Origin: an uncultured Alphaproteobacteria bacterium
GTDB taxonomy: Bacteria; Pseudomonadota; Alphaproteobacteria; UBA11222
Assembly: GCA_947258435.1 (NCBI GenBank)
Contig: CAMYID010000016.1
Location: forward strand, 1 to 64,000
Reading direction: 5' to 3'
Length of the DNA: 64,000 nucleotides
This document shows positions 1-64,000 of the stretch, in pieces. Within the stretch, counting starts at the first letter, position 1; the number at the start of each line of letters is the position of its first letter. A program made the position numbers and the translations under genes. Below the pieces are notes generated by a model, which was given only the letters and a program-made list of their open reading frames with translations, ran no database searches and was not told where the DNA came from.

Positions 1-54
1 CCGCCGGGTTTTTCTTTTTCCGTTGCCCGAACCCGGGCCGCGCGTGTACGCAAG

Positions 55-1437
55 TCAGGTTCCGCGTTCGGCCAGTGCTTCGGCTTCGGTTGCGCTTGGC
101 ACATCCTCGGCCCGTTCGGGATTGGCGGCAAGATCGGCACGCAGATGCCGCGAGGCGATATAATAGTGGAATGCCGACCATAAATTGCCCAGGAACACCG
201 CCATCAATGCATAGCGCAGTGCTTCGATGCCAAACATCGGGGTCAGCAGATCACTGACAATCCCGACAATCTGCGGCCCGAGCCCAAGCCCGATCAGATT
301 GAGCACAAACAGCAATATGGCCGCGGCAAGCGCGCGCATCCGCACCTCGACAAGCCCCTGTACCATGGCAAAAGTCGGGCCGAGATAGAAGGTGCCGAAA
401 TAGAGCGGAATGATCAAAAGCATCATGGTCTGCAACTGATCGGTCACAAAGAAGGCGGAGATAAAGAAGGGGACGCTGAGCCCCAGCGTAATCGCCGGCA
501 CCCACATATACCAGCGCGCATCCTTGGCACCGAACTTGTCGGAAATATAACCGCCAGAGATGGTGCCAATCCCGCCTGCAACACCCACAAGCAAGGCAAG
601 CCAGGTGCCGATCTCGCCGCTGCTCATGCCATAGGAGCGGTTGAGGAAGGCAGGGAGCCAGGACGTCATGCCATAGCCGACAAAGCCATGAATGGCAGCG
701 GCAAGCGCCAGATGCCGGAATGACTTCCGCTCCCACAGATAGGCGACCACCCGTTTGATTTCAGGCGCCGGCGCACCACTTGCGAAGGCTTTGGAACCGC
801 TGCCGGTTTCGGAATGGCCGCGAGGCGGTTCGCGCAAGGTCAGTTTGACGACGATCGCCAGAAAGACCCCCGGTACGCCGACGACGAAGAACGCCAGCCG
901 CCAGCCAAAGAACTGCTCGATCCAGCCGCCGGCCAGAAAGCCGAACAGAATGCCGATGGGAATGCCGAGCGCATAGATCGACAAGGCGGTCGCGCGCGAT
1001 TCCGGCGGGAAATAATCCGATATCAGTGAATGCGAGGGCGGGCTGCAGCCCGCTTCGCCGATGCCAACGCCGATACGGGCCGCCGCCATCTGCCAGAAAT
1101 TCTGTGCAAAGCCGGTTACCGCAGTCATGATCGACCAGACAGCCAGCGAGATCGAGACGATATTCACCCGCGAACGTGTATCGGCAAGCCGCGCAATCGG
1201 AATGCCAAGCGTTGCATAGAAGACCGCAAAGGCAATGCCCGACAGGAAGCCAAGCTGGGTATCGTTCAACCCCAGATCTTCCTTGATCGGCTGCATCAGG
1301 ATCGCAAGGATCTGCCGGTCAATGAAATTGAAGACATAGACGAACACCAGCACGCCAAGCACGTAACGCCTGTAGTTCGTCGAAAACAGTGCAGTACCTT
1401 CCTGCTTACCCGCGGCTGCGGGAGACGAGTCACTCAT
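55..1437 (-). CDS. MFS transporter, spinster-like
   Basis: This 460-residue protein is a major facilitator superfamily permease of the inner membrane. It has about 12 hydrophobic segments, and the motif FNFIDRQILAIL in the first helix is typical of the spinster-like branch that carries organic anions or lipids in bacteria. A loop with LADTRSR after helix 2 matches the MFS motif A region. The ATG at 1437 has AGGGGA about 10 bases upstream. It is transcribed away from the SDR gene at 1692, sharing a roughly 250-base control region. Substrate cannot be read from sequence; the neighbouring oxidoreductase suggests uptake or export of a catabolic substrate (inference). Confidence 0.85.
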   Translation of the reverse strand: MSDSSPAAAGKQEGTALFSTNYRRYVLGVLVFVYVFNFIDRQILAILMQPIKEDLGLNDTQLGFLSGIAFAVFYATLGIPIARLADTRSRVNIVSISLAVWSIMTAVTGFAQNFWQMAAARIGVGIGEAGCSPPSHSLISDYFPPESRATALSIYALGIPIGILFGFLAGGWIEQFFGWRLAFFVVGVPGVFLAIVVKLTLREPPRGHSETGSGSKAFASGAPAPEIKRVVAYLWERKSFRHLALAAAIHGFVGYGMTSWLPAFLNRSYGMSSGEIGTWLALLVGVAGGIGTISGGYISDKFGAKDARWYMWVPAITLGLSVPFFISAFFVTDQLQTMMLLIIPLYFGTFYLGPTFAMVQGLVEVRMRALAAAILLFVLNLIGLGLGPQIVGIVSDLLTPMFGIEALRYALMAVFLGNLWSAFHYYIASRHLRADLAANPERAEDVPSATEAEALAERGT

Positions 1438-1599
1438 CTGGAATGTCCCCTCGAATTTATTATTATGGTTTAGTTATGCCTGAACTGAAATCCGCTCACA
1501 AGCCGCTTTCGCCAATAAAGCCACCAAAAATCAGGGAATTTCATGATTTTCAGACAACGGATCAATGCCAGAGGCCCGTCCGCTGCGGATTATATGTTA

Positions 1600-1630
1600 A
1601 TACGTACGTTTGATTGTTTAATCTGCGTAC
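1600..1630. promoter_or_regulatory. Palindromic operator-like site in divergent MFS/SDR promoter region
   Basis: An 8-base perfect palindrome ACGTACGT (1602-1609) is followed 16 bases later by another CGTAC (1626-1630), so a GTACG...CGTAC inverted pair is also present. The surroundings are AT-rich relative to the genes and lie between two divergent coding regions, which is where a TetR/MarR-type operator would sit. No regulator gene is adjacent, so assignment is inferred. Confidence 0.35.
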
Positions 1631-1691
1631 GGTGGATTGGGCATGTCAGAGAATCTGAAGGCCGACATGAACAATGCGGGGTCACGATGCG

Positions 1692-2489
1692 ATGAATGGA
1701 AAGTTCAGCCTTGCGGAACGGGTCGTACTGATCACCGGCGCGGGTTCGGGGATTGGCCGGGCAACGGCCCTCGCGGCCGCCGCGCGCGGTGCAAGGCCGG
1801 TGCTTGTCGGCCGGCGCGAGGCCCCGCTGCGCGATACATTGGCGGCTTTGTCCTCCGTCGCGGAAGCCGCCGAGCCTGGGGGGTGGGTCTTTGCCTGCGA
1901 CATTACAGAGGCGTTTCAGCGGCGTGCCCTGATAGATGCGATTGCCCGACGGGAAGGGAAGCTTGATGTTCTTGTGAATAATGCAGGCGCATTTCACGAT
2001 GGCCCGCTGGCAGACATGACCGATCGTGCGATTGCGGAGATATTTGCGGTGAATCTTGCCGCGCCTGCCGCGCTGATCCGCGACAGCCTCGATCTGCTGG
2101 GCCGTGCGACCCGGCCGGTTATTGTGAATGTAGGGTCGGTCAATGGCGATTTGCCGGATCCCGGATTCAGCGCCTATTCGGCGGCGAAATCCGGATTGCG
2201 CGGCCTGTCCGATGCCTTGCGGATCGAGCTTGCTCCGGCAGGGATTCATCTGTGCCATGTCGCCCCGCGCGCAACCGATACGGCACCGCCCGCTACCGCG
2301 CCGCGGGGCGAGGAAGGCATGACAGACGATGCAACCACGCGTCTCGATCGGCCCGAGATCGTTGCGGAAATGCTGTGGTCCGCGGTTGAGCGGGGCGCGC
2401 GCAGCGCCTGTCGCGGCCGGGCGGAGCGTTGCCGGATCCTGTTGCGGCGGCTATGGCCCGGACTTTATGACAGGCTGTGTATTCGCTGA
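1692..2489 (+). CDS. SDR family NAD(P)-dependent oxidoreductase
   Basis: This is a classical short-chain dehydrogenase/reductase of about 265 residues. The glycine-rich nucleotide motif TGAGSGIG lies at the N-terminus. The NNAG motif is in the middle. The catalytic Ser and YSAAK tetrad residues are in the segment VGSVNGDLPDPGFSAYSAAK. The arginine-rich C-terminus (about 30 residues) is unusual for the family and carries no recognisable motif. I chose ATG 1692 because MNGKFSLAERVVLITG fits the normal short N-terminus; ATG 1674 is an in-frame alternative. It is divergent from the MFS gene. Substrate unknown. Confidence 0.8.
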   Translation: MNGKFSLAERVVLITGAGSGIGRATALAAAARGARPVLVGRREAPLRDTLAALSSVAEAAEPGGWVFACDITEAFQRRALIDAIARREGKLDVLVNNAGAFHDGPLADMTDRAIAEIFAVNLAAPAALIRDSLDLLGRATRPVIVNVGSVNGDLPDPGFSAYSAAKSGLRGLSDALRIELAPAGIHLCHVAPRATDTAPPATAPRGEEGMTDDATTRLDRPEIVAEMLWSAVERGARSACRGRAERCRILLRRLWPGLYDRLCIR

Positions 2490-2599
2490 GCCGAAGCCTG
2501 ACTGGCGGATTTGAGCAAACCTCCGTCCGACAGGTACGACCGGCTTTCCCCGAAGCGCTGCATCGGTTAAGAACGGCGCCATGAATTTGTGTTTTCTGA

Positions 2600-3895
<1,296 letters not shown>

Positions 3896-3918
3896 CCGCA
3901 ACTGGCATCCGTTGCAAG

Positions 3919-3945
3919 GCGGGCGGCATGCGACCACCCGCTTTC
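3919..3945 (+). terminator. Weak intrinsic terminator after eno
   Basis: GCGGG/CCCGC arms (3919-3923 and 3937-3941), extended by a GG/CC pair across a one-base mismatch, are followed by only CTTTCC. The T tract is poor. The position between convergent eno and the thioesterase gene supports a termination role. Confidence 0.35.
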
Positions 3946-3957
3946 CAGGCCGGATTG

Positions 3958-4377
3958 CTAGGCCGGTGCCAGTATGATCTGCGTCTGGGTGATCTGCGCA
4001 ACCAGTGTGCCATCTGTCCGTGTCACCCGCGTCTGCCAGACCATGGTGCGTTTGCCGCGGTGCAGCGGGGTGCATTCGCCGATCACTTTTTCGCCCTCGA
4101 TACCACGGGCAAAAAAATTGGTTTTCGATTCAATGGTTGTTGTACCCGCGCCCTCAGGCAGGTTGAGCGCGGTGCCATAGGCGCCAAGGGTATCGGCGAA
4201 CGCCATGATCGCCCCCCCATGCAGGGTGCCCGGCTGGGTGCAGATCATGCGGGTAACAGGCAGTTCGGCGACGATTTTGTCGGCGGCTGCGGCCGTGAAA
4301 CGCAGCCCGAGCGTTTCGGGCAGCAAGCCGGCTGTGGTTGCCTGCAACTCTGCTGGCCCGGGAATTTGTTGTGACAT
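3958..4377 (-). CDS. PaaI-family hotdog thioesterase
   Basis: A 139-residue single hotdog-fold protein of the PaaI/YbgC-like acyl-CoA thioesterase group. The core motif is MICTQPGTLHGGAIMAFADTLGAYG, described here by its HGG element followed by the helix AFADT, where the acidic residue is the usual catalytic one. The ATG at 4377 is preceded by GAGTGGAG, a good ribosome site; a longer in-frame extension to 4470 lacks one. It probably hydrolyses small or medium acyl-CoA or aryl-CoA thioesters (family knowledge), exact substrate unknown. Confidence 0.8.
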   Translation of the reverse strand: MSQQIPGPAELQATTAGLLPETLGLRFTAAAADKIVAELPVTRMICTQPGTLHGGAIMAFADTLGAYGTALNLPEGAGTTTIESKTNFFARGIEGEKVIGECTPLHRGKRTMVWQTRVTRTDGTLVAQITQTQIILAPA

Positions 4378-4640
4378 CTCCACTCTTCCTTCGAAAGCAG
4401 CTCCCCGATCGTGGCGGTCTGCGCAGGTTAGCCTCATTGGCCCGGTTGGGGCCATGGCAGGAACGGACAAATGCCCGGAAAATCACGCCGTCATATTGGC
4501 AAAATTATTGCAACATCCGGTCGCATGACGGGGCAGCGGTCGGGAAATGTTCAAAAAATTGCCTTGCTGCATCCAAATCCATGTTCTGTTGCATCTCTCC
4601 TCGTAAATCGACAGCTACAAGAGCTTAAAGGATTGCGAAG

Positions 4641-5063
4641 ATGGATATTGGTACAGGGCTTGGTGCGTTGGCATTCTGGGGGTTTCTGGCCGTGGGTTGC
4701 GTGGCGGGCATCTGGTATGATCTGCGGCGGCGGCAGGCACAGCAGGAAACCATGCGCGAGATCGTGCGCAATGGTAGCACGCTTGAGCCAGCGGTAATCG
4801 ACAAGCTGCTAGAACATCGTGGCGATAAGGGGGAGGAAACGGCGCGTGATCTCAAGATCGCCGCGGTGATTACCCTGTCGATTGCGCCCGGGCTCCTGCT
4901 GCTTGGGTTTGTGCTGGCAGCGGTGGCGGACCCGATTATGCTGCCGATCATGGCCGGGGTTGCCGGGCTTGTCGGTTTTATCGCGCTAGGATTATTCGCG
5001 GCGGCGCGCATTGCCGTGGGTGGCAACCGGGCCGCCGATCGCACGATCGGTATCGAAGACTAG
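4641..5063 (+). CDS. DUF6249-like small membrane protein
   Basis: A 140-residue inner-membrane protein. It has one N-terminal transmembrane helix, a cytoplasmic stretch (LRRRQAQQETMREIVRNG, then a conserved LEPAVIDKLLEHR segment), and two further helices in the C-terminal half. This layout resembles the DUF6249 proteins that often sit beside ECF sigma factors. It ends 12 bases before the sigma factor gene, so the two are probably co-transcribed and it may belong to the signalling set, although its role is unknown. Confidence 0.65.
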   Translation: MDIGTGLGALAFWGFLAVGCVAGIWYDLRRRQAQQETMREIVRNGSTLEPAVIDKLLEHRGDKGEETARDLKIAAVITLSIAPGLLLLGFVLAAVADPIMLPIMAGVAGLVGFIALGLFAAARIAVGGNRAADRTIGIED

Positions 5064-5075
5064 GGATCTGGTTGG

Positions 5076-5681
5076 ATGAGCCCGGAACGGCAGCCAGCAG
5101 CGCATCTCGCGCGATGGTCTGAAGCAACGCTTGTGCGGTGCGCGCAGGCCGGCGAGGCCGATGGTTTCGCCGAGCTTGTGCGACGGCGGCAATCCTGGCT
5201 GCGGAACCTGATGCGGCGCAGTTGCGGCAATGGCGCGCTGGCTGATGATCTGGCGCAGGAGGCGTTTCTGCAAGCCTGGCGGCAGCTTGGCCAACTCCGG
5301 ACGCCGGACAGCTTTGGCCCCTGGTTGCGCCGGCTGGCGCTCAATATCTGGTTGCAGCATTGCCGGCGTGCCGATCCGCTGCGCCATGCCAGTGAGGTCG
5401 GGCGGGGCGCGGAAGAGGCGTTCCATGCACCCGCGGCAACCGGGATCGCGGCTGATCTGGACCGGGCCCTGATGCGGTTGTCGGTGGCGGAACGGTTGTG
5501 CATCCTGCTGGCCTATCATGAAGGGATGAGCCATGCAGAGATTGCGGCGGATACCAGGTTGCCGCTCGGTACCGTCAAGTCCCATATCGCGCGTGGCGGC
5601 GCACGGCTTCGGGAGCTTTTGTCAGACTACAGAATGCCGGAAACGGACAGTGTGAAGGGAGCGAATGATGCAAAAGCATGA
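5076..5681 (+). CDS. ECF-type RNA polymerase sigma factor
   Basis: A 201-residue extracytoplasmic-function sigma-70 factor. The sigma-2 region is seen in NGALADDLAQEAFLQAWRQL. The sigma-4 helix-turn-helix is seen near the C-terminus (HAEIAADTRLPLGTVKSHIARG). It would redirect RNA polymerase to a stress or envelope regulon. It overlaps the next gene by 17 bases, so translation is coupled. The pair of flanking membrane proteins suggests membrane sequestration, but neither carries a recognisable zinc anti-sigma HxxxCxxC motif. Confidence 0.9.
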   Translation: MSPERQPAAHLARWSEATLVRCAQAGEADGFAELVRRRQSWLRNLMRRSCGNGALADDLAQEAFLQAWRQLGQLRTPDSFGPWLRRLALNIWLQHCRRADPLRHASEVGRGAEEAFHAPAATGIAADLDRALMRLSVAERLCILLAYHEGMSHAEIAADTRLPLGTVKSHIARGGARLRELLSDYRMPETDSVKGANDAKA

Positions 5682-6057
5682 AGGCGGTGCGCATGACCCG
5701 GTCCTGCGCGAGATATTTGCGGCGGCCGATACACCGCTTGCTGACAAGGGGTTCTCGGAAAAGACGGTGCAAGCAGCCGCGCGCGCCGCACGGCAATCGC
5801 GCCGGCGCAGGATCGCAGGGTGGAGCGGCGTGCTTTTGTTGTTTTTATGGCTTGCGATCGTTCTTGGCGGGCCGATTCAGAAGGTGGCCGCCCGTCTCAT
5901 GGATACGCTGATGCAGCCCTTGGTGCCGGTTCACGACCCCCTGCTTGTGATGTTGCTGGGGCCGCTTAACCACCTGTCGGGGGTGATGCTCATCACCGGC
6001 GCGGCGATCTGGTACCTGTACCGCCGCGCGCGACCCCGCCGCCGCCGCCTGCTGTAA
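5665..6057 (+). CDS. Small membrane protein, possible ECF partner
   Basis: A 130-residue protein that starts inside the sigma factor gene; ATG at 5665 or 5668, with GAAGGGAG just upstream. It has a soluble N-terminal half rich in Ala/Arg, then a membrane segment (WSGVLLLFLWLAIVLGG), then a second one near the C-terminus followed by a very basic tail. The overlap with the sigma gene is typical of sigma/anti-sigma pairs, and the size fits a small anti-sigma factor. No known anti-sigma domain is recognisable, so this role is inferred from context. Confidence 0.6.
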   Translation: MMQKHEGGAHDPVLREIFAAADTPLADKGFSEKTVQAAARAARQSRRRRIAGWSGVLLLFLWLAIVLGGPIQKVAARLMDTLMQPLVPVHDPLLVMLLGPLNHLSGVMLITGAAIWYLYRRARPRRRRLL

Positions 6058-6077
6058 GCGCGCTCGGCCGCGACGGT

Positions 6078-8105
6078 TCAGGCGGCGTTTTCAAAGCGGC
6101 TGTCAACGATGGTTACGATATCGGCCATGATGTCGTTAAGCTGGTAATCCTTGGGGGTGTAGACGCGTGCGACGCCGGCGGCAACCAGCTTTGCCTCGTC
6201 TTCGGGCGGGATAATGCCGCCCACAATCAGCGGAATATCGCCAAGCCCTGCGCTGCGCATCCGCTCCAGCGCATCGAGCACCAGCGGCACATGGCTGCCC
6301 GACAGGATCGACAGACCGACCACATGCACCCCTTCCTCAAGCGCCGCATTGACGATCTGCGCGGTGGTCAGGCGGATCCCCTCATACACAACCTCCATGC
6401 CCGCATCGCGTGCGCGCACAGCGATCTGTTCGGCACCGTTGGAATGGCCATCGAGGCCGGGCTTGCCGACGAGGATTTTCAGCCGGCGGCCAAGTTTGTC
6501 CGATAGCTGGGCAACACGGGTGCGCACCGCCTCAAGTTCCGCCCCGCCGCTTGCCCCGCTCGAGCGGCCCACACCTGTGGGGGCGCGATATTCACCAAAA
6601 ACCTCACGCAATGCGGCACCCCATTCGCCGGTGGTAACCCCGGCTTTCGCCGCCGCGATGGAGGCGGGCATGATGTTGCGGTCTTCCTGGGCAGCCGCGC
6701 GCAATTCGGCAAGCGCTGCCGTGGCGGTCTTTTCGTCGCGTTCCGCACGCCAGGCCTGCACATTGGCGATCTGCTGTGCCTCGACATCGGGATCGACAGT
6801 CAGGATGCCGCCATCCGCCCCCTGCGACAGGGGGGAGGGTTCGGTTTCAGTGAACATGTTGACGCCGACAACGATCTGTTCGCCCGCCTCGATGGCATCC
6901 AGCCGGGCACTGTTCGATTCGACGAGTTTCTGCTTCATATAGCTCGATTCGATGGCGGCGACCCCGCCGCCCATCTCGTCGATACGCGCCAGTTCAGCGC
7001 GGGCTTCCGCTTTCAGCTCCTCGACCTTCTCATTGATTACGGCGCTGCCATTGAAGATATCGCCATATTCAAGCAGATCCGTCTCATAGGCGACGATCTG
7101 CTGCATGCGCAGGGACCATTGCTGATCCCAGGGGCGCGGCAGGCCGAGCGCCTCGTTCCAGGCGGGTAGCTGCACCGCGCGGGCGCGGGCGTCTTTCGAC
7201 AAGACGACGCCGAGCATTTCGAGCAGAATGCGGTACACATTGTTTTCAGGCTGCGGCTCTGTCAGGCCCAGCGAATTGACCTGCATGCCATAGCGGAAGC
7301 GGCGCAGCTTGGGATCTGCCACCCCATAACGTTCGGCGGTGATGTCGTCCCACAGATCGACGAAGGCGCGCATTTTGCACATTTCGGTAATGAACCGAAC
7401 GCCGGCATTGACGAAAAAGCTGATCCGCCCAACCACTTGCGGAAAATCTTCTTCAGGCACATGGCCGGCTGCCTTGACCGTGTCGAGAATGGCAATCGCA
7501 TTAGCCAGCGCAAAGGCCAGTTCCTGCACCGGTGTCGCGCCCGCTTCCTGCAAATGGTAGGAGCAGACATTGGTCGGGTTCCATTTCGGGATTTCCTTAT
7601 AGGTGTAGGAGATCACATCGCTTGTCAGGCGCAGGCTGGCGGCGGGCGGAAAGATATAGGTGCCGCGCGAGAGATATTCCTTGATGATATCGTTCTGGGT
7701 CGTGCCCATCAGTTTTTTGGGGTCCGCCCCCTGTTCTTCGGCCGCCGCGATATACAGCGACAACAGCCAGGGCGCGGTCGCATTGATCGTCATGGAAGTG
7801 TTCATCTGCTCGAGCGGAATACCATCGAACAGGGCGCGCATATCGCCAAGATGGGCGATCGGCACGCCGACCTTGCCGACCTCGCCCGCCGACAGTACGT
7901 GATCGGCGTCATAACCTGTCTGGGTCGGCAGATCGAAAGCGACCGACAAACCCGTCTGACCCTTGGCGAGGTTTTTGCGGAAAAGGGCATTGGAGGCAGC
8001 CGCCGTCGAATGGCCCGCATAGGTGCGCAAAATCCAGGGCTTGTCTTTTTTCGCCGCCTTCGGAGACGTTGTAGCTGCCTGGGAGCCCGTTTCATTCTGT
8101 GCCAT
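6078..8105 (-). CDS. ecm: Ethylmalonyl-CoA mutase
   Basis: A B12-dependent mutase of 675 residues that converts (2R)-ethylmalonyl-CoA to methylsuccinyl-CoA in the ethylmalonyl-CoA pathway. The N-terminal two thirds form the TIM-barrel substrate domain (TYAGHSTAAASNALFRKNL, SVAFDLPTQTGYD). The C-terminal domain carries the cobalamin motif DGHSNG with SILSGSH and VGGIIP. The N-terminus WILRTYAGHSTA and adjacency to ccr favour ecm over methylmalonyl-CoA mutase, which shares the fold. The ATG at 8105 is preceded by AAGGA. It is divergent from ccr over a 225-base region containing an inverted repeat. Confidence 0.92.
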   Translation of the reverse strand: MAQNETGSQAATTSPKAAKKDKPWILRTYAGHSTAAASNALFRKNLAKGQTGLSVAFDLPTQTGYDADHVLSAGEVGKVGVPIAHLGDMRALFDGIPLEQMNTSMTINATAPWLLSLYIAAAEEQGADPKKLMGTTQNDIIKEYLSRGTYIFPPAASLRLTSDVISYTYKEIPKWNPTNVCSYHLQEAGATPVQELAFALANAIAILDTVKAAGHVPEEDFPQVVGRISFFVNAGVRFITEMCKMRAFVDLWDDITAERYGVADPKLRRFRYGMQVNSLGLTEPQPENNVYRILLEMLGVVLSKDARARAVQLPAWNEALGLPRPWDQQWSLRMQQIVAYETDLLEYGDIFNGSAVINEKVEELKAEARAELARIDEMGGGVAAIESSYMKQKLVESNSARLDAIEAGEQIVVGVNMFTETEPSPLSQGADGGILTVDPDVEAQQIANVQAWRAERDEKTATAALAELRAAAQEDRNIMPASIAAAKAGVTTGEWGAALREVFGEYRAPTGVGRSSGASGGAELEAVRTRVAQLSDKLGRRLKILVGKPGLDGHSNGAEQIAVRARDAGMEVVYEGIRLTTAQIVNAALEEGVHVVGLSILSGSHVPLVLDALERMRSAGLGDIPLIVGGIIPPEDEAKLVAAGVARVYTPKDYQLNDIMADIVTIVDSRFENAA

Positions 8106-8159
8106 CGCGCAATCCTTACCTGCCGAACTGATTGACCTGCCGCAGCGGGATTCGAGTAA

Positions 8160-8189
8160 TATTCCGTGACATTTGGTCCGCACGGAATA
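8160..8189. promoter_or_regulatory. Inverted repeat operator candidate between ecm and ccr
   Basis: Two perfect 9-base arms, TATTCCGTG (8160-8168) and CACGGAATA (8181-8189), are separated by 12 bases. About 10 bases further on lies a second dyad, CCCGTT-CGC-AACGGG (8199-8213). Both sit between the divergent ecm and ccr starts, a natural place for a shared regulator. In related bacteria ccr is controlled by a TetR-type activator or ScfR-type regulators (family knowledge); which one acts here is not known. Confidence 0.5.
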
Positions 8190-8330
8190 GGATCATTTCC
8201 CGTTCGCAACGGGGCAGGAAATATCATATCGTCTGTTGCGGTGCAAAAAAATCCCTTGAAACTGGTTTGTCATTGGCGTTTTATCGCGCGCCACGATGAA
8301 AGATTAGGCAATTTTGTGGAGACGAGGCGC

Positions 8331-9608
8331 ATGTCCGCTGTCGAGACTGTATCTGAAGGTGAAATCAAGGATCTTTACGAGGTCGGGGAAATTCCTCCGC
8401 TCGGCCATGTGCCGAAGAATATGTATGCCTGGGCGATCCGGCGCGAAAGGCATGGCCCGCCCGAGGAGGCGATGCAGCTTGAAGTCGTTGAAACGCCCGA
8501 GCTTGACAGCAATGAAGTGCTGGTTCTCGTGATGGCGGCGGGCGTCAATTATAACGGCGTCTGGGCTTCGCTGGGTGAGCCTGTTTCTGTTTTCGACGTA
8601 CATAGTCAGCCTTATCATATCGCCGGTTCCGATGCGTCGGGCATCGTCTATGCGGTCGGGTCGAAGGTGAAGCGCTGCAAGGTCGGGGACGAGGTCGTGG
8701 TGCATTGCAACCAGACCGACGGCGATGACGAGGAATGCAATGGCGGCGATCCGATGTTTTCGCCAAGCCAGCGCATCTGGGGCTATGAAACGCCGGACGG
8801 GTCATTTGCGCAATTCTGCCGTGTACAGGCGCAGCAGGTAATGCCGCGTCCCAAACATCTGACCTGGGAAGAAGCGGCCTGCTATACGCTGACGCTGGCA
8901 ACCACCTACCGCATGCTGTTCGGGCATCGGCCGCATATTCTGCGCCCGGGGCATAATGTGCTTGTCTGGGGAGCGAGCGGCGGTCTGGGCTCGTTTGCGA
9001 TCCAGCTTTGCGCAACGACGGGCGCCAATGCCATCGGCGTGATTTCCGATGAATCGAAACGCGATTTCGTTATGTCGCTCGGCGCCAAGGGGGTCATCAA
9101 CCGCAACGACTTCAAATGCTGGGGGCAGTTGCCGCAGGTCAACGGTCCGGGCTTCGACGAATATATGGCCGAATCGCGCAAATTCGGCAAAGCGATCTGG
9201 GAGATCACGGGCAAGGGGGTGGATGTCGATTTCGTGTTCGAACATCCCGGTGAATCGACCTTCCCCGTCTCCTGCCTCGTTTGCAAGCGCGGCGGCATGG
9301 TTGTGTTCTGCGCCGGGACCACGGGCTTTAACATCACCTTTGATGCGCGGTTTGTCTGGATGCGGCAAAAACGTATTCAGGGCAGCCACTTCGCCAATCT
9401 GAAACAGGCCTCGCAGGCCAATCAGCTTGTCATCGACCGGCGGATCGACCCCTGCATGTCGGAGGTCTTCTCTTTCCAGGATATCCCGAAAGCGCATACC
9501 AAGATGTGGAATAACGAGCACCAGCCGGGCAATATGGCGGTGATGGTTTCGGCCAAACGCCCCGGTCTGCGCACCGTGGAAGATGCGATCGCCGCCAGCA
9601 AGGAATAG
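8331..9608 (+). CDS. ccr: Crotonyl-CoA carboxylase/reductase
   Basis: The protein catalyses NADPH-dependent reductive carboxylation of crotonyl-CoA to (2S)-ethylmalonyl-CoA, the committed step of the ethylmalonyl-CoA pathway for acetyl-CoA assimilation. It is a medium-chain dehydrogenase/reductase of 425 residues. The N-terminal KNMYAWAIRRERHGPP and VLVMAAGVNYNGVWA blocks are typical of Ccr. The nucleotide-binding loop is WGASGGLGSFAIQL. The ATG at 8331 has GGAGACGAGG upstream; the upstream in-frame extension lacks homologous features. A strong terminator follows. Confidence 0.95.
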   Translation: MSAVETVSEGEIKDLYEVGEIPPLGHVPKNMYAWAIRRERHGPPEEAMQLEVVETPELDSNEVLVLVMAAGVNYNGVWASLGEPVSVFDVHSQPYHIAGSDASGIVYAVGSKVKRCKVGDEVVVHCNQTDGDDEECNGGDPMFSPSQRIWGYETPDGSFAQFCRVQAQQVMPRPKHLTWEEAACYTLTLATTYRMLFGHRPHILRPGHNVLVWGASGGLGSFAIQLCATTGANAIGVISDESKRDFVMSLGAKGVINRNDFKCWGQLPQVNGPGFDEYMAESRKFGKAIWEITGKGVDVDFVFEHPGESTFPVSCLVCKRGGMVVFCAGTTGFNITFDARFVWMRQKRIQGSHFANLKQASQANQLVIDRRIDPCMSEVFSFQDIPKAHTKMWNNEHQPGNMAVMVSAKRPGLRTVEDAIAASKE

Positions 9609-9643
9609 CGCGGCAATCGGCTTTCCTGAGCAAAACCGATTTC

Positions 9644-9669
9644 GGGCCGGGATTTTCCCGGCCCTTTTT
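9644..9669 (+). terminator. Intrinsic terminator after ccr
   Basis: Perfect 9-base stem GGGCCGGGA (9644-9652) and TCCCGGCCC (9656-9664), three-base loop, then TTTTTA. It lies 35 bases after the ccr stop codon. Confidence 0.9.
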
Positions 9670-9760
9670 ATTTGCGGTTCGTCCGATCCATGTTAGCATT
9701 TTGTCAAAAGAATGAGCCGCGCATTAAAGACGTGAGCATTCAGGTGAGGGAGAAAAAGCG

Positions 9761-10756
9761 ATGGTCGATGCACATCCGCAAAGCTCGCCCCCCATGGGCA
9801 GCGAGCCCCCGACGCAAGCCAGGCCTTTGAAAGTCACAGCCATGGACGCGCCGCTTGGCGCAATTGTCGAAGGCTGGGATCCGTCGGCAGACATGACAGC
9901 GGCGCTCAAGGCAGAAATCAGCCGCGCGCTGGCCACGCATCAGGTGCTTGTTTTTCGCGGCCACACGCTACCTACCGATCAGCGACTGGTGCGTTTCGCG
10001 CAGAATTTCGGCGATCTTGTCAAAGGGTCGGAATGGTTTGGCGATGTCGACCCGATTCCCGAGATTTTGCGTGTGAATAATCTGGTGGGGGATGACGGGG
10101 TGCCCGAAGGGACGGGCGCCTCGCGCTCGCTCGAATGGCATGCGGATTATTCCTATGTGCCGACAGTGGGTAAGGAAAGCTTTCTGGAGGCGGTTGAGAT
10201 CCCGCGCAACAACCCGCCGCAGACCTGTTTTTGCAGCCAGTATCTGGCGCTTGAAACCTTGCCTGCCGCGCTGGTGAATGCAGTGCGGGGCAAGCGTGCC
10301 TATCACTCGATCACCGGCTACACCGCCGGGGGGGAGGAGCCGCAGATCAGCGAAAACCTCGCATCCGATGAGGAGTTTCGCAAAGGTTTCGCCGCAAAGC
10401 GCGAACGTAACCGGAAATTGGGGGTCAGCCGCCCCGATATTCCGCAGGCGATCCATCCGGTCATCCTGCGCCATCCCGATACGGGGCGCGAAATCCTCTA
10501 TATCAGCAAGGGGATCACCCGTCATATTCTCGGCATGGCGGAAGATGAAAGCAAGGCGCTGCTCAAGGAACTGACTGAGCATTCGACCAGGCCGGAGGTT
10601 GTCTATGCGCATAACTGGCAGGTGGGCGATTTGGTGATGTTCGATACGCTCGGTACGCTGCATCGCCGCGATGCCTGGGACCCGGGCGAGCGCCGGGTGA
10701 TGCGCCAGCTCAGCACCTGGTGGACCCCGCCAGCCCAGGACGCAGACGCCGCCTGA
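9761..10756 (+). CDS. TauD/TfdA family Fe(II)/2-oxoglutarate dioxygenase
   Basis: A 331-residue non-haem iron dioxygenase. The HxD half of the metal triad is in SLEWHADYSYV. The distal histidine and the 2-oxoglutarate-binding arginine are in FDTLGTLHRRDAWDPGERRVMRQ. The N-terminal segment with GAIVEGWDP is the usual TauD start. It would hydroxylate a small sulfonate, aryloxy acid or similar substrate; no substrate-specific neighbours are present. GAGGGAG lies upstream of the ATG. Transcribed alone, followed by tRNA-Arg on the other strand. Confidence 0.88.
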   Translation: MVDAHPQSSPPMGSEPPTQARPLKVTAMDAPLGAIVEGWDPSADMTAALKAEISRALATHQVLVFRGHTLPTDQRLVRFAQNFGDLVKGSEWFGDVDPIPEILRVNNLVGDDGVPEGTGASRSLEWHADYSYVPTVGKESFLEAVEIPRNNPPQTCFCSQYLALETLPAALVNAVRGKRAYHSITGYTAGGEEPQISENLASDEEFRKGFAAKRERNRKLGVSRPDIPQAIHPVILRHPDTGREILYISKGITRHILGMAEDESKALLKELTEHSTRPEVVYAHNWQVGDLVMFDTLGTLHRRDAWDPGERRVMRQLSTWWTPPAQDADAA

Positions 10757-10788
10757 GCGGGCACGCCGCGAAAACAAGGAAGGACTGG

Positions 10789-10862
10789 CGATCCCGGTAG
10801 GATTCGAACCTACGACCTGCGGATTAGAAGTCCGCTGCTCTATCCAGCTGAGCTACGGGACC
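10789..10862 (-). tRNA. tRNA-Arg (anticodon UCU)
   Basis: On the minus strand a full cloverleaf folds. It has a 7-bp acceptor (GGTCCCG/CGGGATC with one G-U pair), D-arm GCTC/GAGC, and anticodon stem GCGGA/TCCGC with loop CTTCTAA giving anticodon UCU. The T-arm is GTAGG-TTCGAAT-CCTAC and the discriminator is G. CCA is not encoded. It reads AGA (and possibly AGG) codons, which should be rare in this GC-rich genome. Confidence 0.97.
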
Positions 10863-10907
10863 AAAGCCTGGGTTAAAACCGGTTCATCGGGCGGATTTAC
10901 CCGCCAC

Positions 10908-11216
10908 TCAATGGGTCCAGGGTGCGGTCCGGTCGACGCGGAAATTATCCGAATAGGTGCGGATTTTGCGCCGTCGCGGCGGCGGGCTGATAAGCTGATA
11001 GTCGATACCATGCTTTTCGGCAAATGCAATCGCCGCCTTGCTGCTGTCGAATTTCAGCCGGACTTCATTGTTCTTCATATCCGAGGCGGTCGTCCACCCC
11101 ATCAGCGGCTCCACCCTTTTAGCCGCAGAAGCCTCAAATTCCATCAGCCAATGATCGCTATTGCCCCGGCCCGACTGCATCGCATTCTTCGCCGGTTGAT
11201 AAATCCGCGCCACCAT
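10908..11216 (-). CDS. NDUFS4-like complex I accessory subunit (ETC_C1 family)
   Basis: A 102-residue soluble protein matching the bacterial counterpart of the mitochondrial complex I subunit NDUFS4 (18 kDa). Characteristic features are the opening VARIYQPAKNAMQSGRG, the WLMEFE and PLMGWT blocks, the central LKFDSSKAAIAFAEKHG, and the basic C-terminal SDNFRVDR segment. It is restricted largely to Alphaproteobacteria, where it joins the peripheral arm of NADH:quinone oxidoreductase. AGAGGA precedes the ATG. The nuo operon itself is not in the window. Confidence 0.9.
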   Translation of the reverse strand: MVARIYQPAKNAMQSGRGNSDHWLMEFEASAAKRVEPLMGWTTASDMKNNEVRLKFDSSKAAIAFAEKHGIDYQLISPPPRRRKIRTYSDNFRVDRTAPWTH

Positions 11217-11363
11217 ACCCAGATCCTCTGTCTTTTCGACCCGTCGTCTGCCCCACCCGGCAAACTGACTGCAACATCTACATGGGCGGGCGGTATTTGC
11301 AAGACAAACAACGCCCCTCCGCCCACCACACCATTATCGCGATCGTCGCGCCGGATGCGGTTC

Positions 11364-11654
11364 TCAGGATGCGAAACGGTCCATTGCCTGCGCCATCGCG
11401 ATATCGAGTTCGGTAATGCCGCCCGCATCATGGGTGGCAAGTGTCACATCAACCTTGTTATAGACATTGAACCATTCAGGATGATGATCCATCTTCTCCG
11501 CCAACAGCGCAATCCGGCTCATCCAGCCAAAGGCGGCATTGAAATCGGCAAACTGGAATATTTTGCGGATCGCCTCACGCCCGTCGACTTCTTCCCACCC
11601 ATCCAATGTCGCAAGCGCCTGCTGCCGCGCATCGCCTGAAAGTTTTTTCGCCAT
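11364..11654 (-). CDS. phhB: 4a-hydroxytetrahydrobiopterin dehydratase
   Basis: A 96-residue pterin-4a-carbinolamine dehydratase, which dehydrates 4a-hydroxytetrahydropterin formed by aromatic amino-acid hydroxylases. The signature [16 protein letters not shown] includes the catalytic HHP and the conserved W, and THDAGGIT follows. It is a normal-length single-domain protein. phhA is not in the window. The 5' side of this gene (11655-11746) has a stretch resembling the 3' signature of glycine riboswitches, described in findings. Confidence 0.93.
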
Positions 11655-11746
11655 CTCGATCCTGCCCCTGCCTTTGCCTGAGAGTTTATGCTCGCGCGCC
11701 TTACCGCGCCCTTTACATGCCGCAGCCCCCTGAAGGTTGCGCCCAG

Positions 11747-12298
11747 TTACAGATAACCCGCAAATTCGCGGGCCTGATAGTTCTGTTCCACCCGGTAATG
11801 GGTGCCGTCGCGCGACTGATGACTGGACATTAGCAGGAATTCCTCCACCGCAAACGCCCCAAGCCCCAGCATATTATGGTGGGCGACAAATCCGCCAAGC
11901 CGGTCGCGATCGGGAAATTTCAGCCGCGCCAGCGTCACATGCGGCACATAGCGGCGGGTATCGGGGGGAACACCCGCCCGCGCAAGCGCCAGGTTGACCT
12001 GCTCATGCAGCCGCATCAGTTCCGGATTGGGCGCGATCCCGGCCCACAGCACGCGCGGCTTGTCGCCGCCGAACTGGCCGATCCCGTCCAGCCGCAAATC
12101 GAAAGGCACAAAATCGATACCGGCCAACGCATCGTCGATATCGCGCATCCGTTCGCGGTTCACCTCGCCGATAAAACGCAAGGTCAGGTGCAGACGTTCG
12201 GGTGAAATCCAGCGCGCGCCGGGGATACCGCCGCAAATCAGTCCCAGCCGCTGCTGCTGTTCGGACGGCAAACCAATGGCAACAAAAATCCGGGCCAT
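11747..12298 (-). CDS. thpR: RNA 2',3'-cyclic phosphodiesterase (2H family)
   Basis: A 183-residue member of the LigT/ThpR 2H phosphoesterase family. Both HxT tetrapeptides are visible: [10 protein letters not shown] near residue 43 and [11 protein letters not shown] near residue 128. Their spacing is normal for the two-lobed fold. It hydrolyses 2',3'-cyclic ends of RNA or tRNA to 2'-phosphates. It lies on the same strand as tesA upstream (47-base gap) and phhB downstream (92-base gap), possibly one transcript. Confidence 0.9.
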
Positions 12299-12345
12299 AA
12301 AAATCCCTTACTTTCCGGCGCCGATATGCGATGCGGTTAGCGGCG

Positions 12346-13035
12346 CTAACCCAACTCAAGCAACGCAATCACATATGGCGCGATTCGTTCAACAATGATT
12401 TCCACCCCCGCAGCATTGGGATGAATCATGTCAGCTTGATTGAAGCGCGGATCGGCCGCCACCCCGTCGAGGAAAAAAGGATAAAGCGGCACGTCATATT
12501 CTTCGGCCACACGCGGATACACCGCGTTGAAGGCATCGGCATAATCGCGCCCCATATTGGGCGGCGCCCACATTCCCGCAAGCAGCACCGGCACGCCGCG
12601 CGCGCGCAATTGCCCGACAATCCTGCCCAGATTTTCCTGCGTCAATGCAGGCGACAGGCCGCGCAGGGCATCATTGCCGCCAAGCTCGACAATCACCGCA
12701 TCCGCATCCTCGCCGACAGACCAGTCAAGCCGTGCAAGCCCACCCGCCGTCGTATCTCCCGAAACCCCCGCGCCTTCCACTTTCACCGCGTGACCAAGCT
12801 GCCTCAGATACGCTTCAAGACGCGCGGGAAACGCCTCCGTCTCGGTCAGCCCGTAACCCGCGGTCAGACTGTCGCCCAGAATGACAAGCCGTTGCGCCGG
12901 CTCCGACGCAGGGGCGGCAAGCGGTGCATATAACAGAAACAGGGGCAGTAACATCGCCCACAGAAACCAGGTTTTCTTATGCCGGGGTCGCGCCGCGCCA
13001 TTGAAAATATGCAAGTTGTGGATATGTTCTGACAT
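12346..13035 (-). CDS. tesA: Periplasmic SGNH-family arylesterase/thioesterase (TesA-like)
   Basis: A 229-residue multifunctional esterase/thioesterase/lysophospholipase of the GDSL (SGNH) family. All blocks are visible: ILGDSLTAGYGL (nucleophile Ser), the glycine block, ELGGNDALRG (Asn) and DMIHPNAAG (Asp-His dyad). The N-terminus has a hydrophobic signal segment (WFLWAMLLPLFLLYAPLA), so the enzyme acts in the periplasm. I chose ATG 13035, preceded by GAGAAAG. It is divergent from the ABC ATPase gene, the same arrangement as tesA-ybbAP in enterobacteria. Confidence 0.92.
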   Translation of the reverse strand: MSEHIHNLHIFNGAARPRHKKTWFLWAMLLPLFLLYAPLAAPASEPAQRLVILGDSLTAGYGLTETEAFPARLEAYLRQLGHAVKVEGAGVSGDTTAGGLARLDWSVGEDADAVIVELGGNDALRGLSPALTQENLGRIVGQLRARGVPVLLAGMWAPPNMGRDYADAFNAVYPRVAEEYDVPLYPFFLDGVAADPRFNQADMIHPNAAGVEIIVERIAPYVIALLELG

Positions 13036-13059
13036 AAGCTTTCTCAATGGATACCTGTC

Positions 13060-13815
13060 TTGCCCCAGCCAATCATCACTTTTGATAATCTGCATCTAAC
13101 ATTGGGAAGTCGCGCCGGGCAGGTCAATATCCTGCGCGGCATCGACCTGACAATTCACAAAGGCGAGGCGATTGGCCTGATCGGCCCGTCCGGGTCGGGC
13201 AAATCGACCATGCTGATGATGATGGCGGGACTGGAGCGGCCAAGCGCGGGCCGAATTCTGGTCGCCGGTCACGATCTTGGCACGATGGATGAGGATGCGC
13301 TGGCCCGCTTCCGGCGCGAGACAACCGGTATCGTGTTTCAATCCTTTCACCTGATCCCGACCATGACCGCTGTTGAAAATATCGCCGTGCCGCTAGAGCT
13401 TGCCGGCCACCGCGACGCGTTTGAGCGCGCCGCGGCCGAACTTGAGGCGGTCGGGCTGCGCGATCGCGCGGGCCACTATCCCGGACAGCTTTCAGGCGGT
13501 GAGCAGCAGCGCGTGGCGCTGGCCCGTGCGGTTGCGGGCAATCCGCAGATCCTGCTTGCCGATGAGCCGACCGGCAATCTCGACCAGACAACGGGCACAC
13601 AGATCATCTCGCTTATGTTCGCATTGCGCGAACGCAGCGGCGCAACGCTGATGCTGATCACCCATGATCCCGCGCTTGCCGCCCTGTGCGACCGGGTGGT
13701 GCATCTGCGCGATGGCAGAATCGACCAGATCACGCCGGGCAACGCCACGGCCGGCCCGTACACGGCGGAACAGCCCCCCCTCACCGCAGGCCTGCGGGCA
13801 GGCGCGGCAGATTGA
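13060..13815 (+). CDS. ABC transporter ATP-binding protein (YbbA/LolD type)
   Basis: A 251-residue ATPase with Walker A GPSGSGKST, Q-loop FQSFHLIPTM, signature LSGGEQQRVALARA, Walker B ILLADEPTGNLD and H-loop LITHD. Its closest architecture is the YbbA/LolD/MacB group, which pairs with FtsX-type permeases. The only plausible start is TTG at 13060; an ATG nearby runs out of frame into a stop. It overlaps or abuts the permease gene. The divergent tesA gene supports the YbbA identity. Confidence 0.93.
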   Translation: MPQPIITFDNLHLTLGSRAGQVNILRGIDLTIHKGEAIGLIGPSGSGKSTMLMMMAGLERPSAGRILVAGHDLGTMDEDALARFRRETTGIVFQSFHLIPTMTAVENIAVPLELAGHRDAFERAAAELEAVGLRDRAGHYPGQLSGGEQQRVALARAVAGNPQILLADEPTGNLDQTTGTQIISLMFALRERSGATLMLITHDPALAALCDRVVHLRDGRIDQITPGNATAGPYTAEQPPLTAGLRAGAAD

Positions 13816-13844
13816 CGCCGCCCGTGCGCATCGCCGCCGCCCGC

Positions 13845-16397
13845 ATGCCAAGATCCCGGAAAAATGGTTTTTCGGGCCGGGGACTGCCCGTATTCCTGCG
13901 CATCGGCCTGCGTGAAATGCGCGGCGGACTGAAGGGTTTCGGGATATTTCTTGCCTGCCTCGCGCTGGGGGTGGCCGCCATTGCCGCGGTCGGATCGGTC
14001 GCCAGCGCCATCACCCGCGGGATCGAGGCGGAAGGTCAGAACCTGCTTGGCGGCGATGTGGATCTGCGGCTGAGCTACCGCGAAGCGACGCCCCGTGAGA
14101 TCGATTATTTCACACAAAGCGGCACCCTTTCGGTCAGCCATGAGCTGCGGGCGATTGCCAAGAACCCGGCAAATGACGCACGGACACTGGTTGAGCTGAA
14201 GGCGGTGGACGGTAACTACCCGCTCTATGGCCAGCTGCAATTACGCAACGGTAGCGCCCCTGCACAGGCGCTTGAGCTGCGGGCGGGTCATTGGGGGGCG
14301 GTGATCGAAGCCCCGCTTGCCGACCGGCTGTCTGCGCAGCCGGGCGATCTGCTGAAGATCGGCGATATAGATTACATGCTGCGCGATATTATCCTGCATG
14401 AACCCGACCGGCTGTCGGGGGGGATGGCGCTGGGCCCCCGGGTCATGGTCAGCGGCGACAGCCTGGCGGCCACCGGGCTCATTCAGCCGGGCAGCATGAT
14501 CTGGCGGCACTATCGGGTGAAGCTTGCCCAGGACGTGTCGCTGCCGCGCTGGATCGCCGATCTGAAAACCCGTTTCCCGGATGCGGAATGGCGGCTGCAG
14601 ACGCGCAATAACGGCGCCCCGGGCGTGCGGCAGTTTGTCGAGCGTATGTCACTGTTCCTGACGCTGATCGGGCTGACCGCGCTGATTGTGGGCGGCGTGG
14701 GGGTCGGCAATGCTGTGCGCGGCTATCTGGAGCGGCAGCGTGATACAATCGCCACCCTTAAATGCCTGGGCGCGACCGGCGGTACCATATTCCGGACCTA
14801 TCTGACGCAGATCCTTGTTCTGGCTTTTTTCGGGATCTTTATCGGGCTTGCGATCGGGGCGGGCGCGCCGCTGCTGCTTGAAATGCTGTTTGCCGACCAG
14901 CTGCCGATCCCGACCCGCTTCACCATCTACCCCCAACCGCTCATCGAGGCGGCCGTCTTCGGGCTGATCACCGCCCTGAGTTTTGCGGTCTGGCCGCTGG
15001 CGCGGGCACGCGAAATCTCTCCCGCCGGGTTGTTCCGCGCGCTGGTGGCACCCGAGCGGCAATGGCCGCGCCTGCCCTATATCTTGCTGACGGTTGCAAG
15101 CGCGGTGCTGCTGGTCGGGCTCGCCTTCGCGATTGCCGAGGATCCGCGCTTTGCAATCTGGTTTACAGGCGGGATCGCGGGCAGTTTCCTGCTGTTCCGG
15201 CTGGCAGCGATCGGTGTGATGACGATTGCACGGCGGTTGCCGCAACTGCGCCGCCCCGAATTCAGACTGGCGCTGGGCAATCTGTACCGGCCAGGAACGC
15301 AAACCCCGACCGTCATGCTGTCGCTGGGGTTGGGGCTGACACTGCTTGTCGTGATCACCCTGGTCGAGGGCAATATCGCGCGGCAGGTCGACAGAAGCGT
15401 GCCGGAAAAGGCCCCCTCCTTCTTCTTTGTGGATATTCCCTCAGCGGACAAATCCGCCTTTGCCGAACTGACACGCGGCATCGGCGGTGTCACGGATGTC
15501 GAGATCCTGCCGACCTTGCGCGGCCGTGTGACCCGGATCAATGGCGCCCCCGCGATCGCGGCGGAAATGCCGGCGGAAGCCCGCTGGGTCTTGCGCGGCG
15601 ACCGGGTGCTGAGCTATGCCGCGAACCAGCCTGACAACAGCACCCTGACCGCAGGCGAATGGTGGCCCGAAGATTATCGGGGACCGCCGCTTCTTTCCTT
15701 TGACACAACACTTGCGCAGGCAATGGGTATCGGTGTCGGCGACCGGCTCAGCATCAAGATTCTGGGCCGCGAGATCGAGGCGGAAATCGCCAATCTGCGG
15801 TTTGTCGACTGGGGCAATCTGTCCGTTAATTTCGCGATGATCTATTCACCGGGGCTGATCTCCGCCGCGCCGCATAATTATATCGCCACCGCGCGCGCGC
15901 AATCCGGGGCCGAGACCGCACTGCATCGCGCAGTGACCGACAAGTTTCCCGGCATTTCCACCATCCGCATGAAAGAGGCGCTTGAGACAGTCGATAATGT
16001 GCTGCGCGAGCTTGCCACCGCGGTGCGCGCGGCGGGCAGTATTACGCTTCTGTCAGGCGTGCTTGTACTGGCGGGCGCCATGGCGGCAGGTCAGGGGCAG
16101 CGGCATTACGATGCAGTGATTCTCAAGGTTCTGGGGGCAAGCCGCCGGCGCATCCTCACCCCCTATATTCTGGAATATGCCATATTGGGGCTGCTGGCGG
16201 CACTGCTTGCCTGCCTGTCGGGCGGGGTCATCGCCTACGGAATTGTGACGCAGATCATGCGCGCAGACTGGAGCTTCCTGCCCGGGGCTGTGGTGCTAAC
16301 ACTTGTTTTTGCGACAGTTCTGACAATTTTGCTTGGCCTTGGGACGACCTGGCGGACATTGCAGCAGAAATCCGCCCCGCGCCTGCGCAACCCCTGA
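13845..16397 (+). CDS. FtsX-like ABC permease (YbbP type)
   Basis: An integral membrane protein of about 850 residues with two FtsX domains, each with a large periplasmic MacB-PCD-like region. It has an N-terminal helix, three helices around residues 255-400, then a second set, with a final helix trio at the C-terminus. It works with the ATPase immediately upstream as a tripartite-like exporter or lipid-handling system. The start is uncertain: TTG 13812 overlaps the ATPase stop, and GTG 13824 and ATG 13845 are in frame. None has a clear ribosome site. Confidence 0.88.
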   Translation: MPRSRKNGFSGRGLPVFLRIGLREMRGGLKGFGIFLACLALGVAAIAAVGSVASAITRGIEAEGQNLLGGDVDLRLSYREATPREIDYFTQSGTLSVSHELRAIAKNPANDARTLVELKAVDGNYPLYGQLQLRNGSAPAQALELRAGHWGAVIEAPLADRLSAQPGDLLKIGDIDYMLRDIILHEPDRLSGGMALGPRVMVSGDSLAATGLIQPGSMIWRHYRVKLAQDVSLPRWIADLKTRFPDAEWRLQTRNNGAPGVRQFVERMSLFLTLIGLTALIVGGVGVGNAVRGYLERQRDTIATLKCLGATGGTIFRTYLTQILVLAFFGIFIGLAIGAGAPLLLEMLFADQLPIPTRFTIYPQPLIEAAVFGLITALSFAVWPLARAREISPAGLFRALVAPERQWPRLPYILLTVASAVLLVGLAFAIAEDPRFAIWFTGGIAGSFLLFRLAAIGVMTIARRLPQLRRPEFRLALGNLYRPGTQTPTVMLSLGLGLTLLVVITLVEGNIARQVDRSVPEKAPSFFFVDIPSADKSAFAELTRGIGGVTDVEILPTLRGRVTRINGAPAIAAEMPAEARWVLRGDRVLSYAANQPDNSTLTAGEWWPEDYRGPPLLSFDTTLAQAMGIGVGDRLSIKILGREIEAEIANLRFVDWGNLSVNFAMIYSPGLISAAPHNYIATARAQSGAETALHRAVTDKFPGISTIRMKEALETVDNVLRELATAVRAAGSITLLSGVLVLAGAMAAGQGQRHYDAVILKVLGASRRRILTPYILEYAILGLLAALLACLSGGVIAYGIVTQIMRADWSFLPGAVVLTLVFATVLTILLGLGTTWRTLQQKSAPRLRNP

Positions 16398-16521
16398 CCG
16401 CCAGAGGCACAGAACGCCGCCAACTGAAAAGACTGCGAACATTTCGCAAATCTTGATTTTCACGCAAAACCAGACAATATAAGCGAGAGATTCAATTTTT
16501 TCGTTGGGAGACAGTGAAGTC

Positions 16522-17241
16522 ATGGCTGAATTGGACCAGAGGCTCGCACGTGGTGGCGTCGATGCACAGACGCGGGCGCAAGCGATAGACGAAGGTCTGC
16601 GCGCCTATATGCTGCGTGTTTACAACTATATGGCCTCGGCTCTTGCCCTTACGGGCATTGTCGCCTATTTCGGTTTTCGCAGCGGGATTTATGCCTCCCT
16701 GGCGCAGACCCCGCTGATCTGGGTCGTTATTTTTGCACCGCTTGCCATCGTTTTCTTCCTCAGCATGCGCTTGCACAAAATGAGCTTCGGATCGGCACAG
16801 ACCTGGTTCTGGGTCTATTCCGCGCTTGTCGGGCTATCGCTGTCGGGCATTTTCTATGCCTATGCGGGTACCAGCATCGCGCGGGTATTCTTCATCACGG
16901 CCGGCCTGTTCGGCGCGATGAGCCTTTATGGCTACACCACGAAGAAAGATCTGTCGGGCTGGGGCTCGTTCCTGTTCATGGGGCTGATCGGTGTGATCCT
17001 GGCGTCGCTGGTCAATCTGTTCCTGGCCTCCTCGGCACTGCATTTTGCGATTTCGGTGATCGGTGTTCTGGTGTTCACCGGGCTGACCGCCTATGACACG
17101 CAAAGCATCAAGGAAATGTATTTCGAAGGCGACAGCAGCGAAATCGCAGGCAAGAAGGCGATTATGGGGGCATTGCGCCTCTATCTCGATTTCCTGAATC
17201 TGTTCCTGATGCTGCTTCATCTTCTGGGCAACCGGGATTAG
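16522..17241 (+). CDS. Bax inhibitor-1/YccA family membrane protein
   Basis: A 239-residue inner-membrane protein with seven predicted helices, ending in LDFLNLFLMLLHLLGNRD, a typical BI-1 C-terminus. The motif GLTAYDTQSIKEMY between helices 6 and 7 is the family hallmark. Homologues interact with FtsH and respond to membrane stress or move ions (family knowledge). ATG 16522 is preceded by GGGAGA; an upstream TTG at 16504 is less likely. A strong terminator follows, so it is a single-gene unit. Confidence 0.93.
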   Translation: MAELDQRLARGGVDAQTRAQAIDEGLRAYMLRVYNYMASALALTGIVAYFGFRSGIYASLAQTPLIWVVIFAPLAIVFFLSMRLHKMSFGSAQTWFWVYSALVGLSLSGIFYAYAGTSIARVFFITAGLFGAMSLYGYTTKKDLSGWGSFLFMGLIGVILASLVNLFLASSALHFAISVIGVLVFTGLTAYDTQSIKEMYFEGDSSEIAGKKAIMGALRLYLDFLNLFLMLLHLLGNRD

Positions 17242-17281
17242 CTTCACCGCGCAAGACACCCCACTGCGCAAAAGATCAGAA

Positions 17282-17308
17282 CCCCCGCCTTATATCGCGG
17301 GGGTTTTT
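17282..17308 (+). terminator. Intrinsic terminator after BI-1 gene
   Basis: Perfect 7-base stem CCCCCGC (17282-17288) and GCGGGGG (17297-17303), eight-base loop, then TTTTT. It lies 40 bases beyond the stop codon. Confidence 0.92.
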
Positions 17309-17374
17309 CTTTGCCCGTAGAAGCAGACGGCCCGACCACCCCCCTGCCTGCGGCTTACGCCATCTGCACCGGGT

Positions 17375-17815
17375 TCAGGAGCCTTCATCCACAAGTTTCA
17401 GCAGTTTGCGCTCAAATACGCGCAACAGCTGCGGCAGTTCGCGACCGCGCTTGAGCACTTGCCCCGCCGCACCCAGCACTGCATATTGCCCCTGACGATT
17501 AACCAGTTTGGGCTGCTTCTCGATACGGTAGATCGGCATTTCGCTCGCGCGGCGGAAAATGGCAAAGACCACCCGGTCGGGCAATGTATCGATCGCATAG
17601 TCGCGCCATTCCCCCGCCTGCACCATGCGCCCATAGATATTCATGATGATCTGAAGCTCGCGCCTGTCGAAAAAGGGTTGCTGGGGCTGCCTTTGCGCCA
17701 GCATCCCCGAATGCAGCACGATACTTTGCCGTGCGGGTCCGGGCCGTGCGGGTCCGGGCGCCGCAGCCTGCTTCTGCGGGACGCGGCGGGAATTTATCGG
17801 TGTTACATCGCTCAC
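17375..17815 (-). CDS. DUF2794 domain protein
   Basis: About 146 residues. The C-terminal 100 residues match DUF2794: FFDRRELQIIMNIYGRMV, EWRDYAIDTLPDRVVFAIFR and PQLLRVFERKLLKL. The family is essentially alphaproteobacterial and has no established function. I chose GTG 17815 (VSDVTPINSRR) because the upstream in-frame extension is low-complexity and lacks family similarity. The Pro/Ala-rich linker (GPARPGPARQ, from a 14-base direct repeat GTGCGGGTCCGGGC) before the domain varies in this family. Confidence 0.8.
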   Translation of the reverse strand: MSDVTPINSRRVPQKQAAAPGPARPGPARQSIVLHSGMLAQRQPQQPFFDRRELQIIMNIYGRMVQAGEWRDYAIDTLPDRVVFAIFRRASEMPIYRIEKQPKLVNRQGQYAVLGAAGQVLKRGRELPQLLRVFERKLLKLVDEGS

Positions 17816-17927
17816 GCAGCGATTGTTGCGGCTCGGTGGTGACAAGGCAACCCTTAATGCAACTTTGCCCTGTTCCGCCGCGGGGTCCCCGCTCCATCCC
17901 CGATCATGCCATCCCCGGCGCAGGCGA

Positions 17928-19409
17928 CTAACCCCGCAACCGCCGCAGCAGCCAGCCGCGCAGGGCGGGCGCCGCCAGTGCCGCCGCGCCAATCGACAGC
18001 ACCCCGCATACCATTATGAGCGCAGCGTCAAAGCCGCCCCCCGCCTGCACCAGCATCAACCCCCGGTGCAGCAAAGCCACAACCAGCAGCGCGGCGCATG
18101 CGGGCGGCAACACATCGCGCAGCCACAAAGCAAGCCTGAGACTGCCTGACAGTTGATAATGGCACAAAAGCGGAAAACCGGCCGCAAGCAGGGCATTCAC
18201 CGCCAGCCAGAGCCCCGCCGCCCCGATCGCCCCATACAGTTCGGCGACACGAACAAGCCCGGGCACAAGCACGACCACCGCCGCAAGATTGCAATAGAAG
18301 GCCAGCCGGGTGCCCCCATGGGCAAACAGCAGCGCATAAGGCAGAACCAGCAACCCGCTGCAACCGACCCCCAGGCTCAGCAGCCGCAATATCGGCGCCC
18401 CCGCCCCCGCCAGCGCCACGTCCTGCGTCCAGATCAACAGGATTTCGTGCGCGAAAAAGGCTACCGTAAGGGCAACCGGCAACACAATCACCGCCACGGC
18501 CTGCACCCCGAAACGATAGACCTCCCATAGCTCGGCGCTGTTTCCGCGCGCCACAAGCGCCGACAGCCGGGGGAAGAAGCTTGAGAAAATCGGGCTGCTG
18601 GCGCGCGCAATGACAAGCGCCAACATCGCCGCCAGCATGTAATGGCCAAGGGTTGCAAGCGGTAGCATCCGCCCCAGTACAAGCTTGTCAGCCTGCAACA
18701 GCACCGCCCCCAGCAGCGAAACCGCCCAGACCCCGCCGCTGAACCGCAGGATACCACGCAGCGCGGCCAGACGCGGTGCCTGCCGCGCGCCGCCACCAAG
18801 CCCGCGCCACAACATCGCCGCCAACACCCCCGCATGCAGGAAGGAGGCCGCCGCATGCCACAGGAAATAGGTTTCAAGCCGGGGCGGCAAAATCCACAGA
18901 ACAAGCGCCGCACCGCCCCAGCGCAGCACCGCGAATATCCCATTGACCGCATTCAGCGCCACATGCCGTTGCTGCCCCAACAAACCGCCATTATAGAGCG
19001 TGACCGGTAGCTGAAAGAGCAGCACAAGCCCCATCAGCGCAAAGATATGCGCAACCTGTTCGCCACCCACCTCATCCACGCCCAGCCAATGCTGCGCCAG
19101 CCAGGGCGACAGCAACCAGATGCCCAGCCCCATCGCCGCCGCCAGAGCGAAATAGGCAGATTCCATGGCCCGCAGCCGCGCCTGGCGCTGCGCCGGCGCG
19201 CTTGTCGAGGCCATCTCACGGTTGAGCGTTGTGCTCAATCCCCCATCGAGCAGCGCCATGACCCCGTAAAGACTTGCATAGATGCCGATCAGCGCAAACC
19301 GTTCGATACCGAGCAGATGCACATAAACCGGCAGAAACAGCACAGCGGCAAGCGCTGTCACCCCCTGCCCCATGAAGTTCGCCGCCAGATTGTGGCTAAG
19401 CCGTGCCAT
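17928..19409 (-). CDS. Polysaccharide flippase (Wzx/MATE-like, MOP superfamily)
   Basis: A 493-residue integral membrane protein with about 12-14 helices, opening ARLSHNLAANFMGQGVTALAAVLFLPVYVHLLG, as in lipid-linked oligosaccharide flippases. It has the typical central GxxxxDKLVLGRMLPLATLGHYMLA pattern. It would move an undecaprenyl- or lipid-linked glycan across the inner membrane. I chose ATG 19409, with AGGG and GGAGGG upstream; ATG 19481 is an alternative. No glycosyltransferase or polymerase genes lie nearby, so the glycan is unknown. Confidence 0.8.
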   Translation of the reverse strand: MARLSHNLAANFMGQGVTALAAVLFLPVYVHLLGIERFALIGIYASLYGVMALLDGGLSTTLNREMASTSAPAQRQARLRAMESAYFALAAAMGLGIWLLSPWLAQHWLGVDEVGGEQVAHIFALMGLVLLFQLPVTLYNGGLLGQQRHVALNAVNGIFAVLRWGGAALVLWILPPRLETYFLWHAAASFLHAGVLAAMLWRGLGGGARQAPRLAALRGILRFSGGVWAVSLLGAVLLQADKLVLGRMLPLATLGHYMLAAMLALVIARASSPIFSSFFPRLSALVARGNSAELWEVYRFGVQAVAVIVLPVALTVAFFAHEILLIWTQDVALAGAGAPILRLLSLGVGCSGLLVLPYALLFAHGGTRLAFYCNLAAVVVLVPGLVRVAELYGAIGAAGLWLAVNALLAAGFPLLCHYQLSGSLRLALWLRDVLPPACAALLVVALLHRGLMLVQAGGGFDAALIMVCGVLSIGAAALAAPALRGWLLRRLRG

Positions 19410-19631
19410 GTTCGCCCTGTCACCCTCCACGGCCGCCGCCGGCCGGCATGGCCGCCCCTGTTTCACGGCGGGATTCGTCATCGCCGGGATCGTGCCATGC
19501 CGCCACCGGTTTGAACAGTCAGCCAGGCCGCCACAGGCCGCCCCTTGCGCACAGCCGATACGGGCTGGCATAACCCGCAGCAGGCGCATCCGGCAAATCG
19601 GCAAGAGAAGGCGTGAGGGGAGCAACACAGA

Positions 19632-20789
19632 ATGAGCACCGCCAACATCACATTCGGCTTTAACGAAGAACAGAAGATCATGCGCGACAGCGTGCTGAGC
19701 CTGCTGGCGCGGGAATTGCCGGTCGAACGGATCAACGAACTCGACAAGGCCGGGGAATTTCCGCTCGACGCCTATGCCGCGCTTGCCGATGCGGGCTGGA
19801 TGGGGCTGCCTTTTCCTGAAAAATATGGCGGGATCGGCGGCAACTATAAGGATCTGACGGTTTTGACCGAGGCGCTCGGCTATCATGATACCGGACTTGC
19901 GGCAGGTTATCTTGTGACCGTTATCTATGCGGGGATGCATGTCTATCTGCATGGCAGCGAAGCAATGCGTGAGGAGTTTCTGCCGCAAATTATCTCAGGC
20001 GCCAAGAAACTCGCCCTCTGTTTGACCGAACCCGATACCGGATCGGATGCGGCAGGCATCAAGACGTTCGCCCGCCGCGACGGCGATGACTATGTGATCA
20101 ACGGGCAGAAAATCTACAATACAGGCGCTCATGTCGCCGATGCGGTGGTGCTGGCCGCGCGTACCGATCCTGACGCAACCGGCTATAAGGGGATGAGCCT
20201 GCTGCTTGTGGATACCGATCTGCCCGGCGTCACCATCCGCCCGATCGATGCGCTGGGCCGGCACACGATCAAGGCCAATCACTGCTTTTTCGAAGATGTG
20301 CGCATTCCCGCAAGCCGGGTGATCGGCGCTGAAAATAAAGGCTGGCACGATCTGATGGAATGCCTGAATGTCGAACGGCTTTGCCTGGCGGCTGCCGGCA
20401 CGGGCAATATTCAGCGGATCATCGAACATACCCGCGATTATGCGCAGCAGCGGATACAGTTCGGCCAGCCGATCAGCAAGTTTCAGGCCATCGCCCATAA
20501 ATTCGCCGATATGGAAACCGGCTGGCACACTTCACGGCAGATGAGCTTCCATGTGGCCGATATGCTCGATGCGGGGGAAAACCCGGTGATCGAAACCGCC
20601 ATCGCCAAGCTGCACGCAACCGACAGCTGCTGGAAAGCAGCGGATCTGGGCATGCAGATCATGGCAGGGGCGGGCTTCATCCTCGATTACAGCATGCAGC
20701 GGCTGTTCCGCGATGCGCGGGTCGGCACAATCGGCGGCGGCACCAATGAAATTCAGCGCAATGTGATCGCCAAGCAGATGGGGCTGTAA
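19632..20789 (+). CDS. Acyl-CoA dehydrogenase
   Basis: A 385-residue flavoprotein of the acyl-CoA dehydrogenase family. FAD-binding and substrate loops are seen in LCLTEPDTGSDAAGIKT and GQKIYNTGAHVADAVVLAAR. The C-terminal helical domain includes GAGFILDYSMQRLFRDARVGTIGGGTNEIQRNVIAKQMG, where the Gly in IGGGTNE marks the normal end of the active site. It oxidises an acyl-CoA to the enoyl-CoA and passes electrons to ETF. It is convergent with the amidohydrolase gene. Chain-length preference cannot be told. Confidence 0.93.
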   Translation: MSTANITFGFNEEQKIMRDSVLSLLARELPVERINELDKAGEFPLDAYAALADAGWMGLPFPEKYGGIGGNYKDLTVLTEALGYHDTGLAAGYLVTVIYAGMHVYLHGSEAMREEFLPQIISGAKKLALCLTEPDTGSDAAGIKTFARRDGDDYVINGQKIYNTGAHVADAVVLAARTDPDATGYKGMSLLLVDTDLPGVTIRPIDALGRHTIKANHCFFEDVRIPASRVIGAENKGWHDLMECLNVERLCLAAAGTGNIQRIIEHTRDYAQQRIQFGQPISKFQAIAHKFADMETGWHTSRQMSFHVADMLDAGENPVIETAIAKLHATDSCWKAADLGMQIMAGAGFILDYSMQRLFRDARVGTIGGGTNEIQRNVIAKQMGL

Positions 20790-20837
20790 CTTTCAGACAG
20801 CCCGGCCCCATCTGTTCCCGGGTTATTGCTCAAGCGC

Positions 20838-22571
20838 CTATTCCGCGGCCATCGCCGCCTTTGTGCGCGCCGCGTTGCCGCCATACCGCAGCAACCTGCC
20901 CGAATAACGATCCGTCTCCCGATCATCCTTGATCGTGATCCCGCCATTCACAAATACATAGCGGTAGCCGCTGGCGCGCTGGATCCGCCGCCATTCGCCG
21001 CCCGGCAAATCATGGGCAACCTCGCTCTCGCGGACCGCAAGCGCATCATAATCATAGATCACGATATCGGCGGCCTTGCCTTCCTGCAAAACGCCCCGAT
21101 CCTCGAATCCCGCGACCATCGCCGGCAACGCCGAGAGCCGCCAATGCGCCTCCTCAAGGCTGATCATATTATGGGTACGGACGATCTTGACCAGTGTTTC
21201 GGTCGGGTACCGCCCGGCGGTCAGGAACTTGGTATGCGCCCCGCCATCGGACACACCGAACAGGATATAGGGGTTATCCACAATCTCCCTGAGATAGTCG
21301 ATCCTGCCATTGGGTGGTGCAGCAAAAAACTCCGTCTCCAGATTATCGGCCACCGCGATATCGAGCATGGCATCGACCGGATGCTTGCCGGTCAGCTCCG
21401 CCACATGCTGCAATGTGTGATCGAGATAGGGTTCGGTCCCGGCGCTTTTCGGACCGGTGACGACAATCCCCGGAAGCGGCCCGACCGCGGCCATCGGCAT
21501 GCGCCGCCTAAGCCCTTCGCGGCGGGCGGGATCGGAAAGCTTGGCAAGCCTTTCCGCCTTTGTGCCGACTGTTGCCTCGCGCCATTCGGCGACATCGTCA
21601 AACAGGTTCCAGTCCTCGAACGAGAAGGTGAAGCCGGCATCCGTCGTCAGGCCCTGGCCGTAGACACGCACACCGCGCGCGCGGCAGTCTTCAAGCCATT
21701 TCAGCGTCGCGCGATGAATTTCAGGCCGGTGATCGACCGCCTGCACCACATTGTAAAGCATGGGGCGGCCGGAAATTTCGGCAAGCTCCTCAAGATGCCG
21801 GCGGTCCGCCTCCACATCGCCGGAAGCCAGGATCATCTGCATGAAGCCCTGATTGCGCGCGCGCAACACACGCGCAAGCGCGCGACAGGTATCGTCATGC
21901 ATCACATCGGTCGCCATGGCGGTGCCGTCATAATCGACCTGTACGGGCGCGGGCCCGGTCGGCGGCAACCGTTGCGCCGACCAGCCACACGCCCCCGCAT
22001 CAAGCGCTTCCTCCAGCATGGCGCAGATCTGCGCTTCTTCTTCCGGCGTCGGTTTCCGGCCCGCCTTCGCATCCTCAAGCCCAAGCACCCAGATCAGGAT
22101 CGGCGCAATCGGCACATAGGGCAGAATATTGATTGCCTTGGGCGTGCGCTCGACACTGTCGAGATATTCGGGGAAGCTGACCCAGTCCCAGGGCATGCCC
22201 TGACGCATGGATTCAAGGGGGATCGCCTCGACCCGCGTCATGGTCAGCATGGCGCGTTCGCGCATCTCCGGCGCGACGGGCGCAAAACCAAAACCGCAAT
22301 TGCCGATCACGACGGATGTAATGCCGTGCCAGCTCGACAAGCTGCAGTAAGGGTCCCAGAAAAGCTGCGCATCGTAGTGGGTATGCAGATCGATGAAGCC
22401 GGGCGCCACATGCAGCCCGTCCGCATCGACCAGCATGTCAGCCTCGGACGCATCGATATGACCAATGCGTGCGATGACACCGTCCTTGATCGCGATATCG
22501 GCGCGATAACGCGGGATACGGGTCCCGTCGAAAATCATGCCGTTCTTGATGACTGTATCGAATTGGGCCAA
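20838..22571 (-). CDS. D-aminoacylase-type amidohydrolase
   Basis: A 577-residue metal-dependent hydrolase of the amidohydrolase superfamily, close to N-acyl-D-amino-acid deacylases. The first metal motif is FIDLHTHYDAQLFWDP. The following WHGITSVVIGNCGFGFAP block is a hallmark of this subgroup. A late GVSDGGAHTKF supplies the conserved Asp/His region. The C-terminal beta-sandwich segment KAADIVIYDYDAL and GGEWRRIQRASGYRYVFVNG is standard. Related proteins hydrolyse acylated D-amino acids or cyclic amides; substrate here is unknown. Confidence 0.85.
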   Translation of the reverse strand: MAQFDTVIKNGMIFDGTRIPRYRADIAIKDGVIARIGHIDASEADMLVDADGLHVAPGFIDLHTHYDAQLFWDPYCSLSSWHGITSVVIGNCGFGFAPVAPEMRERAMLTMTRVEAIPLESMRQGMPWDWVSFPEYLDSVERTPKAINILPYVPIAPILIWVLGLEDAKAGRKPTPEEEAQICAMLEEALDAGACGWSAQRLPPTGPAPVQVDYDGTAMATDVMHDDTCRALARVLRARNQGFMQMILASGDVEADRRHLEELAEISGRPMLYNVVQAVDHRPEIHRATLKWLEDCRARGVRVYGQGLTTDAGFTFSFEDWNLFDDVAEWREATVGTKAERLAKLSDPARREGLRRRMPMAAVGPLPGIVVTGPKSAGTEPYLDHTLQHVAELTGKHPVDAMLDIAVADNLETEFFAAPPNGRIDYLREIVDNPYILFGVSDGGAHTKFLTAGRYPTETLVKIVRTHNMISLEEAHWRLSALPAMVAGFEDRGVLQEGKAADIVIYDYDALAVRESEVAHDLPGGEWRRIQRASGYRYVFVNGGITIKDDRETDRYSGRLLRYGGNAARTKAAMAAE

Positions 22572-22854
22572 TGTCCCCTCCCTTCGCGGACGCGAGGGCC
22601 CGCCTGTTCCGTCTGCGCGGTTCCGCCTGTCCGGTACGGTTACTCACGGGACGCAACAAGAGAAGAACGGGTGGACTGCACTGTACCGGCGGGGACCGTG
22701 ACGGCTTATTATAACTGCATTTTATAACTGCATTGCCGCAGTCGCCTGTTATGCCACACGCAACGGTCCCGCAATCGGCCGGCGATGTCAACAAGCGCGG
22801 GTCATATTACCCCGGCCTGCAAAATGCCGGATGGGGTCAAAAATCTGTGACAAA

Positions 22855-22905
22855 TGACATATATGTCAATTTCTGTTGGCAAGTTTTTCATCTATTGAAT
22901 ATATT
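22855..22905 (+). promoter_or_regulatory. Operator-like palindrome and sigma-70-like promoter for the di-iron protein gene
   Basis: A perfect 14-base palindrome TGACATATATGTCA (22855-22868) is followed by TTGGCA (22876-22881), 18 bases, then TATATT (22900-22905). This gives a plausible -35/-10 pair with a regulator site just upstream. The 484-base divergent region 22572-23055 also holds a short repeat TTATAACTGCATT-like stretch near 22710-22732. No ORF of note was seen in it. Confidence 0.5.
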
Positions 22906-23055
22906 GTCGGTAGAAAAACGGAGTTAAGCGACACGCCCCAGTCGGACGCGTCGGACAATAAGCCAGTTCCGAAAGGGTGTTATCCCGAACGGGCAACCTG
23001 ATCCCAATATATCGGCTATCGCAGCCAAATCGTGTGAGCGCTTAAGGAGGATAGG

Positions 23056-24159
23056 ATGAAGCATATTACTGTTGATGACGCGTTTGAAACCGTCGATCAC
23101 GATGATTTCCCGGCCATGCTTGAAGTCAACCGCTACGGCAAACGGTCAAGCGCGTTCGACAAGATCATCTCCGCCACCCATGACCATTTCTGGGACCCGC
23201 TGGATAAGAAATATATCGATTTCACCCAGCCATTCGACATGAAGAACGAATATCTGGTGGACCCGAAACTGACCGCCGAGCTGCAGACCGCGGTGGCCGA
23301 CAAGCTTGACGAGGGGCAGAAAATCCACCTCGCCAACCGGCTGCAGCAATATCAGCTCTCCTCGATCCTGCATGGCGAACAGGGCGCGCTGAACATGTCG
23401 GCCAGCCTGTGCCATATCATGCTGGACCCCGGCGCGCAGGAATATGCTTCCAACCAGTGCCGCGAGGAAGCGCGCCATGTAACCGGCTTCACCCAGTATA
23501 TCAAGCATCGCTGGGGCCGACCCGAGCCTGTTGGCGGTTTTCTGCGCAACCTGCTGATCGAGCTTGTGGGCAGCGGCCTGGTCTGGAAGAAGATCGTCGG
23601 CCTGCAGATGGTGCTGGAAGGCCTCGCCATGGGTGTGTTCGCCTCCTACTTTCAGTATGCGAACGACCCGGTGCTTGTGCGGCTGATGCAGCTCACCATG
23701 ACCGATGAGGCATTCCATCACAAATTCGGCAAGATCTGGGCCGATAAAACGATCCCGCATATCGAGGCTGAAGCCCGCGATCAGATTGAGGACTGGGCGA
23801 TGGAAGTTTACCAGTCGCTGCTGATCAATCTCAGCGATCCCGAGCAGAAGCAGCATATCTATGCCGAGGTCGGGCTGGACTGGCAGGAGGTGAAGAATGC
23901 CATGCTCGAAGCCTTTACCGACGATTTCCGGCGCGAGCAGATGCAGGAAAGCACCAACATCTTCCGCGTTCTGATCAAGACCCTGCTGAAAGCCAACATC
24001 ATCACCAACCGGACCGCCGGTTTCTATTCCGGCTGGGTCGATATGGAAGAGTTGAAGGCGGAAGGCGATCAGATGGTCGGCGACGTGATCGCCGAAGACG
24101 GGATCAAATTCCTCAAACAGGTCAATGGCACGGGCGGTGCCGTGATGGCGGCTGAATAA
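23056..24159 (+). CDS. Ferritin-like di-iron protein of unknown substrate
   Basis: A 367-residue helical protein with a complete di-iron site: E108, E138xxH141, E188 and E218xxH221. The two E-to-ExxH spacings are both 30 residues, as expected for a four-helix bundle of the ferritin-like/R2-like/AurF-like superfamily. Such proteins act as oxygenases, desaturases or N-oxygenases. I cannot assign a substrate. AAGGAGGAT precedes the ATG. It has its own promoter-like region and a strong terminator, so it is probably a single-gene unit; an acyl-CoA ligase gene follows 280 bases later. Confidence 0.8.
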   Translation: MKHITVDDAFETVDHDDFPAMLEVNRYGKRSSAFDKIISATHDHFWDPLDKKYIDFTQPFDMKNEYLVDPKLTAELQTAVADKLDEGQKIHLANRLQQYQLSSILHGEQGALNMSASLCHIMLDPGAQEYASNQCREEARHVTGFTQYIKHRWGRPEPVGGFLRNLLIELVGSGLVWKKIVGLQMVLEGLAMGVFASYFQYANDPVLVRLMQLTMTDEAFHHKFGKIWADKTIPHIEAEARDQIEDWAMEVYQSLLINLSDPEQKQHIYAEVGLDWQEVKNAMLEAFTDDFRREQMQESTNIFRVLIKTLLKANIITNRTAGFYSGWVDMEELKAEGDQMVGDVIAEDGIKFLKQVNGTGGAVMAAE

Positions 24160-24214
24160 ACCGCGACAGACCCGTCCGGCAGCGCCCTCACCGGCGCTGC
24201 CGCCCGAACACCCC

Positions 24215-24252
24215 AAACCTCCGTTCGCGGTGTACTGCGGCGGAGGTTTTTT
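24215..24252 (+). terminator. Intrinsic terminator after the di-iron protein gene
   Basis: Arms AAACCTCCG (24215-24223) and CGGAGGTTT (24241-24249) pair perfectly over nine bases with a 17-base loop. The stem end runs into TTTTTT. Confidence 0.88.
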
Positions 24253-24439
24253 ATGTCGCCCCCCTTTATCGCCCCCCCATGCCGTACGATGCCGGACCGT
24301 GCCATAACTTGCCATTGCAACTGCCTCGTGACACGGGCTTCCCAAAACCGCTATTCTTCCTGCGCAACAAGAGCAATAACCGGGACCGGCGCGCAATCTG
24401 ACAGCTGACGCCCGGTCGGCCTGAGTGGGGAGGATATCA

Positions 24440-26092
24440 ATGCCCGTCGAGTTACAGTCTATTTTGCCGCAAAGCCGGATCGAGGCGATGGAAAAGTCCG
24501 GCGAATGGCCGAACTATATGGCGACCGACCTGCTGGACGCGGTCGCTGCAAAATCCCCGGATGCGGTGGCGATCACGGGCTTCAATTCGATGCGCGGGCA
24601 GCGTGAGACGATCAGCTTCGAGCGGCTGCGGATGATGGTCAACCGCATTGCATTGGGTCTTGTGCATTTTGGCGTCGAAAAAGGCGATGTGGTGTCCTAC
24701 CAGATCCCCAATTGGTGGGAATTCGCGGCACTGCACCTGGCCTGCCTCAGGATCGGCGCGATTACCAACCCTGTCATGCCGATCTTCCGCGAGCGCGAGC
24801 TGTCCTTCATGCTGTCCTTCGCGGAATCGAAAATCGTCTTCGTGCCGCAGGAATTCCGCGGCTTCGACCATCTTGCCATGATGGAAGGGCTGCGTTCCGA
24901 TCTGCCGGCCCTGAGCCGTATTTTCGCATTGGGCGGCAAGGGCGAGAAAAGTTTCGAGGCGAATTTCATCGACCGCGCCTGGGAGGAGGAGATGAATATG
25001 CAGGCCATCTTCGCAGAGCGGCGGATGAGCCCCAACGATGTCAACGAACTCCTCTATACCTCGGGCACGACGGGTCAGCCCAAGGGCGTGATGCATACAT
25101 CCAATACCCAGTTCGCCAATGTCAAACCCTATGCCGAACGGCTGGCGTTGTCGGGGGAGCGCGATGTGGTGCTGATGTCATCTCCCCTCGCCCATCAGAC
25201 GGGCTTTCTTTACGGCATATTGATGCCGCTCATGCTCGGCACCAAAGTCGTTTATCAGGATATCTGGGACCCTGCCGGCGCCGCCAAGCTGATCGAGGAG
25301 GAAAAGGTGACCTTCACCATGGCCTCCACCCCGTTTCTGGCCGATCTGACCGATACCCCGGCGGTGCGCGAATGCGATATCAGCAGCCTGCGGATCTTCC
25401 TGTGCGCCGGGGCCCCGATTCCGCGTGTGCTTGCCGAACGCGCCAGCAAGGAACTTGATGTCATCGTGCTGTCGGGCTGGGGGATGACGGAAAATGGCGC
25501 GGTCACGACGACCGAACCCAACGATCCACCCGAAAAGGTATTCCAGACGGATGGCAAACCCCTGCCCGGAATCGAGGTCCGCATCGTCGACCCGCAGGGC
25601 AACATCGCCCCCAACGGGGAAGAAGGGCTATTACAGGCACGCGGCATTTCCGCCTTTGTGGGCTATCTGAAAAAACCCGAACTTCACGGCACGGACGATC
25701 AGGGCTGGTTCGATACCGGCGATTATGCGCGGATGGACGATGACGGCTATATCCGCATCACCGGTCGCGCCAAGGACATCATCATTCGCGGTGGTGAAAA
25801 TGTGCCTGTGGTCGAGGTGGAGGAACTGCTCTACCGGCATCCCGCCATTATTGACGCGGCGGTGGTCGCCATGCCCGACCCCCGGCTGGGGGAGCGCGGC
25901 TGCGCCTTTGTCACCCTGGCGGAAGGGCACGAACTGACCCTTGAGGACATGGTGGCCTATCTGCGCGACAACAAGATCGCGCGCAACTATCTGCCCGAAC
26001 GGCTGGAGGTCATCGGGGAAATGCCCCGCACCGCCAGCGGCAAGATTCAGAAATTCAAGCTGCGCGAGATGGCAAAGGATTTTTCAGTCTGA
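24440..26092 (+). CDS. Acyl-CoA synthetase (class I adenylate-forming, AMP-dependent)
   Basis: A 550-residue ligase that activates a carboxylic acid to its CoA thioester through an acyl-AMP. Core motifs are visible: P-loop LLYTSGTTGQPKGVMHT, GWGMTENG (A5), the hinge ITGRAKDIIIRGGENV, and the A10 lysine in RTASGKIQKFKLRE. The sequence resembles cyclohexanecarboxylate/medium-chain acid CoA ligases more than long-chain FadD (recognition only). ATG 24440 has GGGGAGGA upstream; the upstream GTG 24425 is rejected. The NUDIX gene starts 24 bases after its stop, suggesting an operon. Confidence 0.9.
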   Translation: MPVELQSILPQSRIEAMEKSGEWPNYMATDLLDAVAAKSPDAVAITGFNSMRGQRETISFERLRMMVNRIALGLVHFGVEKGDVVSYQIPNWWEFAALHLACLRIGAITNPVMPIFRERELSFMLSFAESKIVFVPQEFRGFDHLAMMEGLRSDLPALSRIFALGGKGEKSFEANFIDRAWEEEMNMQAIFAERRMSPNDVNELLYTSGTTGQPKGVMHTSNTQFANVKPYAERLALSGERDVVLMSSPLAHQTGFLYGILMPLMLGTKVVYQDIWDPAGAAKLIEEEKVTFTMASTPFLADLTDTPAVRECDISSLRIFLCAGAPIPRVLAERASKELDVIVLSGWGMTENGAVTTTEPNDPPEKVFQTDGKPLPGIEVRIVDPQGNIAPNGEEGLLQARGISAFVGYLKKPELHGTDDQGWFDTGDYARMDDDGYIRITGRAKDIIIRGGENVPVVEVEELLYRHPAIIDAAVVAMPDPRLGERGCAFVTLAEGHELTLEDMVAYLRDNKIARNYLPERLEVIGEMPRTASGKIQKFKLREMAKDFSV

Positions 26093-26115
26093 AACGGGCA
26101 AAGGGGGACAGGCCG

Positions 26116-26739
26116 GTGAACTATTGTGTCGATGAAGGGCTGCGCACCGCACTGCACCGCAATGTCAGTGATTTCCCCAACCGCAACAGCCTTGATGACG
26201 GGCTGAAACATGCGGCGGTTACCCTGACAGTTGTCGATAACACACAAGGCGAAGGCGCGATCCTGCTGACGCGCCGCTCGGCGCGTCTCAACGCGCATAA
26301 GGGGCAATGGGCCTTGCCGGGCGGCCGGCTCGACCCCGGGGAGACGCCGGTCGAGGCGGCGCTGCGCGAACTGCATGAGGAAATCGGCATTGAACTTGGC
26401 GAAGAAAGCGTACTGGGCCTGCTCGACGACTACCCGACCCGCTCAGGCTACCTGATCACGCCCGTCGTTATATGGGCAGGGGCGGGCATGACGCTTAATC
26501 CGAACCCGGATGAGGTTGCCTCGGTCCACCATATCAGCTTTACCGAGCTTAACCGCCCTGATTCCCCGGTCTTTTTCGATATTCCCGAAAGCGACCGTCC
26601 GGTCATCCGCGTACTGGTCGAAGACAGCTTCGTTCACGCCCCCACAGCCGCTGTCATGCACCAGTTCTCTGAAGTTTGCATCAATGGGCGACACACCCGG
26701 GTCGATCATTTCGAACAACCCGTATTCGCGTGGAAATAA
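26116..26739 (+). CDS. NUDIX hydrolase, CoA pyrophosphatase-like
   Basis: A 207-residue NUDIX protein. The Nudix box GGRLDPGETPVEAALRELHEEIGIEL is complete, with its REL-EE metal-binding residues. The preceding LNAHKGQWALPGG resembles the CoA-pyrophosphatase signature (LRxHxGQVxFPGG). It may therefore cleave CoA or acyl-CoA, which would fit its place between an acyl-CoA ligase and an isomerase gene. The start is GTG 26116 (NYCVDEG). Substrate inferred only from motif and context. Confidence 0.82.
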   Translation: MNYCVDEGLRTALHRNVSDFPNRNSLDDGLKHAAVTLTVVDNTQGEGAILLTRRSARLNAHKGQWALPGGRLDPGETPVEAALRELHEEIGIELGEESVLGLLDDYPTRSGYLITPVVIWAGAGMTLNPNPDEVASVHHISFTELNRPDSPVFFDIPESDRPVIRVLVEDSFVHAPTAAVMHQFSEVCINGRHTRVDHFEQPVFAWK

Positions 26740-26763
26740 ACACATAGCAATGGAAGTAATCCC

Positions 26764-27366
26764 ATGGCCAGACTGGAATTCTTTTTTGACTGCTCAAGCC
26801 CCTGGACCTATCTCGCCTTCAGCCGGATCGAGGCGATTGCTGAGCGGGCGAATGCCGAACTGATCTGGAAACCTTTCCTGGTCGGCGGTGTGTTCAACAA
26901 GGTCAATCAGGAACTTTACGCCCAGCGCGACAATCCGAACCCCGTAAAGGCGCGCTATATGAACAAGGACTTGCAGGACTGGGCACGTTATTGCGGGGTC
27001 ACGATCCGCTGGCCCGACTTTCATCCCGCCCGCGCGGTCGACTGCATGCGCGGCGCATTCGTCGCGATGGATGAGGGGAAACTGCCCGCCTATGCCCGCG
27101 CCCTGTTCGAAGCCTATTGGGGCGAAACCCGCGATATCGGCCAGCAGGAGGTGCTTGCCGATATCTGCCGGCAAGTCGGCCTTGATCCGGATCACTATTT
27201 CCGCCGCATCGGCGCGCAGGATGTGAAAGACAGACTGCGCGCCAACACGGAAGAGGCGATCGAACGCGGTGCGTTCGGATCGCCGACGATATATGTCAAT
27301 GGCGACGATATGTATTTTGGCAATGACCGGCTGCCGCTGGTCGAGGCCGCGCTCGGCGCGGGCTAG
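26764..27366 (+). CDS. 2-hydroxychromene-2-carboxylate isomerase-like (DsbA/GST-kappa fold)
   Basis: A 200-residue protein of the HCCA isomerase/kappa-GST family in the thioredoxin fold. The N-terminus LEFFFDCSSPWTYLAF carries the catalytic Ser in the usual place. A cis-Pro loop GAFGSPTIYVNGDDMYFGNDRL lies near the C-terminus. True HCCA isomerases act in naphthalene degradation with glutathione, but many members have other roles. It lies 24 bases after the NUDIX gene and ends 4 bases into the convergent PCuAC gene. Confidence 0.87.
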   Translation: MARLEFFFDCSSPWTYLAFSRIEAIAERANAELIWKPFLVGGVFNKVNQELYAQRDNPNPVKARYMNKDLQDWARYCGVTIRWPDFHPARAVDCMRGAFVAMDEGKLPAYARALFEAYWGETRDIGQQEVLADICRQVGLDPDHYFRRIGAQDVKDRLRANTEEAIERGAFGSPTIYVNGDDMYFGNDRLPLVEAALGAG

Positions 27367-27911
27367 TGATGCGGGGCATGCTCTTGTTCGCCGGGTTCTT
27401 GCGACGGATGTTTTTCATGCGGCATATCATGCGCCCCATGATGATTATCCGCTTTGCCGCCGGATTGTCCCACACGGGCGGTCACCTCCCATACCTGACC
27501 ACCGGCAAGGGTAAAGCTCAACGGCACCTCACCGTCCACGCTTAACGTGGTGGTCAGCCCCATCAGCATGATGTGATCGCCACCGGGTTGCCAGGCGAAT
27601 GCCCCATGCGCAGGCACGCTGATCCCCTCGCTCACGCTGCGCATCCGCATCACCCCGTCGACAAGCTCGCTGCGGTGAAACTGCGCATGGGTTGCAACAG
27701 GCGTGGCAACGCCTGTCAGGACCACTTCGTGATCGCTGTGATTTTCGATCTGCGCATATACGGCGGCCGTGCGTGCGGCAGGCCCCACCGCACGCACCCA
27801 GCCATCTTCAAAACGCAGCCCGCCAAGCGGACATTCCGGGTCATCGCAGGCCAGAGCCGCGCTTCCCAGAAGGGGGGCCAGAAGCCCCCCTATGATCCAT
27901 GATTTCCACAT
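27363..27911 (-). CDS. Periplasmic copper chaperone PCu(A)C with His-rich tail
   Basis: About 182 residues with a signal peptide (IIGGLLAPLLGSAALAC) and a DUF461/PCu(A)C cupredoxin-like domain. The Cu(I) ligands are recognisable as H...MRMRSV...H..MLMGL. The C-terminal 30 residues are rich in His and Met-flanked pairs (DNHHGAHDMPHEKH, EHAPHH), a likely second metal-binding tail. The protein delivers copper to cytochrome oxidase or detoxifies it. ATG 27911 is preferred over TTG 27917 on the basis of spacing to AAGGCG. Last gene of a three-gene operon with 27914 and 29080. Confidence 0.88.
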   Translation of the reverse strand: MWKSWIIGGLLAPLLGSAALACDDPECPLGGLRFEDGWVRAVGPAARTAAVYAQIENHSDHEVVLTGVATPVATHAQFHRSELVDGVMRMRSVSEGISVPAHGAFAWQPGGDHIMLMGLTTTLSVDGEVPLSFTLAGGQVWEVTARVGQSGGKADNHHGAHDMPHEKHPSQEPGEQEHAPHH

Positions 27912-27913
27912 CG

Positions 27914-29035
27914 TCAAAACGCCTTCTGATAACCAAGTGTGAGGTGATAGTCATGTGCCATCTGCGGACCGTTCAGATCCTCATAGACAGGAAACCCTAC
28001 CTCAAGGGCAAGCCGGTGACCGCGCATGACGCCGCTTTGCCCGACAAAATTCAACCCGAGCGCCGCGGTTAACCGCTCGCCCCCGTAATTATCGGGGTCG
28101 GCGGTCTGCACCGGGCCGATAATGCGGGCATCGCGACCATCGACCTTGCCGCTTGTTTCCGCGCTGAGCCGCACCGATGCGCTGACCGACGGCGCGAAAC
28201 GGTAACCGGCCCAGCCGGTCAACTGGTGCCGATCGCCATGGGTGTAGCCTTCATCGGTTTCATCGAGCCGGATTGCGCCGCTATATTGCGCGCCCCAGCT
28301 TATCGCGGCGCGGTGCCCGGTATAGGTCAGCCCGGGCAGCAGATCGAAGGTGCCTGAACCATTCTGCATGGAATAGGGCAACCGCGCGCGCGGCCGGGTG
28401 CCAAGCGGGGTCAGAATGTCATCTTCCTCGTCGATCGAACCGGTGGGCAGGCTGATGCCCGCATTCAGATGCAGATGATGCGCCCCCCAATCGCCCAGCC
28501 CGACCAGCGCGGTGAGCCTGGTATCACCGATGCCACTCGACTTGGTGGTGAAATTGCCCCGCCGCACGGTGCCCGCGGGCCCGGCAAAGGTGACGTGATC
28601 CATCTCCTTCGTGACATAGCTGCCCATCGCCATCAGCGTAACACGGTCACTTGGCGCATACATCGCGCCGACCATATGCATATCCATGGTCATCTCAAGC
28701 GGCACCACGCGCAAGGTCGGCGGCTGACCGGGCACACCGAAGAACCGGTTGGGCACCGTCGTGGCGATTGTCTCGGGCGATACCTTGTCGTCACCGATCC
28801 GGGCATCCCCCATCTCCATCCGCATAAAGCGGTAAGAGACCATCCATTCCCCCTTTTCATGCAAATGGTCCCCCATCACCCCTATGGGCGCATGGGAATC
28901 AGCATGGATGGGCGGTTTGCCAGATGAGGATATCGCCGCCCGGTTATGGAGCGGTTCGGCATTCGCCGCGCCCGTAAGGGCCGCAGCAGAGATTGCGCCG
29001 CATGTCAGCAGCGCGACAGAATTCAGGATTCGCAT
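27914..29035 (-). CDS. Outer-membrane beta-barrel protein, copper-operon associated
   Basis: A 373-residue exported protein with a signal peptide ending at AANAEP. The mature part alternates short polar loops with amphipathic strands and ends with a Phe (HDYHLTLGYQKAF), as outer-membrane barrels do. It resembles the transporter/Phenol_MetA_deg-like barrel group. The His/Met-rich N-terminal region (PIHADSHAPIGVMGDHLHEKG, MRMEMGDAR, MTMDMHMVGAMY) is noteworthy for a copper operon. ATG 29035 is preceded by GAGGGG. Function unproven; neighbours suggest metal handling at the outer membrane. Confidence 0.75.
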   Translation of the reverse strand: MRILNSVALLTCGAISAAALTGAANAEPLHNRAAISSSGKPPIHADSHAPIGVMGDHLHEKGEWMVSYRFMRMEMGDARIGDDKVSPETIATTVPNRFFGVPGQPPTLRVVPLEMTMDMHMVGAMYAPSDRVTLMAMGSYVTKEMDHVTFAGPAGTVRRGNFTTKSSGIGDTRLTALVGLGDWGAHHLHLNAGISLPTGSIDEEDDILTPLGTRPRARLPYSMQNGSGTFDLLPGLTYTGHRAAISWGAQYSGAIRLDETDEGYTHGDRHQLTGWAGYRFAPSVSASVRLSAETSGKVDGRDARIIGPVQTADPDNYGGERLTAALGLNFVGQSGVMRGHRLALEVGFPVYEDLNGPQMAHDYHLTLGYQKAF

Positions 29036-29079
29036 AAATCCCCTCGCTTTGAAAAATGGTTTCGTCTGAGTGTGTCGGT

Positions 29080-29550
29080 TCAGGCGAAAGCGGGGGGTGC
29101 GCGGCAGCGGTTCAGCCGCGGTGCGGGCGATGAATATGGGGGTGAGATCCGTGCCGCCAGACGCGGTGGCCGGGCGGACGCGACAAACAGGATGATATTG
29201 GCAAGCAGAAAGGCAATCGCCGCCGCGCAGACGGCCTGGCACATCGCGCAGCTTTCCCGATCCGCAGGTGTCCGGTCAGATGCGGGGGAAGACCCCGACA
29301 CCGGAACCGATGCCCCGCCCCACAGCCGTGCAGCCTCGGCCGCGGGGACAGTGCGTGTACCCTCGGGCGAACAGATGACGATCGGCCCGAATGGCCAGCC
29401 GCCCTCCGCCGCCTGTCCCGCCGGCACGCCTGCGGGCCGGGGACCGGCAGCAACACACAGGATGCTCATCAGACAATGCGCGGCCATCGCGGCAAGCGCA
29501 AGCCAGCCGCCCATGCTCTTCGGTTTTTTCAGATATGCCGCGCGTGTCAT
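29080..29550 (-). CDS. DUF2946-like membrane protein
   Basis: A 156-residue protein with an N-terminal hydrophobic segment (GWLALAAMAAHCLMSILCVAAG) and a second one (CAAAIAFLLANIILFVA). A CAMC motif (ESCAMCQAVC) precedes the second segment. This layout matches DUF2946 proteins, often found with PCuAC chaperones and TonB receptors in copper loci. The Cys motif and neighbours suggest copper sensing or binding (inference). First gene of the presumed copper operon on this strand. Confidence 0.7.
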   Translation of the reverse strand: MTRAAYLKKPKSMGGWLALAAMAAHCLMSILCVAAGPRPAGVPAGQAAEGGWPFGPIVICSPEGTRTVPAAEAARLWGGASVPVSGSSPASDRTPADRESCAMCQAVCAAAIAFLLANIILFVASARPPRLAARISPPYSSPAPRLNRCRAPPAFA

Positions 29551-29676
29551 AACCGCGCAGCTAGCAGCAACCGCCCCGCCCAGGCAAGTACGAAGATGTC
29601 GCAGGTGGCTTTTTTCATCTCTGCGACGCTTTCGGGACGCGCCGAAAATACGGCCCGTCCCGAAGGCTTTTATATT

Positions 29677-30534
29677 CTATTCCGCGAAAGTACAGGATGC
29701 CTGCGACAGCACCACATTGCCCTTTTGCGTGACCGCCTGCACCACGGCCTCCCCCGGATTGGTGCGCCAGATTTTGGTGATCACCTGATCGCCGAAAAAC
29801 ACCTGATCGGCGAAACGGCCGGTCATGGATTTGAAATTTGCCGGATCGCCGCCGCACAGCGTGTGCAACAGTGCGCGCCCGACAAAGCCATAGGTGCAAA
29901 GCCCATGCATGAAGGCATCCGGATAGCCCGCCTTTTTGGCGAACTCAGGATCGATATGCAGCGCTACCCGGTCGCCCGACAGGCGATAAAGCGCACCCTG
30001 ATCGGGCCGGGTCTGATATTCCACCACGTGATCGGGCTCGCGGTCAGGCGGCAGGTTGAGCGTTGATGTCGAGGGGCCGCGTTCGCCGCCAAAGCCGCCG
30101 CCACCGATATAGAACAGCGTCGAATGGGTCTTGAACAGCGGGCCGTCCTTATCCTCGGCTGTGCATTCCACGCCGATTACCGCTGCCTTGCCTTCCCCCT
30201 TGTCCCAGATTTCCGACAAGCGTCCGGTCATGCGGATTTCGGTATTGGCGGGCAGCGGACGAAACTGCTCGATCCCCTGCTCCCCATGCAGCATGCGCGC
30301 GATCGGCATCTTGATATATTTGCCGACGCAGCCCATCGCCCACATGCCCGGAATCACCGCCCAGGTCGGCAGCACCTTGGGTCCCTTGCCCTCATACAGG
30401 AAATCCAGTTCCCCATCGGGTTGCGCACCGACGCCGATTGCGTAAAGCATCACATCGTTATCGGTCCAACTGCGCGTTGTTTCGCCAAATTCGGTTCCAA
30501 CCAGCTCCGGTGAGATCGCTTCCGCCGCCATCAT
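29677..30534 (-). CDS. MaoC-type (R)-enoyl-CoA hydratase
   Basis: A 285-residue double-hotdog hydratase 2, hydrating 2-enoyl-CoA to (R)-3-hydroxyacyl-CoA. The catalytic Asp/His pair lies in IDPEFAKKAGYPDAFMHG, the hydratase 2 motif. The N-terminal hotdog begins TRSWTDNDVMLYAIGVGA. The closest layouts are the eukaryotic-like MFE-2 hydratase domains and bacterial MaoC proteins. It is divergent from the thioesterase gene at 30732, suggesting a shared fatty-acid or steroid-like side chain catabolism theme (inference). Confidence 0.9.
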   Translation of the reverse strand: MMAAEAISPELVGTEFGETTRSWTDNDVMLYAIGVGAQPDGELDFLYEGKGPKVLPTWAVIPGMWAMGCVGKYIKMPIARMLHGEQGIEQFRPLPANTEIRMTGRLSEIWDKGEGKAAVIGVECTAEDKDGPLFKTHSTLFYIGGGGFGGERGPSTSTLNLPPDREPDHVVEYQTRPDQGALYRLSGDRVALHIDPEFAKKAGYPDAFMHGLCTYGFVGRALLHTLCGGDPANFKSMTGRFADQVFFGDQVITKIWRTNPGEAVVQAVTQKGNVVLSQASCTFAE

Positions 30535-30731
30535 TTACTCCCTGTTTTGTTATGGTCTTATGCCTTGAGTGCCGCCCGCAGGCGTCTGTGCCGACTATAG
30601 GAAAATCGCGCGCGCACAGTAACGTGTTTTTTGCGGCGCCGTCCGATATAGTGCCGCCTATCAGCTATCAGGCCGGTGCGGAGCCGGCTCCCATCATCGA
30701 CATAACGACAAGCAAAAAAGGGGAGGATATT

Positions 30732-31547
30732 GTGAAAGTACTGGATTTTCTGAAGGGCACGCCCGCCGATAACGGCGAATGGCGGTTTGACCTTGGCCGG
30801 GAACTGCATGGCGCATTCGGCGGGGCAAACGGCGGCGTGGTCGGGGCAACCTGCGTGGCGGCCGCCCGTTCGGTCGCGCCCGAGCGTGTACCCGCAAGCC
30901 TCGATGTGCGCTTCATTCGCGGGCTGACAGAAGGTACAGCCCGGGTTATCCCGACGCTGCTGCATGGCGGGCGGACCCTGTCGGTGGTCAGCGTCGATAT
31001 CTTCGACAGCCGCGACAAGCTGTGCACCCGCGCGACCGTCAGCCTTGCCAATCTCGAAGCGCTCGAACCGTTCGAACATGATGGCTTTGCGGGCAAACCC
31101 GAAGGCTGGGTCAGCTATGAAGACGGCAAACCCTGGGCAAAACCGGGAAGCGGGGTGGAAGTGCCGCTGATCGACACTTTCCAGCCCCGGCTTGTGGGCA
31201 ATGACGATCGCGGCTATGCGACCGAGGTCAAGGTGCATTGGGACGAGCCGGGCACCTGCGCCGAAGCCGCCTGCATCGCCGCCGATATTTCAGTCGGCCC
31301 ACCGGTCGGCAGTGCGCTTGGCGGCAAGCCGATCCCGATTCCCAATCCCGATCTCACCTTGCGTTTCTGCGCCGAACCGGCCCTGCCCGCGACGATGATT
31401 TCCGCCTGCCGGCTGGAGCATATCTCTCGCGGTGTCGCCTCCACCCGGATCGAGGTGCGCGCCGCCGATCAGATCGTCGCCATCGGCGTTTCGACAACCA
31501 CATTGCTCGCCGGTGCCTGGCCCGATGCGCGCAAACCCAAAAGCTGA
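30732..31547 (+). CDS. Acyl-CoA thioesterase (TesB-like double hotdog)
   Basis: A 271-residue protein with two hotdog domains. The N-terminal part (ELHGAFGGANGGVVGATCVAAARS) is the TesB-like opening. The second begins near residue 135 (YATEVKVHWDE) and contains DLTLRFCAEP. It would hydrolyse acyl-CoA to acid and CoA. GTG 30732 is preceded by GGGGAGGA; the longer in-frame extension to 30438 runs antisense to the MaoC gene and is rejected. Confidence 0.82.
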   Translation: MKVLDFLKGTPADNGEWRFDLGRELHGAFGGANGGVVGATCVAAARSVAPERVPASLDVRFIRGLTEGTARVIPTLLHGGRTLSVVSVDIFDSRDKLCTRATVSLANLEALEPFEHDGFAGKPEGWVSYEDGKPWAKPGSGVEVPLIDTFQPRLVGNDDRGYATEVKVHWDEPGTCAEAACIAADISVGPPVGSALGGKPIPIPNPDLTLRFCAEPALPATMISACRLEHISRGVASTRIEVRAADQIVAIGVSTTTLLAGAWPDARKPKS

Positions 31548-31560
31548 GACGAACGAAAAA

Positions 31561-31597
31561 CGCCGCGCCGGGATTTTTCCCCGGCGCGGCGCAACGA
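31561..31597 (-). terminator. Intrinsic terminator of nudC
   Basis: A 12-base perfect stem (31561-31572 with 31580-31591) and seven-base loop. Read on the minus strand it is followed by TTTTTCGTTC, so it terminates nudC. On the plus strand no T tract follows, but the stem may still help the convergent thioesterase transcript. Confidence 0.8.
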
Positions 31598-31622
31598 CAT
31601 CTCTGACGCGCCTGCGGCGGCT

Positions 31623-32567
31623 CTAGCCGTCGCTATCGACCCAGCTGCGAATCAGTTGATGGGCGATCGCAAAAGGCGGCGGCACGAAAAGCGAGCCATC
31701 CCCCTTCCCCGCCAGCACATCGCGCAGTTCCGCACGGCTGCACCAGCGCGCTTCGGCAATCTCGATCCCGTCAGGCTCAATCTCCTCATTATCGGCCTCA
31801 GCGATGCACCCGATCATCAACGACATGGGATAGGGCCAGGGCTGGGTCGAATGATAGCGGACGCTTGAGACCTTGCAGCCCGCCTCCTCAAACAATTCGC
31901 GGGCCACCGCTTCCTCAATTGATTCGCCCGGCTCGACAAAGCCTGCCAGCGCGGAAAACATCGCCTTGGGCCAGATTTCCTGTCGCCCGAGCAGTGCCTT
32001 GTCCCCATATGTGGCAAGCATGATCACCACCGGGTCGGTCCGCGGAAAATGCTGCGTCTCGCATTTCGGACAGTCGCGACGGTAACCGGCCTCCGCAATC
32101 ACCGATCTGGCACCGCAGGCGGAGCAGAACTGATGCGTGCTATGCCATTTCAGGATCGCTTTCGCCTGCGCCGCGATCGCCGCATCGGCGGCCGCGATCT
32201 GCGGCGCGATGCTACGCAGATCGGTAAATTCACCAAACCCTTTCAACGCGCCCTGCTGACTGGGATCGGGCTCATCGGACAGATCAATGGCAAAATAGGG
32301 CCGCTCTTTATGATCGAGCCCGAGAAACAGCACCGTCGCCCCCGCGGCAATCGAATCGGCGAACATGCCCGGCCGCATAAAGCCAACCTCCGGCGCTTCG
32401 CCGCTTTTGGCGGGCGGCAGGATGAACGGATCCTCACGCCAGGTCGGCAGGATGAAGGCGTCGGGATTCTCAAGCTGCCCGGCTACCCAGTCGGCATTCA
32501 CCCGCCTGTCGCTCACACGATCAAGCGGATTATTGGCAAAAGTGTTGGGATTTGGCGGTAAAGCCAT
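31623..32567 (-). CDS. nudC: NAD(+) diphosphatase / RNA deNADding enzyme NudC
   Basis: A 314-residue NUDIX enzyme that hydrolyses NADH/NAD to NMN and AMP and removes NAD caps from RNA. The zinc ribbon has four cysteines (FCSACG and CPKC). The Nudix box GFVEPGESIEEAVARELFEEAG and the NudC signature QPWPYPMSLM follow. The N-terminal non-catalytic domain is present. The protein is a little longer than E. coli NudC, as in other Alphaproteobacteria. A strong terminator follows. Confidence 0.95.
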   Translation of the reverse strand: MALPPNPNTFANNPLDRVSDRRVNADWVAGQLENPDAFILPTWREDPFILPPAKSGEAPEVGFMRPGMFADSIAAGATVLFLGLDHKERPYFAIDLSDEPDPSQQGALKGFGEFTDLRSIAPQIAAADAAIAAQAKAILKWHSTHQFCSACGARSVIAEAGYRRDCPKCETQHFPRTDPVVIMLATYGDKALLGRQEIWPKAMFSALAGFVEPGESIEEAVARELFEEAGCKVSSVRYHSTQPWPYPMSLMIGCIAEADNEEIEPDGIEIAEARWCSRAELRDVLAGKGDGSLFVPPPFAIAHQLIRSWVDSDG

Positions 32568-32765
32568 CGATCATCTCTCCCTCGCGGGGGCACGCCCCCG
32601 CGCTTGCCGATGGGCTCCACCCCTGTTTTGACAGGTCATTTTTCTTTCGCCCAAGACTGGCATAGCAGCCCGGCGGGGGCAACGGCTAAGCCCCCGACAC
32701 GGGCCACACCCCCGCCCGATCGCCGCACCCCCTTGCCACGGGCGGGCTAATGGCTGATATAGTGC

Positions 32766-32866
32766 GGTGGGAGGTTGGCGATGGACAGGATTACCGCCAA
32801 CCCGGTCAGGTCCGGAAGGAAGCAGCCGTAACGGATTCGTTCTGGGTCATTGTCCAGCCTCCCACC
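32766..32866 (+). ncRNA. ffs: Signal recognition particle RNA, small bacterial type (4.5S)
   Basis: The conserved apical domain is present: GGTCAGGTCCGGAAGGAAGC at 32804-32823 followed by AGCCGTAAC. The ends GGTGGGAGG (32766-32774) and CCTCCCACC (32858-32866) are perfectly complementary and close a long hairpin of about 100 nt. It binds Ffh to target nascent membrane proteins. Location just upstream of dnaX is the usual one in Alphaproteobacteria. Ends are approximate by a few bases. Confidence 0.95.
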
Positions 32867-32969
32867 AGCCCTGATCACCCGCGTCCGGCCCGCCGGTCCC
32901 ATACCGGATCACAAGGCGCGCACCGGATCGCAGAAAACGGAATAGCCGCCCGAGCGCAGGCCAGAAAGC

Positions 32970-34919
32970 ATGGATGATCGCAACCCGACAGGTTCCGGCA
33001 GCCCGGACGCAGCCTCCGGCGATGCCCCCATGCTCGGGCTGACCGGCGGCACCGCCACCGGTGACGATACCGGTTATCAGGTTCTTGCACGCAAATACCG
33101 CCCCAACAGCTTTACCGATCTGATCGGTCAGGAAGCACTTGTCCGTACCCTCACCAACGCGATTGCGACCAACCGGCTGGCGCATGCCTATATCCTGACC
33201 GGGGTGCGCGGTGTGGGGAAAACCACCACCGCGCGCATCCTCGCGCGTTGCCTGAACTATGCGACCGAATCGGGGGATGCCGGCCCCACCGCCAATCCCG
33301 AGCGCGAAGGCATTCACTGCACCGCGATTGCGCAATCGCGACATGTCGATGTGATCGAGATGGACGCAGCCTCGCGCACCGGTATCGACGATATCCGCGA
33401 AATCATCGAGGGCGCACGCTACAAACCCGCCAGTGCGCGCTACAAGATCTATATCATCGACGAAGTGCACATGCTGTCCAAGGCGGCCTTCAATGGCCTG
33501 CTCAAAACCCTTGAGGAACCGCCCGCGCATGTGATCTTCATCTTTGCCACCACCGAAATCCGCAAAGTCCCCGTCACCGTGCTGTCCCGCTGTCAGCGCT
33601 TCAATCTGCGCCGGGTCGGGGTGGCCGAACTATCGGCCCATCTGGCCGGCATCGCCGAAAAGGAAAAGGCCGATGTCAGCGCGGAGGCCCTGTCGATCAT
33701 CGCGCGCGCGGCGGAAGGATCAGTGCGCGATGCGCTGAGCCTGCTTGATCAGGCGATTGCGCAAGGCGATGGCACGGTCGGAGCCGACGAAATCCGCGAC
33801 ATGATGGGGCTTGCCGACCGGTCCCGGATTTTCGATCTGTTCGCGGCGGTCATGGGCGGCGATATGCCCGTCGCGCTAAACCAGTTGCAAAGCCAGTATG
33901 CGGCGGGTGCCGACCCGCTGATCGTGCTGACCGACCTGCTTGAGCTGTCCCACTGGCTGACGCGCATCAAGCTTGTCCCCGCATCGGCCGACGATGCGAC
34001 CCTGCCCGAGGCGGAGCGGAGCCGTGGCCGCGAACTGGCCGAAAAACTTGCCATGCCCGAACTCACCCGTGCCTGGCAAATCCTGCTCAAGGGGCTGGGT
34101 GAGGCGCGCGATGCGCCCGATTCCCTGTCAGCGGTGGAGATGGTGCTGATCCGGCTGGGCTATGCGGCAAGCCTGCCGACACCAGGCGATCTTGTGCGCC
34201 AACTGACCGCAACAGGTACGCAGCCAGCCGCACCGGCATCCGGTTCGCCTGCCCCCGCCACAACATCCAACAACGCCACCGGGGGCGCGACAACACACTA
34301 TAGTGCCGCGGAACACCCTGCCCCCGCGCCCGCGCCACCGGCGGCGGCGGCGGCGGCGGGATATGAAACGGGCGGCAAGGCGCAGGCCACCGCCTTGGCA
34401 CCGCAGGCCGCCCTTGCCCCGGCGGAAGCCGTGATTGCGCCCGCTCCGGCGACCCGGCCCGCCGCCCCCATCGAAAGCGCGGATATTGATGCGGGCAATA
34501 TACCGGCAAGCTTCCGCGAGCTTGTCGCCCTTGCCACCCGGCACAGGGCCATCAAACTGAAAACCGCCCTGATGCAGGATGTGCATCTTGTACAGTTCGA
34601 ACCCGGACGGATCGAATTCCGCCCTTCTGACACCGCATCACCTAAACTGGCAGCCGAACTTGGCGAGGCATTGCAGGCATGGACCGGCACACGCTGGATC
34701 GTGTCGGTGGTGAACAGTGCCGGTGCCCCCACACTGGCGCAGCAGGAAGCCGAGGCAGCAGCGCAACGGCGCGACGAAGCGATGCATGATCCGCTGGTGC
34801 GCCAGGTATTGGAAAGTTTCCCCGGCGCTGAAATCATTGCGGTGCGGGATCAGCCGGTTCGCGAGAGGCAAGCCCCCTCCCCTCAACCCCCAATTTCATC
34901 GCGTGGAGAAACAGAGTGA
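32970..34919 (+). CDS. dnaX: DNA polymerase III subunit gamma/tau
   Basis: The 649-residue clamp-loader ATPase of the replicative polymerase. Walker A is GVRGVGKTTTARIL, Walker B is IYIIDEVHMLS, and the sensor region is ATTEIRKVPVTVLSRCQRFNLRR. The zinc module is reduced to two Cys (ARCLNY and IHCTAI), as is common in this class. A long Ala/Pro linker (residues about 410-510) precedes a C-terminal alpha-binding domain. No clear frameshift slippery site was noticed. It overlaps ybaB by four bases, forming the dnaX-ybaB-recR operon. Confidence 0.97.
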   Translation: MDDRNPTGSGSPDAASGDAPMLGLTGGTATGDDTGYQVLARKYRPNSFTDLIGQEALVRTLTNAIATNRLAHAYILTGVRGVGKTTTARILARCLNYATESGDAGPTANPEREGIHCTAIAQSRHVDVIEMDAASRTGIDDIREIIEGARYKPASARYKIYIIDEVHMLSKAAFNGLLKTLEEPPAHVIFIFATTEIRKVPVTVLSRCQRFNLRRVGVAELSAHLAGIAEKEKADVSAEALSIIARAAEGSVRDALSLLDQAIAQGDGTVGADEIRDMMGLADRSRIFDLFAAVMGGDMPVALNQLQSQYAAGADPLIVLTDLLELSHWLTRIKLVPASADDATLPEAERSRGRELAEKLAMPELTRAWQILLKGLGEARDAPDSLSAVEMVLIRLGYAASLPTPGDLVRQLTATGTQPAAPASGSPAPATTSNNATGGATTHYSAAEHPAPAPAPPAAAAAAGYETGGKAQATALAPQAALAPAEAVIAPAPATRPAAPIESADIDAGNIPASFRELVALATRHRAIKLKTALMQDVHLVQFEPGRIEFRPSDTASPKLAAELGEALQAWTGTRWIVSVVNSAGAPTLAQQEAEAAAQRRDEAMHDPLVRQVLESFPGAEIIAVRDQPVRERQAPSPQPPISSRGETE

Positions 34920-35239
34920 AAGACCTTGGCAAATTGTTCAAGCAGGCCCAGGAGATGCAGTCGCGGATGGCGGATATGCAATCCCAGCTCGAAGCGCTGG
35001 AGGTTGCCGGTCAGTCGGGCGGCGGCATGGTGCATGTGACGCTGGACGGCAAGGGCAATATGAAATCGGTCGCCATCGACCCCTCGCTCCTGAACGGGGA
35101 TGAGGCGGAACTGCTCGAAGATCTGCTGGTGGCCGCCCATAATGATGCAAAAGGGCGGGTCGAGGAGAAGATGCAGGAAGAAATGCAGAAACTGACCGGC
35201 GGCATGGCACTGCCCCCGGGCTTTAAAATGCCGTTCTGA
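34916..35239 (+). CDS. ybaB: YbaB/EbfC nucleoid-associated protein
   Basis: A 107-residue DNA-binding protein with the standard sequence order: [21 protein letters not shown] helix, [21 protein letters not shown] strand region, and [24 protein letters not shown] helix. It starts with GTG at 34916, inside the dnaX stop (GTGA), so translation is coupled. It binds DNA as a tweezer-like dimer. Next gene recR starts 12 bases after its stop. Confidence 0.96.
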
Positions 35240-35250
35240 GCGACGCGTCC

Positions 35251-35859
35251 ATGCCGCGTCAGGAACCTGCAGGACCCGAAATCACCCGGCTTATCACCCT
35301 GCTTGCGAAACTCCCCGGGCTTGGCCCACGTTCGGCGCGGCGGGCCGCCCTTTATCTGATCGAACGGCGCGCGGCGCTGCTTGAACCATTGGCCGGTGCC
35401 CTGGCTGACGCGGCGGCACGCATCACAAGCTGCGGGATCTGCTACAATCTCGATACCCGGAACCCCTGCGCGATCTGTGCCGATCCGCGCCGCGACCCGA
35501 CCGTCCTGTGCGTTGTCGAACAGGTCAGCGATCTGTGGGCGCTGGAACGGGCAGCGGCCTTTTCGGGGCGGTATCATATTCTGGGGGGCACCCTCTCGGC
35601 ACTCGACGGGGTGGGACCCGAAGACCTCACCATTGCCGGGCTTGTCGAACGGATCGCGGGTGGGCAGGTCAGGGAAGTGATCCTTGCGCTCAACGCCACG
35701 GTGGACGGACAAACCACCGCGCATTACATCTCCGACCGGCTTGCCGAATTCGGCATTCGTATTTCAGGGCTTGCCCATGGGGTGCCAGTGGGTGGGGAGC
35801 TTGACTTCCTCGATGACGGGACGCTGACCGCCGCCCTGCGCGACCGCCGCGATTACTGA
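35251..35859 (+). CDS. recR: Recombination mediator RecR
   Basis: A 202-residue RecFOR pathway protein that loads RecA on gapped DNA. Features in order are the helix-hairpin-helix [19 protein letters not shown], the zinc finger [16 protein letters not shown], the Toprim domain [18 protein letters not shown], and the C-terminal Walker B-like [12 protein letters not shown]. Third gene of the dnaX-ybaB-recR operon. Convergent with rmuC across a 127-base region that carries short degenerate repeats. Confidence 0.97.
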
Positions 35860-35922
35860 CTGCGCCGGGGCGGCACCGTCTTCCTGTAACTGCGGGGCTT
35901 CTGACCTGTCATTTGACTTGTC

Positions 35923-35978
35923 ACTGGCTGCTTTTAACTGGCTGCTTGTACCCGGCTGTTTCTAACCGGCGGCTGGTT
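35923..35978. repeat. Degenerate 14-bp tandem repeat, four units
   Basis: Units start at 35923, 35937, 35951 and 35965: ACTGGCTGCTTTTA, ACTGGCTGCTTGTA, CCCGGCTGTTTCTA, ACCGGCGGCTGGTT. The first two differ at one base in 14. The array fills half of the recR/rmuC convergent gap. No function is known; it may be slippage-derived. Confidence 0.65.
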
Positions 35979-35986
35979 GTCGGCGG

Positions 35987-37246
35987 CTACTCCCCCTTCC
36001 CTGTCAGGAGCGGGCCTGTTCGGCTGCCCTGCGCGGGCGGGGATCCGTCGGGCGGGGTAGCGGCATCGGGGGCGATGGCGGGGTTTTCGAGATTGTCCGC
36101 CTCCTCAACCTGAATTTCCTCGATCCGCTCGGCACGGCGGACGATCTTGCCTGTGGAGGTTTCGATCTCCCGCACATCCTTTTCCATATTGCCGAAATGG
36201 CGGCGCAGGTTTTCGGTGCGCTTTTCAAGCCGCACCACATCCTGCAAAAGGGTCTGCACCTCCTTCTGGATGACGCCCGCCTGTTCGCGCATCTGCGCGT
36301 CCTTGAGAATGGCGCGCACGGTATTCAGCGTCGCCATCAATGTGGTGGGCGAAACGATCCAGACATGCGCCTGATGGCTTGCCGCGACAACCTGCGCGAA
36401 ATTGGCGTGCAGCTCCGCATAGACCGCTTCGGAAGGTAAGAACATGATCGCCGATTCCGCAGTTTCACCCGGTACGATATAACGCTCGGCAATATCGCGC
36501 ACGTGCTTCTGGATGGCGGCGGCGAAGGCGCGGGCCGCCGCGATGCGCGCCGGCTCCTCCTTCGCGTCATGCAGGGCGCGGTAGGATTCCAGCGGAAATT
36601 TGGAATCGATGGCAATGGCCCCGGGGGGGTTGGGCAGGGTGATCAGGCAATCGGCGCGCTTGCCGTTTCCCAGCGTCACCTGAAATTCATAGGCCGAAGG
36701 CGGCAGGGCATTGCGGACGATATCGTTGAGTTGAATTTCACCGAATGCGCCGCGTGCCTGCTTATTGGCAAGAATATCCTGCAGCGAGACCACCTGACCG
36801 CTCAGATTGGCGATATTCTTCTGCGCCTCGTCGATCACCGCCAGCCGCTTTTCAAGCCCTGTGATGGTCTGACTGGTTTTCTCCGCCGACAGGGTCAGAT
36901 TATCGCTGACCCGCTTGCCCAGCGCGTCGAGCCGGTCATTCATCGCCTTGGCGAATTGCAGCTGCACATTATTCTGGCTTTCGGCCATCCGCCTGGACAG
37001 ATCATCAAGCCGGCTGTTCAGGCTACGGCCCAGTTCGGCCTGCGCCACGTTGCCGGCTTCTGCAAGCTGGCTCAGGCGGCCGGTCATCTCGATCTGCGCG
37101 CGCTGCAGGGTGTCGAGCGTCTGCGTGGTTGCCGCATCGTCCTGGCCGCGCCGCAACTGCACGAGCAAGGCAATCCCCAACATAAGGGCAAGCGCGCCAA
37201 GCCCCGCAATTACCGCCCATTCCCAGCCTGCCATCGCACGCCCCAT
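35987..37246 (-). CDS. rmuC: DNA recombination protein RmuC
   Basis: A 419-residue protein with an N-terminal membrane anchor ([22 protein letters not shown]), a long coiled coil (about residues 40-150), and the RmuC nuclease-fold domain ([43 protein letters not shown]). It limits recombination between inverted repeats in E. coli. I chose ATG 37246 (GRAMAGWEW), preceded by GAAGAG; ATG 37234 is close. It is divergent from def, whose promoter must lie in the short gap. Confidence 0.92.
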
Positions 37247-37389
37247 ACTCTTCGGATTTGCGCGGCACGGATTCGCGCCGCCTGCCCGCCGAGTATAACA
37301 AATCGGCGACATTGCCACAGACCGGCGGTGCTGCCGGGGTCGCCGCCGGTCTTGACGCCCGGCGGCTCAGCGAATATCTCAACAGCATC

Positions 37390-37908
37390 ATGGCTGTACG
37401 CGACATCCTCATTGCGCCCGATCCGCGCCTCAAAACCGTTTCCGAACCTGTGGACAGGGTCGATGATGAATTGCGCGCGCTGATGGACGATATGCTGGAA
37501 ACCATGTATGCCGCGCCGGGTATCGGGCTTGCCGCGATCCAGATCGGCGTGCCGGTCCGGGTGATCGTGATGGATCTCGCACATGACGGGGATGCGCCCG
37601 AACCGCGTTTTTTCGTCAATCCCGAAATCCTTGATCAGTCCGATACATTGACCAGCTATGCGGAAGGCTGCCTGTCGGTGCCCGAATTCTATGAAGATGT
37701 CGAGCGGCCCGATACGGTGCGCGTCCGCTATCTCGATTATGACGGCAACCCGCGCGAGGAAGAGGCACGCGATCTGTTCGCCGTCTGCATCCAGCATGAG
37801 ATGGACCATCTTGAGGGGGTGCTGTTCGTCGATCATCTGTCGCGGCTCAAACGCGCAAGCATCCTCAAGAAATTGCAGAAAAGCCGCCGGCTCGCCACCG
37901 CCGGTTAA
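37390..37908 (+). CDS. def: Peptide deformylase
   Basis: A 172-residue metalloenzyme that removes the N-formyl group from new polypeptides. All three motifs are seen: [21 protein letters not shown] and QHEMDHLEG (metal His pair and catalytic Glu). Normal length for a type 1 enzyme. The ATG 37390 gives the standard [13 protein letters not shown] start; the longer in-frame extension is rejected. fmt follows 75 bases later, as usual for functional partners. Confidence 0.97.
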
Positions 37909-37983
37909 GGCGCGCGGCAGCAGATCGCTCATCCGCCCGATCGGACTAGCGGGCAATGCGCTATGGCAAAGAGGGGAGCCGGA

Positions 37984-38919
37984 ATGGCCAGATTGCGTCT
38001 TGTCTTTATGGGCACACCGGATTTTGCCTGCCCCACCCTGCGCGCGCTGATCGCCGCCGGGCATGAAATCGCCGCCGTTTATACGCAACCGCCGCGCGCT
38101 GCGGGCCGCGGTATGAAGGAGCGCCGCTCTCCCATCCATGAACTCGCGCAGGCCCATGGGCTGAAGGTGCGCACGCCGGCCCGGCTGAAAGACCCCGAAG
38201 CGCAGGCGGAATTCGCCGCCCTTGCCACCGATGCGGCGATCGTCGTCGCCTACGGGCTGATCCTGCCGCAAGCCGTGCTCGACGCGCCCCGGCTTGGCTG
38301 CTTCAACCTGCATGCCTCACTGCTGCCGCGCTGGCGCGGGGCGGCGCCGATCCAGCGCGCGATCATGGCAGGCGACAGCGAAACCGGGGCCTGCATCATG
38401 CAGATGGATGCAGGCCTCGACACAGGGCCGGTGCTGGCGCGCGAAAGCTGCCCCATCGGGCCGGATGACACCGCGGGCAGCCTGCATGACAAGCTGGCGG
38501 AAATCGGCGCGGCGCTGATGTGCGAAACCCTGGTCGCGCGCGCCGAAAACCGCATCACGCCAGTGCCGCAACCCGACAGCGGCATCACCTATGCCGACAA
38601 GATCAGCAAGCACGAAGCGCGCCTTGACTGGACCCGAAGGGCGGCCGCGCTCGACTGTCAGATTCGCGGGCTGACCCCCTTCCCCGGCGCCTGGTGCGAG
38701 ATCCCCCGCGACGGCAAGCCGGTGCGGGTCAAGATCCTGGCCGCACGACCTTGCGCGGGGACCGGCGCGCCGGGTACGGCGCTCGATGCGCGGCTGACCA
38801 TCGCCTGCGGTGCCGGCGCCCTGCGGATCGAGCAGGTTCAGCGCGCGGGCAAAGCGCCTGCTCTGGCGGAAGATTTTCTGCGCGGCTTTCCGGTGCCCGC
38901 GGGCACGGTTCTGCCCTGA
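37984..38919 (+). CDS. fmt: Methionyl-tRNA formyltransferase
   Basis: A 311-residue enzyme that formylates initiator Met-tRNA using 10-formyl-THF. The N-terminal [19 protein letters not shown] is the Rossmann-fold start. The active-site block is [21 protein letters not shown]. The C-terminal OB-like tRNA-binding domain starts near residue 210. ATG 37984 is preceded by GAGGGGAG. Downstream the region to 39057 carries phased short repeats. Confidence 0.96.
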
Positions 38920-38947
38920 TCCGCTCACACCGCCCGGCGGCATTTTC

Positions 38948-39046
38948 ATGCGACACAGCCGCGCAACATATGCAACAGTTCGGCACCATGAAACGCACCA
39001 CTTGCGACACATTATGCAACAGCTGGTGCAACACATAATACAACAG
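38948..39046. repeat. Cluster of phased ATGCAACAG-like short repeats
   Basis: Nine-base units related to ATGCAACAG occur at 38948 (ATGCGACAC), 38961 (GCGCAACAT), 38970, 39002 (TTGCGACAC), 39014, 39026 (GTGCAACAC) and 39038 (ATACAACAG). The last four are spaced exactly 12 bases apart, about one DNA turn. The array ends 11 bases before the SDR start codon at 39058. It may be a multi-site operator, or slippage-derived sequence. Confidence 0.7.
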
Positions 39047-39057
39047 AGGGGAGACAG

Positions 39058-39843
39058 ATGGGCAGAGTAGACGGAAAGGTCGCCATCGTAACCGGTGGCG
39101 GATCGGGAATCGGCCGCGCCTGCGCGGAAACACTGGCGCGGGAAGGGGCGAAAGTCGTCGTCACCGATATCGCCGCCAAGGACGGGCAAGCAACCGTCGA
39201 TGCGATCCGCAGCAATGGCGGGACTGCCGACTTCCTGACCCAGGATGTAGCCAGCGAACCGCGCTGGGAAGAGGTGATCGCGGAAACCCGCGCGACCTAT
39301 GGCGGGCTGCATGTGCTTGTGAATAATGCCGGAATCGGGATCGGCGGCGCGGTCTGGGAATTTTCGCTGGAGGATTGGAAAAAGCAGACCGCCGTCAATC
39401 TGGATGGTGTGTTTCTGGGCACAAAGCACGCCATCCTCGCGATGCGGGAATCAGGCGGCGGGTCGATTGTCATCATGTCCTCGCTTGCGGGAATGCAAGG
39501 TTCTCCGGGGCTTGCGGGCTATTGCGCGACCAAGGGCGGGGTGCGACTGTTCGCCAAGGCCTGCGCGGTGGAATGCGCCCGCGCGGGGTTCAATGTACGC
39601 GTGAATTCGGTTCACCCCGGCATCATCGAAACGCCGATCTGGACCAAACTCGGCGGCAATGCGTTCGGCAGCAACCGCGCGAACGCCATCGACCCGACCG
39701 TGCTGGCGCAGGCTTCCGCGCCGCTCGGCCGGTCGGGCAAACCGCAGGATATCGCCAATGGCGTGCTGTTCCTCGCATCTGACGAATCCGACTATATGAC
39801 CGGCGGCGAGCTCGTCATCGATGGCGGCATCTTCGCGGGCTGA
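39058..39843 (+). CDS. SDR family oxidoreductase
   Basis: A 261-residue classical SDR. Nucleotide motif TGGGSGIGRA at residues 12-21, NNAGIGIGG near 88-96, catalytic Ser in IMSSLAG and YCATK tetrad, and the C-terminal TGGELVIDGG. The preference could be NAD(H), as an Asp is found at the end of beta-2 (VVVTDIAAKDG). Substrate unknown; it resembles cyclohexanol/3-alpha-hydroxysteroid type dehydrogenases. GAGGGGAGA lies before the ATG. Confidence 0.9.
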   Translation: MGRVDGKVAIVTGGGSGIGRACAETLAREGAKVVVTDIAAKDGQATVDAIRSNGGTADFLTQDVASEPRWEEVIAETRATYGGLHVLVNNAGIGIGGAVWEFSLEDWKKQTAVNLDGVFLGTKHAILAMRESGGGSIVIMSSLAGMQGSPGLAGYCATKGGVRLFAKACAVECARAGFNVRVNSVHPGIIETPIWTKLGGNAFGSNRANAIDPTVLAQASAPLGRSGKPQDIANGVLFLASDESDYMTGGELVIDGGIFAG

Positions 39844-39872
39844 ATCGCGCACTGGCCCGGCCCCGCGCGCGG

Positions 39873-40703
39873 CTATTTTTGCGGCCGCGCGCGATTGACC
39901 GCGAAATCGGTGAAGTCGAGCGGTACACCCAGCGATTCCCCGAATTTAAGTGCGAGAATCAGATCCTTGCCCGCCAGCTTTGCGGTGTCGGCCGCCCCGT
40001 GCGACGCGCGCGAAATCAGCGCCCGCATCGGCAGAATATTGCGCAATGCCCAGCTGTCACCGGTACTGACCCTGGCGATTTCGACCATCTTTTCCTCATC
40101 AATCCCGGCAGCCCTGGCGAGATTGAGCGCTTCCTCGACGATCTGAATATTTACAAGCGACATCAGGTTGTTACACAGCTTCGCCGCCTGGCCCATGCCG
40201 ACCGCACCCATATGAAACACATCCTCACCGACAATATCGAAGACCGGGCGGGCACGGGCGATATCTTCCGCCGCGCCCCCCACGATCAGTGTCAGCGTCC
40301 CCTCGATCGAGCGGGCTTCCGCCCCGCTGACCGCAGCATCGATCACCGATATTCCATGATCCCGAGCAAGTGCTGCCATCTGTTTGCACGTATCGGGATG
40401 CACCGTGCTGTGGATGACGATCAGACTGCCCGGTGCCATGCCGGCAAGCAGCCCCTCACCTTCTTCCCGACCCGCAATGACTTCTTCAACCTGCCGATCG
40501 CTCATCACAACGATTTCGACGATATCGCAGTGCCGCCCGAGCTCTGCCGCCGAAACGGCCGCTTTCGCCCCCAGCGCGACAAGTTCCGCGACCGGCGCGG
40601 GATCGCGGTCGAATACGGTCAGATCCGCCCCCGCCCGGGCCAGATTAACCGCCATCGGCTTGCCCATATTACCAAGACCGATAAATCCCAGTCTGTCACC
40701 CAT
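39873..40703 (-). CDS. Beta-hydroxyacid dehydrogenase (3-hydroxyisobutyrate dehydrogenase family)
   Basis: A 276-residue NAD-dependent enzyme of the 6-phosphogluconate/3-hydroxyisobutyrate dehydrogenase family. The N-terminal GFIGLGNMGKPMAVNLARAG binds the nucleotide, and the catalytic Lys is in GQAAKLCNNLMSLVNIQ. Substrate-binding DAAVSGAEARS is the usual second motif. It might act on 3-hydroxyisobutyrate, tartronate semialdehyde or a related acid. ATG 40703 is preceded by AGGGGAGG. It is convergent with the SDR gene and divergent from truA. Confidence 0.88.
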   Translation of the reverse strand: MGDRLGFIGLGNMGKPMAVNLARAGADLTVFDRDPAPVAELVALGAKAAVSAAELGRHCDIVEIVVMSDRQVEEVIAGREEGEGLLAGMAPGSLIVIHSTVHPDTCKQMAALARDHGISVIDAAVSGAEARSIEGTLTLIVGGAAEDIARARPVFDIVGEDVFHMGAVGMGQAAKLCNNLMSLVNIQIVEEALNLARAAGIDEEKMVEIARVSTGDSWALRNILPMRALISRASHGAADTAKLAGKDLILALKFGESLGVPLDFTDFAVNRARPQK

Positions 40704-40834
40704 GCCTACCTCCCCTGAATTGGTTTTGTTTTGCCCTGCCCGCAAGACGGATACCGTCCGCCGCTTGCCAAATTGTGGCGCGCCGCTATGGTGCCTCCAC
40801 CCGACAGGATTGAGCGGAACAACCGGCAACGTCC

Positions 40835-41578
40835 ATGCGCTACAAGTTAACCATAGAATATAATGGCGAGCCATTTTCCGGTTGGCAGCGGCAACAGGCA
40901 CAGCCATCGGTACAGGCGGAAATCGAAACCGCCATCACCCGGTTCTGCGGTGAAACGGTCACCCTTTATGCTGCCGGGCGTACCGATGCGGGGGTCCATG
41001 CATGCGGTCAGGTGGCGCATGTCGATCTTGCGCACGCGGTGCCCGGTGACAGGCTGCGCGATGCGGTGAACGCGCATCTGCGCCCCGCCCCGATTGCCAT
41101 TCTGGCCGCCGAACAGGTCCCGGCTACATTTCACGCGCGCTTTGACGCGACAAGACGGGCCTACCGCTACCGCATCGTGAACCGGCGCGCACCGCTGACG
41201 CTTGATCGCGGGCTGGCCTGGCAGGTTGCCCGCCCGCTCGATGCGGCAAAGATGCATCTGGCCGCGCAGGCGCTTGTCGGGCAGCATGATTTCACAACAT
41301 TTCGCGCCGCCGGATGTCAGGCCAGATCGCCGCTCAAAACCCTGAGCGAGATTTCAGTTACCCGCCATGGGGAGGAGATCGAGATCGCGGTAGCAGCCCG
41401 TTCCTTCCTGCATCATCAGGTCCGTTCGATCACCGGCAGCCTGAAACGTGTCGGGGAAGGCAAATGGCCGGCTTCGGCAATCGCTGAAATCCTGGCCGCA
41501 CAAGATCGCAGCCGTTGCGGCCCGGTTGCCCCGGCGGCCGGGCTTTATCTCATGCAGGTCGATTATCCCGACAGCTAG
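40835..41578 (+). CDS. truA: tRNA pseudouridine(38-40) synthase
   Basis: A 247-residue TruA that modifies uridines 38-40 in tRNA anticodon arms. The catalytic Asp lies in [17 protein letters not shown]. Other family blocks are the opening [18 protein letters not shown] and the C-terminal [21 protein letters not shown]. In many Alphaproteobacteria it follows fmt; here two oxidoreductase genes separate them. Confidence 0.96.
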
Positions 41579-41586
41579 GCCCGCTG

Positions 41587-42105
41587 TCAGATACCAAGCA
41601 GGCGATTACCGCTGACATCGAGCAGGATCGACAAAAGCAGATCGATAAACAAAAAGGCCAGCGCCATCCCGCCTGACACGGCAAGTGCTGTCCGCGTCAG
41701 AAACCAGCGATAGTAAAGCACCGCAATGGTCGCAAGCAGGTTGAGAAAACCCGCCGCGCCCGCACCGATCACCTGCAACCCGAACAGAGTAAAGGGCGGC
41801 AGCAGAACCAGAATGACAATCACCGCAGACCAGTTATAGGCAATGATGAAACCAACATAATATTGCCCAAGCCCGAGCATCCGCGTGACCGGGATCATCA
41901 ACAAGGGATAGGCCGCCCAGGAAATCAGAAAGAAAATTCCCTTTACGACAAAAAATCCCTCAAGCGCCGGCGCCTCGGCCAGCAAATTATATTCAAGCCT
42001 GAGCAACAGAAAATAAAATGGCGCAACGAGCACCGCCGCAAAGAAAGAGCGCCAGAAACCGGCAATCGAGATATCAAATTGCGCCATTGCGCCGGTATCG
42101 CGCAA
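41587..42105 (-). CDS. Yip1-like membrane protein; start uncertain
   Basis: A roughly 172-residue inner-membrane protein with five hydrophobic helices, resembling the alphaproteobacterial Yip1-domain group. The coordinates use the TTG at 42105; ATG 42087 is another option. The reading frame continues upstream without a stop as PSQADILRALYAAWRLAL, which looks like genuine helical N-terminal sequence. There is no ATG/GTG/TTG in front of it, only an ATA at 42157-42159 with AAGGGGG eight bases before it. The true start may therefore be a rare AUA. Function unknown. Confidence 0.65.
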   Translation of the reverse strand: MRDTGAMAQFDISIAGFWRSFFAAVLVAPFYFLLLRLEYNLLAEAPALEGFFVVKGIFFLISWAAYPLLMIPVTRMLGLGQYYVGFIIAYNWSAVIVILVLLPPFTLFGLQVIGAGAAGFLNLLATIAVLYYRWFLTRTALAVSGGMALAFLFIDLLLSILLDVSGNRLLGI

Positions 42106-42236
42106 GGCAAGCCGCCAGGCCGCATAAAGGGCACGCAGAATATCAGCCTGTGAAGGTATCGCGATTTCCCCCTTGCCTCGGCATAACGCGTTTATGGTTA
42201 CGCCATCGCGCTGCGGATCTGATCGTCCGCACTCAT

Positions 42237-43427
42237 TCAGTTTTTAACACCGAAATATGAGCTTAACAGCAAATCGTATATTTCGGTTAAAGCGGCAACA
42301 TCCTGTACCGATGCATGCTCATCGACCTTGTGCATCGACTGCCCGACAAGCCCGAATTCCACGACTGGACAATGATCCTTGATGAACCGCGCATCCGATG
42401 TGCCACCCGATGTCGACAGTTCCGGCCGGCGGCCAAGGACCGCTTCGACCGCATCGGCAAGCTGCGTGCTGAGAGTGCCGGGCGGGGTAAGAAATGCCTC
42501 CCCCGTCACGTGAAACCGCAAGGCGAGCGTCACGCCCATTTCATCGCAAACGGCTGTGCATTCGCGGCGGATCCAGTCGCTCAATCCATCGGAATCATGC
42601 GCGTCATTGAAACGGATATTCAAAATGGCGCTTGCTTCCGCCGGAATGACATTGGTTGCGGGATTACCGACATCAACCGAGGTAATTTCAAGATTGGAGG
42701 GCTGAAAATGATCGTTGCCACGGTCGAGTTCGCGCGCTTTGAGCCGTCGCAAAATCTCAAGCAGCGGGGGAACCGGATTTGCCGCAAGATGCGGATAGGC
42801 GACATGCCCCTGCACACCGCGCACGGTGATCCAGGCCGACAGGCTGCCGCGCCGGCCAATCTTGATCATATCGCCAAGCTGCATCGGATTGGTCGGCTCA
42901 CCAACCAGGCAATGATCGATCCGTTCGCCCTTGTCCGCCATCCATTGCAGCACTTTTCTGGTGCCGTTGATCGCGGGCCCTTCCTCGTCGCCGGTGATCA
43001 AGAAGCTGATCGAACCGGCAAGCCTGCCCGAAGCTTTGGTGATCACCCGCTGCGCAGCGGCAGCAAAGGCCGCAATCGCGCATTTCATATCCGCCGCGCC
43101 GCGGCCATAGATCAGGTCGCCATCGCGCCTTGGCTCGAACGGGTCGGAGTGCCAGGCCGCGACATCGCCGGCCGGCACCACATCTGTATGCCCGGCAAAA
43201 CAGAAATTGGGGGCGCTGTCGCCAAAGCGGGCATAGAGATTTTCCACATCATCGGTACCCGCCTCGCTGAAGCGGAGCCTTTCGCACCGAAACCCGAGCC
43301 CTTCGAGCGCCGATTGCAGGACATCGAGCGCACCGGCATCAGCCGGCGTCACGCTGGGCCGCCGGATCAGCGCCTCCGACAAGGCGACCGGGTCAATCGC
43401 GCCGGTCTTTATTTCGGGCGGGGACAT
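42237..43427 (-). CDS. dapE: Succinyl-diaminopimelate desuccinylase
   Basis: A 396-residue di-zinc M20 peptidase-like enzyme in the lysine/diaminopimelate pathway. Metal ligands are visible in [12 protein letters not shown] (His), [11 protein letters not shown] (bridging Asp), [12 protein letters not shown] (Glu-Glu) and [10 protein letters not shown] (C-terminal His). The dimerisation lid domain lies between residues 180 and 290. It follows dapD on the same strand with a 15-base gap, so the pair is one operon. Start ATG 43427. Confidence 0.96.
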
Positions 43428-43442
43428 ATCGCTGACTATATC

Positions 43443-44288
43443 CTAATCGCGCAATAATTCGTTGACGGAGGTTTTTGCGCGGGTGCTTGCATCCACCTGC
43501 TTGATGATAACCGCACAGTAAAGGCTCGGGCGTGGCGACCCGTCACCGGCGGGCGCGGCAGGCAGGGAGCCTGGCACAACGACAGAATAAGCAGGCACTT
43601 CCCCCTGGAAAATCTGGCCTGTCGCACGGTCGATAATCTTGGTCGACGCACCGATATAGACGCCCATCGACAGGACAGCGCCTTCACGCACGATGACCCC
43701 TTCAGCCACCTCCGAGCGCGCGCCGATGAAGCAGTTATCCTCGATAACCACCGGATTGGCCTGCAGCGGTTCCAGCACACCACCAATACCCGCACCGCCT
43801 GAAATATGGACATTCTTGCCAATTTGCGCGCAGGAACCGACAGTTGCCCAGGTGTCGACCATCGTCCCTTCGTCAACGTAAGCGCCCAGATTGACGAAAC
43901 TGGGCATCAGAACAACGCCGGGGGCGATATAGGCCGAGCGGCGCACCACGCAGCCCGGAACCGCACGGAAACCAGCGCCGGTAAATTCAGCCTGCCCCCA
44001 GCCTTCGAATTTGGAAGGCACCTTGTCATACCAGTTTGTATCCTTGCCCGGACCACCGGCGATCGGCGTCATGTCATTGAGCCGGAAAGACAACAGCACC
44101 ACCTTTTTCAGCCACTGATTGACAAGCCATTCATCCTTGAATTTTTCGGCGACCCGCGCCTTGCCGCTGTCAAGCAGTTCAAGCGCGGCCACAACCGCAT
44201 CGCGCGCAGCGCCCGTTGTCTGCGCTGTTAACTCGTCCCGCGTGTCCCATGCGGCTTCAATCTGCTGCTCAAGTTCGGATAGATTCAT
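43443..44288 (-). CDS. dapD: Tetrahydrodipicolinate N-succinyltransferase
   Basis: A 281-residue acyltransferase, upstream partner of dapE. The N-terminal helical domain ([17 protein letters not shown]) is followed by a left-handed beta-helix of hexapeptide repeats ([35 protein letters not shown] and so on). The [22 protein letters not shown] block is typical of DapD. It makes N-succinyl-2-amino-6-ketopimelate from succinyl-CoA. First gene of the dapD-dapE operon. Confidence 0.97.
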
Positions 44289-44461
44289 GGCCGTGCCGTT
44301 TCCAGTTCACTTCGAAAAAAGATACGCGCCTGTCGCGCGATCCGCCAGATAGATCGGCACCGAACATAACGGCGCGACGGGCCTTGTCAATGCGCTGTGG
44401 CAGGCATCGCGGGAAAGACACCGATCCGGGCTGTGCTGGCAGGCCGGGCACGCCGTCGCGG

Positions 44462-44501
44462 CAAAAAAATCGGGATGCGGCCCCGAATGGGACCGCATCC
44501 C
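44462..44501 (-). terminator. Strong intrinsic terminator of the nas/nrt operon
   Basis: On the minus strand GGGATGCGG (44501-44493) pairs with CCGCATCCC (44480-44472), with an extra inner GC stem, followed by GATTTTTTTGC. It lies about 90 bases after the nrt ATPase stop and closes the operon. The 300-base gap 44289-44588 contains no gene I can support. Confidence 0.9.
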
Positions 44502-44588
44502 CGGGCGGGCGATGCTCCCGCCGCCTGCCGCAATACGACGATGTTGAGCGGGTTGCGCCGAATTGCGGCAAAGACCGATATCGCGGCG

Positions 44589-46322
44589 TCAGACCGAAAC
44601 CGCAATCGACAGATCGTCCTCCGCCTCATCGGCTCCGGTTTCTGGCTCGGGTTCGGGATCGCCATGCTCATAAGCCGCCAGGAAATCAAGCAGTTCCTGC
44701 CGGTACCGGTAATAGTCAGGATGTTCGAGCAACGCCTTGCGGCTGCGCGGGCGCGGCAGATCGACATTCATGATCTTGCCGATTTTCGCGTGCGGCCCGT
44801 TGGTCATCATCACAACCCGGTCGGCAAGCAGGATGGCCTCATCCACGTCATGGGTAACGCAGATCGCGGTGACACGTGTCCGCGACCAGACTTCCATCAG
44901 AACTTCCTGCAATTCCCAGCGGGTCAGGGAATCGAGCATGCCGAACGGCTCATCAAGCAACAATAATTTGGGTGACAGGGCAAAAGCACGTGCAATGCCC
45001 ACACGCTGCTTCATGCCGTTCGACATATCAGCCACCGGCTTGTCCAGCGCATCGCCCAGACCGACGCGCGACAGGTAATAGGCAATGATATCCCTGCGTT
45101 CCTGCTCGGTCGCATGGGGGTAAACCTGGGCGACCCCCAGCTCCACATTTTCCGATGCCGACAGCCAGGGGAAAAGGCTCGGTGCCTGAAATACGACACC
45201 GCGATCAGGCCCCGCGGAATCGATTTCATTCATATCGAGAATGATGCCGCCGCCACTGATATCGTTCAGCCCCGCCACCATCGACAGCACTGTCGATTTG
45301 CCGCAGCCCGAATGCCCGATCAGCGAGATGAACTCCCCCTTCCGCATCCGCAGATCAAAACCATCCACAACCGTCAAAGGCCCGTTCGGAGTGGGATAGA
45401 TCTTGGTGACTTCGGAAAACTCGACATAGCGTTCAGGATGCAGGGTCTGGCTTAACGCAGCTTTGCGGGCCGCCTTTGGCATATAATCGCGCGAGGTAAC
45501 GGGCACGACATCGGGCAGGCTCGGCCCGTCATCTTGCTGATTATCGCTTTCCATCCCCACCTGCATGAGATAAGCGGTGATATCGGCGCGCAGGCGAATG
45601 AACTGCGCATTGTCATTCATCGCCGAGCGGTCGCGCGGGCGCGGTATATCGACCCTGAAATCCGGTCCGAAGGTTGCGTTGGGACCGGGGTCAAGCGGGA
45701 TAATCCGGTCGGCCAGCAAAATCGCCTCATCCACATCATTGGTAATCAGGATGACGGTCTTGCGTTCGTGGCGCCAGATTTCCTCAATCTCGTCCTGAAG
45801 CTTGGCGCGGGTCAGCGCATCAAGCGCACTCAGCGGTTCATCGAGCAGCAGCACCTGGGGCATCATGGCAAGCGCTCGGGCCACCGCCACACGCTGACGC
45901 ATGCCGCCTGACAGCTCGGCCGGTTTGCGGTCGATCGCGTGGCTCAGCCCCACCATATCGATATATTTGCGCACATGGGCGGCGCGTTTGTCGCGCGGCC
46001 AGTCGGCAAATACCGAATCAACGGCCAGCGCGATATTCCCCTCGACACTGAGCCAGGGCATCAGGGAATAGCTTTGAAAGACGACGCCGCGCTCAGGCCC
46101 CGCCCCCTCAATCTGCCGCCCGTTGAGCAGAATTTCCCCCCGATCCGGTTCGATCAGTCCGGCAATGGCTGAAATCAGCGTCGTCTTGCCACTGCCTGAG
46201 AACCCGACAATGGCCACAAATTCGCCCTCCTCCATCGCCAGGCTGACATTATCGAGCACATCGGTTCTGCCAGCCCCCTCGCCATAGGATTTGCAGACAT
46301 TGCGCAGTTCCAGGAAAGCCAT
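44589..46322 (-). CDS. Nitrate ABC transporter ATPase with two fused ABC domains
   Basis: A 577-residue protein with two complete ABC domains joined end to end. Domain 1 has [19 protein letters not shown] and [11 protein letters not shown], but ITNDVDEA shows Asn in place of the H-loop His. Domain 2 has [19 protein letters not shown] and [11 protein letters not shown] and a normal VTHDVDEA. This is the NrtC/NrtD pair in one chain and would form the ATPase of one importer with NrtB. It ends the operon. The acidic tail ([14 protein letters not shown]) is unlike a substrate-binding regulatory domain seen in cyanobacterial NrtC. Confidence 0.9.
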
Positions 46323-46339
46323 CCTGTCGCTCCTATCGT

Positions 46340-47350
46340 TTATCGTTGATCGCCGAAGGTGAAGAAGGTCTGCAGGGCCAGCATTACCCGGTCCAGCAGA
46401 AAGCCAATAATGCCAATCGTGAAGACCGCCACCATGATCCGGCCGAGCGAATGGGAACTGCCATTCTGGAACTCGTCCCAGACGAATTTGCCCAGCCCCG
46501 GATTCTGCGCCAGCATTTCAGCCGCAATCAGCACCATCCAGCCAACGCCCAAAGACAGCCGCAAGCCGGTAAAGATAAGCGGCAGGGCCGATGGCAGCAC
46601 GAGCTTGAAGATCTTGGTGCGGGTCTTCAGCCGCAGAACCTTGCCGACATTCACAAGATCCTTGTCGATGGATGCCACACCCAGCGCGGTGTTGATGAGC
46701 GTCGGCCACAGCGAACACAGGGTCACGGTAATCGCCGAAGTCAGAAAGGATTTCTCAAAGAAAGGGTCGGGGCTGACGTAAAGCGCGCTGACCAGGATCG
46801 TCACGATCGGCAGCCAGGCCAGCGGCGAGACCGGTTTGAACACCTGTATCAGCGGATTGAACGCCGCATTGGCCGTACTGCTCAGCCCGCAAAGAATCCC
46901 CAACGGGACCGCCACGATCGTTGCCAGCAGGAACCCCATAAAGACCGTCTTCAGGCTTGTAAAAATCTGGTCGATATAGGTCGGCTTACCGGTATAGCCG
47001 CGGATCTTGACCTCGGCATCGGGATTTTTGGCAAGCTTTTTACGGTTGCGTTCCTCCTGCCGTTCATAAAAGGCATCCGCCTTTTCGCGCTGCGCGACGT
47101 GATCGTCCCACAACCCGACAGCCTCCTCCCAGACCTGCACCGGCCCCGGAATGGTCCCAAGGCTTGTTTCGATCTGCTGCGACACCTGCGCCCACACAAG
47201 AAGAAATGCCAGGATCGCCGCCAGCGGTATGCCGATGCCCCGCAGCGCTGCCCGCGCCAGCGTCGAAGGGCTTTCGCGCATCAGGGCCGGCAATGGATTG
47301 AAACGCGCCAGACCGGCTGCGAAAGAGGCATTCGACGAAATACTACTCAT
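46340..47350 (-). CDS. nrtB: Nitrate ABC transporter permease
   Basis: A 336-residue BPD-type permease. It has an N-terminal helix, a long charged insert (residues 80-140, [21 protein letters not shown]) on the periplasmic side, and a C-terminal set of about five helices. The EAA-type loop is [17 protein letters not shown], with [10 protein letters not shown] just before. It forms the membrane channel for nitrate together with the fused ATPase 17 bases downstream. GGAGAA precedes ATG 47350. Confidence 0.92.
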
Positions 47351-47411
47351 GTCAGTTCTCCGTTTGGGGAAATGCGGGCTGCGGTGCCATCGCGCCGCAG
47401 CCCGGCATTGC

Positions 47412-48824
47412 CTACTGCTTAACCACCTCGGACGCGGCAATGACCTCACCGCTCTTCAGCCCGATCGGAAAGCTGTCGAGATAGGCATTGGGTTTGCGGC
47501 CATCGAACGTAATCTCGTCGATGAACTCGCTTTGGGGCGCGCGATAGCCATCGGCATCCCAGGGAAAGTCCGCTTCATTCGCAAGCCCGTCATCGACCAG
47601 CGCGCGCGCTGCTTTCAGATAAAGGTCGGGACGGTAGACTTTCCGGGCAATCTCGTCATACCAGCTATCGGGTTTGGTTTCGGCGATCTGCCCCCAACGG
47701 CGCATCTGGGTCAGATACCAGACCGCATCGCTGTAATAGGGATAGGTCGCGTTGTAGCGGAAGAACACATTGAAATCAGGCAAGGGCCGCTTGTCGCCCT
47801 TCTCATATTCAAAAGTGCCGGTCATGCTGTTGGCGATGACTTCGCGGTCAGCGCCGACATATTCGCTGCGCGACAGGATCGTGACCGCTTCCTCGCGATT
47901 TGCGCCGTCATTTTCGTCCAGCCAGATCGCAGCACGGATCATCGCCTTGGTCATGGCAACCAGCGTATTGGGATGTTCATCCGCCCACTGCTTGCTGACA
48001 CCGAACACCTTTTCGGGATTGTTCTTCCAGATTTCATAATCGGTGATGACGGGTACACCGATCCCTTTGAAGACCGCCTGCTGATTCCACGGCTCGCCCA
48101 CGCAATAGCCATAGATCGTACCCGCCTCCATGGTTGCGGGCATCTGCGGCGGCGGGGTCACAGACAGCAGTGCCTCGGCCCTGATCTGCCCGGTGATGTC
48201 GGCCGGCGAATAGAATCCGGGATGAATGCCGCCCGCCGCAAGCCAGTAGCGCAGCTCGTAATTATGGGTCGAGACGGGAAAGACCATGCCCATATTGAAA
48301 GGCTTGCCTTCCGCACGATAACGTTCGACAACCGGCTTGAGATACTGCGCGCCGATCGGATGCACAGGCTTGCCATCCGCATGCGGAACATACTGTTTCA
48401 TTTCCTCCCAGACAGCGTTGGAGACGGTGATACCGTTACCGTTGAGGTCCATGCTGAAGGGGGTGATGATATGCGCCTGGGTACCAAACCCGATGGTTGC
48501 ACCCAAAGGCTGACCGGCCAGCATATGCGCGCCGTCCAGTTCTCCATCGATCACCCGGTCAAGCAGCACCTTCCAGTTGGCCTGCACCTCAAGCGTGACA
48601 TACAGCCCTTCATCCTCGAAATAGCCTTTCTCATAGGCAATCGCGAGGGGCGCCATATCGGTCAGCTTGATGAAGCCGAATTTAAGCTCGTCTTTCTCAA
48701 GCTCCTGCGCCGTTGCCGGCCCGGCTGACAGCCCGATGAAGGCCGTCGCTCCCAGCGCTGCCACGGAAAGCCCCCGCGCAGCCCTGCAAACTGTTCTGCT
48801 CAGTCTAAAAATACGCTGTTTCAT
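47412..48824 (-). CDS. nrtA: Nitrate-binding periplasmic protein NrtA
   Basis: A 470-residue solute-binding protein with a signal peptide ([22 protein letters not shown]). The domain order matches NrtA/Cmp[27 protein letters not shown] near the start, [17 protein letters not shown], and [16 protein letters not shown] around residue 255. No lipoprotein Cys is visible after the signal, so it may be a free periplasmic protein. It delivers nitrate to NrtB. Comparison with NasS (55808) shows the same fold without export signal in NasS. Confidence 0.92.
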
Positions 48825-48862
48825 AGCAATTCCCTGTTCAAAAATTCGTAACGGCCAGGCAT

Positions 48863-50122
48863 TCAGATTCTGGCGATGAAAGTCATCCAGATCCTGTCGG
48901 TATCGGTCAGACCGAAGACCGGCCGGCCGGCTTCGTAAAATGCGCCTTTGAGTTCGGCTGTATAACGCTTACGGAATGTTTTTCTGGCAAGCAGGTTGAC
49001 TTCATCGCCAAGGTCGGCACCGCCGCTATCGCCCTCAAACATGTGATAGGCACCAAGCAACCTGACCCCCATGAACTGTCCCGACAGCGAGACATAGCCA
49101 TCGGCCAGACCCGACACAGGTGTCACCAGAAACTTGTCAGCCCAGCCATTGAATTTGTGGCCGGTGGCAAGCGGGGTCTGCAATGCGGTCGTACCATCAC
49201 CGCTCAGCACTTCATAACCTGCCTTGGCGGTAATCCCTTTGGCCTTCAGCCCCAGTTCTGCATGATAGTAGTCATGATCGAAGCCCGCCGGATTGCTGTT
49301 GAAATCCGACTGATGCGCATATTCGCCGCTATAAAGCAGCGTAACGTCATCATTGAGCCTGTGTTTGCCGACAGCGCGCAGGCCATAGGTCTGCGTCGAC
49401 AGTGCAAGCAGATTGTCATAGTCGAGCAGATAGGCGTAGCCGGTGATCTTGGCCGGCGACCAGCCGCTATAGCTCACATTGAAGATGTGCGATGTCATCT
49501 CATGATCGCCCATCGGTGAGTCGCTGCCAAAGATGCGGTTCACATTATCGATAAAGATATAGGTCGCGCCGATATCCTTCAGCGACTGGTTGTCAATCCG
49601 CAATGCATCGAATGTCTGCTCGTTCTGGCGGAAACCGACATTGCCGATGAAGCGGTCATTATCGAGTTTTATACGCTGCCGGCCCGCGGTTATCCTTGTT
49701 TGGGGCAGTCCGGTAAAATCGATAAATGCCCGATTGATTTCCGTTTCATCGGGATCGGCGACAACAGGAAAACGTACTTTGCCATTTGTCGTGCTGTTAT
49801 AGTCATCGTCCCCGATATCGCGGATATCTTCCGCCTCGATCATGGCCGAAAAGCCTTCGAACCGGCCGGTATGATAGCCAAGCCGCGAACGCAAGGTGGA
49901 AGCGCGCGCATCTTCCGGCAAACCGGACTGATCCGCCATTTCATAGCGATAGCGGAAATTCGCGCTGAATTTTCCACCGGTTAGCGCAGCTTCAAAACTA
50001 TCGATTTTGCTGCTGCCCGCATCGGCACGCGCCGCGGGTGCAGCGCTCATCAACATCAGAAGTAAAAATATGGCGCCACCCGTCAAACGGGAGAAGCCGG
50101 TTGGGATTGTTCTGCTTTCCAT
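48863..50122 (-). CDS. Outer-membrane porin of the alginate-export family
   Basis: A 419-residue exported beta-barrel. The signal peptide ([19 protein letters not shown]) is followed by a barrel with [37 protein letters not shown] and [23 protein letters not shown] blocks typical of Alginate_exp porins, ending in WMTFIARI. Located between nasA and nrtA, it probably lets nitrate or nitrite cross the outer membrane (inference from context). ATG 50122 is preceded by GAGGT. The 83-base gap to nasA has a GC hairpin (50170-50186) but no clear terminator. Confidence 0.82.
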
Positions 50123-50205
50123 ACAGCATACCTCAGCTCTGCTTGAGTAAATCCCTCCCGTATCGGCTGGCGGCCTGGACGCCGCTCTGTTTTTTGCCAG
50201 GATGT

Positions 50206-52905
50206 TCATGCGACGTTTTCCGCCGCTTGTTGGTCTTGTGAACTTTGGCGCGCTGATCTGATCAGCGCATTGATTTCGGGAATGCAGGAGCCGCAATTGG
50301 TCCCTGCCTGCAGGCAATCGCCAACCGCTGCGGCTGTCGCCAGGTCACGCTCGCGAATGGCCTTCTCGATCGCGAACTGCCCCACCCCGAAGCAGGAGCA
50401 GATCGTCGGCCCGATATCGTCCTGCCCGCTGATCGGCCGACCGGCGAGCAGATCGCGCCGTGCCTCCGCGGGTAGCGTTGTCCGGGAGAAAAGGCCCGAC
50501 AACCAGGCACGCGAAGGCAGATGATGGTCAGCCGCGACAAACAGGCAGGCAACCAGCCGGTCGCCGGCAACGCGCGCGAACCGGTATTGCTTACGGGCTG
50601 CATCGCAATAGCTGATCCATTCATCCTGTGTGGTCGCACCCGTGACCGCACGCGCCCACCCTTCCCAATCCCCCGGTTCGCGCAGACCGGCCAACTCGTA
50701 CCGGCAGAATGCGGCCCCTGCCGCACGGACCCAGTAATCGACTTGCGTAACCGCACTCGGCACAGCCACAGACGACAGCAGGAAACCGTGCCATTGCGGT
50801 GTAAAAGGCGCGATGCGCACAGGCGTTGCCTTTGATTCCGGCTGCCCGGATACAGGGTCCACGGCCGGTGCGACCAATGCATCGGTCCGGCCTTGCGCGG
50901 CGAATTGATCCGTCCAGTGAAATGGCACGAATATTTCGCCCGGACGCTGATCGGTTGTGAACGCCACCCGCGCGACCATCCGCCCCCATCCACTTTCCAA
51001 CTGCGCCAAAGCACCGTCCTCAAGCTGAAACCGCCCAGCGTCGAGCGGGTGGATCGCCACAAACGGCTCGACCGTATGTTGTGAAAGGCGCGGCGACTTC
51101 CCTGTCCGCGTCAGGCTGTGCCAGTGGTCGCGCACCCGGCCGGTATTCATTATCAGCGGAAACGCACCATCGGGCTTGTTTTCAGGCCCGCGCGGGCTGA
51201 CCGCTATGAACTGCGCCTTGCCGGACGGGGTATAGAACCGTCCATCGGCAAACAGCCGCTCGGTCCCCTTTCCGGTCGCCGCCGCGCGAACAGGCCACTG
51301 CACCGGCTGCAACCGGTCATAATCCTGCGCACTGAGCGCGCTCAGGCCGGACAGGTCGAAATCGCGACTGCCGTCATTTTCAAAGGCAGACAACGCCGCA
51401 TGCTCACGGAAAATGTCAGCCGCGCTCGGGAAGTCAAACGCATCACCGAAGCCCATACGGTTCGCAACATCGCAAATGATCTCCCAATCCGCCCGCGCCT
51501 CACCGGGGGCAGGCAGAAAGGCGCGCTGCCGGGATATGCGGCGCTCGGAATTAGTCACCGTGCCATCCTTTTCGCCCCAGGCAAGCGCGGGCAGCAGAAT
51601 ATCGGCATAGTGCGTTGTGTCGGTGCGCCGTATGCAATCGGACACCACAACAAACACATCGCCGCCAAGCGCTGCACGGACCGCACCGGCGTTAGGCAGG
51701 CTGACCGCCGGATTGGTCGCCATGACCCAGACCGCCTTCACCTGCCCGTCTGCCACCGCATCAAACAGCTCCACCGCCCGTAGCCCCGGCTGCGCGGCAA
51801 GCTGTGTTGTCTGCCAGAAACGCGCGACCTTCTCGCGGTGATCGGGGTTTGCAAAGTCCATATGCGCGGCAAGCTGATTGGCAAGGCCGCCCACTTCCCG
51901 CCCGCCCATGGCATTGGGTTGTCCGGTGAGCGAAAACGGGCCGCATCCCGGCTTGCCGATCCGCCCGGTCAGCAGATGACAATTCAGGATGGCATTGACC
52001 TTGTCGGTACCGCTGCTCGACTGATTGATGCCCTGGGAATAAAGCGTCAGCGTTTGCGGGTGATCGCGGAACAGCTCGAAGAACCGGCGGACATCGCTCA
52101 CACGCAGACCGCAGGCTTTGGCAATCGCGGCCAGATCACCATCAGCCGCTCCCCCTGCCCGCGCCAAAGCATCTGCCAACCCTTCGGTATGGTTTTCGAC
52201 AAATGCCGCGTCCATGCAGCCCTCGCCATGGAGCCACGCCAAAAGCCCGTTGAACAGATGCGCGTCGCTACCCGATCGCAAGGGCAGATGCAGATCCGCA
52301 ATGTCGCAACTCTGCGTCCGGCGCGGGTCGATCACCACAACTTTGGTGCCATGTCGGGCGCGCGCGGCAACGATCCGCTGATACAGCACCGGGTGGCACC
52401 AGGCCGCATTCGACCCGATCAGGACGATCAGCGATGCCTGCTCGAAATCCGCATAGGCGTTTGGCACCGTATCGCTGCCGAAGGCGCGTTTGTGGCCGGC
52501 AACGCTTGAGGACATGCACAAGCGTGAATTTGTGTCGATATTGCCGCTGCCGATAAAGCCCTTCATCAGCTTGTTGGCGACATAGTAATCTTCGGTCAGC
52601 AACTGACCCGACACATAGAAGGCAACCGAATCCGGTCCGTGTGCGGCAATAATCTCGCTAAAACGCGTTGCCACAAGATCAAGCGCTGTGTCCCAGCTTG
52701 TGCGCTGCCCGTCAATTTCGGGATAAAGCAGCCGCCCGTCGAGATCCGTCGTCTCCCCCAGCGCGGAACCTTTCGAGCAGAGCCGCCCGAAATTTGCCGG
52801 ATGTGCCGGATCGCCCGCAATCTCCACCGTACCGTCTGTGACCCGCGCACGGATACCGCATCCAACGCCACAATAGGGGCATGTCGTCGCAATGGATTCG
52901 GTCAT
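50206..52905 (-). CDS. nasA: Assimilatory nitrate reductase catalytic subunit
   Basis: An 899-residue molybdopterin oxidoreductase that reduces nitrate to nitrite. The N-terminal [4Fe-4S] motif is CPYCGVGCG...LCSKG. The Mo-bis-MGD ligand Cys lies in TNSRLCMSSSVAGH. A C-terminal BFD-type [2Fe-2S] module (CSCFGVGQFAIEKA...CGSCIPEI) is fused, so ferredoxin- or NADH-linked electrons may enter there. ATG 52905 shares one base with the nirD stop (TGATG). A perfect 9-base-arm palindrome lies within its 3' end at 50250-50268. Confidence 0.96.
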   Translation of the reverse strand: MTESIATTCPYCGVGCGIRARVTDGTVEIAGDPAHPANFGRLCSKGSALGETTDLDGRLLYPEIDGQRTSWDTALDLVATRFSEIIAAHGPDSVAFYVSGQLLTEDYYVANKLMKGFIGSGNIDTNSRLCMSSSVAGHKRAFGSDTVPNAYADFEQASLIVLIGSNAAWCHPVLYQRIVAARARHGTKVVVIDPRRTQSCDIADLHLPLRSGSDAHLFNGLLAWLHGEGCMDAAFVENHTEGLADALARAGGAADGDLAAIAKACGLRVSDVRRFFELFRDHPQTLTLYSQGINQSSSGTDKVNAILNCHLLTGRIGKPGCGPFSLTGQPNAMGGREVGGLANQLAAHMDFANPDHREKVARFWQTTQLAAQPGLRAVELFDAVADGQVKAVWVMATNPAVSLPNAGAVRAALGGDVFVVVSDCIRRTDTTHYADILLPALAWGEKDGTVTNSERRISRQRAFLPAPGEARADWEIICDVANRMGFGDAFDFPSAADIFREHAALSAFENDGSRDFDLSGLSALSAQDYDRLQPVQWPVRAAATGKGTERLFADGRFYTPSGKAQFIAVSPRGPENKPDGAFPLIMNTGRVRDHWHSLTRTGKSPRLSQHTVEPFVAIHPLDAGRFQLEDGALAQLESGWGRMVARVAFTTDQRPGEIFVPFHWTDQFAAQGRTDALVAPAVDPVSGQPESKATPVRIAPFTPQWHGFLLSSVAVPSAVTQVDYWVRAAGAAFCRYELAGLREPGDWEGWARAVTGATTQDEWISYCDAARKQYRFARVAGDRLVACLFVAADHHLPSRAWLSGLFSRTTLPAEARRDLLAGRPISGQDDIGPTICSCFGVGQFAIEKAIRERDLATAAAVGDCLQAGTNCGSCIPEINALIRSARQSSQDQQAAENVA

Positions 52906-53243
52906 CAGCCAACCGCCCGGGATACCGGTTTCGCAGCGATTTGCAGATAGATACCGCCCCCTTCGAGCTTGACCGGATAGGTTCGCACACACCCTTCATC
53001 GGGCGCGACAGCTTCCCCCGTTGTCAGGCCGATCTTCCAGTTATGCAGCGGGCAGGTCACCGACTTGTCATGCACGATGCCTTGCGATAGTGGCCCCTCC
53101 TTGTGGGGACAGCGGTCATCCAGCGCGAATATCTCATCCGCTTTGGTGCGGAACAGGGCGATATCGCCCGCCCCTGTCCGGACAACGCGCGCACCCAGCA
53201 CGGGAACATCTTCCAGCGTGCCGACCTTCAGCCAGTCGCTCAT
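52905..53243 (-). CDS. nirD: Nitrite reductase small subunit
   Basis: A 112-residue Rieske-type domain protein. The sequence ALDDRCPHKEGPLSQG and SVTCPLHNWKIGLTTGEAV matches NirD, including the two Cys-X-His pairs (CPH and CPLHN), so it could hold a [2Fe-2S] cluster, whereas many NirD proteins lack it. It pairs with NirB in NAD(P)H-dependent nitrite reduction to ammonium. Its start overlaps the nirB stop by 4 bases and its stop overlaps nasA. Confidence 0.95.
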   Translation of the reverse strand: MSDWLKVGTLEDVPVLGARVVRTGAGDIALFRTKADEIFALDDRCPHKEGPLSQGIVHDKSVTCPLHNWKIGLTTGEAVAPDEGCVRTYPVKLEGGGIYLQIAAKPVSRAVG

Positions 53244-55693
53244 ACGCTTTCCAGTTCGATAATGGGTTGAAATTCACGCGTGACTGTCTCGGTCGCCGAT
53301 GTCTCTGTGGCACGTTCCGCCCAAGGATCGTCCTGCGCATACTTCTGGGATTCCAGGAAACGGGCGTGAAGCTGCTTGCGGTTTTCCGCGTCCTCGACGA
53401 CCCGGTCCTTCACATGCGCCAGGCCAACGCGTTCGATCCAGGGGGCCGTGCGTTCCAGATAATGCGCTTCCTCGCGGTAAAGCTGCAGAAACGCACCGCA
53501 ATATTCCTTCACCTCTTCAGCGGTTTTGACCTTGCACAGCAGATCGGTGGCGCGCACCTTGACCCCGCCATTGCCCCCGACATGCAGCTCCCAGCCCGAT
53601 TCAACGGCAACAACGCCAAAATCCTTGATCGTCGCTTCCGCACAATTGCGCGGACAGCCCGATACCGCCATCTTGAATTTGTGCGGCGTCCAGGTGCCCC
53701 AGCTCATTTTTTCCAGGTCGACGCCCATGGCGGTGGAATCCTGCGTACCGAAACGGCACCATTCCGAACCAACGCAGGTCTTGACGGTTCGCAGCGCCTT
53801 GCCATAGGCATGGCCTGACACCATTCCTGCCTTGTTGAGGTCCCCCCACACGGCAGGCAATTGCTCCTTCCGCACACCCAGCAGATCGATCCGTTGTCCG
53901 CCGGTGACCTTGACGGTGGGGATATCATACTTGTCGGCCACATCCGCGATCGCGCGCAGCTCGGCCGGGGTGGTAACCCCGCCCCACATGCGCGGGACGA
54001 CCGAATAGGTGCCGTCTTTCTGGATATTTGCGTGGGCGCGTTCATTGATGAAACGCGACTGCTGATCGTCGCTGTACTCGCCCGGCCAGGCGCAGATCAG
54101 ATAATAGTTCAGCGCCGGCCGGCAAACATGGCAGCCATCCGGGCTTTGCCAGTCGAGAAACTCGATCACCGCCGGTATCGATTTCAGGGACTGGGAAACA
54201 ATCGTCTGGCGCACCTCGTCATGGGTATGCTCCGTACACCCGCAAAGCGGCTTCTGTTTGGGTGAAGTCGAGTAATCGCCAACGATGCTGGCCAGAAGCT
54301 GCTCGACAAGCCCTGTGCAGGAGCCGCAGGAAGAGGACGCCTTCGTATGGGCGCGAACATCTTCAAGGGTGAACAGGTTTTTCTCGACAATCGCTGCGGA
54401 GATATCGCCCTTGCAGACGCCGTTGCAGCCGCAGATTTCCGCGTTGTCGGGCAACGCCGAAACCCGATCCTCGCCGCCTGTCCCGGAATCGCCCAGATGC
54501 GCCTGCCCGAACAGCACCGTATCGCGGAATTCCGAAATATCGCTGCTGTTGCGCATCAGATCGAAATACCAGGCGCCATCGCCAGTATCGCCGTAAAGCA
54601 CCGCCCCCAGAATTTTGTCCCCCTTCACGACCAGCTTCTTGTAGACGCTGTTATGGGGGTCGGAGAGGACGATTTCCTCGCTCCCCTCGGCGCTCAGGAA
54701 TTCACCGGCCGAAAACAGATCGATACCGGTGACCTTGAGCTTGGTCGAGGTCACCGAGCCCTGATAGCTGGCATAGCTGCGGCGGGCGAGGTGATTGGCG
54801 CAGACCTTGCCCTGCTCGAACAGAGGCGCGACAAGCCCGTAAGTCAGGCCGCGATGCTGCACACATTCGCCGACCGCATAGACCCGCGGATCGAATGTCT
54901 GCATGGTATCGCTGACGACCACACCGCGTTCGCAGTGAATGCCCGCCTTTTGCGCCAATGCGGTATTGGGCCGAATACCCACCGCCATGACGACGAGGTC
55001 GGCGGGAATTTCCTCGCCATCCTTGAAGCGCAACTTTTCGACACGACCGTCGCCGAGAATGGCCTCGGTCTCGGTGCTGAGGCGGAATTTCATGCCCCGC
55101 TCTTCCAGCGAACGCTGCAGCATGCCGCCCGCCGTCGCATCGAGCTGCCGTTCCATCAGGCTGTCCATCAGATGCACGACCGTGACATCCATGCCCTGCT
55201 TCATCAGCCCGTTCGCCGCCTCAAGCCCCAGAAGCCCGCCACCGATCACCACGGCATTCCTGTACTGACCTGCCGCATCGATCATCGCATCCACGTCATG
55301 AATATCGCGGAAGGTGATCACGCCGGGCAGATCATGTCCCGGCACAGGGATCACAAACGGATCGGATCCGGTCGCCAGCAGCACCCAGTCATACGGTTCG
55401 ACCGTTCCGTCGGATGCCACGATACGGTGGTTACGGCGGTCGATTTCGACGACCGTCTTGTTGGCATGAAGCGTAATATTATTTTCGGCATACCAGGCCA
55501 GGTCATTGACCATGATATCGTCAACCGTCTTCTCCCCCGCCAATACGGGTGAGAGCAGAATCCGATTGTAATTGCCGTAAGGCTCAGCCCCGAAGACAGT
55601 GATGTCGTACAGGTCTGGATTGAGTTTAAGCAGTTCCTCGACACAGCGCATTCCCGCCATGCCGTTGCCAATGACAACAAGCTTTTCGCGCAT
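53240..55693 (-). CDS. nirB: NAD(P)H-nitrite reductase large subunit
   Basis: An 817-residue flavoprotein reducing nitrite to ammonium. Domains in order: FAD/NAD-binding module (LVVIGNGMAGMRCVEELL, NAVVIGGGLLGLEAANG); BFD [2Fe-2S] module (CGCNGVCKGDIS and CGSCTG); siroheme/[4Fe-4S] domain with CVGSEWCRFGTQD and SGCPRNCAEATIKD giving the four cysteines; and a C-terminal helical cap. It follows the ANTAR RNA element, so its synthesis is the step under NasT control. ATG 55693 is preceded by GGAAGGGA. Confidence 0.96.
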   Translation of the reverse strand: MREKLVVIGNGMAGMRCVEELLKLNPDLYDITVFGAEPYGNYNRILLSPVLAGEKTVDDIMVNDLAWYAENNITLHANKTVVEIDRRNHRIVASDGTVEPYDWVLLATGSDPFVIPVPGHDLPGVITFRDIHDVDAMIDAAGQYRNAVVIGGGLLGLEAANGLMKQGMDVTVVHLMDSLMERQLDATAGGMLQRSLEERGMKFRLSTETEAILGDGRVEKLRFKDGEEIPADLVVMAVGIRPNTALAQKAGIHCERGVVVSDTMQTFDPRVYAVGECVQHRGLTYGLVAPLFEQGKVCANHLARRSYASYQGSVTSTKLKVTGIDLFSAGEFLSAEGSEEIVLSDPHNSVYKKLVVKGDKILGAVLYGDTGDGAWYFDLMRNSSDISEFRDTVLFGQAHLGDSGTGGEDRVSALPDNAEICGCNGVCKGDISAAIVEKNLFTLEDVRAHTKASSSCGSCTGLVEQLLASIVGDYSTSPKQKPLCGCTEHTHDEVRQTIVSQSLKSIPAVIEFLDWQSPDGCHVCRPALNYYLICAWPGEYSDDQQSRFINERAHANIQKDGTYSVVPRMWGGVTTPAELRAIADVADKYDIPTVKVTGGQRIDLLGVRKEQLPAVWGDLNKAGMVSGHAYGKALRTVKTCVGSEWCRFGTQDSTAMGVDLEKMSWGTWTPHKFKMAVSGCPRNCAEATIKDFGVVAVESGWELHVGGNGGVKVRATDLLCKVKTAEEVKEYCGAFLQLYREEAHYLERTAPWIERVGLAHVKDRVVEDAENRKQLHARFLESQKYAQDDPWAERATETSATETVTREFQPIIELESV

Positions 55694-55749
55694 CGGTCAT
55701 GTCCCTTCCGCAAGGTAAAGACAACCGCCTCAAACCCGCCTGATCCGGT

Positions 55750-55816
55750 CCCCATCGGTGGGGCCTGAGCGTGCGTAGTCTGAAGCGGGATAGATTTCCG
55801 ATGCCCGTCATTGGGC
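55750..55816 (-). promoter_or_regulatory. Dual hexaloop ANTAR-binding RNA element before nirB
   Basis: On the minus strand two short hairpins occur in order. P1 (55816-55803) is GCCC-AAUGAC-GGGC. P2 (55763-55750) is CCCC-ACCGAU-GGGG, extendable by two G-C pairs across one bulged A. Both loops are six bases, with A at position 1 and G at position 4, the hallmark of ANTAR target RNAs (established for NasR/EutV-type systems). P1 spans the nasS stop codon. The linker is 39 nt. The ANTAR protein NasT is encoded two genes upstream. No convincing downstream terminator stem was found, so how binding affects nirB expression is open. Confidence 0.75.
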
Positions 55817-57229
55817 TGCACCATCATTGGAGTTCGGAGCCGGCAACCCGCCGCCGGCCAGTTGGCGTTTCTCGAAGGAGCGAATATATCCCTCCGTATC
55901 CTGCGGATCGAATATCCGGCCATCGAGAAACAGATCTGGTCCCATGACAATTTCCCGGCTCGCATCGCAGAGTGTCCAGGGACCGGAATTCTTCCCTTCC
56001 GTCTTGTAATCGTGAAGGGGGTAGTCGATGCCGACAGCTTCGGCTGCCTGGCGATAAATATCGGGGCGATAGATGTCGCGCGCCGCAGCCACAAGATCGC
56101 GTGCCCCGTCAAGCTGCCGCCAGCGCACCATCTGCGTCATAATCCAAAGCGCATGGGAGCGCCACGGAAAACCGGCGGCATAGCGGTGAAACACGTTGAA
56201 ATCGGCAAGCTGCACAGGCTCGGCCGCCTGCCCGTAGCGGAACGAACCCGCCATCGACATTTTGACCACATCGAAATCCGCATCGACATAGTCAGGTTGC
56301 GCGATAAGCCGGGCAACCTCCATCCTGTTTTCGGGCTGGTCTGCCCATTGCCCGGCCTGAATCAGCGCACGCAGCAAGGCCTGATGGGTGTTGGGAAAAT
56401 TTTCCGCCCAGTCACGGGTGACACCAAGCACTTTCTCGGGGCCGTTGTTCCAGATTTCATAACCGGTGATCACAACCTCGCCACTGCCACGCGCCACCGC
56501 TACTTCATTCCACGGCTCGCCCACGCAATAGCCATCGATATCGCCCGCTTCCAGATGCGCCACCATCTGCGAAGGCGGCACCACGACGATCCGCACATCG
56601 CGGTCAGGGTCGATGCCGCCCGCCGCCAACCAATAGCGTAGCTGGTAGTTATGTGTGGATACGGGGAAAACCACAGCAAAGGTCATCGGCCGCCGCCGTT
56701 CACCGACATAGGCAGCGCTTACATCGCGCAAGACACCCGCATCCAGCGGCCGCTGTGCCATCTGAGCGGGGCTGTGCGCGCGCAGCCGCTCGCACAGCGC
56801 GCGCGACAGGGTGATTGCATTGCCGTTCAGATCCAGGCTGAGCGCCGTAATCATCGAGGTCCGCACCGCGCCGATGCCAAGGCTTGCGGCAATCGGAATA
56901 CCCGCAAGCATCTGCGCGCCATCCAAGACACCAAGCGCAACCTTGTCGCGGATATTGGCCCAGGAGGGTTCCTTCGACAGCGAAACCTCAAGCCCCTCCT
57001 GCGCGAAAAACCCCTTCTCCACTGCCACCACCAGCGGTGCACAGTCAGTCAGCGGAATAAAGCCCAGCGAAACAAGCGTGCGCTCAGGCTTGCCGACAGC
57101 AGATCTGTCCCCGGTTTTCGACCTGATTTGACGGTCGGGGCCGGCAAGCGAAAGAGATGCGGCGGTCGGCAAGCGATGATCCGCCTCGGCAATATTCGCC
57201 CCACCCTCGCCCTGGTTCACCAAATCCAT
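55808..57229 (-). CDS. nasS: NasS nitrate sensor (NrtA-like, cytoplasmic)
   Basis: A 473-residue protein with the NrtA fold ([62 protein letters not shown]) but no signal peptide, so it stays in the cytoplasm. NasS binds nitrate and holds NasT inactive when nitrate is absent (established for Azotobacter and Paracoccus). It follows nasT by 2 bases. It is about 50 residues longer at the N-terminus (SLSLAGPDRQIRSKTGDRS) than the SBP core. Its stop codon forms part of hairpin P1. Confidence 0.94.
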   Translation of the reverse strand: MDLVNQGEGGANIAEADHRLPTAASLSLAGPDRQIRSKTGDRSAVGKPERTLVSLGFIPLTDCAPLVVAVEKGFFAQEGLEVSLSKEPSWANIRDKVALGVLDGAQMLAGIPIAASLGIGAVRTSMITALSLDLNGNAITLSRALCERLRAHSPAQMAQRPLDAGVLRDVSAAYVGERRRPMTFAVVFPVSTHNYQLRYWLAAGGIDPDRDVRIVVVPPSQMVAHLEAGDIDGYCVGEPWNEVAVARGSGEVVITGYEIWNNGPEKVLGVTRDWAENFPNTHQALLRALIQAGQWADQPENRMEVARLIAQPDYVDADFDVVKMSMAGSFRYGQAAEPVQLADFNVFHRYAAGFPWRSHALWIMTQMVRWRQLDGARDLVAAARDIYRPDIYRQAAEAVGIDYPLHDYKTEGKNSGPWTLCDASREIVMGPDLFLDGRIFDPQDTEGYIRSFEKRQLAGGGLPAPNSNDGAAQ

Positions 57230-57231
57230 TC

Positions 57232-57816
57232 CTACACCAACAAATCCGCAGCCGCGATAATGCTTTTTGCGACATCGACCAGCTTCATATTGCGATCCAT
57301 CGCCAGATCGCGCATGGCCTTATAGGCGGTTTCCTCGTCATAGCCGCGCCGGCTCATCAACAATCCCTTCGCGCGATCAATCGCTTTGCGATCGACAAGC
57401 GATTGCTGCGCCTGCCGCAACTCACCACGCAGATTTTCGATTTCGCGAAAGCGCGCAATGGCCACATCGACGACCGGCCGCACCCGGTCCAGTTGCAACC
57501 CCTTGACCACATAGGCGCTGACCCCCGCCGCCACAGCGTCGCGAATGGTCTCGGGTTCGCCTTCTTCGGCAAACATAACGATGGGGCGCGGACGCTCGGA
57601 CGTGATCGTACGCATATGCTCGATCGTGTCACGATTGGGGGAATCAAGATCGATAATGATGATATCGGGATTGCAGCGCTCGACCTGACTTTGCAGAACG
57701 CCGCAGAAATCTGTCGCCGAGCCAGGCCGGATATCGACCTCATACCCTTCAGAACGGAGCGCGGTCTCTACCATTTTTGCGCGCTCCTGATCATCGTCGA
57801 CCACTAATACCTTCAT
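57232..57816 (-). CDS. nasT: NasT ANTAR-domain response-regulator antiterminator
   Basis: A 194-residue protein with a receiver-like domain (VLVVDDDQERAKMVETAL, IIIDLDSPNRD, SAYVVKG) and a C-terminal ANTAR RNA-binding domain (AIDRAKGLLMSRRGYDEETAYKAMRDLAMDRNMKLVDVAKSII). Released from NasS by nitrate, it binds dual-hexaloop leader RNAs to allow nas expression. I chose ATG 57816; ATG 57846 is in frame but lies only about 12 bases after the predicted sigma-54 start site, and has a poor ribosome site. First gene of the nas operon. Confidence 0.94.
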   Translation of the reverse strand: MKVLVVDDDQERAKMVETALRSEGYEVDIRPGSATDFCGVLQSQVERCNPDIIIIDLDSPNRDTIEHMRTITSERPRPIVMFAEEGEPETIRDAVAAGVSAYVVKGLQLDRVRPVVDVAIARFREIENLRGELRQAQQSLVDRKAIDRAKGLLMSRRGYDEETAYKAMRDLAMDRNMKLVDVAKSIIAAADLLV

Positions 57817-57868
57817 CACCGAACCACAAATACGCCCCACAGACATCGCGGGGTAACAGCGCTAATTT

Positions 57869-57884
57869 TGCAAGAGCTGTGCCA
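57869..57884 (-). promoter_or_regulatory. Sigma-54 promoter of the nas operon
   Basis: Minus strand TGGCAC-AGCTC-TTGCA matches the -24/-12 consensus TGGCAC-N5-TTGCW exactly. It places the start site near 57858, just ahead of nasT. Sigma-54 control by NtrC under nitrogen limitation is usual for nas genes (established). A perfect NtrC-type site was not found, but palindromes lie 160 and 370 bases upstream. Confidence 0.85.
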
Positions 57885-58010
57885 CACGCTCCCCCCACAG
57901 GATATTACCTGGAAAATCGCTGTTTTCCGGGATTTCCGACGCAGCGACACCGGCGCGGCACAAGATGAGCTGCCCCAAACAGCTCCCCGCCATACAGCAA
58001 GTGCACAGAA

Positions 58011-58026
58011 ATTATGCATGCATAAT
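58011..58026. promoter_or_regulatory. 16-bp palindrome upstream of the nas promoter
   Basis: ATTATGCATGCATAAT is a perfect palindrome centred about 160 bases upstream of the predicted start site, in the distance range of sigma-54 enhancers. It is not an NtrC consensus (TGCAC...GTGCA). A related GGGCATTATGCCC dyad lies at 58186-58198. The 388-base gap 57847-58234 holds no gene I can support. Confidence 0.5.
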
Positions 58027-58218
58027 AAGGGGGCAGGCGCGCAATCAGGGGCCAGACGCGCCCAACGGCGCCGATCAATCCACGAAATTCCCGCTGCGTA
58101 TGCGAAGATTAATATCGCGGCGCACAACTCGCATGCCCCAGAATGACAAAAAATCGCGAAAACCCGCCGATCTCGGCAACTCCCGGGGCATTATGCCCAA
58201 ATTTTGAGCAATGCTGCT

Positions 58219-58235
58219 ATTGTGCAATGCACAAT
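58219..58235. promoter_or_regulatory. 17-bp palindrome at the end of the cyclase gene
   Basis: ATTGTGCA-A-TGCACAAT is a perfect dyad with one central base, touching the last codon of the adenylate cyclase gene. No T tract follows on the minus strand, so it is not an obvious terminator. It could be a protein-binding site for the nas region. Confidence 0.4.
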
Positions 58236-60535
58236 CACTTGCTTTCCATGATCCAGACGCCATCCCAGTCATCGCCCGGGGGATTTGCAATCAGCTGTTG
58301 CGACCGGTCGATATAGAGCTGCGACGCCTTGTCCCCGGCATGCAGCGCCAGCGCCGCCTCGAATTCACGGATCGCCTCGGGCCAGTTGCGCGCACGATAC
58401 AGGCCAAGTCCATCCCGGAAACGATTGCAGACATCCACGACATTGGGGAATTCCTCTTCGCCATAGACATCCATCACCTCATAGATCGCGACCGGTTCGG
58501 TCTTGCCTTTCACGACAAGCCGATCAACTTCGCGCATCCGATAGGTGCCGCGCAGCCCGTTATAGGTAAATTCACTGATCAGAACGTGCGCGCCATATTG
58601 CTTGGTCGCGCTTTCAAGGCGGGCCGCAAGATTCACCGCATCGCCGATGACCGTATAATCCATTCGCTTGGGGGAACCGACATTACCCGACACCACATTG
58701 CCGGTGTTCAGCCCGATGCCGATGGAAATGCCACGTTTGCCATCCTGTTCCTGCTGCCTGTTGAATTCCTCAAGCCGATGCATCATCTGAATTGCCGTTC
58801 GCACCGCACGATCGGGATCATCCTCATGCGGCAGCGGCGTTCCGAATATCGCCATGATCGCATCGCCGATAAACTTGTCGAGCATACCGCCCTCATCAGC
58901 GATACAATCCACCATCTCTGTGAAGTAATCATTCAGCAGACTGACAATACCCTGCGCGCCAAGCTCCTCGGACAGGGTGGTAAAGCTGCGGATATCGCTG
59001 AACATCACGGTAGCTTCACTGCTCGCACCGCCCAGAATCTCCGTCCCACCGGCTTTCAGCAACTGGTCGGCAACCGTTGCATCCATATACCGCGCCATGG
59101 TGGAGCGCACACGCTTTTCGCTGGAGATATCTTCCATCATCAGCATGCAGCCCAGATTGTCTTCCTCATCATTGGTCAGAGGTTGAATAGTCAGATTGAT
59201 CGACAGCGTTTCCTCACCGAATTCGGCGCTCGCATCGAGCACATTCATCGTATCCTGAGTTTCGGCAACATTTTTCAGCCCGTCGAAAATCCAGCTATTG
59301 GCATCGCTGAAAAAGGCTTCGGCTTCCGCCCCGACGACATCCTCCTCCGCAACCTTCATGATTCGCGCGCCGGCCGAATTGCAGGTCACGACCTTCAGCT
59401 CGTCATCGAAGGTAAGCACCGCGCTCGACATGCTTTCGAGCATGCTCTCATTATAGTTCTTCATGGCCTGCACGTCGGAGAACAGCTTGGCATTCTCAAG
59501 TGCCATGGAAATCTGCGATGTAAAGGCCTTCAGCCGTGCTTCATCTTCTGTCGTGAAGGGGCCGCCGCGCTTGTTGAGAACCTGGGTGACGCCGATAATT
59601 TTCCCTTCCTTGTTCGCAACCGGCACACACAGGATCGAGCGCGTGAAATAGCCTGTCTGCTTGTCAAAACTGGGGTTGAAGCGCAGATCGGCATAGGCAT
59701 GGGGAATATTTACCGTTTCGCCACTGGTGAAAACGGTACCCGCAATACCGACACTATTGGGAATGCGGATGGTTGAGGTTTCAAGCCCCTGCCCGATATG
59801 GGTGAACAGTTCCTGCGTCTTCTCATCATTGAGAAACAGGCTGGTTCTGTCCGCCTCCAGCAGGGTCGTGATTGCATTGATGATCATCTGCAACAAGGGG
59901 CCGAGATTGATTTCGGATGCCACACCGGCAACGATATTCAGGAAATCAGCTTCCTGCGCGCGGGCATCCTCCATCCGCTGCATATAAATCGTGTTCTGAA
60001 TGGTGATCGACGCCTGCTGCGAGATAGCCTCAAGCAACCGCAAATCCGCCTGGGTGAAGGTGCCATGCCGGCTGTTCAGCGCCTGGGCAACGCCGATCGT
60101 TTCCCCATCGAGCGTCCGCACCGGCGCACAGCAAATGTTTTGCGTCCGGAAGCCGGTCGCCTGGTCGACCGAGGCGTCAAATCGCGGGTCCGCGTAAGGG
60201 TCCTCGATCAGAACCGATTCTCCGGAGGTAAACACGTAACCGGCAACGCCCTTATCGCGTTCGAGCCGGATTTCACGATTGATATTGCCCTGCGCGACAT
60301 GAGAATAAAGTTCGTCATTCACCGTGTCATAAAGAAACAGGGTGCCGCGCTCCGCCCCCAGCGCTTCGGCCAGCGCATCGACGAGCACAATCAGCTGCTG
60401 ATCGAGCGAACGGAACGTCGCAATGCGGTTTGAAATCGACAGCAAGGTCTGCGGCACATTGCTGTGCCGGTCATGATCGGGCAGCGCCTGCATCGGTTCG
60501 ACAGGTGCAAGTTCTGTTACACTTCCTTCCGCCAT
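58235..60535 (-). CDS. Adenylate cyclase with two GAF domains and a PAS-like domain
   Basis: A 766-residue soluble signalling enzyme. Two GAF domains (about 30-180 and 205-355) sense small ligands, a PAS-like region (about 365-480) follows, then a class III cyclase domain (about 495-685). The metal Asp residues are in VMFSDIRSFT and GDAIMAIFG. Lys in MLDKFIGD and Asp in DYTVIGDAVNLAARLES match ATP specificity. A short TPR-like tail (FRDGLGLYRARNWPEAIREFEAAL) ends it. It probably makes cAMP in response to GAF-bound ligands. The coiled-coil gene 42 bases upstream is likely co-transcribed. Confidence 0.92.
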   Translation of the reverse strand: MAEGSVTELAPVEPMQALPDHDRHSNVPQTLLSISNRIATFRSLDQQLIVLVDALAEALGAERGTLFLYDTVNDELYSHVAQGNINREIRLERDKGVAGYVFTSGESVLIEDPYADPRFDASVDQATGFRTQNICCAPVRTLDGETIGVAQALNSRHGTFTQADLRLLEAISQQASITIQNTIYMQRMEDARAQEADFLNIVAGVASEINLGPLLQMIINAITTLLEADRTSLFLNDEKTQELFTHIGQGLETSTIRIPNSVGIAGTVFTSGETVNIPHAYADLRFNPSFDKQTGYFTRSILCVPVANKEGKIIGVTQVLNKRGGPFTTEDEARLKAFTSQISMALENAKLFSDVQAMKNYNESMLESMSSAVLTFDDELKVVTCNSAGARIMKVAEEDVVGAEAEAFFSDANSWIFDGLKNVAETQDTMNVLDASAEFGEETLSINLTIQPLTNDEEDNLGCMLMMEDISSEKRVRSTMARYMDATVADQLLKAGGTEILGGASSEATVMFSDIRSFTTLSEELGAQGIVSLLNDYFTEMVDCIADEGGMLDKFIGDAIMAIFGTPLPHEDDPDRAVRTAIQMMHRLEEFNRQQEQDGKRGISIGIGLNTGNVVSGNVGSPKRMDYTVIGDAVNLAARLESATKQYGAHVLISEFTYNGLRGTYRMREVDRLVVKGKTEPVAIYEVMDVYGEEEFPNVVDVCNRFRDGLGLYRARNWPEAIREFEAALALHAGDKASQLYIDRSQQLIANPPGDDWDGVWIMESK

Positions 60536-60577
60536 GCTCTCGCCATTTCTTTTTGTTTTCGCTGCCCGTCTGGGCTT

Positions 60578-61024
60578 TTACGCGTCGGTCAGTTCCAGCC
60601 GGTCGCGCAATTCATGGATCGTTTGCTGTAACATCCGCACTTCCTGGCGCCATTTGAACCGCTCTTCCTCAAGTGTGACATCCGCTGTCACCGCCTGCTT
60701 TTCCATATCCTCCCGGATGCACTGAATTTGTTCGTGCAACTGGCGGATTTCACGGTGCGATGCGCTGGCGGCTTCCTGCATCCGGATGGAATATTCTTCC
60801 TGCTTTGCCTCCAGCGTATCGCGCAACGCCGAAATGGTTCCCTGCAGCTGTCGGTTTTCCTGACTAAGCGGACGCAACGCATCGCTCTGATTAAGCTGTT
60901 GCGCGGCCTGCTGCTCCTCAAGCTGTTCGCGCAGCACAATAACCGTCCGCCGCAGATGCCGGATTTCAGCCTCTGCCTTGGTCAGCTGGTCGCGCACGGC
61001 ATCCAGTTCAGTTTCAGCCGACAT
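60578..61024 (-). CDS. Coiled-coil protein paired with the adenylate cyclase
   Basis: A 148-residue protein that is almost entirely predicted coiled coil: heptads run from LDAVRDQLTKAEAEIRHLRR to MLQQTIHELRDRLEL. It has no signal peptide, no membrane segment and no other domain. ATG 61024 is preceded by AAGAGA; the longer extension to 61075 is low quality. It precedes the cyclase gene on the same strand by 42 bases, so the two may form a complex. I do not recognise a family. Confidence 0.7.
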   Translation of the reverse strand: MSAETELDAVRDQLTKAEAEIRHLRRTVIVLREQLEEQQAAQQLNQSDALRPLSQENRQLQGTISALRDTLEAKQEEYSIRMQEAASASHREIRQLHEQIQCIREDMEKQAVTADVTLEEERFKWRQEVRMLQQTIHELRDRLELTDA

Positions 61025-61180
61025 TCTCTTATTCCCAACCGGCAGGCAAAACAGCCGCAGCAGCCACCAGGCCATTGCGGATCACCTCAATCAAAAAATC
61101 GTGCCGCGCATCCTTGCCTCGGCACATTGAGGTGCATACTTCGCCAAATTTCGACGAAGTTATACTAAATTTTACTTAAA

Positions 61181-61666
61181 TCAGATCAAAAACGAAAGGT
61201 TGGCGATCGGCTCGTCCGCATCGACCAGCAGAATTTTCTTGCTACACAGCCGCAGCTTGCCCCCTTCGCGACGCAACCGGTAGATCGCGCGCCCGCCCCA
61301 CAGGTTCATATTGCGCGTCGACTGCACCGCCAGCTCCATCAGCATGAAATTCGCCGCCGCCTCATATTCATCGTCCGACATCTTTTCGATTTCGATATTG
61401 GACAGGACACGGCGCATGGGCGATGCAGGTGTCTGACTATAGCGCACACCGGATTTAAGCTGCCTGATACGCGTGGCGATCCGGGTCCGGTTATCGTAGA
61501 TATGCGAAACCTCCGTTTCCGGGTCGGCATCGGGCCGGGTCGGCACCCAATAAAGGGCATCATCGGCCCATAATGCTTCCCACCCGTCATAATCGGACTC
61601 GTCGGCCAGACGCGCTTCCTTGAACAAAAATGCCTCGACTTCCCGGCATTCACTCTCTGACAACAT
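61181..61666 (-). CDS. Aromatic-ring-hydroxylating dioxygenase beta subunit
   Basis: A 161-residue small subunit of the Rieske non-haem iron oxygenase family. The SnoaL-like alpha+beta fold begins ECREVEAFLFKEARLADESDYDGWEALWADDALYWVP and includes SNIEIEKMSDDEYEAAANFML. It has no cofactor and shapes the alpha3beta3 hexamer. It lies 14 bases downstream of the alpha subunit gene. Substrate unknown. Confidence 0.9.
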   Translation of the reverse strand: MLSESECREVEAFLFKEARLADESDYDGWEALWADDALYWVPTRPDADPETEVSHIYDNRTRIATRIRQLKSGVRYSQTPASPMRRVLSNIEIEKMSDDEYEAAANFMLMELAVQSTRNMNLWGGRAIYRLRREGGKLRLCSKKILLVDADEPIANLSFLI

Positions 61667-61680
61667 AATATCCCTGCCCC

Positions 61681-62949
61681 TTATGCCGCTTCGGACATGA
61701 CGGACAGGTAGTGCCGCCAGAATGCGCGATTTGTGGTTTCATCAGAGACAACCGAACTCAAAAGGCCCGAAGCCTCGTCCACCTGCTCGCGCCCCATGCC
61801 GCGCCGGAGATCGAGCCATTCGGGATACTGCGCCGCCAGCCCAAGCTGGTTACGCTCGGCCATGCAGGCATCCTCGGGCAGCAGGAACGACCCCGGCCCC
61901 ATCGCGCCTTCTGTCTGGCGGATGGCGCGCGCATTGATTTCCGGCGCGCCCTTCAGCAGCATCGGCGTGTAATACTGCACGACCTCATTGGTGCTGACCG
62001 GGTAGAAGTAGGTGATATTGAGTTCCGCCAGGAACAGGTTGGGAAAAATGATGGCATGCGGCGGCCCGTCCATCATGCGCTCATTTGCAACTTCATCGCC
62101 GTAAGTCTCGCGCATGGCGGCCACATAATTGGGCAATTTCTTGGGTGAGGTGCCACCAAACCACAGGAACGGCATCCCCATCATCTTGTAACGCGGCGCG
62201 AAATCGAGCTCGGTATGCCCGCCGCCCCAATCGCGGATGAGCGAGGGATCGCCCTTCTCATCGTTGAACGCAAGAGAATCGGCAACTCCCGTCGCGCGCA
62301 ACAGGGAGGCATGGGTCGTCACCACATGATAGCCGTCGGTATTGTTCTCAGGCAGCATCTTCCAGTTTGCCTTGAAGCGGTGCTTCAGCCAGCCGGCACT
62401 CAGATCCACCTCCCCCTCGGGCGACAGATCCGCCGCCCGGTCGAGCAAAATCTTCGCATCCCCCAGATATTCCTCAAAGCTCATGCCCTCGCGGGCCAGC
62501 GAGGCGAAGATGAAACCGCGGTGAATACCGACGCGCGGCACCTCGGCCAGCGACAACGCCTCCCTGTCGAAGCTGTCCCCCATGCCGCCGGGCATCGGCA
62601 TGCCGCGCAATTCCCCGCCAATGCCAAAGCTCCAGCCGTGATAGGGGCAGGTAAAGCTGTTGGCGTTGCCGCGCGTGCGTGTGCACAGAAGATTACCACG
62701 ATGCGTGCAGCGATTAAGAAACAGCTTCACCCCGTCGCGGGGGGTATGCAGGATGAGGACAGGCTGACGCCCGATCTGTCGACGCGCGAAATCACCGATA
62801 TTGGGCACCTCACTCGTGTGCCCGACAAATACCCACCCTTTATGGAAGATGTTTTCCATCTCATCTTCAAAAATCGCGGGATCAATATAGAGCGATCCAT
62901 GCACACGATCTGGATGGATCAGCGCATCATAAGCAACCTTCGCCGCCAT
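61681..62949 (-). CDS. Rieske ring-hydroxylating oxygenase alpha subunit
   Basis: A 422-residue catalytic subunit. The Rieske cluster motif is C81-x-H83...C101-x2-H104 (NRCTHRGNLLC, TCPYHGWSF). Mononuclear iron ligands are His208 and His213 in NNTDGYHVVTTHASLL, with Asp205 as the electron bridge. The third ligand is probably Asp in LLPEDACMAE. It dihydroxylates or demethylates an aromatic or related compound using electrons from a reductase/ferredoxin encoded elsewhere. GGGAGAG precedes ATG 62949. It resembles benzoate/anthranilate or broader aryl oxygenases, no closer call possible. Confidence 0.93.
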   Translation of the reverse strand: MAAKVAYDALIHPDRVHGSLYIDPAIFEDEMENIFHKGWVFVGHTSEVPNIGDFARRQIGRQPVLILHTPRDGVKLFLNRCTHRGNLLCTRTRGNANSFTCPYHGWSFGIGGELRGMPMPGGMGDSFDREALSLAEVPRVGIHRGFIFASLAREGMSFEEYLGDAKILLDRAADLSPEGEVDLSAGWLKHRFKANWKMLPENNTDGYHVVTTHASLLRATGVADSLAFNDEKGDPSLIRDWGGGHTELDFAPRYKMMGMPFLWFGGTSPKKLPNYVAAMRETYGDEVANERMMDGPPHAIIFPNLFLAELNITYFYPVSTNEVVQYYTPMLLKGAPEINARAIRQTEGAMGPGSFLLPEDACMAERNQLGLAAQYPEWLDLRRGMGREQVDEASGLLSSVVSDETTNRAFWRHYLSVMSEAA

Positions 62950-63116
62950 CGAACTCTCCCTGACTTGATTATTATCTCTTATCATGATTTTAGACTGCGT
63001 ACCGCGAACTGCCAAGGACGCATTGGCCCGCAATGCGTGACAGATTGACCCGCACCGCCGGTTGACCGATAAGAGAGGGTCAACGCCCCTTCTTTGAGCG
63101 ACCAGACCCGCGCACC

Positions 63117-64000
63117 ATGGCAGAAAATCGTCAGACAAGCGATACCGATACACAACCGCTGCTGCCCGAGCTTGCCCTGCCGCAGGATGCGCAATCGGGC
63201 GTCTGGCCCGCGCAGCGGCTCAAGGCGGCCTTCGCACGCGGTGAAATTCAGGCGGCCGAGGCCCCCGACCCGCAGCAGATCCAGCCCGCCAGTATCGATC
63301 TGCGCCTTGGCCCGGTTGCCTATGAGATCGCGGCAAGCTTTCTGCCCGGACCGCGCCTGACCGTGCGCGACAAGCTGCCACTTGTTACACGGCGCAAAAT
63401 CAATCTGGAAGTCGGCGCGGTACTGCAGACCGGACATGTTTATCTCGTACCGCTGATGGAGACGCTGCAACTGCGCAAACGCATCTCCGGTGTCGCCAAC
63501 CCGAAAAGCTCAACCGGGCGGCTTGACGTCTTCTGCCGGGTGATTACCGATTATGGTGTGGAGTTTGACCAGATTCCCGAACGCTATTCCGGTCCGCTAT
63601 GGCTTGAGATTGCACCCCGGTCTTTCAATGTCAAAGTGCGCCAGGGCAGCCGGCTTGCACAGCTGCGCCTCAAATCGGGCACCCCGCCTTCAAGCAACGC
63701 CTTTATCCGCCGGCTCGACGAGGAGGTCCGGATCGTGCGCGACGAAGACGGGCCGGCCAATGTAAAAGAGGGCGCGATTGCCCTGTCGGTCGATATTTCC
63801 GCGACTGGTGACAGTGACCTGATCGGCTACAAAGCCCGCAAGGTCAGCGCGGAAATCGATATCGACAAAGTCGGTCACTACGATGTCGACGCCTTCTGGG
63901 AACGGGTGTTCCTGCCAAAGGAAGGCGGTCTTATTCTGTATCCGGATGAGTTTCATATTCTGGCGACCAAGGAAAAGGTGGCGGTCCCCGATGACCTGGC
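63117..64000 (+). CDS. dcd: 2'-Deoxycytidine 5'-triphosphate deaminase, long form (3' end cut by window)
   Basis: An open frame of 294 codons runs from ATG 63117 to the window end without a stop. The sequence ASIDLRLGPVAYEI matches the Dcd trimer motif, and RISGVANPKSSTGRLDVFCRVITDYG is the nucleotide-binding/catalytic region. A second Dcd-like segment begins near residue 235 (GAIALSVDISATG...LYPDEFHILATKE), as in the two-domain proteins of about 360 residues found in Alphaproteobacteria. It makes dUTP from dCTP for dTMP synthesis. It is divergent from the oxygenase gene. Confidence 0.88.
   Translation, partial: MAENRQTSDTDTQPLLPELALPQDAQSGVWPAQRLKAAFARGEIQAAEAPDPQQIQPASIDLRLGPVAYEIAASFLPGPRLTVRDKLPLVTRRKINLEVGAVLQTGHVYLVPLMETLQLRKRISGVANPKSSTGRLDVFCRVITDYGVEFDQIPERYSGPLWLEIAPRSFNVKVRQGSRLAQLRLKSGTPPSSNAFIRRLDEEVRIVRDEDGPANVKEGAIALSVDISATGDSDLIGYKARKVSAEIDIDKVGHYDVDAFWERVFLPKEGGLILYPDEFHILATKEKVAVPDDL

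What the first reader, a model, noticed from the sequence alone, without database searches (positions are those of the whole stretch)
55750..55816. Dual hexaloop ANTAR RNA element lies inside the nas operon, with its first loop over the nasS stop codon
Directly visible: P1 GCCC-AAUGAC-GGGC and P2 CCCC-ACCGAU-GGGG on the minus strand, both with A at position 1 and G at position 4 of a six-base loop. Two-hexaloop RNAs of this type are bound by ANTAR proteins (established), and NasT, encoded just upstream, is one. The placement is unusual. The element follows nasT-nasS rather than leading the operon, so the sensors could be made without NasT activity while nirB-nirD-nasA-nrt depend on it. P1 overlaps a translated stop codon, so ribosomes finishing nasS would disrupt P1. 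That could couple nasS translation to the switch. No terminator stem is clear downstream, so the mechanism may differ from classic antitermination.
Basis: partly seen in the sequence, partly recalled or inferred. Interest (0 to 1): 0.75.

Follow-up and report, generated by a model that had tools for sequence, protein, structure and literature searches.

The report
Nitrate-switch RNA on nasS stop codon
The messenger RNA between a nitrate-sensor gene and the nitrite-reductase gene it precedes carries a hairpin that looks like a docking site for the RNA-binding regulator NasT; the kind of switch and its position after the sensor genes are already known, but here it lies on the sensor gene's stop codon and lacks the usual promoter and terminator, so the off-switch is probably built differently.

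Summary
P1 GCCC[AAUGAC]GGGC (55816-55803) and P2 CCCC[ACCGAU]GGGG (55763-55750) are there, and 0.07% of shuffled gaps hold such a pair. P1 is well supported as a NasT (ANTAR) hexaloop: it is the best hit in 64 kb, both strands, of two covariance models built only from other genomes' NasT leaders, scores within the range of held-out leaders, and NasT is the only ANTAR protein in the genome. P2 is weak: neither model finds it; it is the tip of a 64-nt hairpin (55788-55725) that keeps 24 of 25 pairs despite 13 substitutions in the sister species. (1) A leader behind nasTS is the rule (21 relatives here, Paracoccus published), not unusual. (2) What is unusual is that P1 lies on the nasS stop codon, the gap has no promoter (the only sigma-54 site is upstream of nasT), and no terminator overlaps P2, whereas relatives have P2 overlapping a U5-10 terminator. 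(3) "No terminator stem" is half right: a conserved hairpin exists, but its tract is only UUGUCUUU. Best reading: a remodelled NasT leader inside a sigma-54 operon; mechanism (weak attenuation or control of nirB translation) untested.

The parts
57869..57884 (-). sigma-54 -24/-12 promoter TGGCACAGCTCTTGCA upstream of nasT; the only strong one for the operon
   Evidence: Exact match to TGGCAYN5TTGC, best-scoring minus-strand site of the window, conserved in sister species as TGGCATGGCTCTTGCA. Promoter activity not tested.
57232..57846 (-). nasT, response-regulator receiver + ANTAR domain; only ANTAR protein found in the genome
   Evidence: Pfam PF00072 and PF03861; own-genome search
55808..57229 (-). 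nasS, nitrate/nitrite-binding sensor (NMT1-like)
   Evidence: Pfam PF13379; orthologues adjacent to nasT in relatives
55821..55830 (-). P0: CC-AATGAT-GG inside the end of nasS, a weak further A1/G4 hexaloop (2 pairs here, 3 in the sister)
   Evidence: Sequence; sister copy UCC-AAUGAC-GGA is the second-best R1 hit in L031. Candidate only.
55803..55816 (-). P1: GCCC-AAUGAC-GGGC hexaloop hairpin, the best-supported NasT site
   Evidence: Top hit in the window of R1 (16.8 bits) and R2 (11.9 bits); matches P1 of L122 GCCC[AATGAT]GGGC
55808..55810 (-). nasS stop codon UGA = loop positions 3-5 of P1 (G4 is its middle base)
   Evidence: Sequence; sister has tandem UAA-UGA across the same loop
55725..55788 (-).
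   Evidence: MFE -35.5 kcal/mol; 24 of 25 pairs kept in the sister despite 13 of 64 substitutions, 2-8 of 5000 random controls reach that
55750..55763 (-). P2: CCCC-ACCGAU-GGGG, second candidate hexaloop
   Evidence: Sequence; A1/G4 kept in sister; not found by R1 or R2
55717..55724 (-). UUGUCUUU, imperfect U tract directly after the 64-nt hairpin (weak terminator tail)
   Evidence: Sequence; relatives' leaders have 5-10 consecutive T
55700..55723 (-). small hairpin UGUCUUU-A-CC-UUGC-GG-A-AGGGACA that pairs the nirB Shine-Dalgarno (AAGGGA) with the U tract
   Evidence: In the MFE folds of both species; one loop change between species
55690..55696 (-). CCGAUGC around the nirB start AUG, complementary to P1's 3' arm and flank GCAUCGG (55804-55798)
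   Evidence: Predicted pairing probability 0.79-1.0 in both species; 4% of random AUGs are paired as strongly upstream, so suggestive only
53240..55693 (-). nirB (assimilatory nitrite reductase), first gene behind the element
   Evidence: Pfam
44589..53243 (-). rest of the operon: nirD (Rieske), NasA-type nitrate reductase with C-terminal Fer2_BFD, porin (Alginate_exp), nrtA, nrtB, nrtCD (two ABC domains)
   Evidence: ORFs and Pfam; tightly packed, the 114-nt nasS-nirB gap is the largest between nasT and nrtCD

Best explanation
The nasS-nirB gap is a remodelled NasT leader inside a single sigma-54-driven nas operon. Transcription starts upstream of nasT and runs through nasT-nasS. In the nascent RNA the P1 hexaloop on the nasS stop codon is the NasT docking site; behind it a 64-nt hairpin (P2 loop at its tip) followed by a poor U tract and a Shine-Dalgarno hairpin forms the default off-state for nirB, either as a weak attenuator or as a cap on nirB translation, or both. 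When nitrate or nitrite frees NasT from NasS, NasT binds P1 (possibly passing on to P2) and lets nirB and the genes behind it be expressed, while NasT and NasS are made regardless. Shown here by computation: the parts, P1's match to NasT leaders, conservation of the hairpin, absence of a gap promoter and of a canonical terminator. Inferred from Paracoccus and EutV work: NasS release of NasT and hexaloop binding. Guessed: how binding relieves the off-state.
For: P1 is the best hit in 64 kb both strands of two models built without this genus (R1 E 0.15; R2 E 0.28); scaled to the 137-nt single-strand gap that is about 2e-4 and 3e-4. Held-out canonical NasT leaders score 15-32 bits with R1, P1 16.8. 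NasT is the only ANTAR protein. Inspection of the R1 hits that outscore P1 elsewhere in the genome shows coding sequence without a terminator. In the nasT loci of relatives the scan mostly finds a canonical NasT leader ahead of structural or transport genes. Hairpin conservation, p about 0.0004-0.0016. Single sigma-54 site upstream of nasT. NasT binding of a nasS-nasA leader is published for Paracoccus (PMC3795266), where mutating hairpin HI abolishes expression (PMC5424462). A single hexaloop is the minimal ANTAR ligand (PMC8934654).
Against: Only two species carry this version, so conservation tests are thin. P2 is unsupported by the models and RNAfold closes its loop with A1-U6. No structure mutually exclusive with the hairpin was found, so the switch step is missing. 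In the full-length fold P1 itself is out-competed (probability 0-0.22). Lengthening the EutV linker to 14 nt or by 20 nt kills antitermination (PMC3369931, PMC8934654). Genome-wide, the P1 hit is not significant by itself (E 6.9).
Confidence: 0.52

Rival explanations
1. Translational lock opened by the nasS ribosome. The end of nasS (P1's 3' arm and flank GCAUCGG) pairs with the nirB start region CCGAUGC, and the Shine-Dalgarno is in its own hairpin, so nirB is translated only when ribosomes finishing nasS open the structure. P1's likeness to an ANTAR loop is incidental or an added layer.
For: Predicted pairing probability of the AUG helix 0.79-1.0 in the window and 1.0 in the sister; the helix shares bases 55804-55803 with P1; the first 78 nt around and after the nirB start are unchanged between species and the flank AUCGGAA is too.
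Against: 4% of random AUGs are paired as strongly, and the duplex energy is only the best 4% of shuffles and ordinary against natural controls; no covariation because both strands are invariant; with P1 formed a 5-bp version of the helix can persist.
Confidence: 0.22
2. Plain intercistronic hairpin: the 64-nt hairpin partly terminates transcription or protects the nasTS mRNA end to set the ratio of regulators to enzymes, and NasT does not act here.
For: The hairpin is the best-conserved structure in the gap; no canonical switch geometry; imperfect U tract fits partial termination.
Against: It leaves the only ANTAR protein without a known target and P1's match to NasT leaders as chance (about 2e-4 in this gap).
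Confidence: 0.17
3. Exactly: P1 and P2 are a classical dual-hexaloop pair, both bound by NasT. (Overlaps with the best explanation, which needs only P1.)
For: Both loops have A1/G4 with C-G closing pairs; 39-nt linker lies within 26-59 nt seen in NasT leaders of Rhodobacteraceae and others; A1/G4 of P2 survive two loop changes in the sister.
Against: Retaining A1 and G4 with two random loop changes has a chance of 0.4; P2 not found by R1 or R2; P2 lacks the overlapping terminator by which canonical P2 loops were recognised here.
Confidence: 0.22
4. The dual motif is P0 + P1 (short linker), with the 64-nt hairpin as a separate terminator.
For: In the sister UCC[AAUGAC]GGA-AC-UGCCU[AAUGAC]GGGCA, and P1 and P0 are the two best R1 hits of the 7.4-kb locus.
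Against: P0 has only two contiguous pairs in the window, below the three that define the motif (PMC3369931); it is coding sequence, so its conservation says little; P1 does not overlap the hairpin.
Confidence: 0.12

Closest known systems
NasT-bound nasA leader of Paracoccus denitrificans (PMC3795266, PMC5424462)
   Same: nasT-nasS-[leader]-structural nas genes; NasT binds the leader RNA; first hairpin needed for induction
   Different: Paracoccus gap is about 200 nt; here 114 nt, P1 lies on the nasS stop codon and no promoter was found in the gap
Canonical NasT leaders of relatives found here (e.g. L122, L118, L066, L076, L015, L032)
   Same: C-[A..G..]-G hexaloops; P1 GCCC[AATGAT]GGGC in L122 is one base from the window's P1
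   Different: Those have P2 overlapping a terminator with 5-10 T, lie 124-349 nt behind the upstream stop codon, and most have their own sigma-54 site
EutV dual-hexaloop antiterminators of Enterococcus (PMC3369931, PMC8934654)
   Same: Hexaloops with essential A1 and G4
   Different: EutV linker 5-12 nt and P2 mutually exclusive with the terminator; here 39 nt and P2 nested in the hairpin
Actinobacterial ANTAR RNAs that overlap RBS/start codon (PMC8164766)
   Same: ANTAR RNA as possible control of translation, some inside ORFs
   Different: Those are reported to repress translation when bound; here NasT would have to relieve
Rfam narK RNA (RF03032) and P11 (RF00625)
   Same: Both hit, below gathering score, the canonical leader of L032, so they may describe this kind of leader
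   Different: No match in the window

Membership tests
ANTAR-target dual-hexaloop RNA | Two hairpins with six-base loops, at least three pairs each | tested here: met
   P1 and P2 with four WC pairs each
ANTAR-target dual-hexaloop RNA | A at loop position 1, G at position 4, conserved in orthologues | tested here: inconclusive
   Kept in both loops of the one sister species; no further orthologues found
ANTAR-target dual-hexaloop RNA | Short linker (5-12 nt in EutV targets; 2-25 nt accepted in actinobacteria) | tested here: not met
   39 nt; but 26-59 nt occur in NasT leaders with a canonical P2/terminator
ANTAR-target dual-hexaloop RNA | P2 overlaps, and is mutually exclusive with, an intrinsic terminator | tested here: not met
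   No P2+terminator at this site in the scan that finds it in most relatives' NasT loci
NasT leader RNA | Matches a covariance model of NasT leaders | tested here: inconclusive
   P1 is top hit of R1 and R2 in the window, within the range of held-out leaders; P2 half not matched; genome-wide E 6.9
NasT leader RNA | Lies ahead of nitrate-assimilation genes in a genome with NasT | tested here: met
NasT leader RNA | Bound by NasT; needed for nitrate induction | not testable with these tools
   Needs EMSA and reporter work
Intrinsic terminator | GC-rich hairpin followed by a U run | tested here: inconclusive
   Strong conserved hairpin but tail UUGUCUUU; the simple scan does not call it

The most novel reading that the evidence does not exclude
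An ANTAR loop whose essential G4 is the middle base of a stop codon: one RNA element reads both NasT (nitrate) and the act of finishing nasS translation, and controls access to the nirB start codon rather than transcription termination. The same nucleotides would serve as stop codon, protein-binding loop and anti-start strand.
Probability: 0.15. Interest if true: 0.68.

Novelty: new variant of a known kind. Interest (0 to 1): 0.42.

Why it matters
NasT leaders control nitrate assimilation and, in Bradyrhizobium, N2O reduction. A version without its own promoter and without the textbook terminator would show how such a switch can be absorbed into an operon. It also gives a natural test of whether one hexaloop is enough for an ANTAR protein and whether ANTAR proteins in proteobacteria can act on translation.

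Tried and rejected
Rfam scan of the region: no ANTAR-related match, but also none for most canonical leaders, so it cannot decide. Classical terminator formed from P2's 3' arm: absent; the best alternative is ACCG/CGGU, four pairs (by eye). Sigma-54 promoter in the gap: none. Search for another NasT leader in the genome with R1 and R2: R1 hits outscoring P1 are coding sequence without terminators; the R2 hits (E 2.65 and above) were not inspected. P2 stem conservation: the stem re-registers, not informative by itself. Long-range AUG helix: attractive, but only about 4% against controls. An off-by-one in the Shine-Dalgarno hairpin pairs makes its printed probabilities meaningless; the hairpin is taken from the MFE folds only.

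Full report
What is there. On the minus strand the genes run nasT (57846-57232), nasS (57229-55808), nirB (55693-53240), nirD, a NasA-type nitrate reductase, a porin and nrtA-nrtB-nrtCD. The operon is tightly packed; the 114 nt between nasS and nirB is its largest gap. The nasS stop UGA occupies loop positions 3-5 of P1, so the G4 that ANTAR proteins need is the middle base of the stop codon. Shuffling the region gives such a pair in 0.07% of cases; over 64 kb both strands such pairs are not rare (2 seen, 0.7 expected), so the strength of the observation lies in its place.

Comparison set. NasS-guided searches gave about 110 loci from other genomes. A mechanical scan for an A1/G4 hexaloop whose loop and 3' arm pair with sequence running into at least five T found the canonical P2/terminator in most nasT loci. 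In 21 of them the leader lies between nasS and the next gene, in 15 between nasT and a NasS-like gene, 124-349 nt behind the upstream stop (one duplicate locus and two false P2 calls inside nasS left out). Twelve of the 21 and all of the 15 have a strong sigma-54-like site upstream of the leader. So a NasT leader behind the regulators is the usual arrangement, as published for Paracoccus. The same scan, with a looser demand of four T, finds no P2/terminator on the minus strand of the window and one unrelated chance hit on the plus strand (6017).

P1 is a NasT-type loop. A covariance model from 20 short-linker leaders (R1) searched without filters over the window puts P1 first (16.8 bits, E 0.15; next 12.7). 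A second, from nine long-linker leaders (R2), also puts P1 first, though only just (11.9 against 11.8 bits). Loci that hold a leader and were not used to build R1 score 15-32 bits. Scaled to the gap the two E-values are about 2e-4 and 3e-4. Genome-wide the R1 hit has E 6.9 and four hits outscore it; those lie in coding sequence and lack a terminator. R2 gives three further weak hits in the genome that were not inspected. NasT is the only ANTAR protein found.

P2 is the tip of a larger structure. In the one same-genus genome, P1's loop is unchanged and its stem kept; P2 keeps A1 and G4 while loop positions 2 and 5 change, which chance allows with probability 0.4. Neither model finds P2. The region 55788-55725, which contains P2, folds into a 64-nt hairpin in both species; 24 of 25 pairs survive 13 substitutions (2 of 5000 random and 8 of 5000 spectrum-matched controls), with one double compensatory change and three one-sided ones. 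It is followed by UUGUCUUU, not the 5-10 consecutive T of relatives. The MFE fold then pairs UGUCUUU with the nirB Shine-Dalgarno.

One promoter. The best sigma-54 site on the minus strand of the window is TGGCACAGCTCTTGCA at 57884-57869, just upstream of nasT, conserved in the sister. Nothing comparable lies in the gap. A promoter of another type in the gap is not excluded; the sigma-70-type scan shows none there.

A possible translational layer. P1's 3' arm and flank, GCAUCGG (55804-55798), is complementary to CCGAUGC around the nirB start (55696-55690), and full-length folds of both species pair the start codon this way. Random AUGs reach such pairing in 4% of cases and the duplex energy is unremarkable against natural controls, so this stays a hypothesis. 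If real, ribosomes finishing nasS, or NasT holding P1, would weaken the lock.

Mechanism. Established elsewhere: nitrate or nitrite releases NasT from NasS and NasT binds the leader (PMC3795266); a single hexaloop is the minimal ANTAR ligand, with successive binding of P1 and P2 (PMC8934654). Here I infer that NasT docks on P1 and relieves an off-state made by the 64-nt hairpin and the nirB start structures. Which step, termination or translation, cannot be settled by sequence: the U tract is poor for termination, and no structure mutually exclusive with the hairpin was found.

Membership. It works like a NasT leader, and P1 passes as one. As a canonical dual-hexaloop antiterminator it fails two defining features, the P2-overlapping terminator and the short linker, the latter not decisive because NasT leaders with 26-59 nt exist. 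I therefore call it a remodelled variant, not a standard member.

Noticed in passing
L032-L034, L036, L037, L063, L066, L118, L119, L120, L122: Many NasT leaders carry three A1/G4 hexaloops in a row (a distal one 33-47 nt before P2, one 6-11 nt before P2, and P2 on the terminator), more than the two of the textbook motif; could fit the NasT oligomer reported for Paracoccus.
   Followed up: partly
L053, L054, L058, L060, L062, L068, L069, L076, L080, L042: A class of NasT leaders with P1-P2 linkers of 26-59 nt, some with an extra hairpin in the linker, well beyond the limit found for EutV.
   Followed up: partly
window 55697-55620: The first 70-odd bases of nirB and its start region are identical between the two species although about 30% of synonymous codons in nasS differ; suggests an RNA-level constraint at the nirB start.
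   Followed up: partly
window 57853-57835: Hairpin CCCCGC-GAUGUCU-GUGGGG right after the sigma-54 promoter, over the annotated nasT start, with a G-U to G-C change in the sister; the true nasT start may be the next ATG downstream.
   Followed up: no
window 58235-60535: GAF-GAF-PAS-adenylate/guanylate cyclase gene directly upstream of the nas operon, also there in the sister genome.
   Followed up: no
L032 2679-2817: Canonical NasT leader hits Rfam P11 (RF00625) and narK RNA (RF03032) below gathering score, so these two families may describe ANTAR leaders.
   Followed up: no
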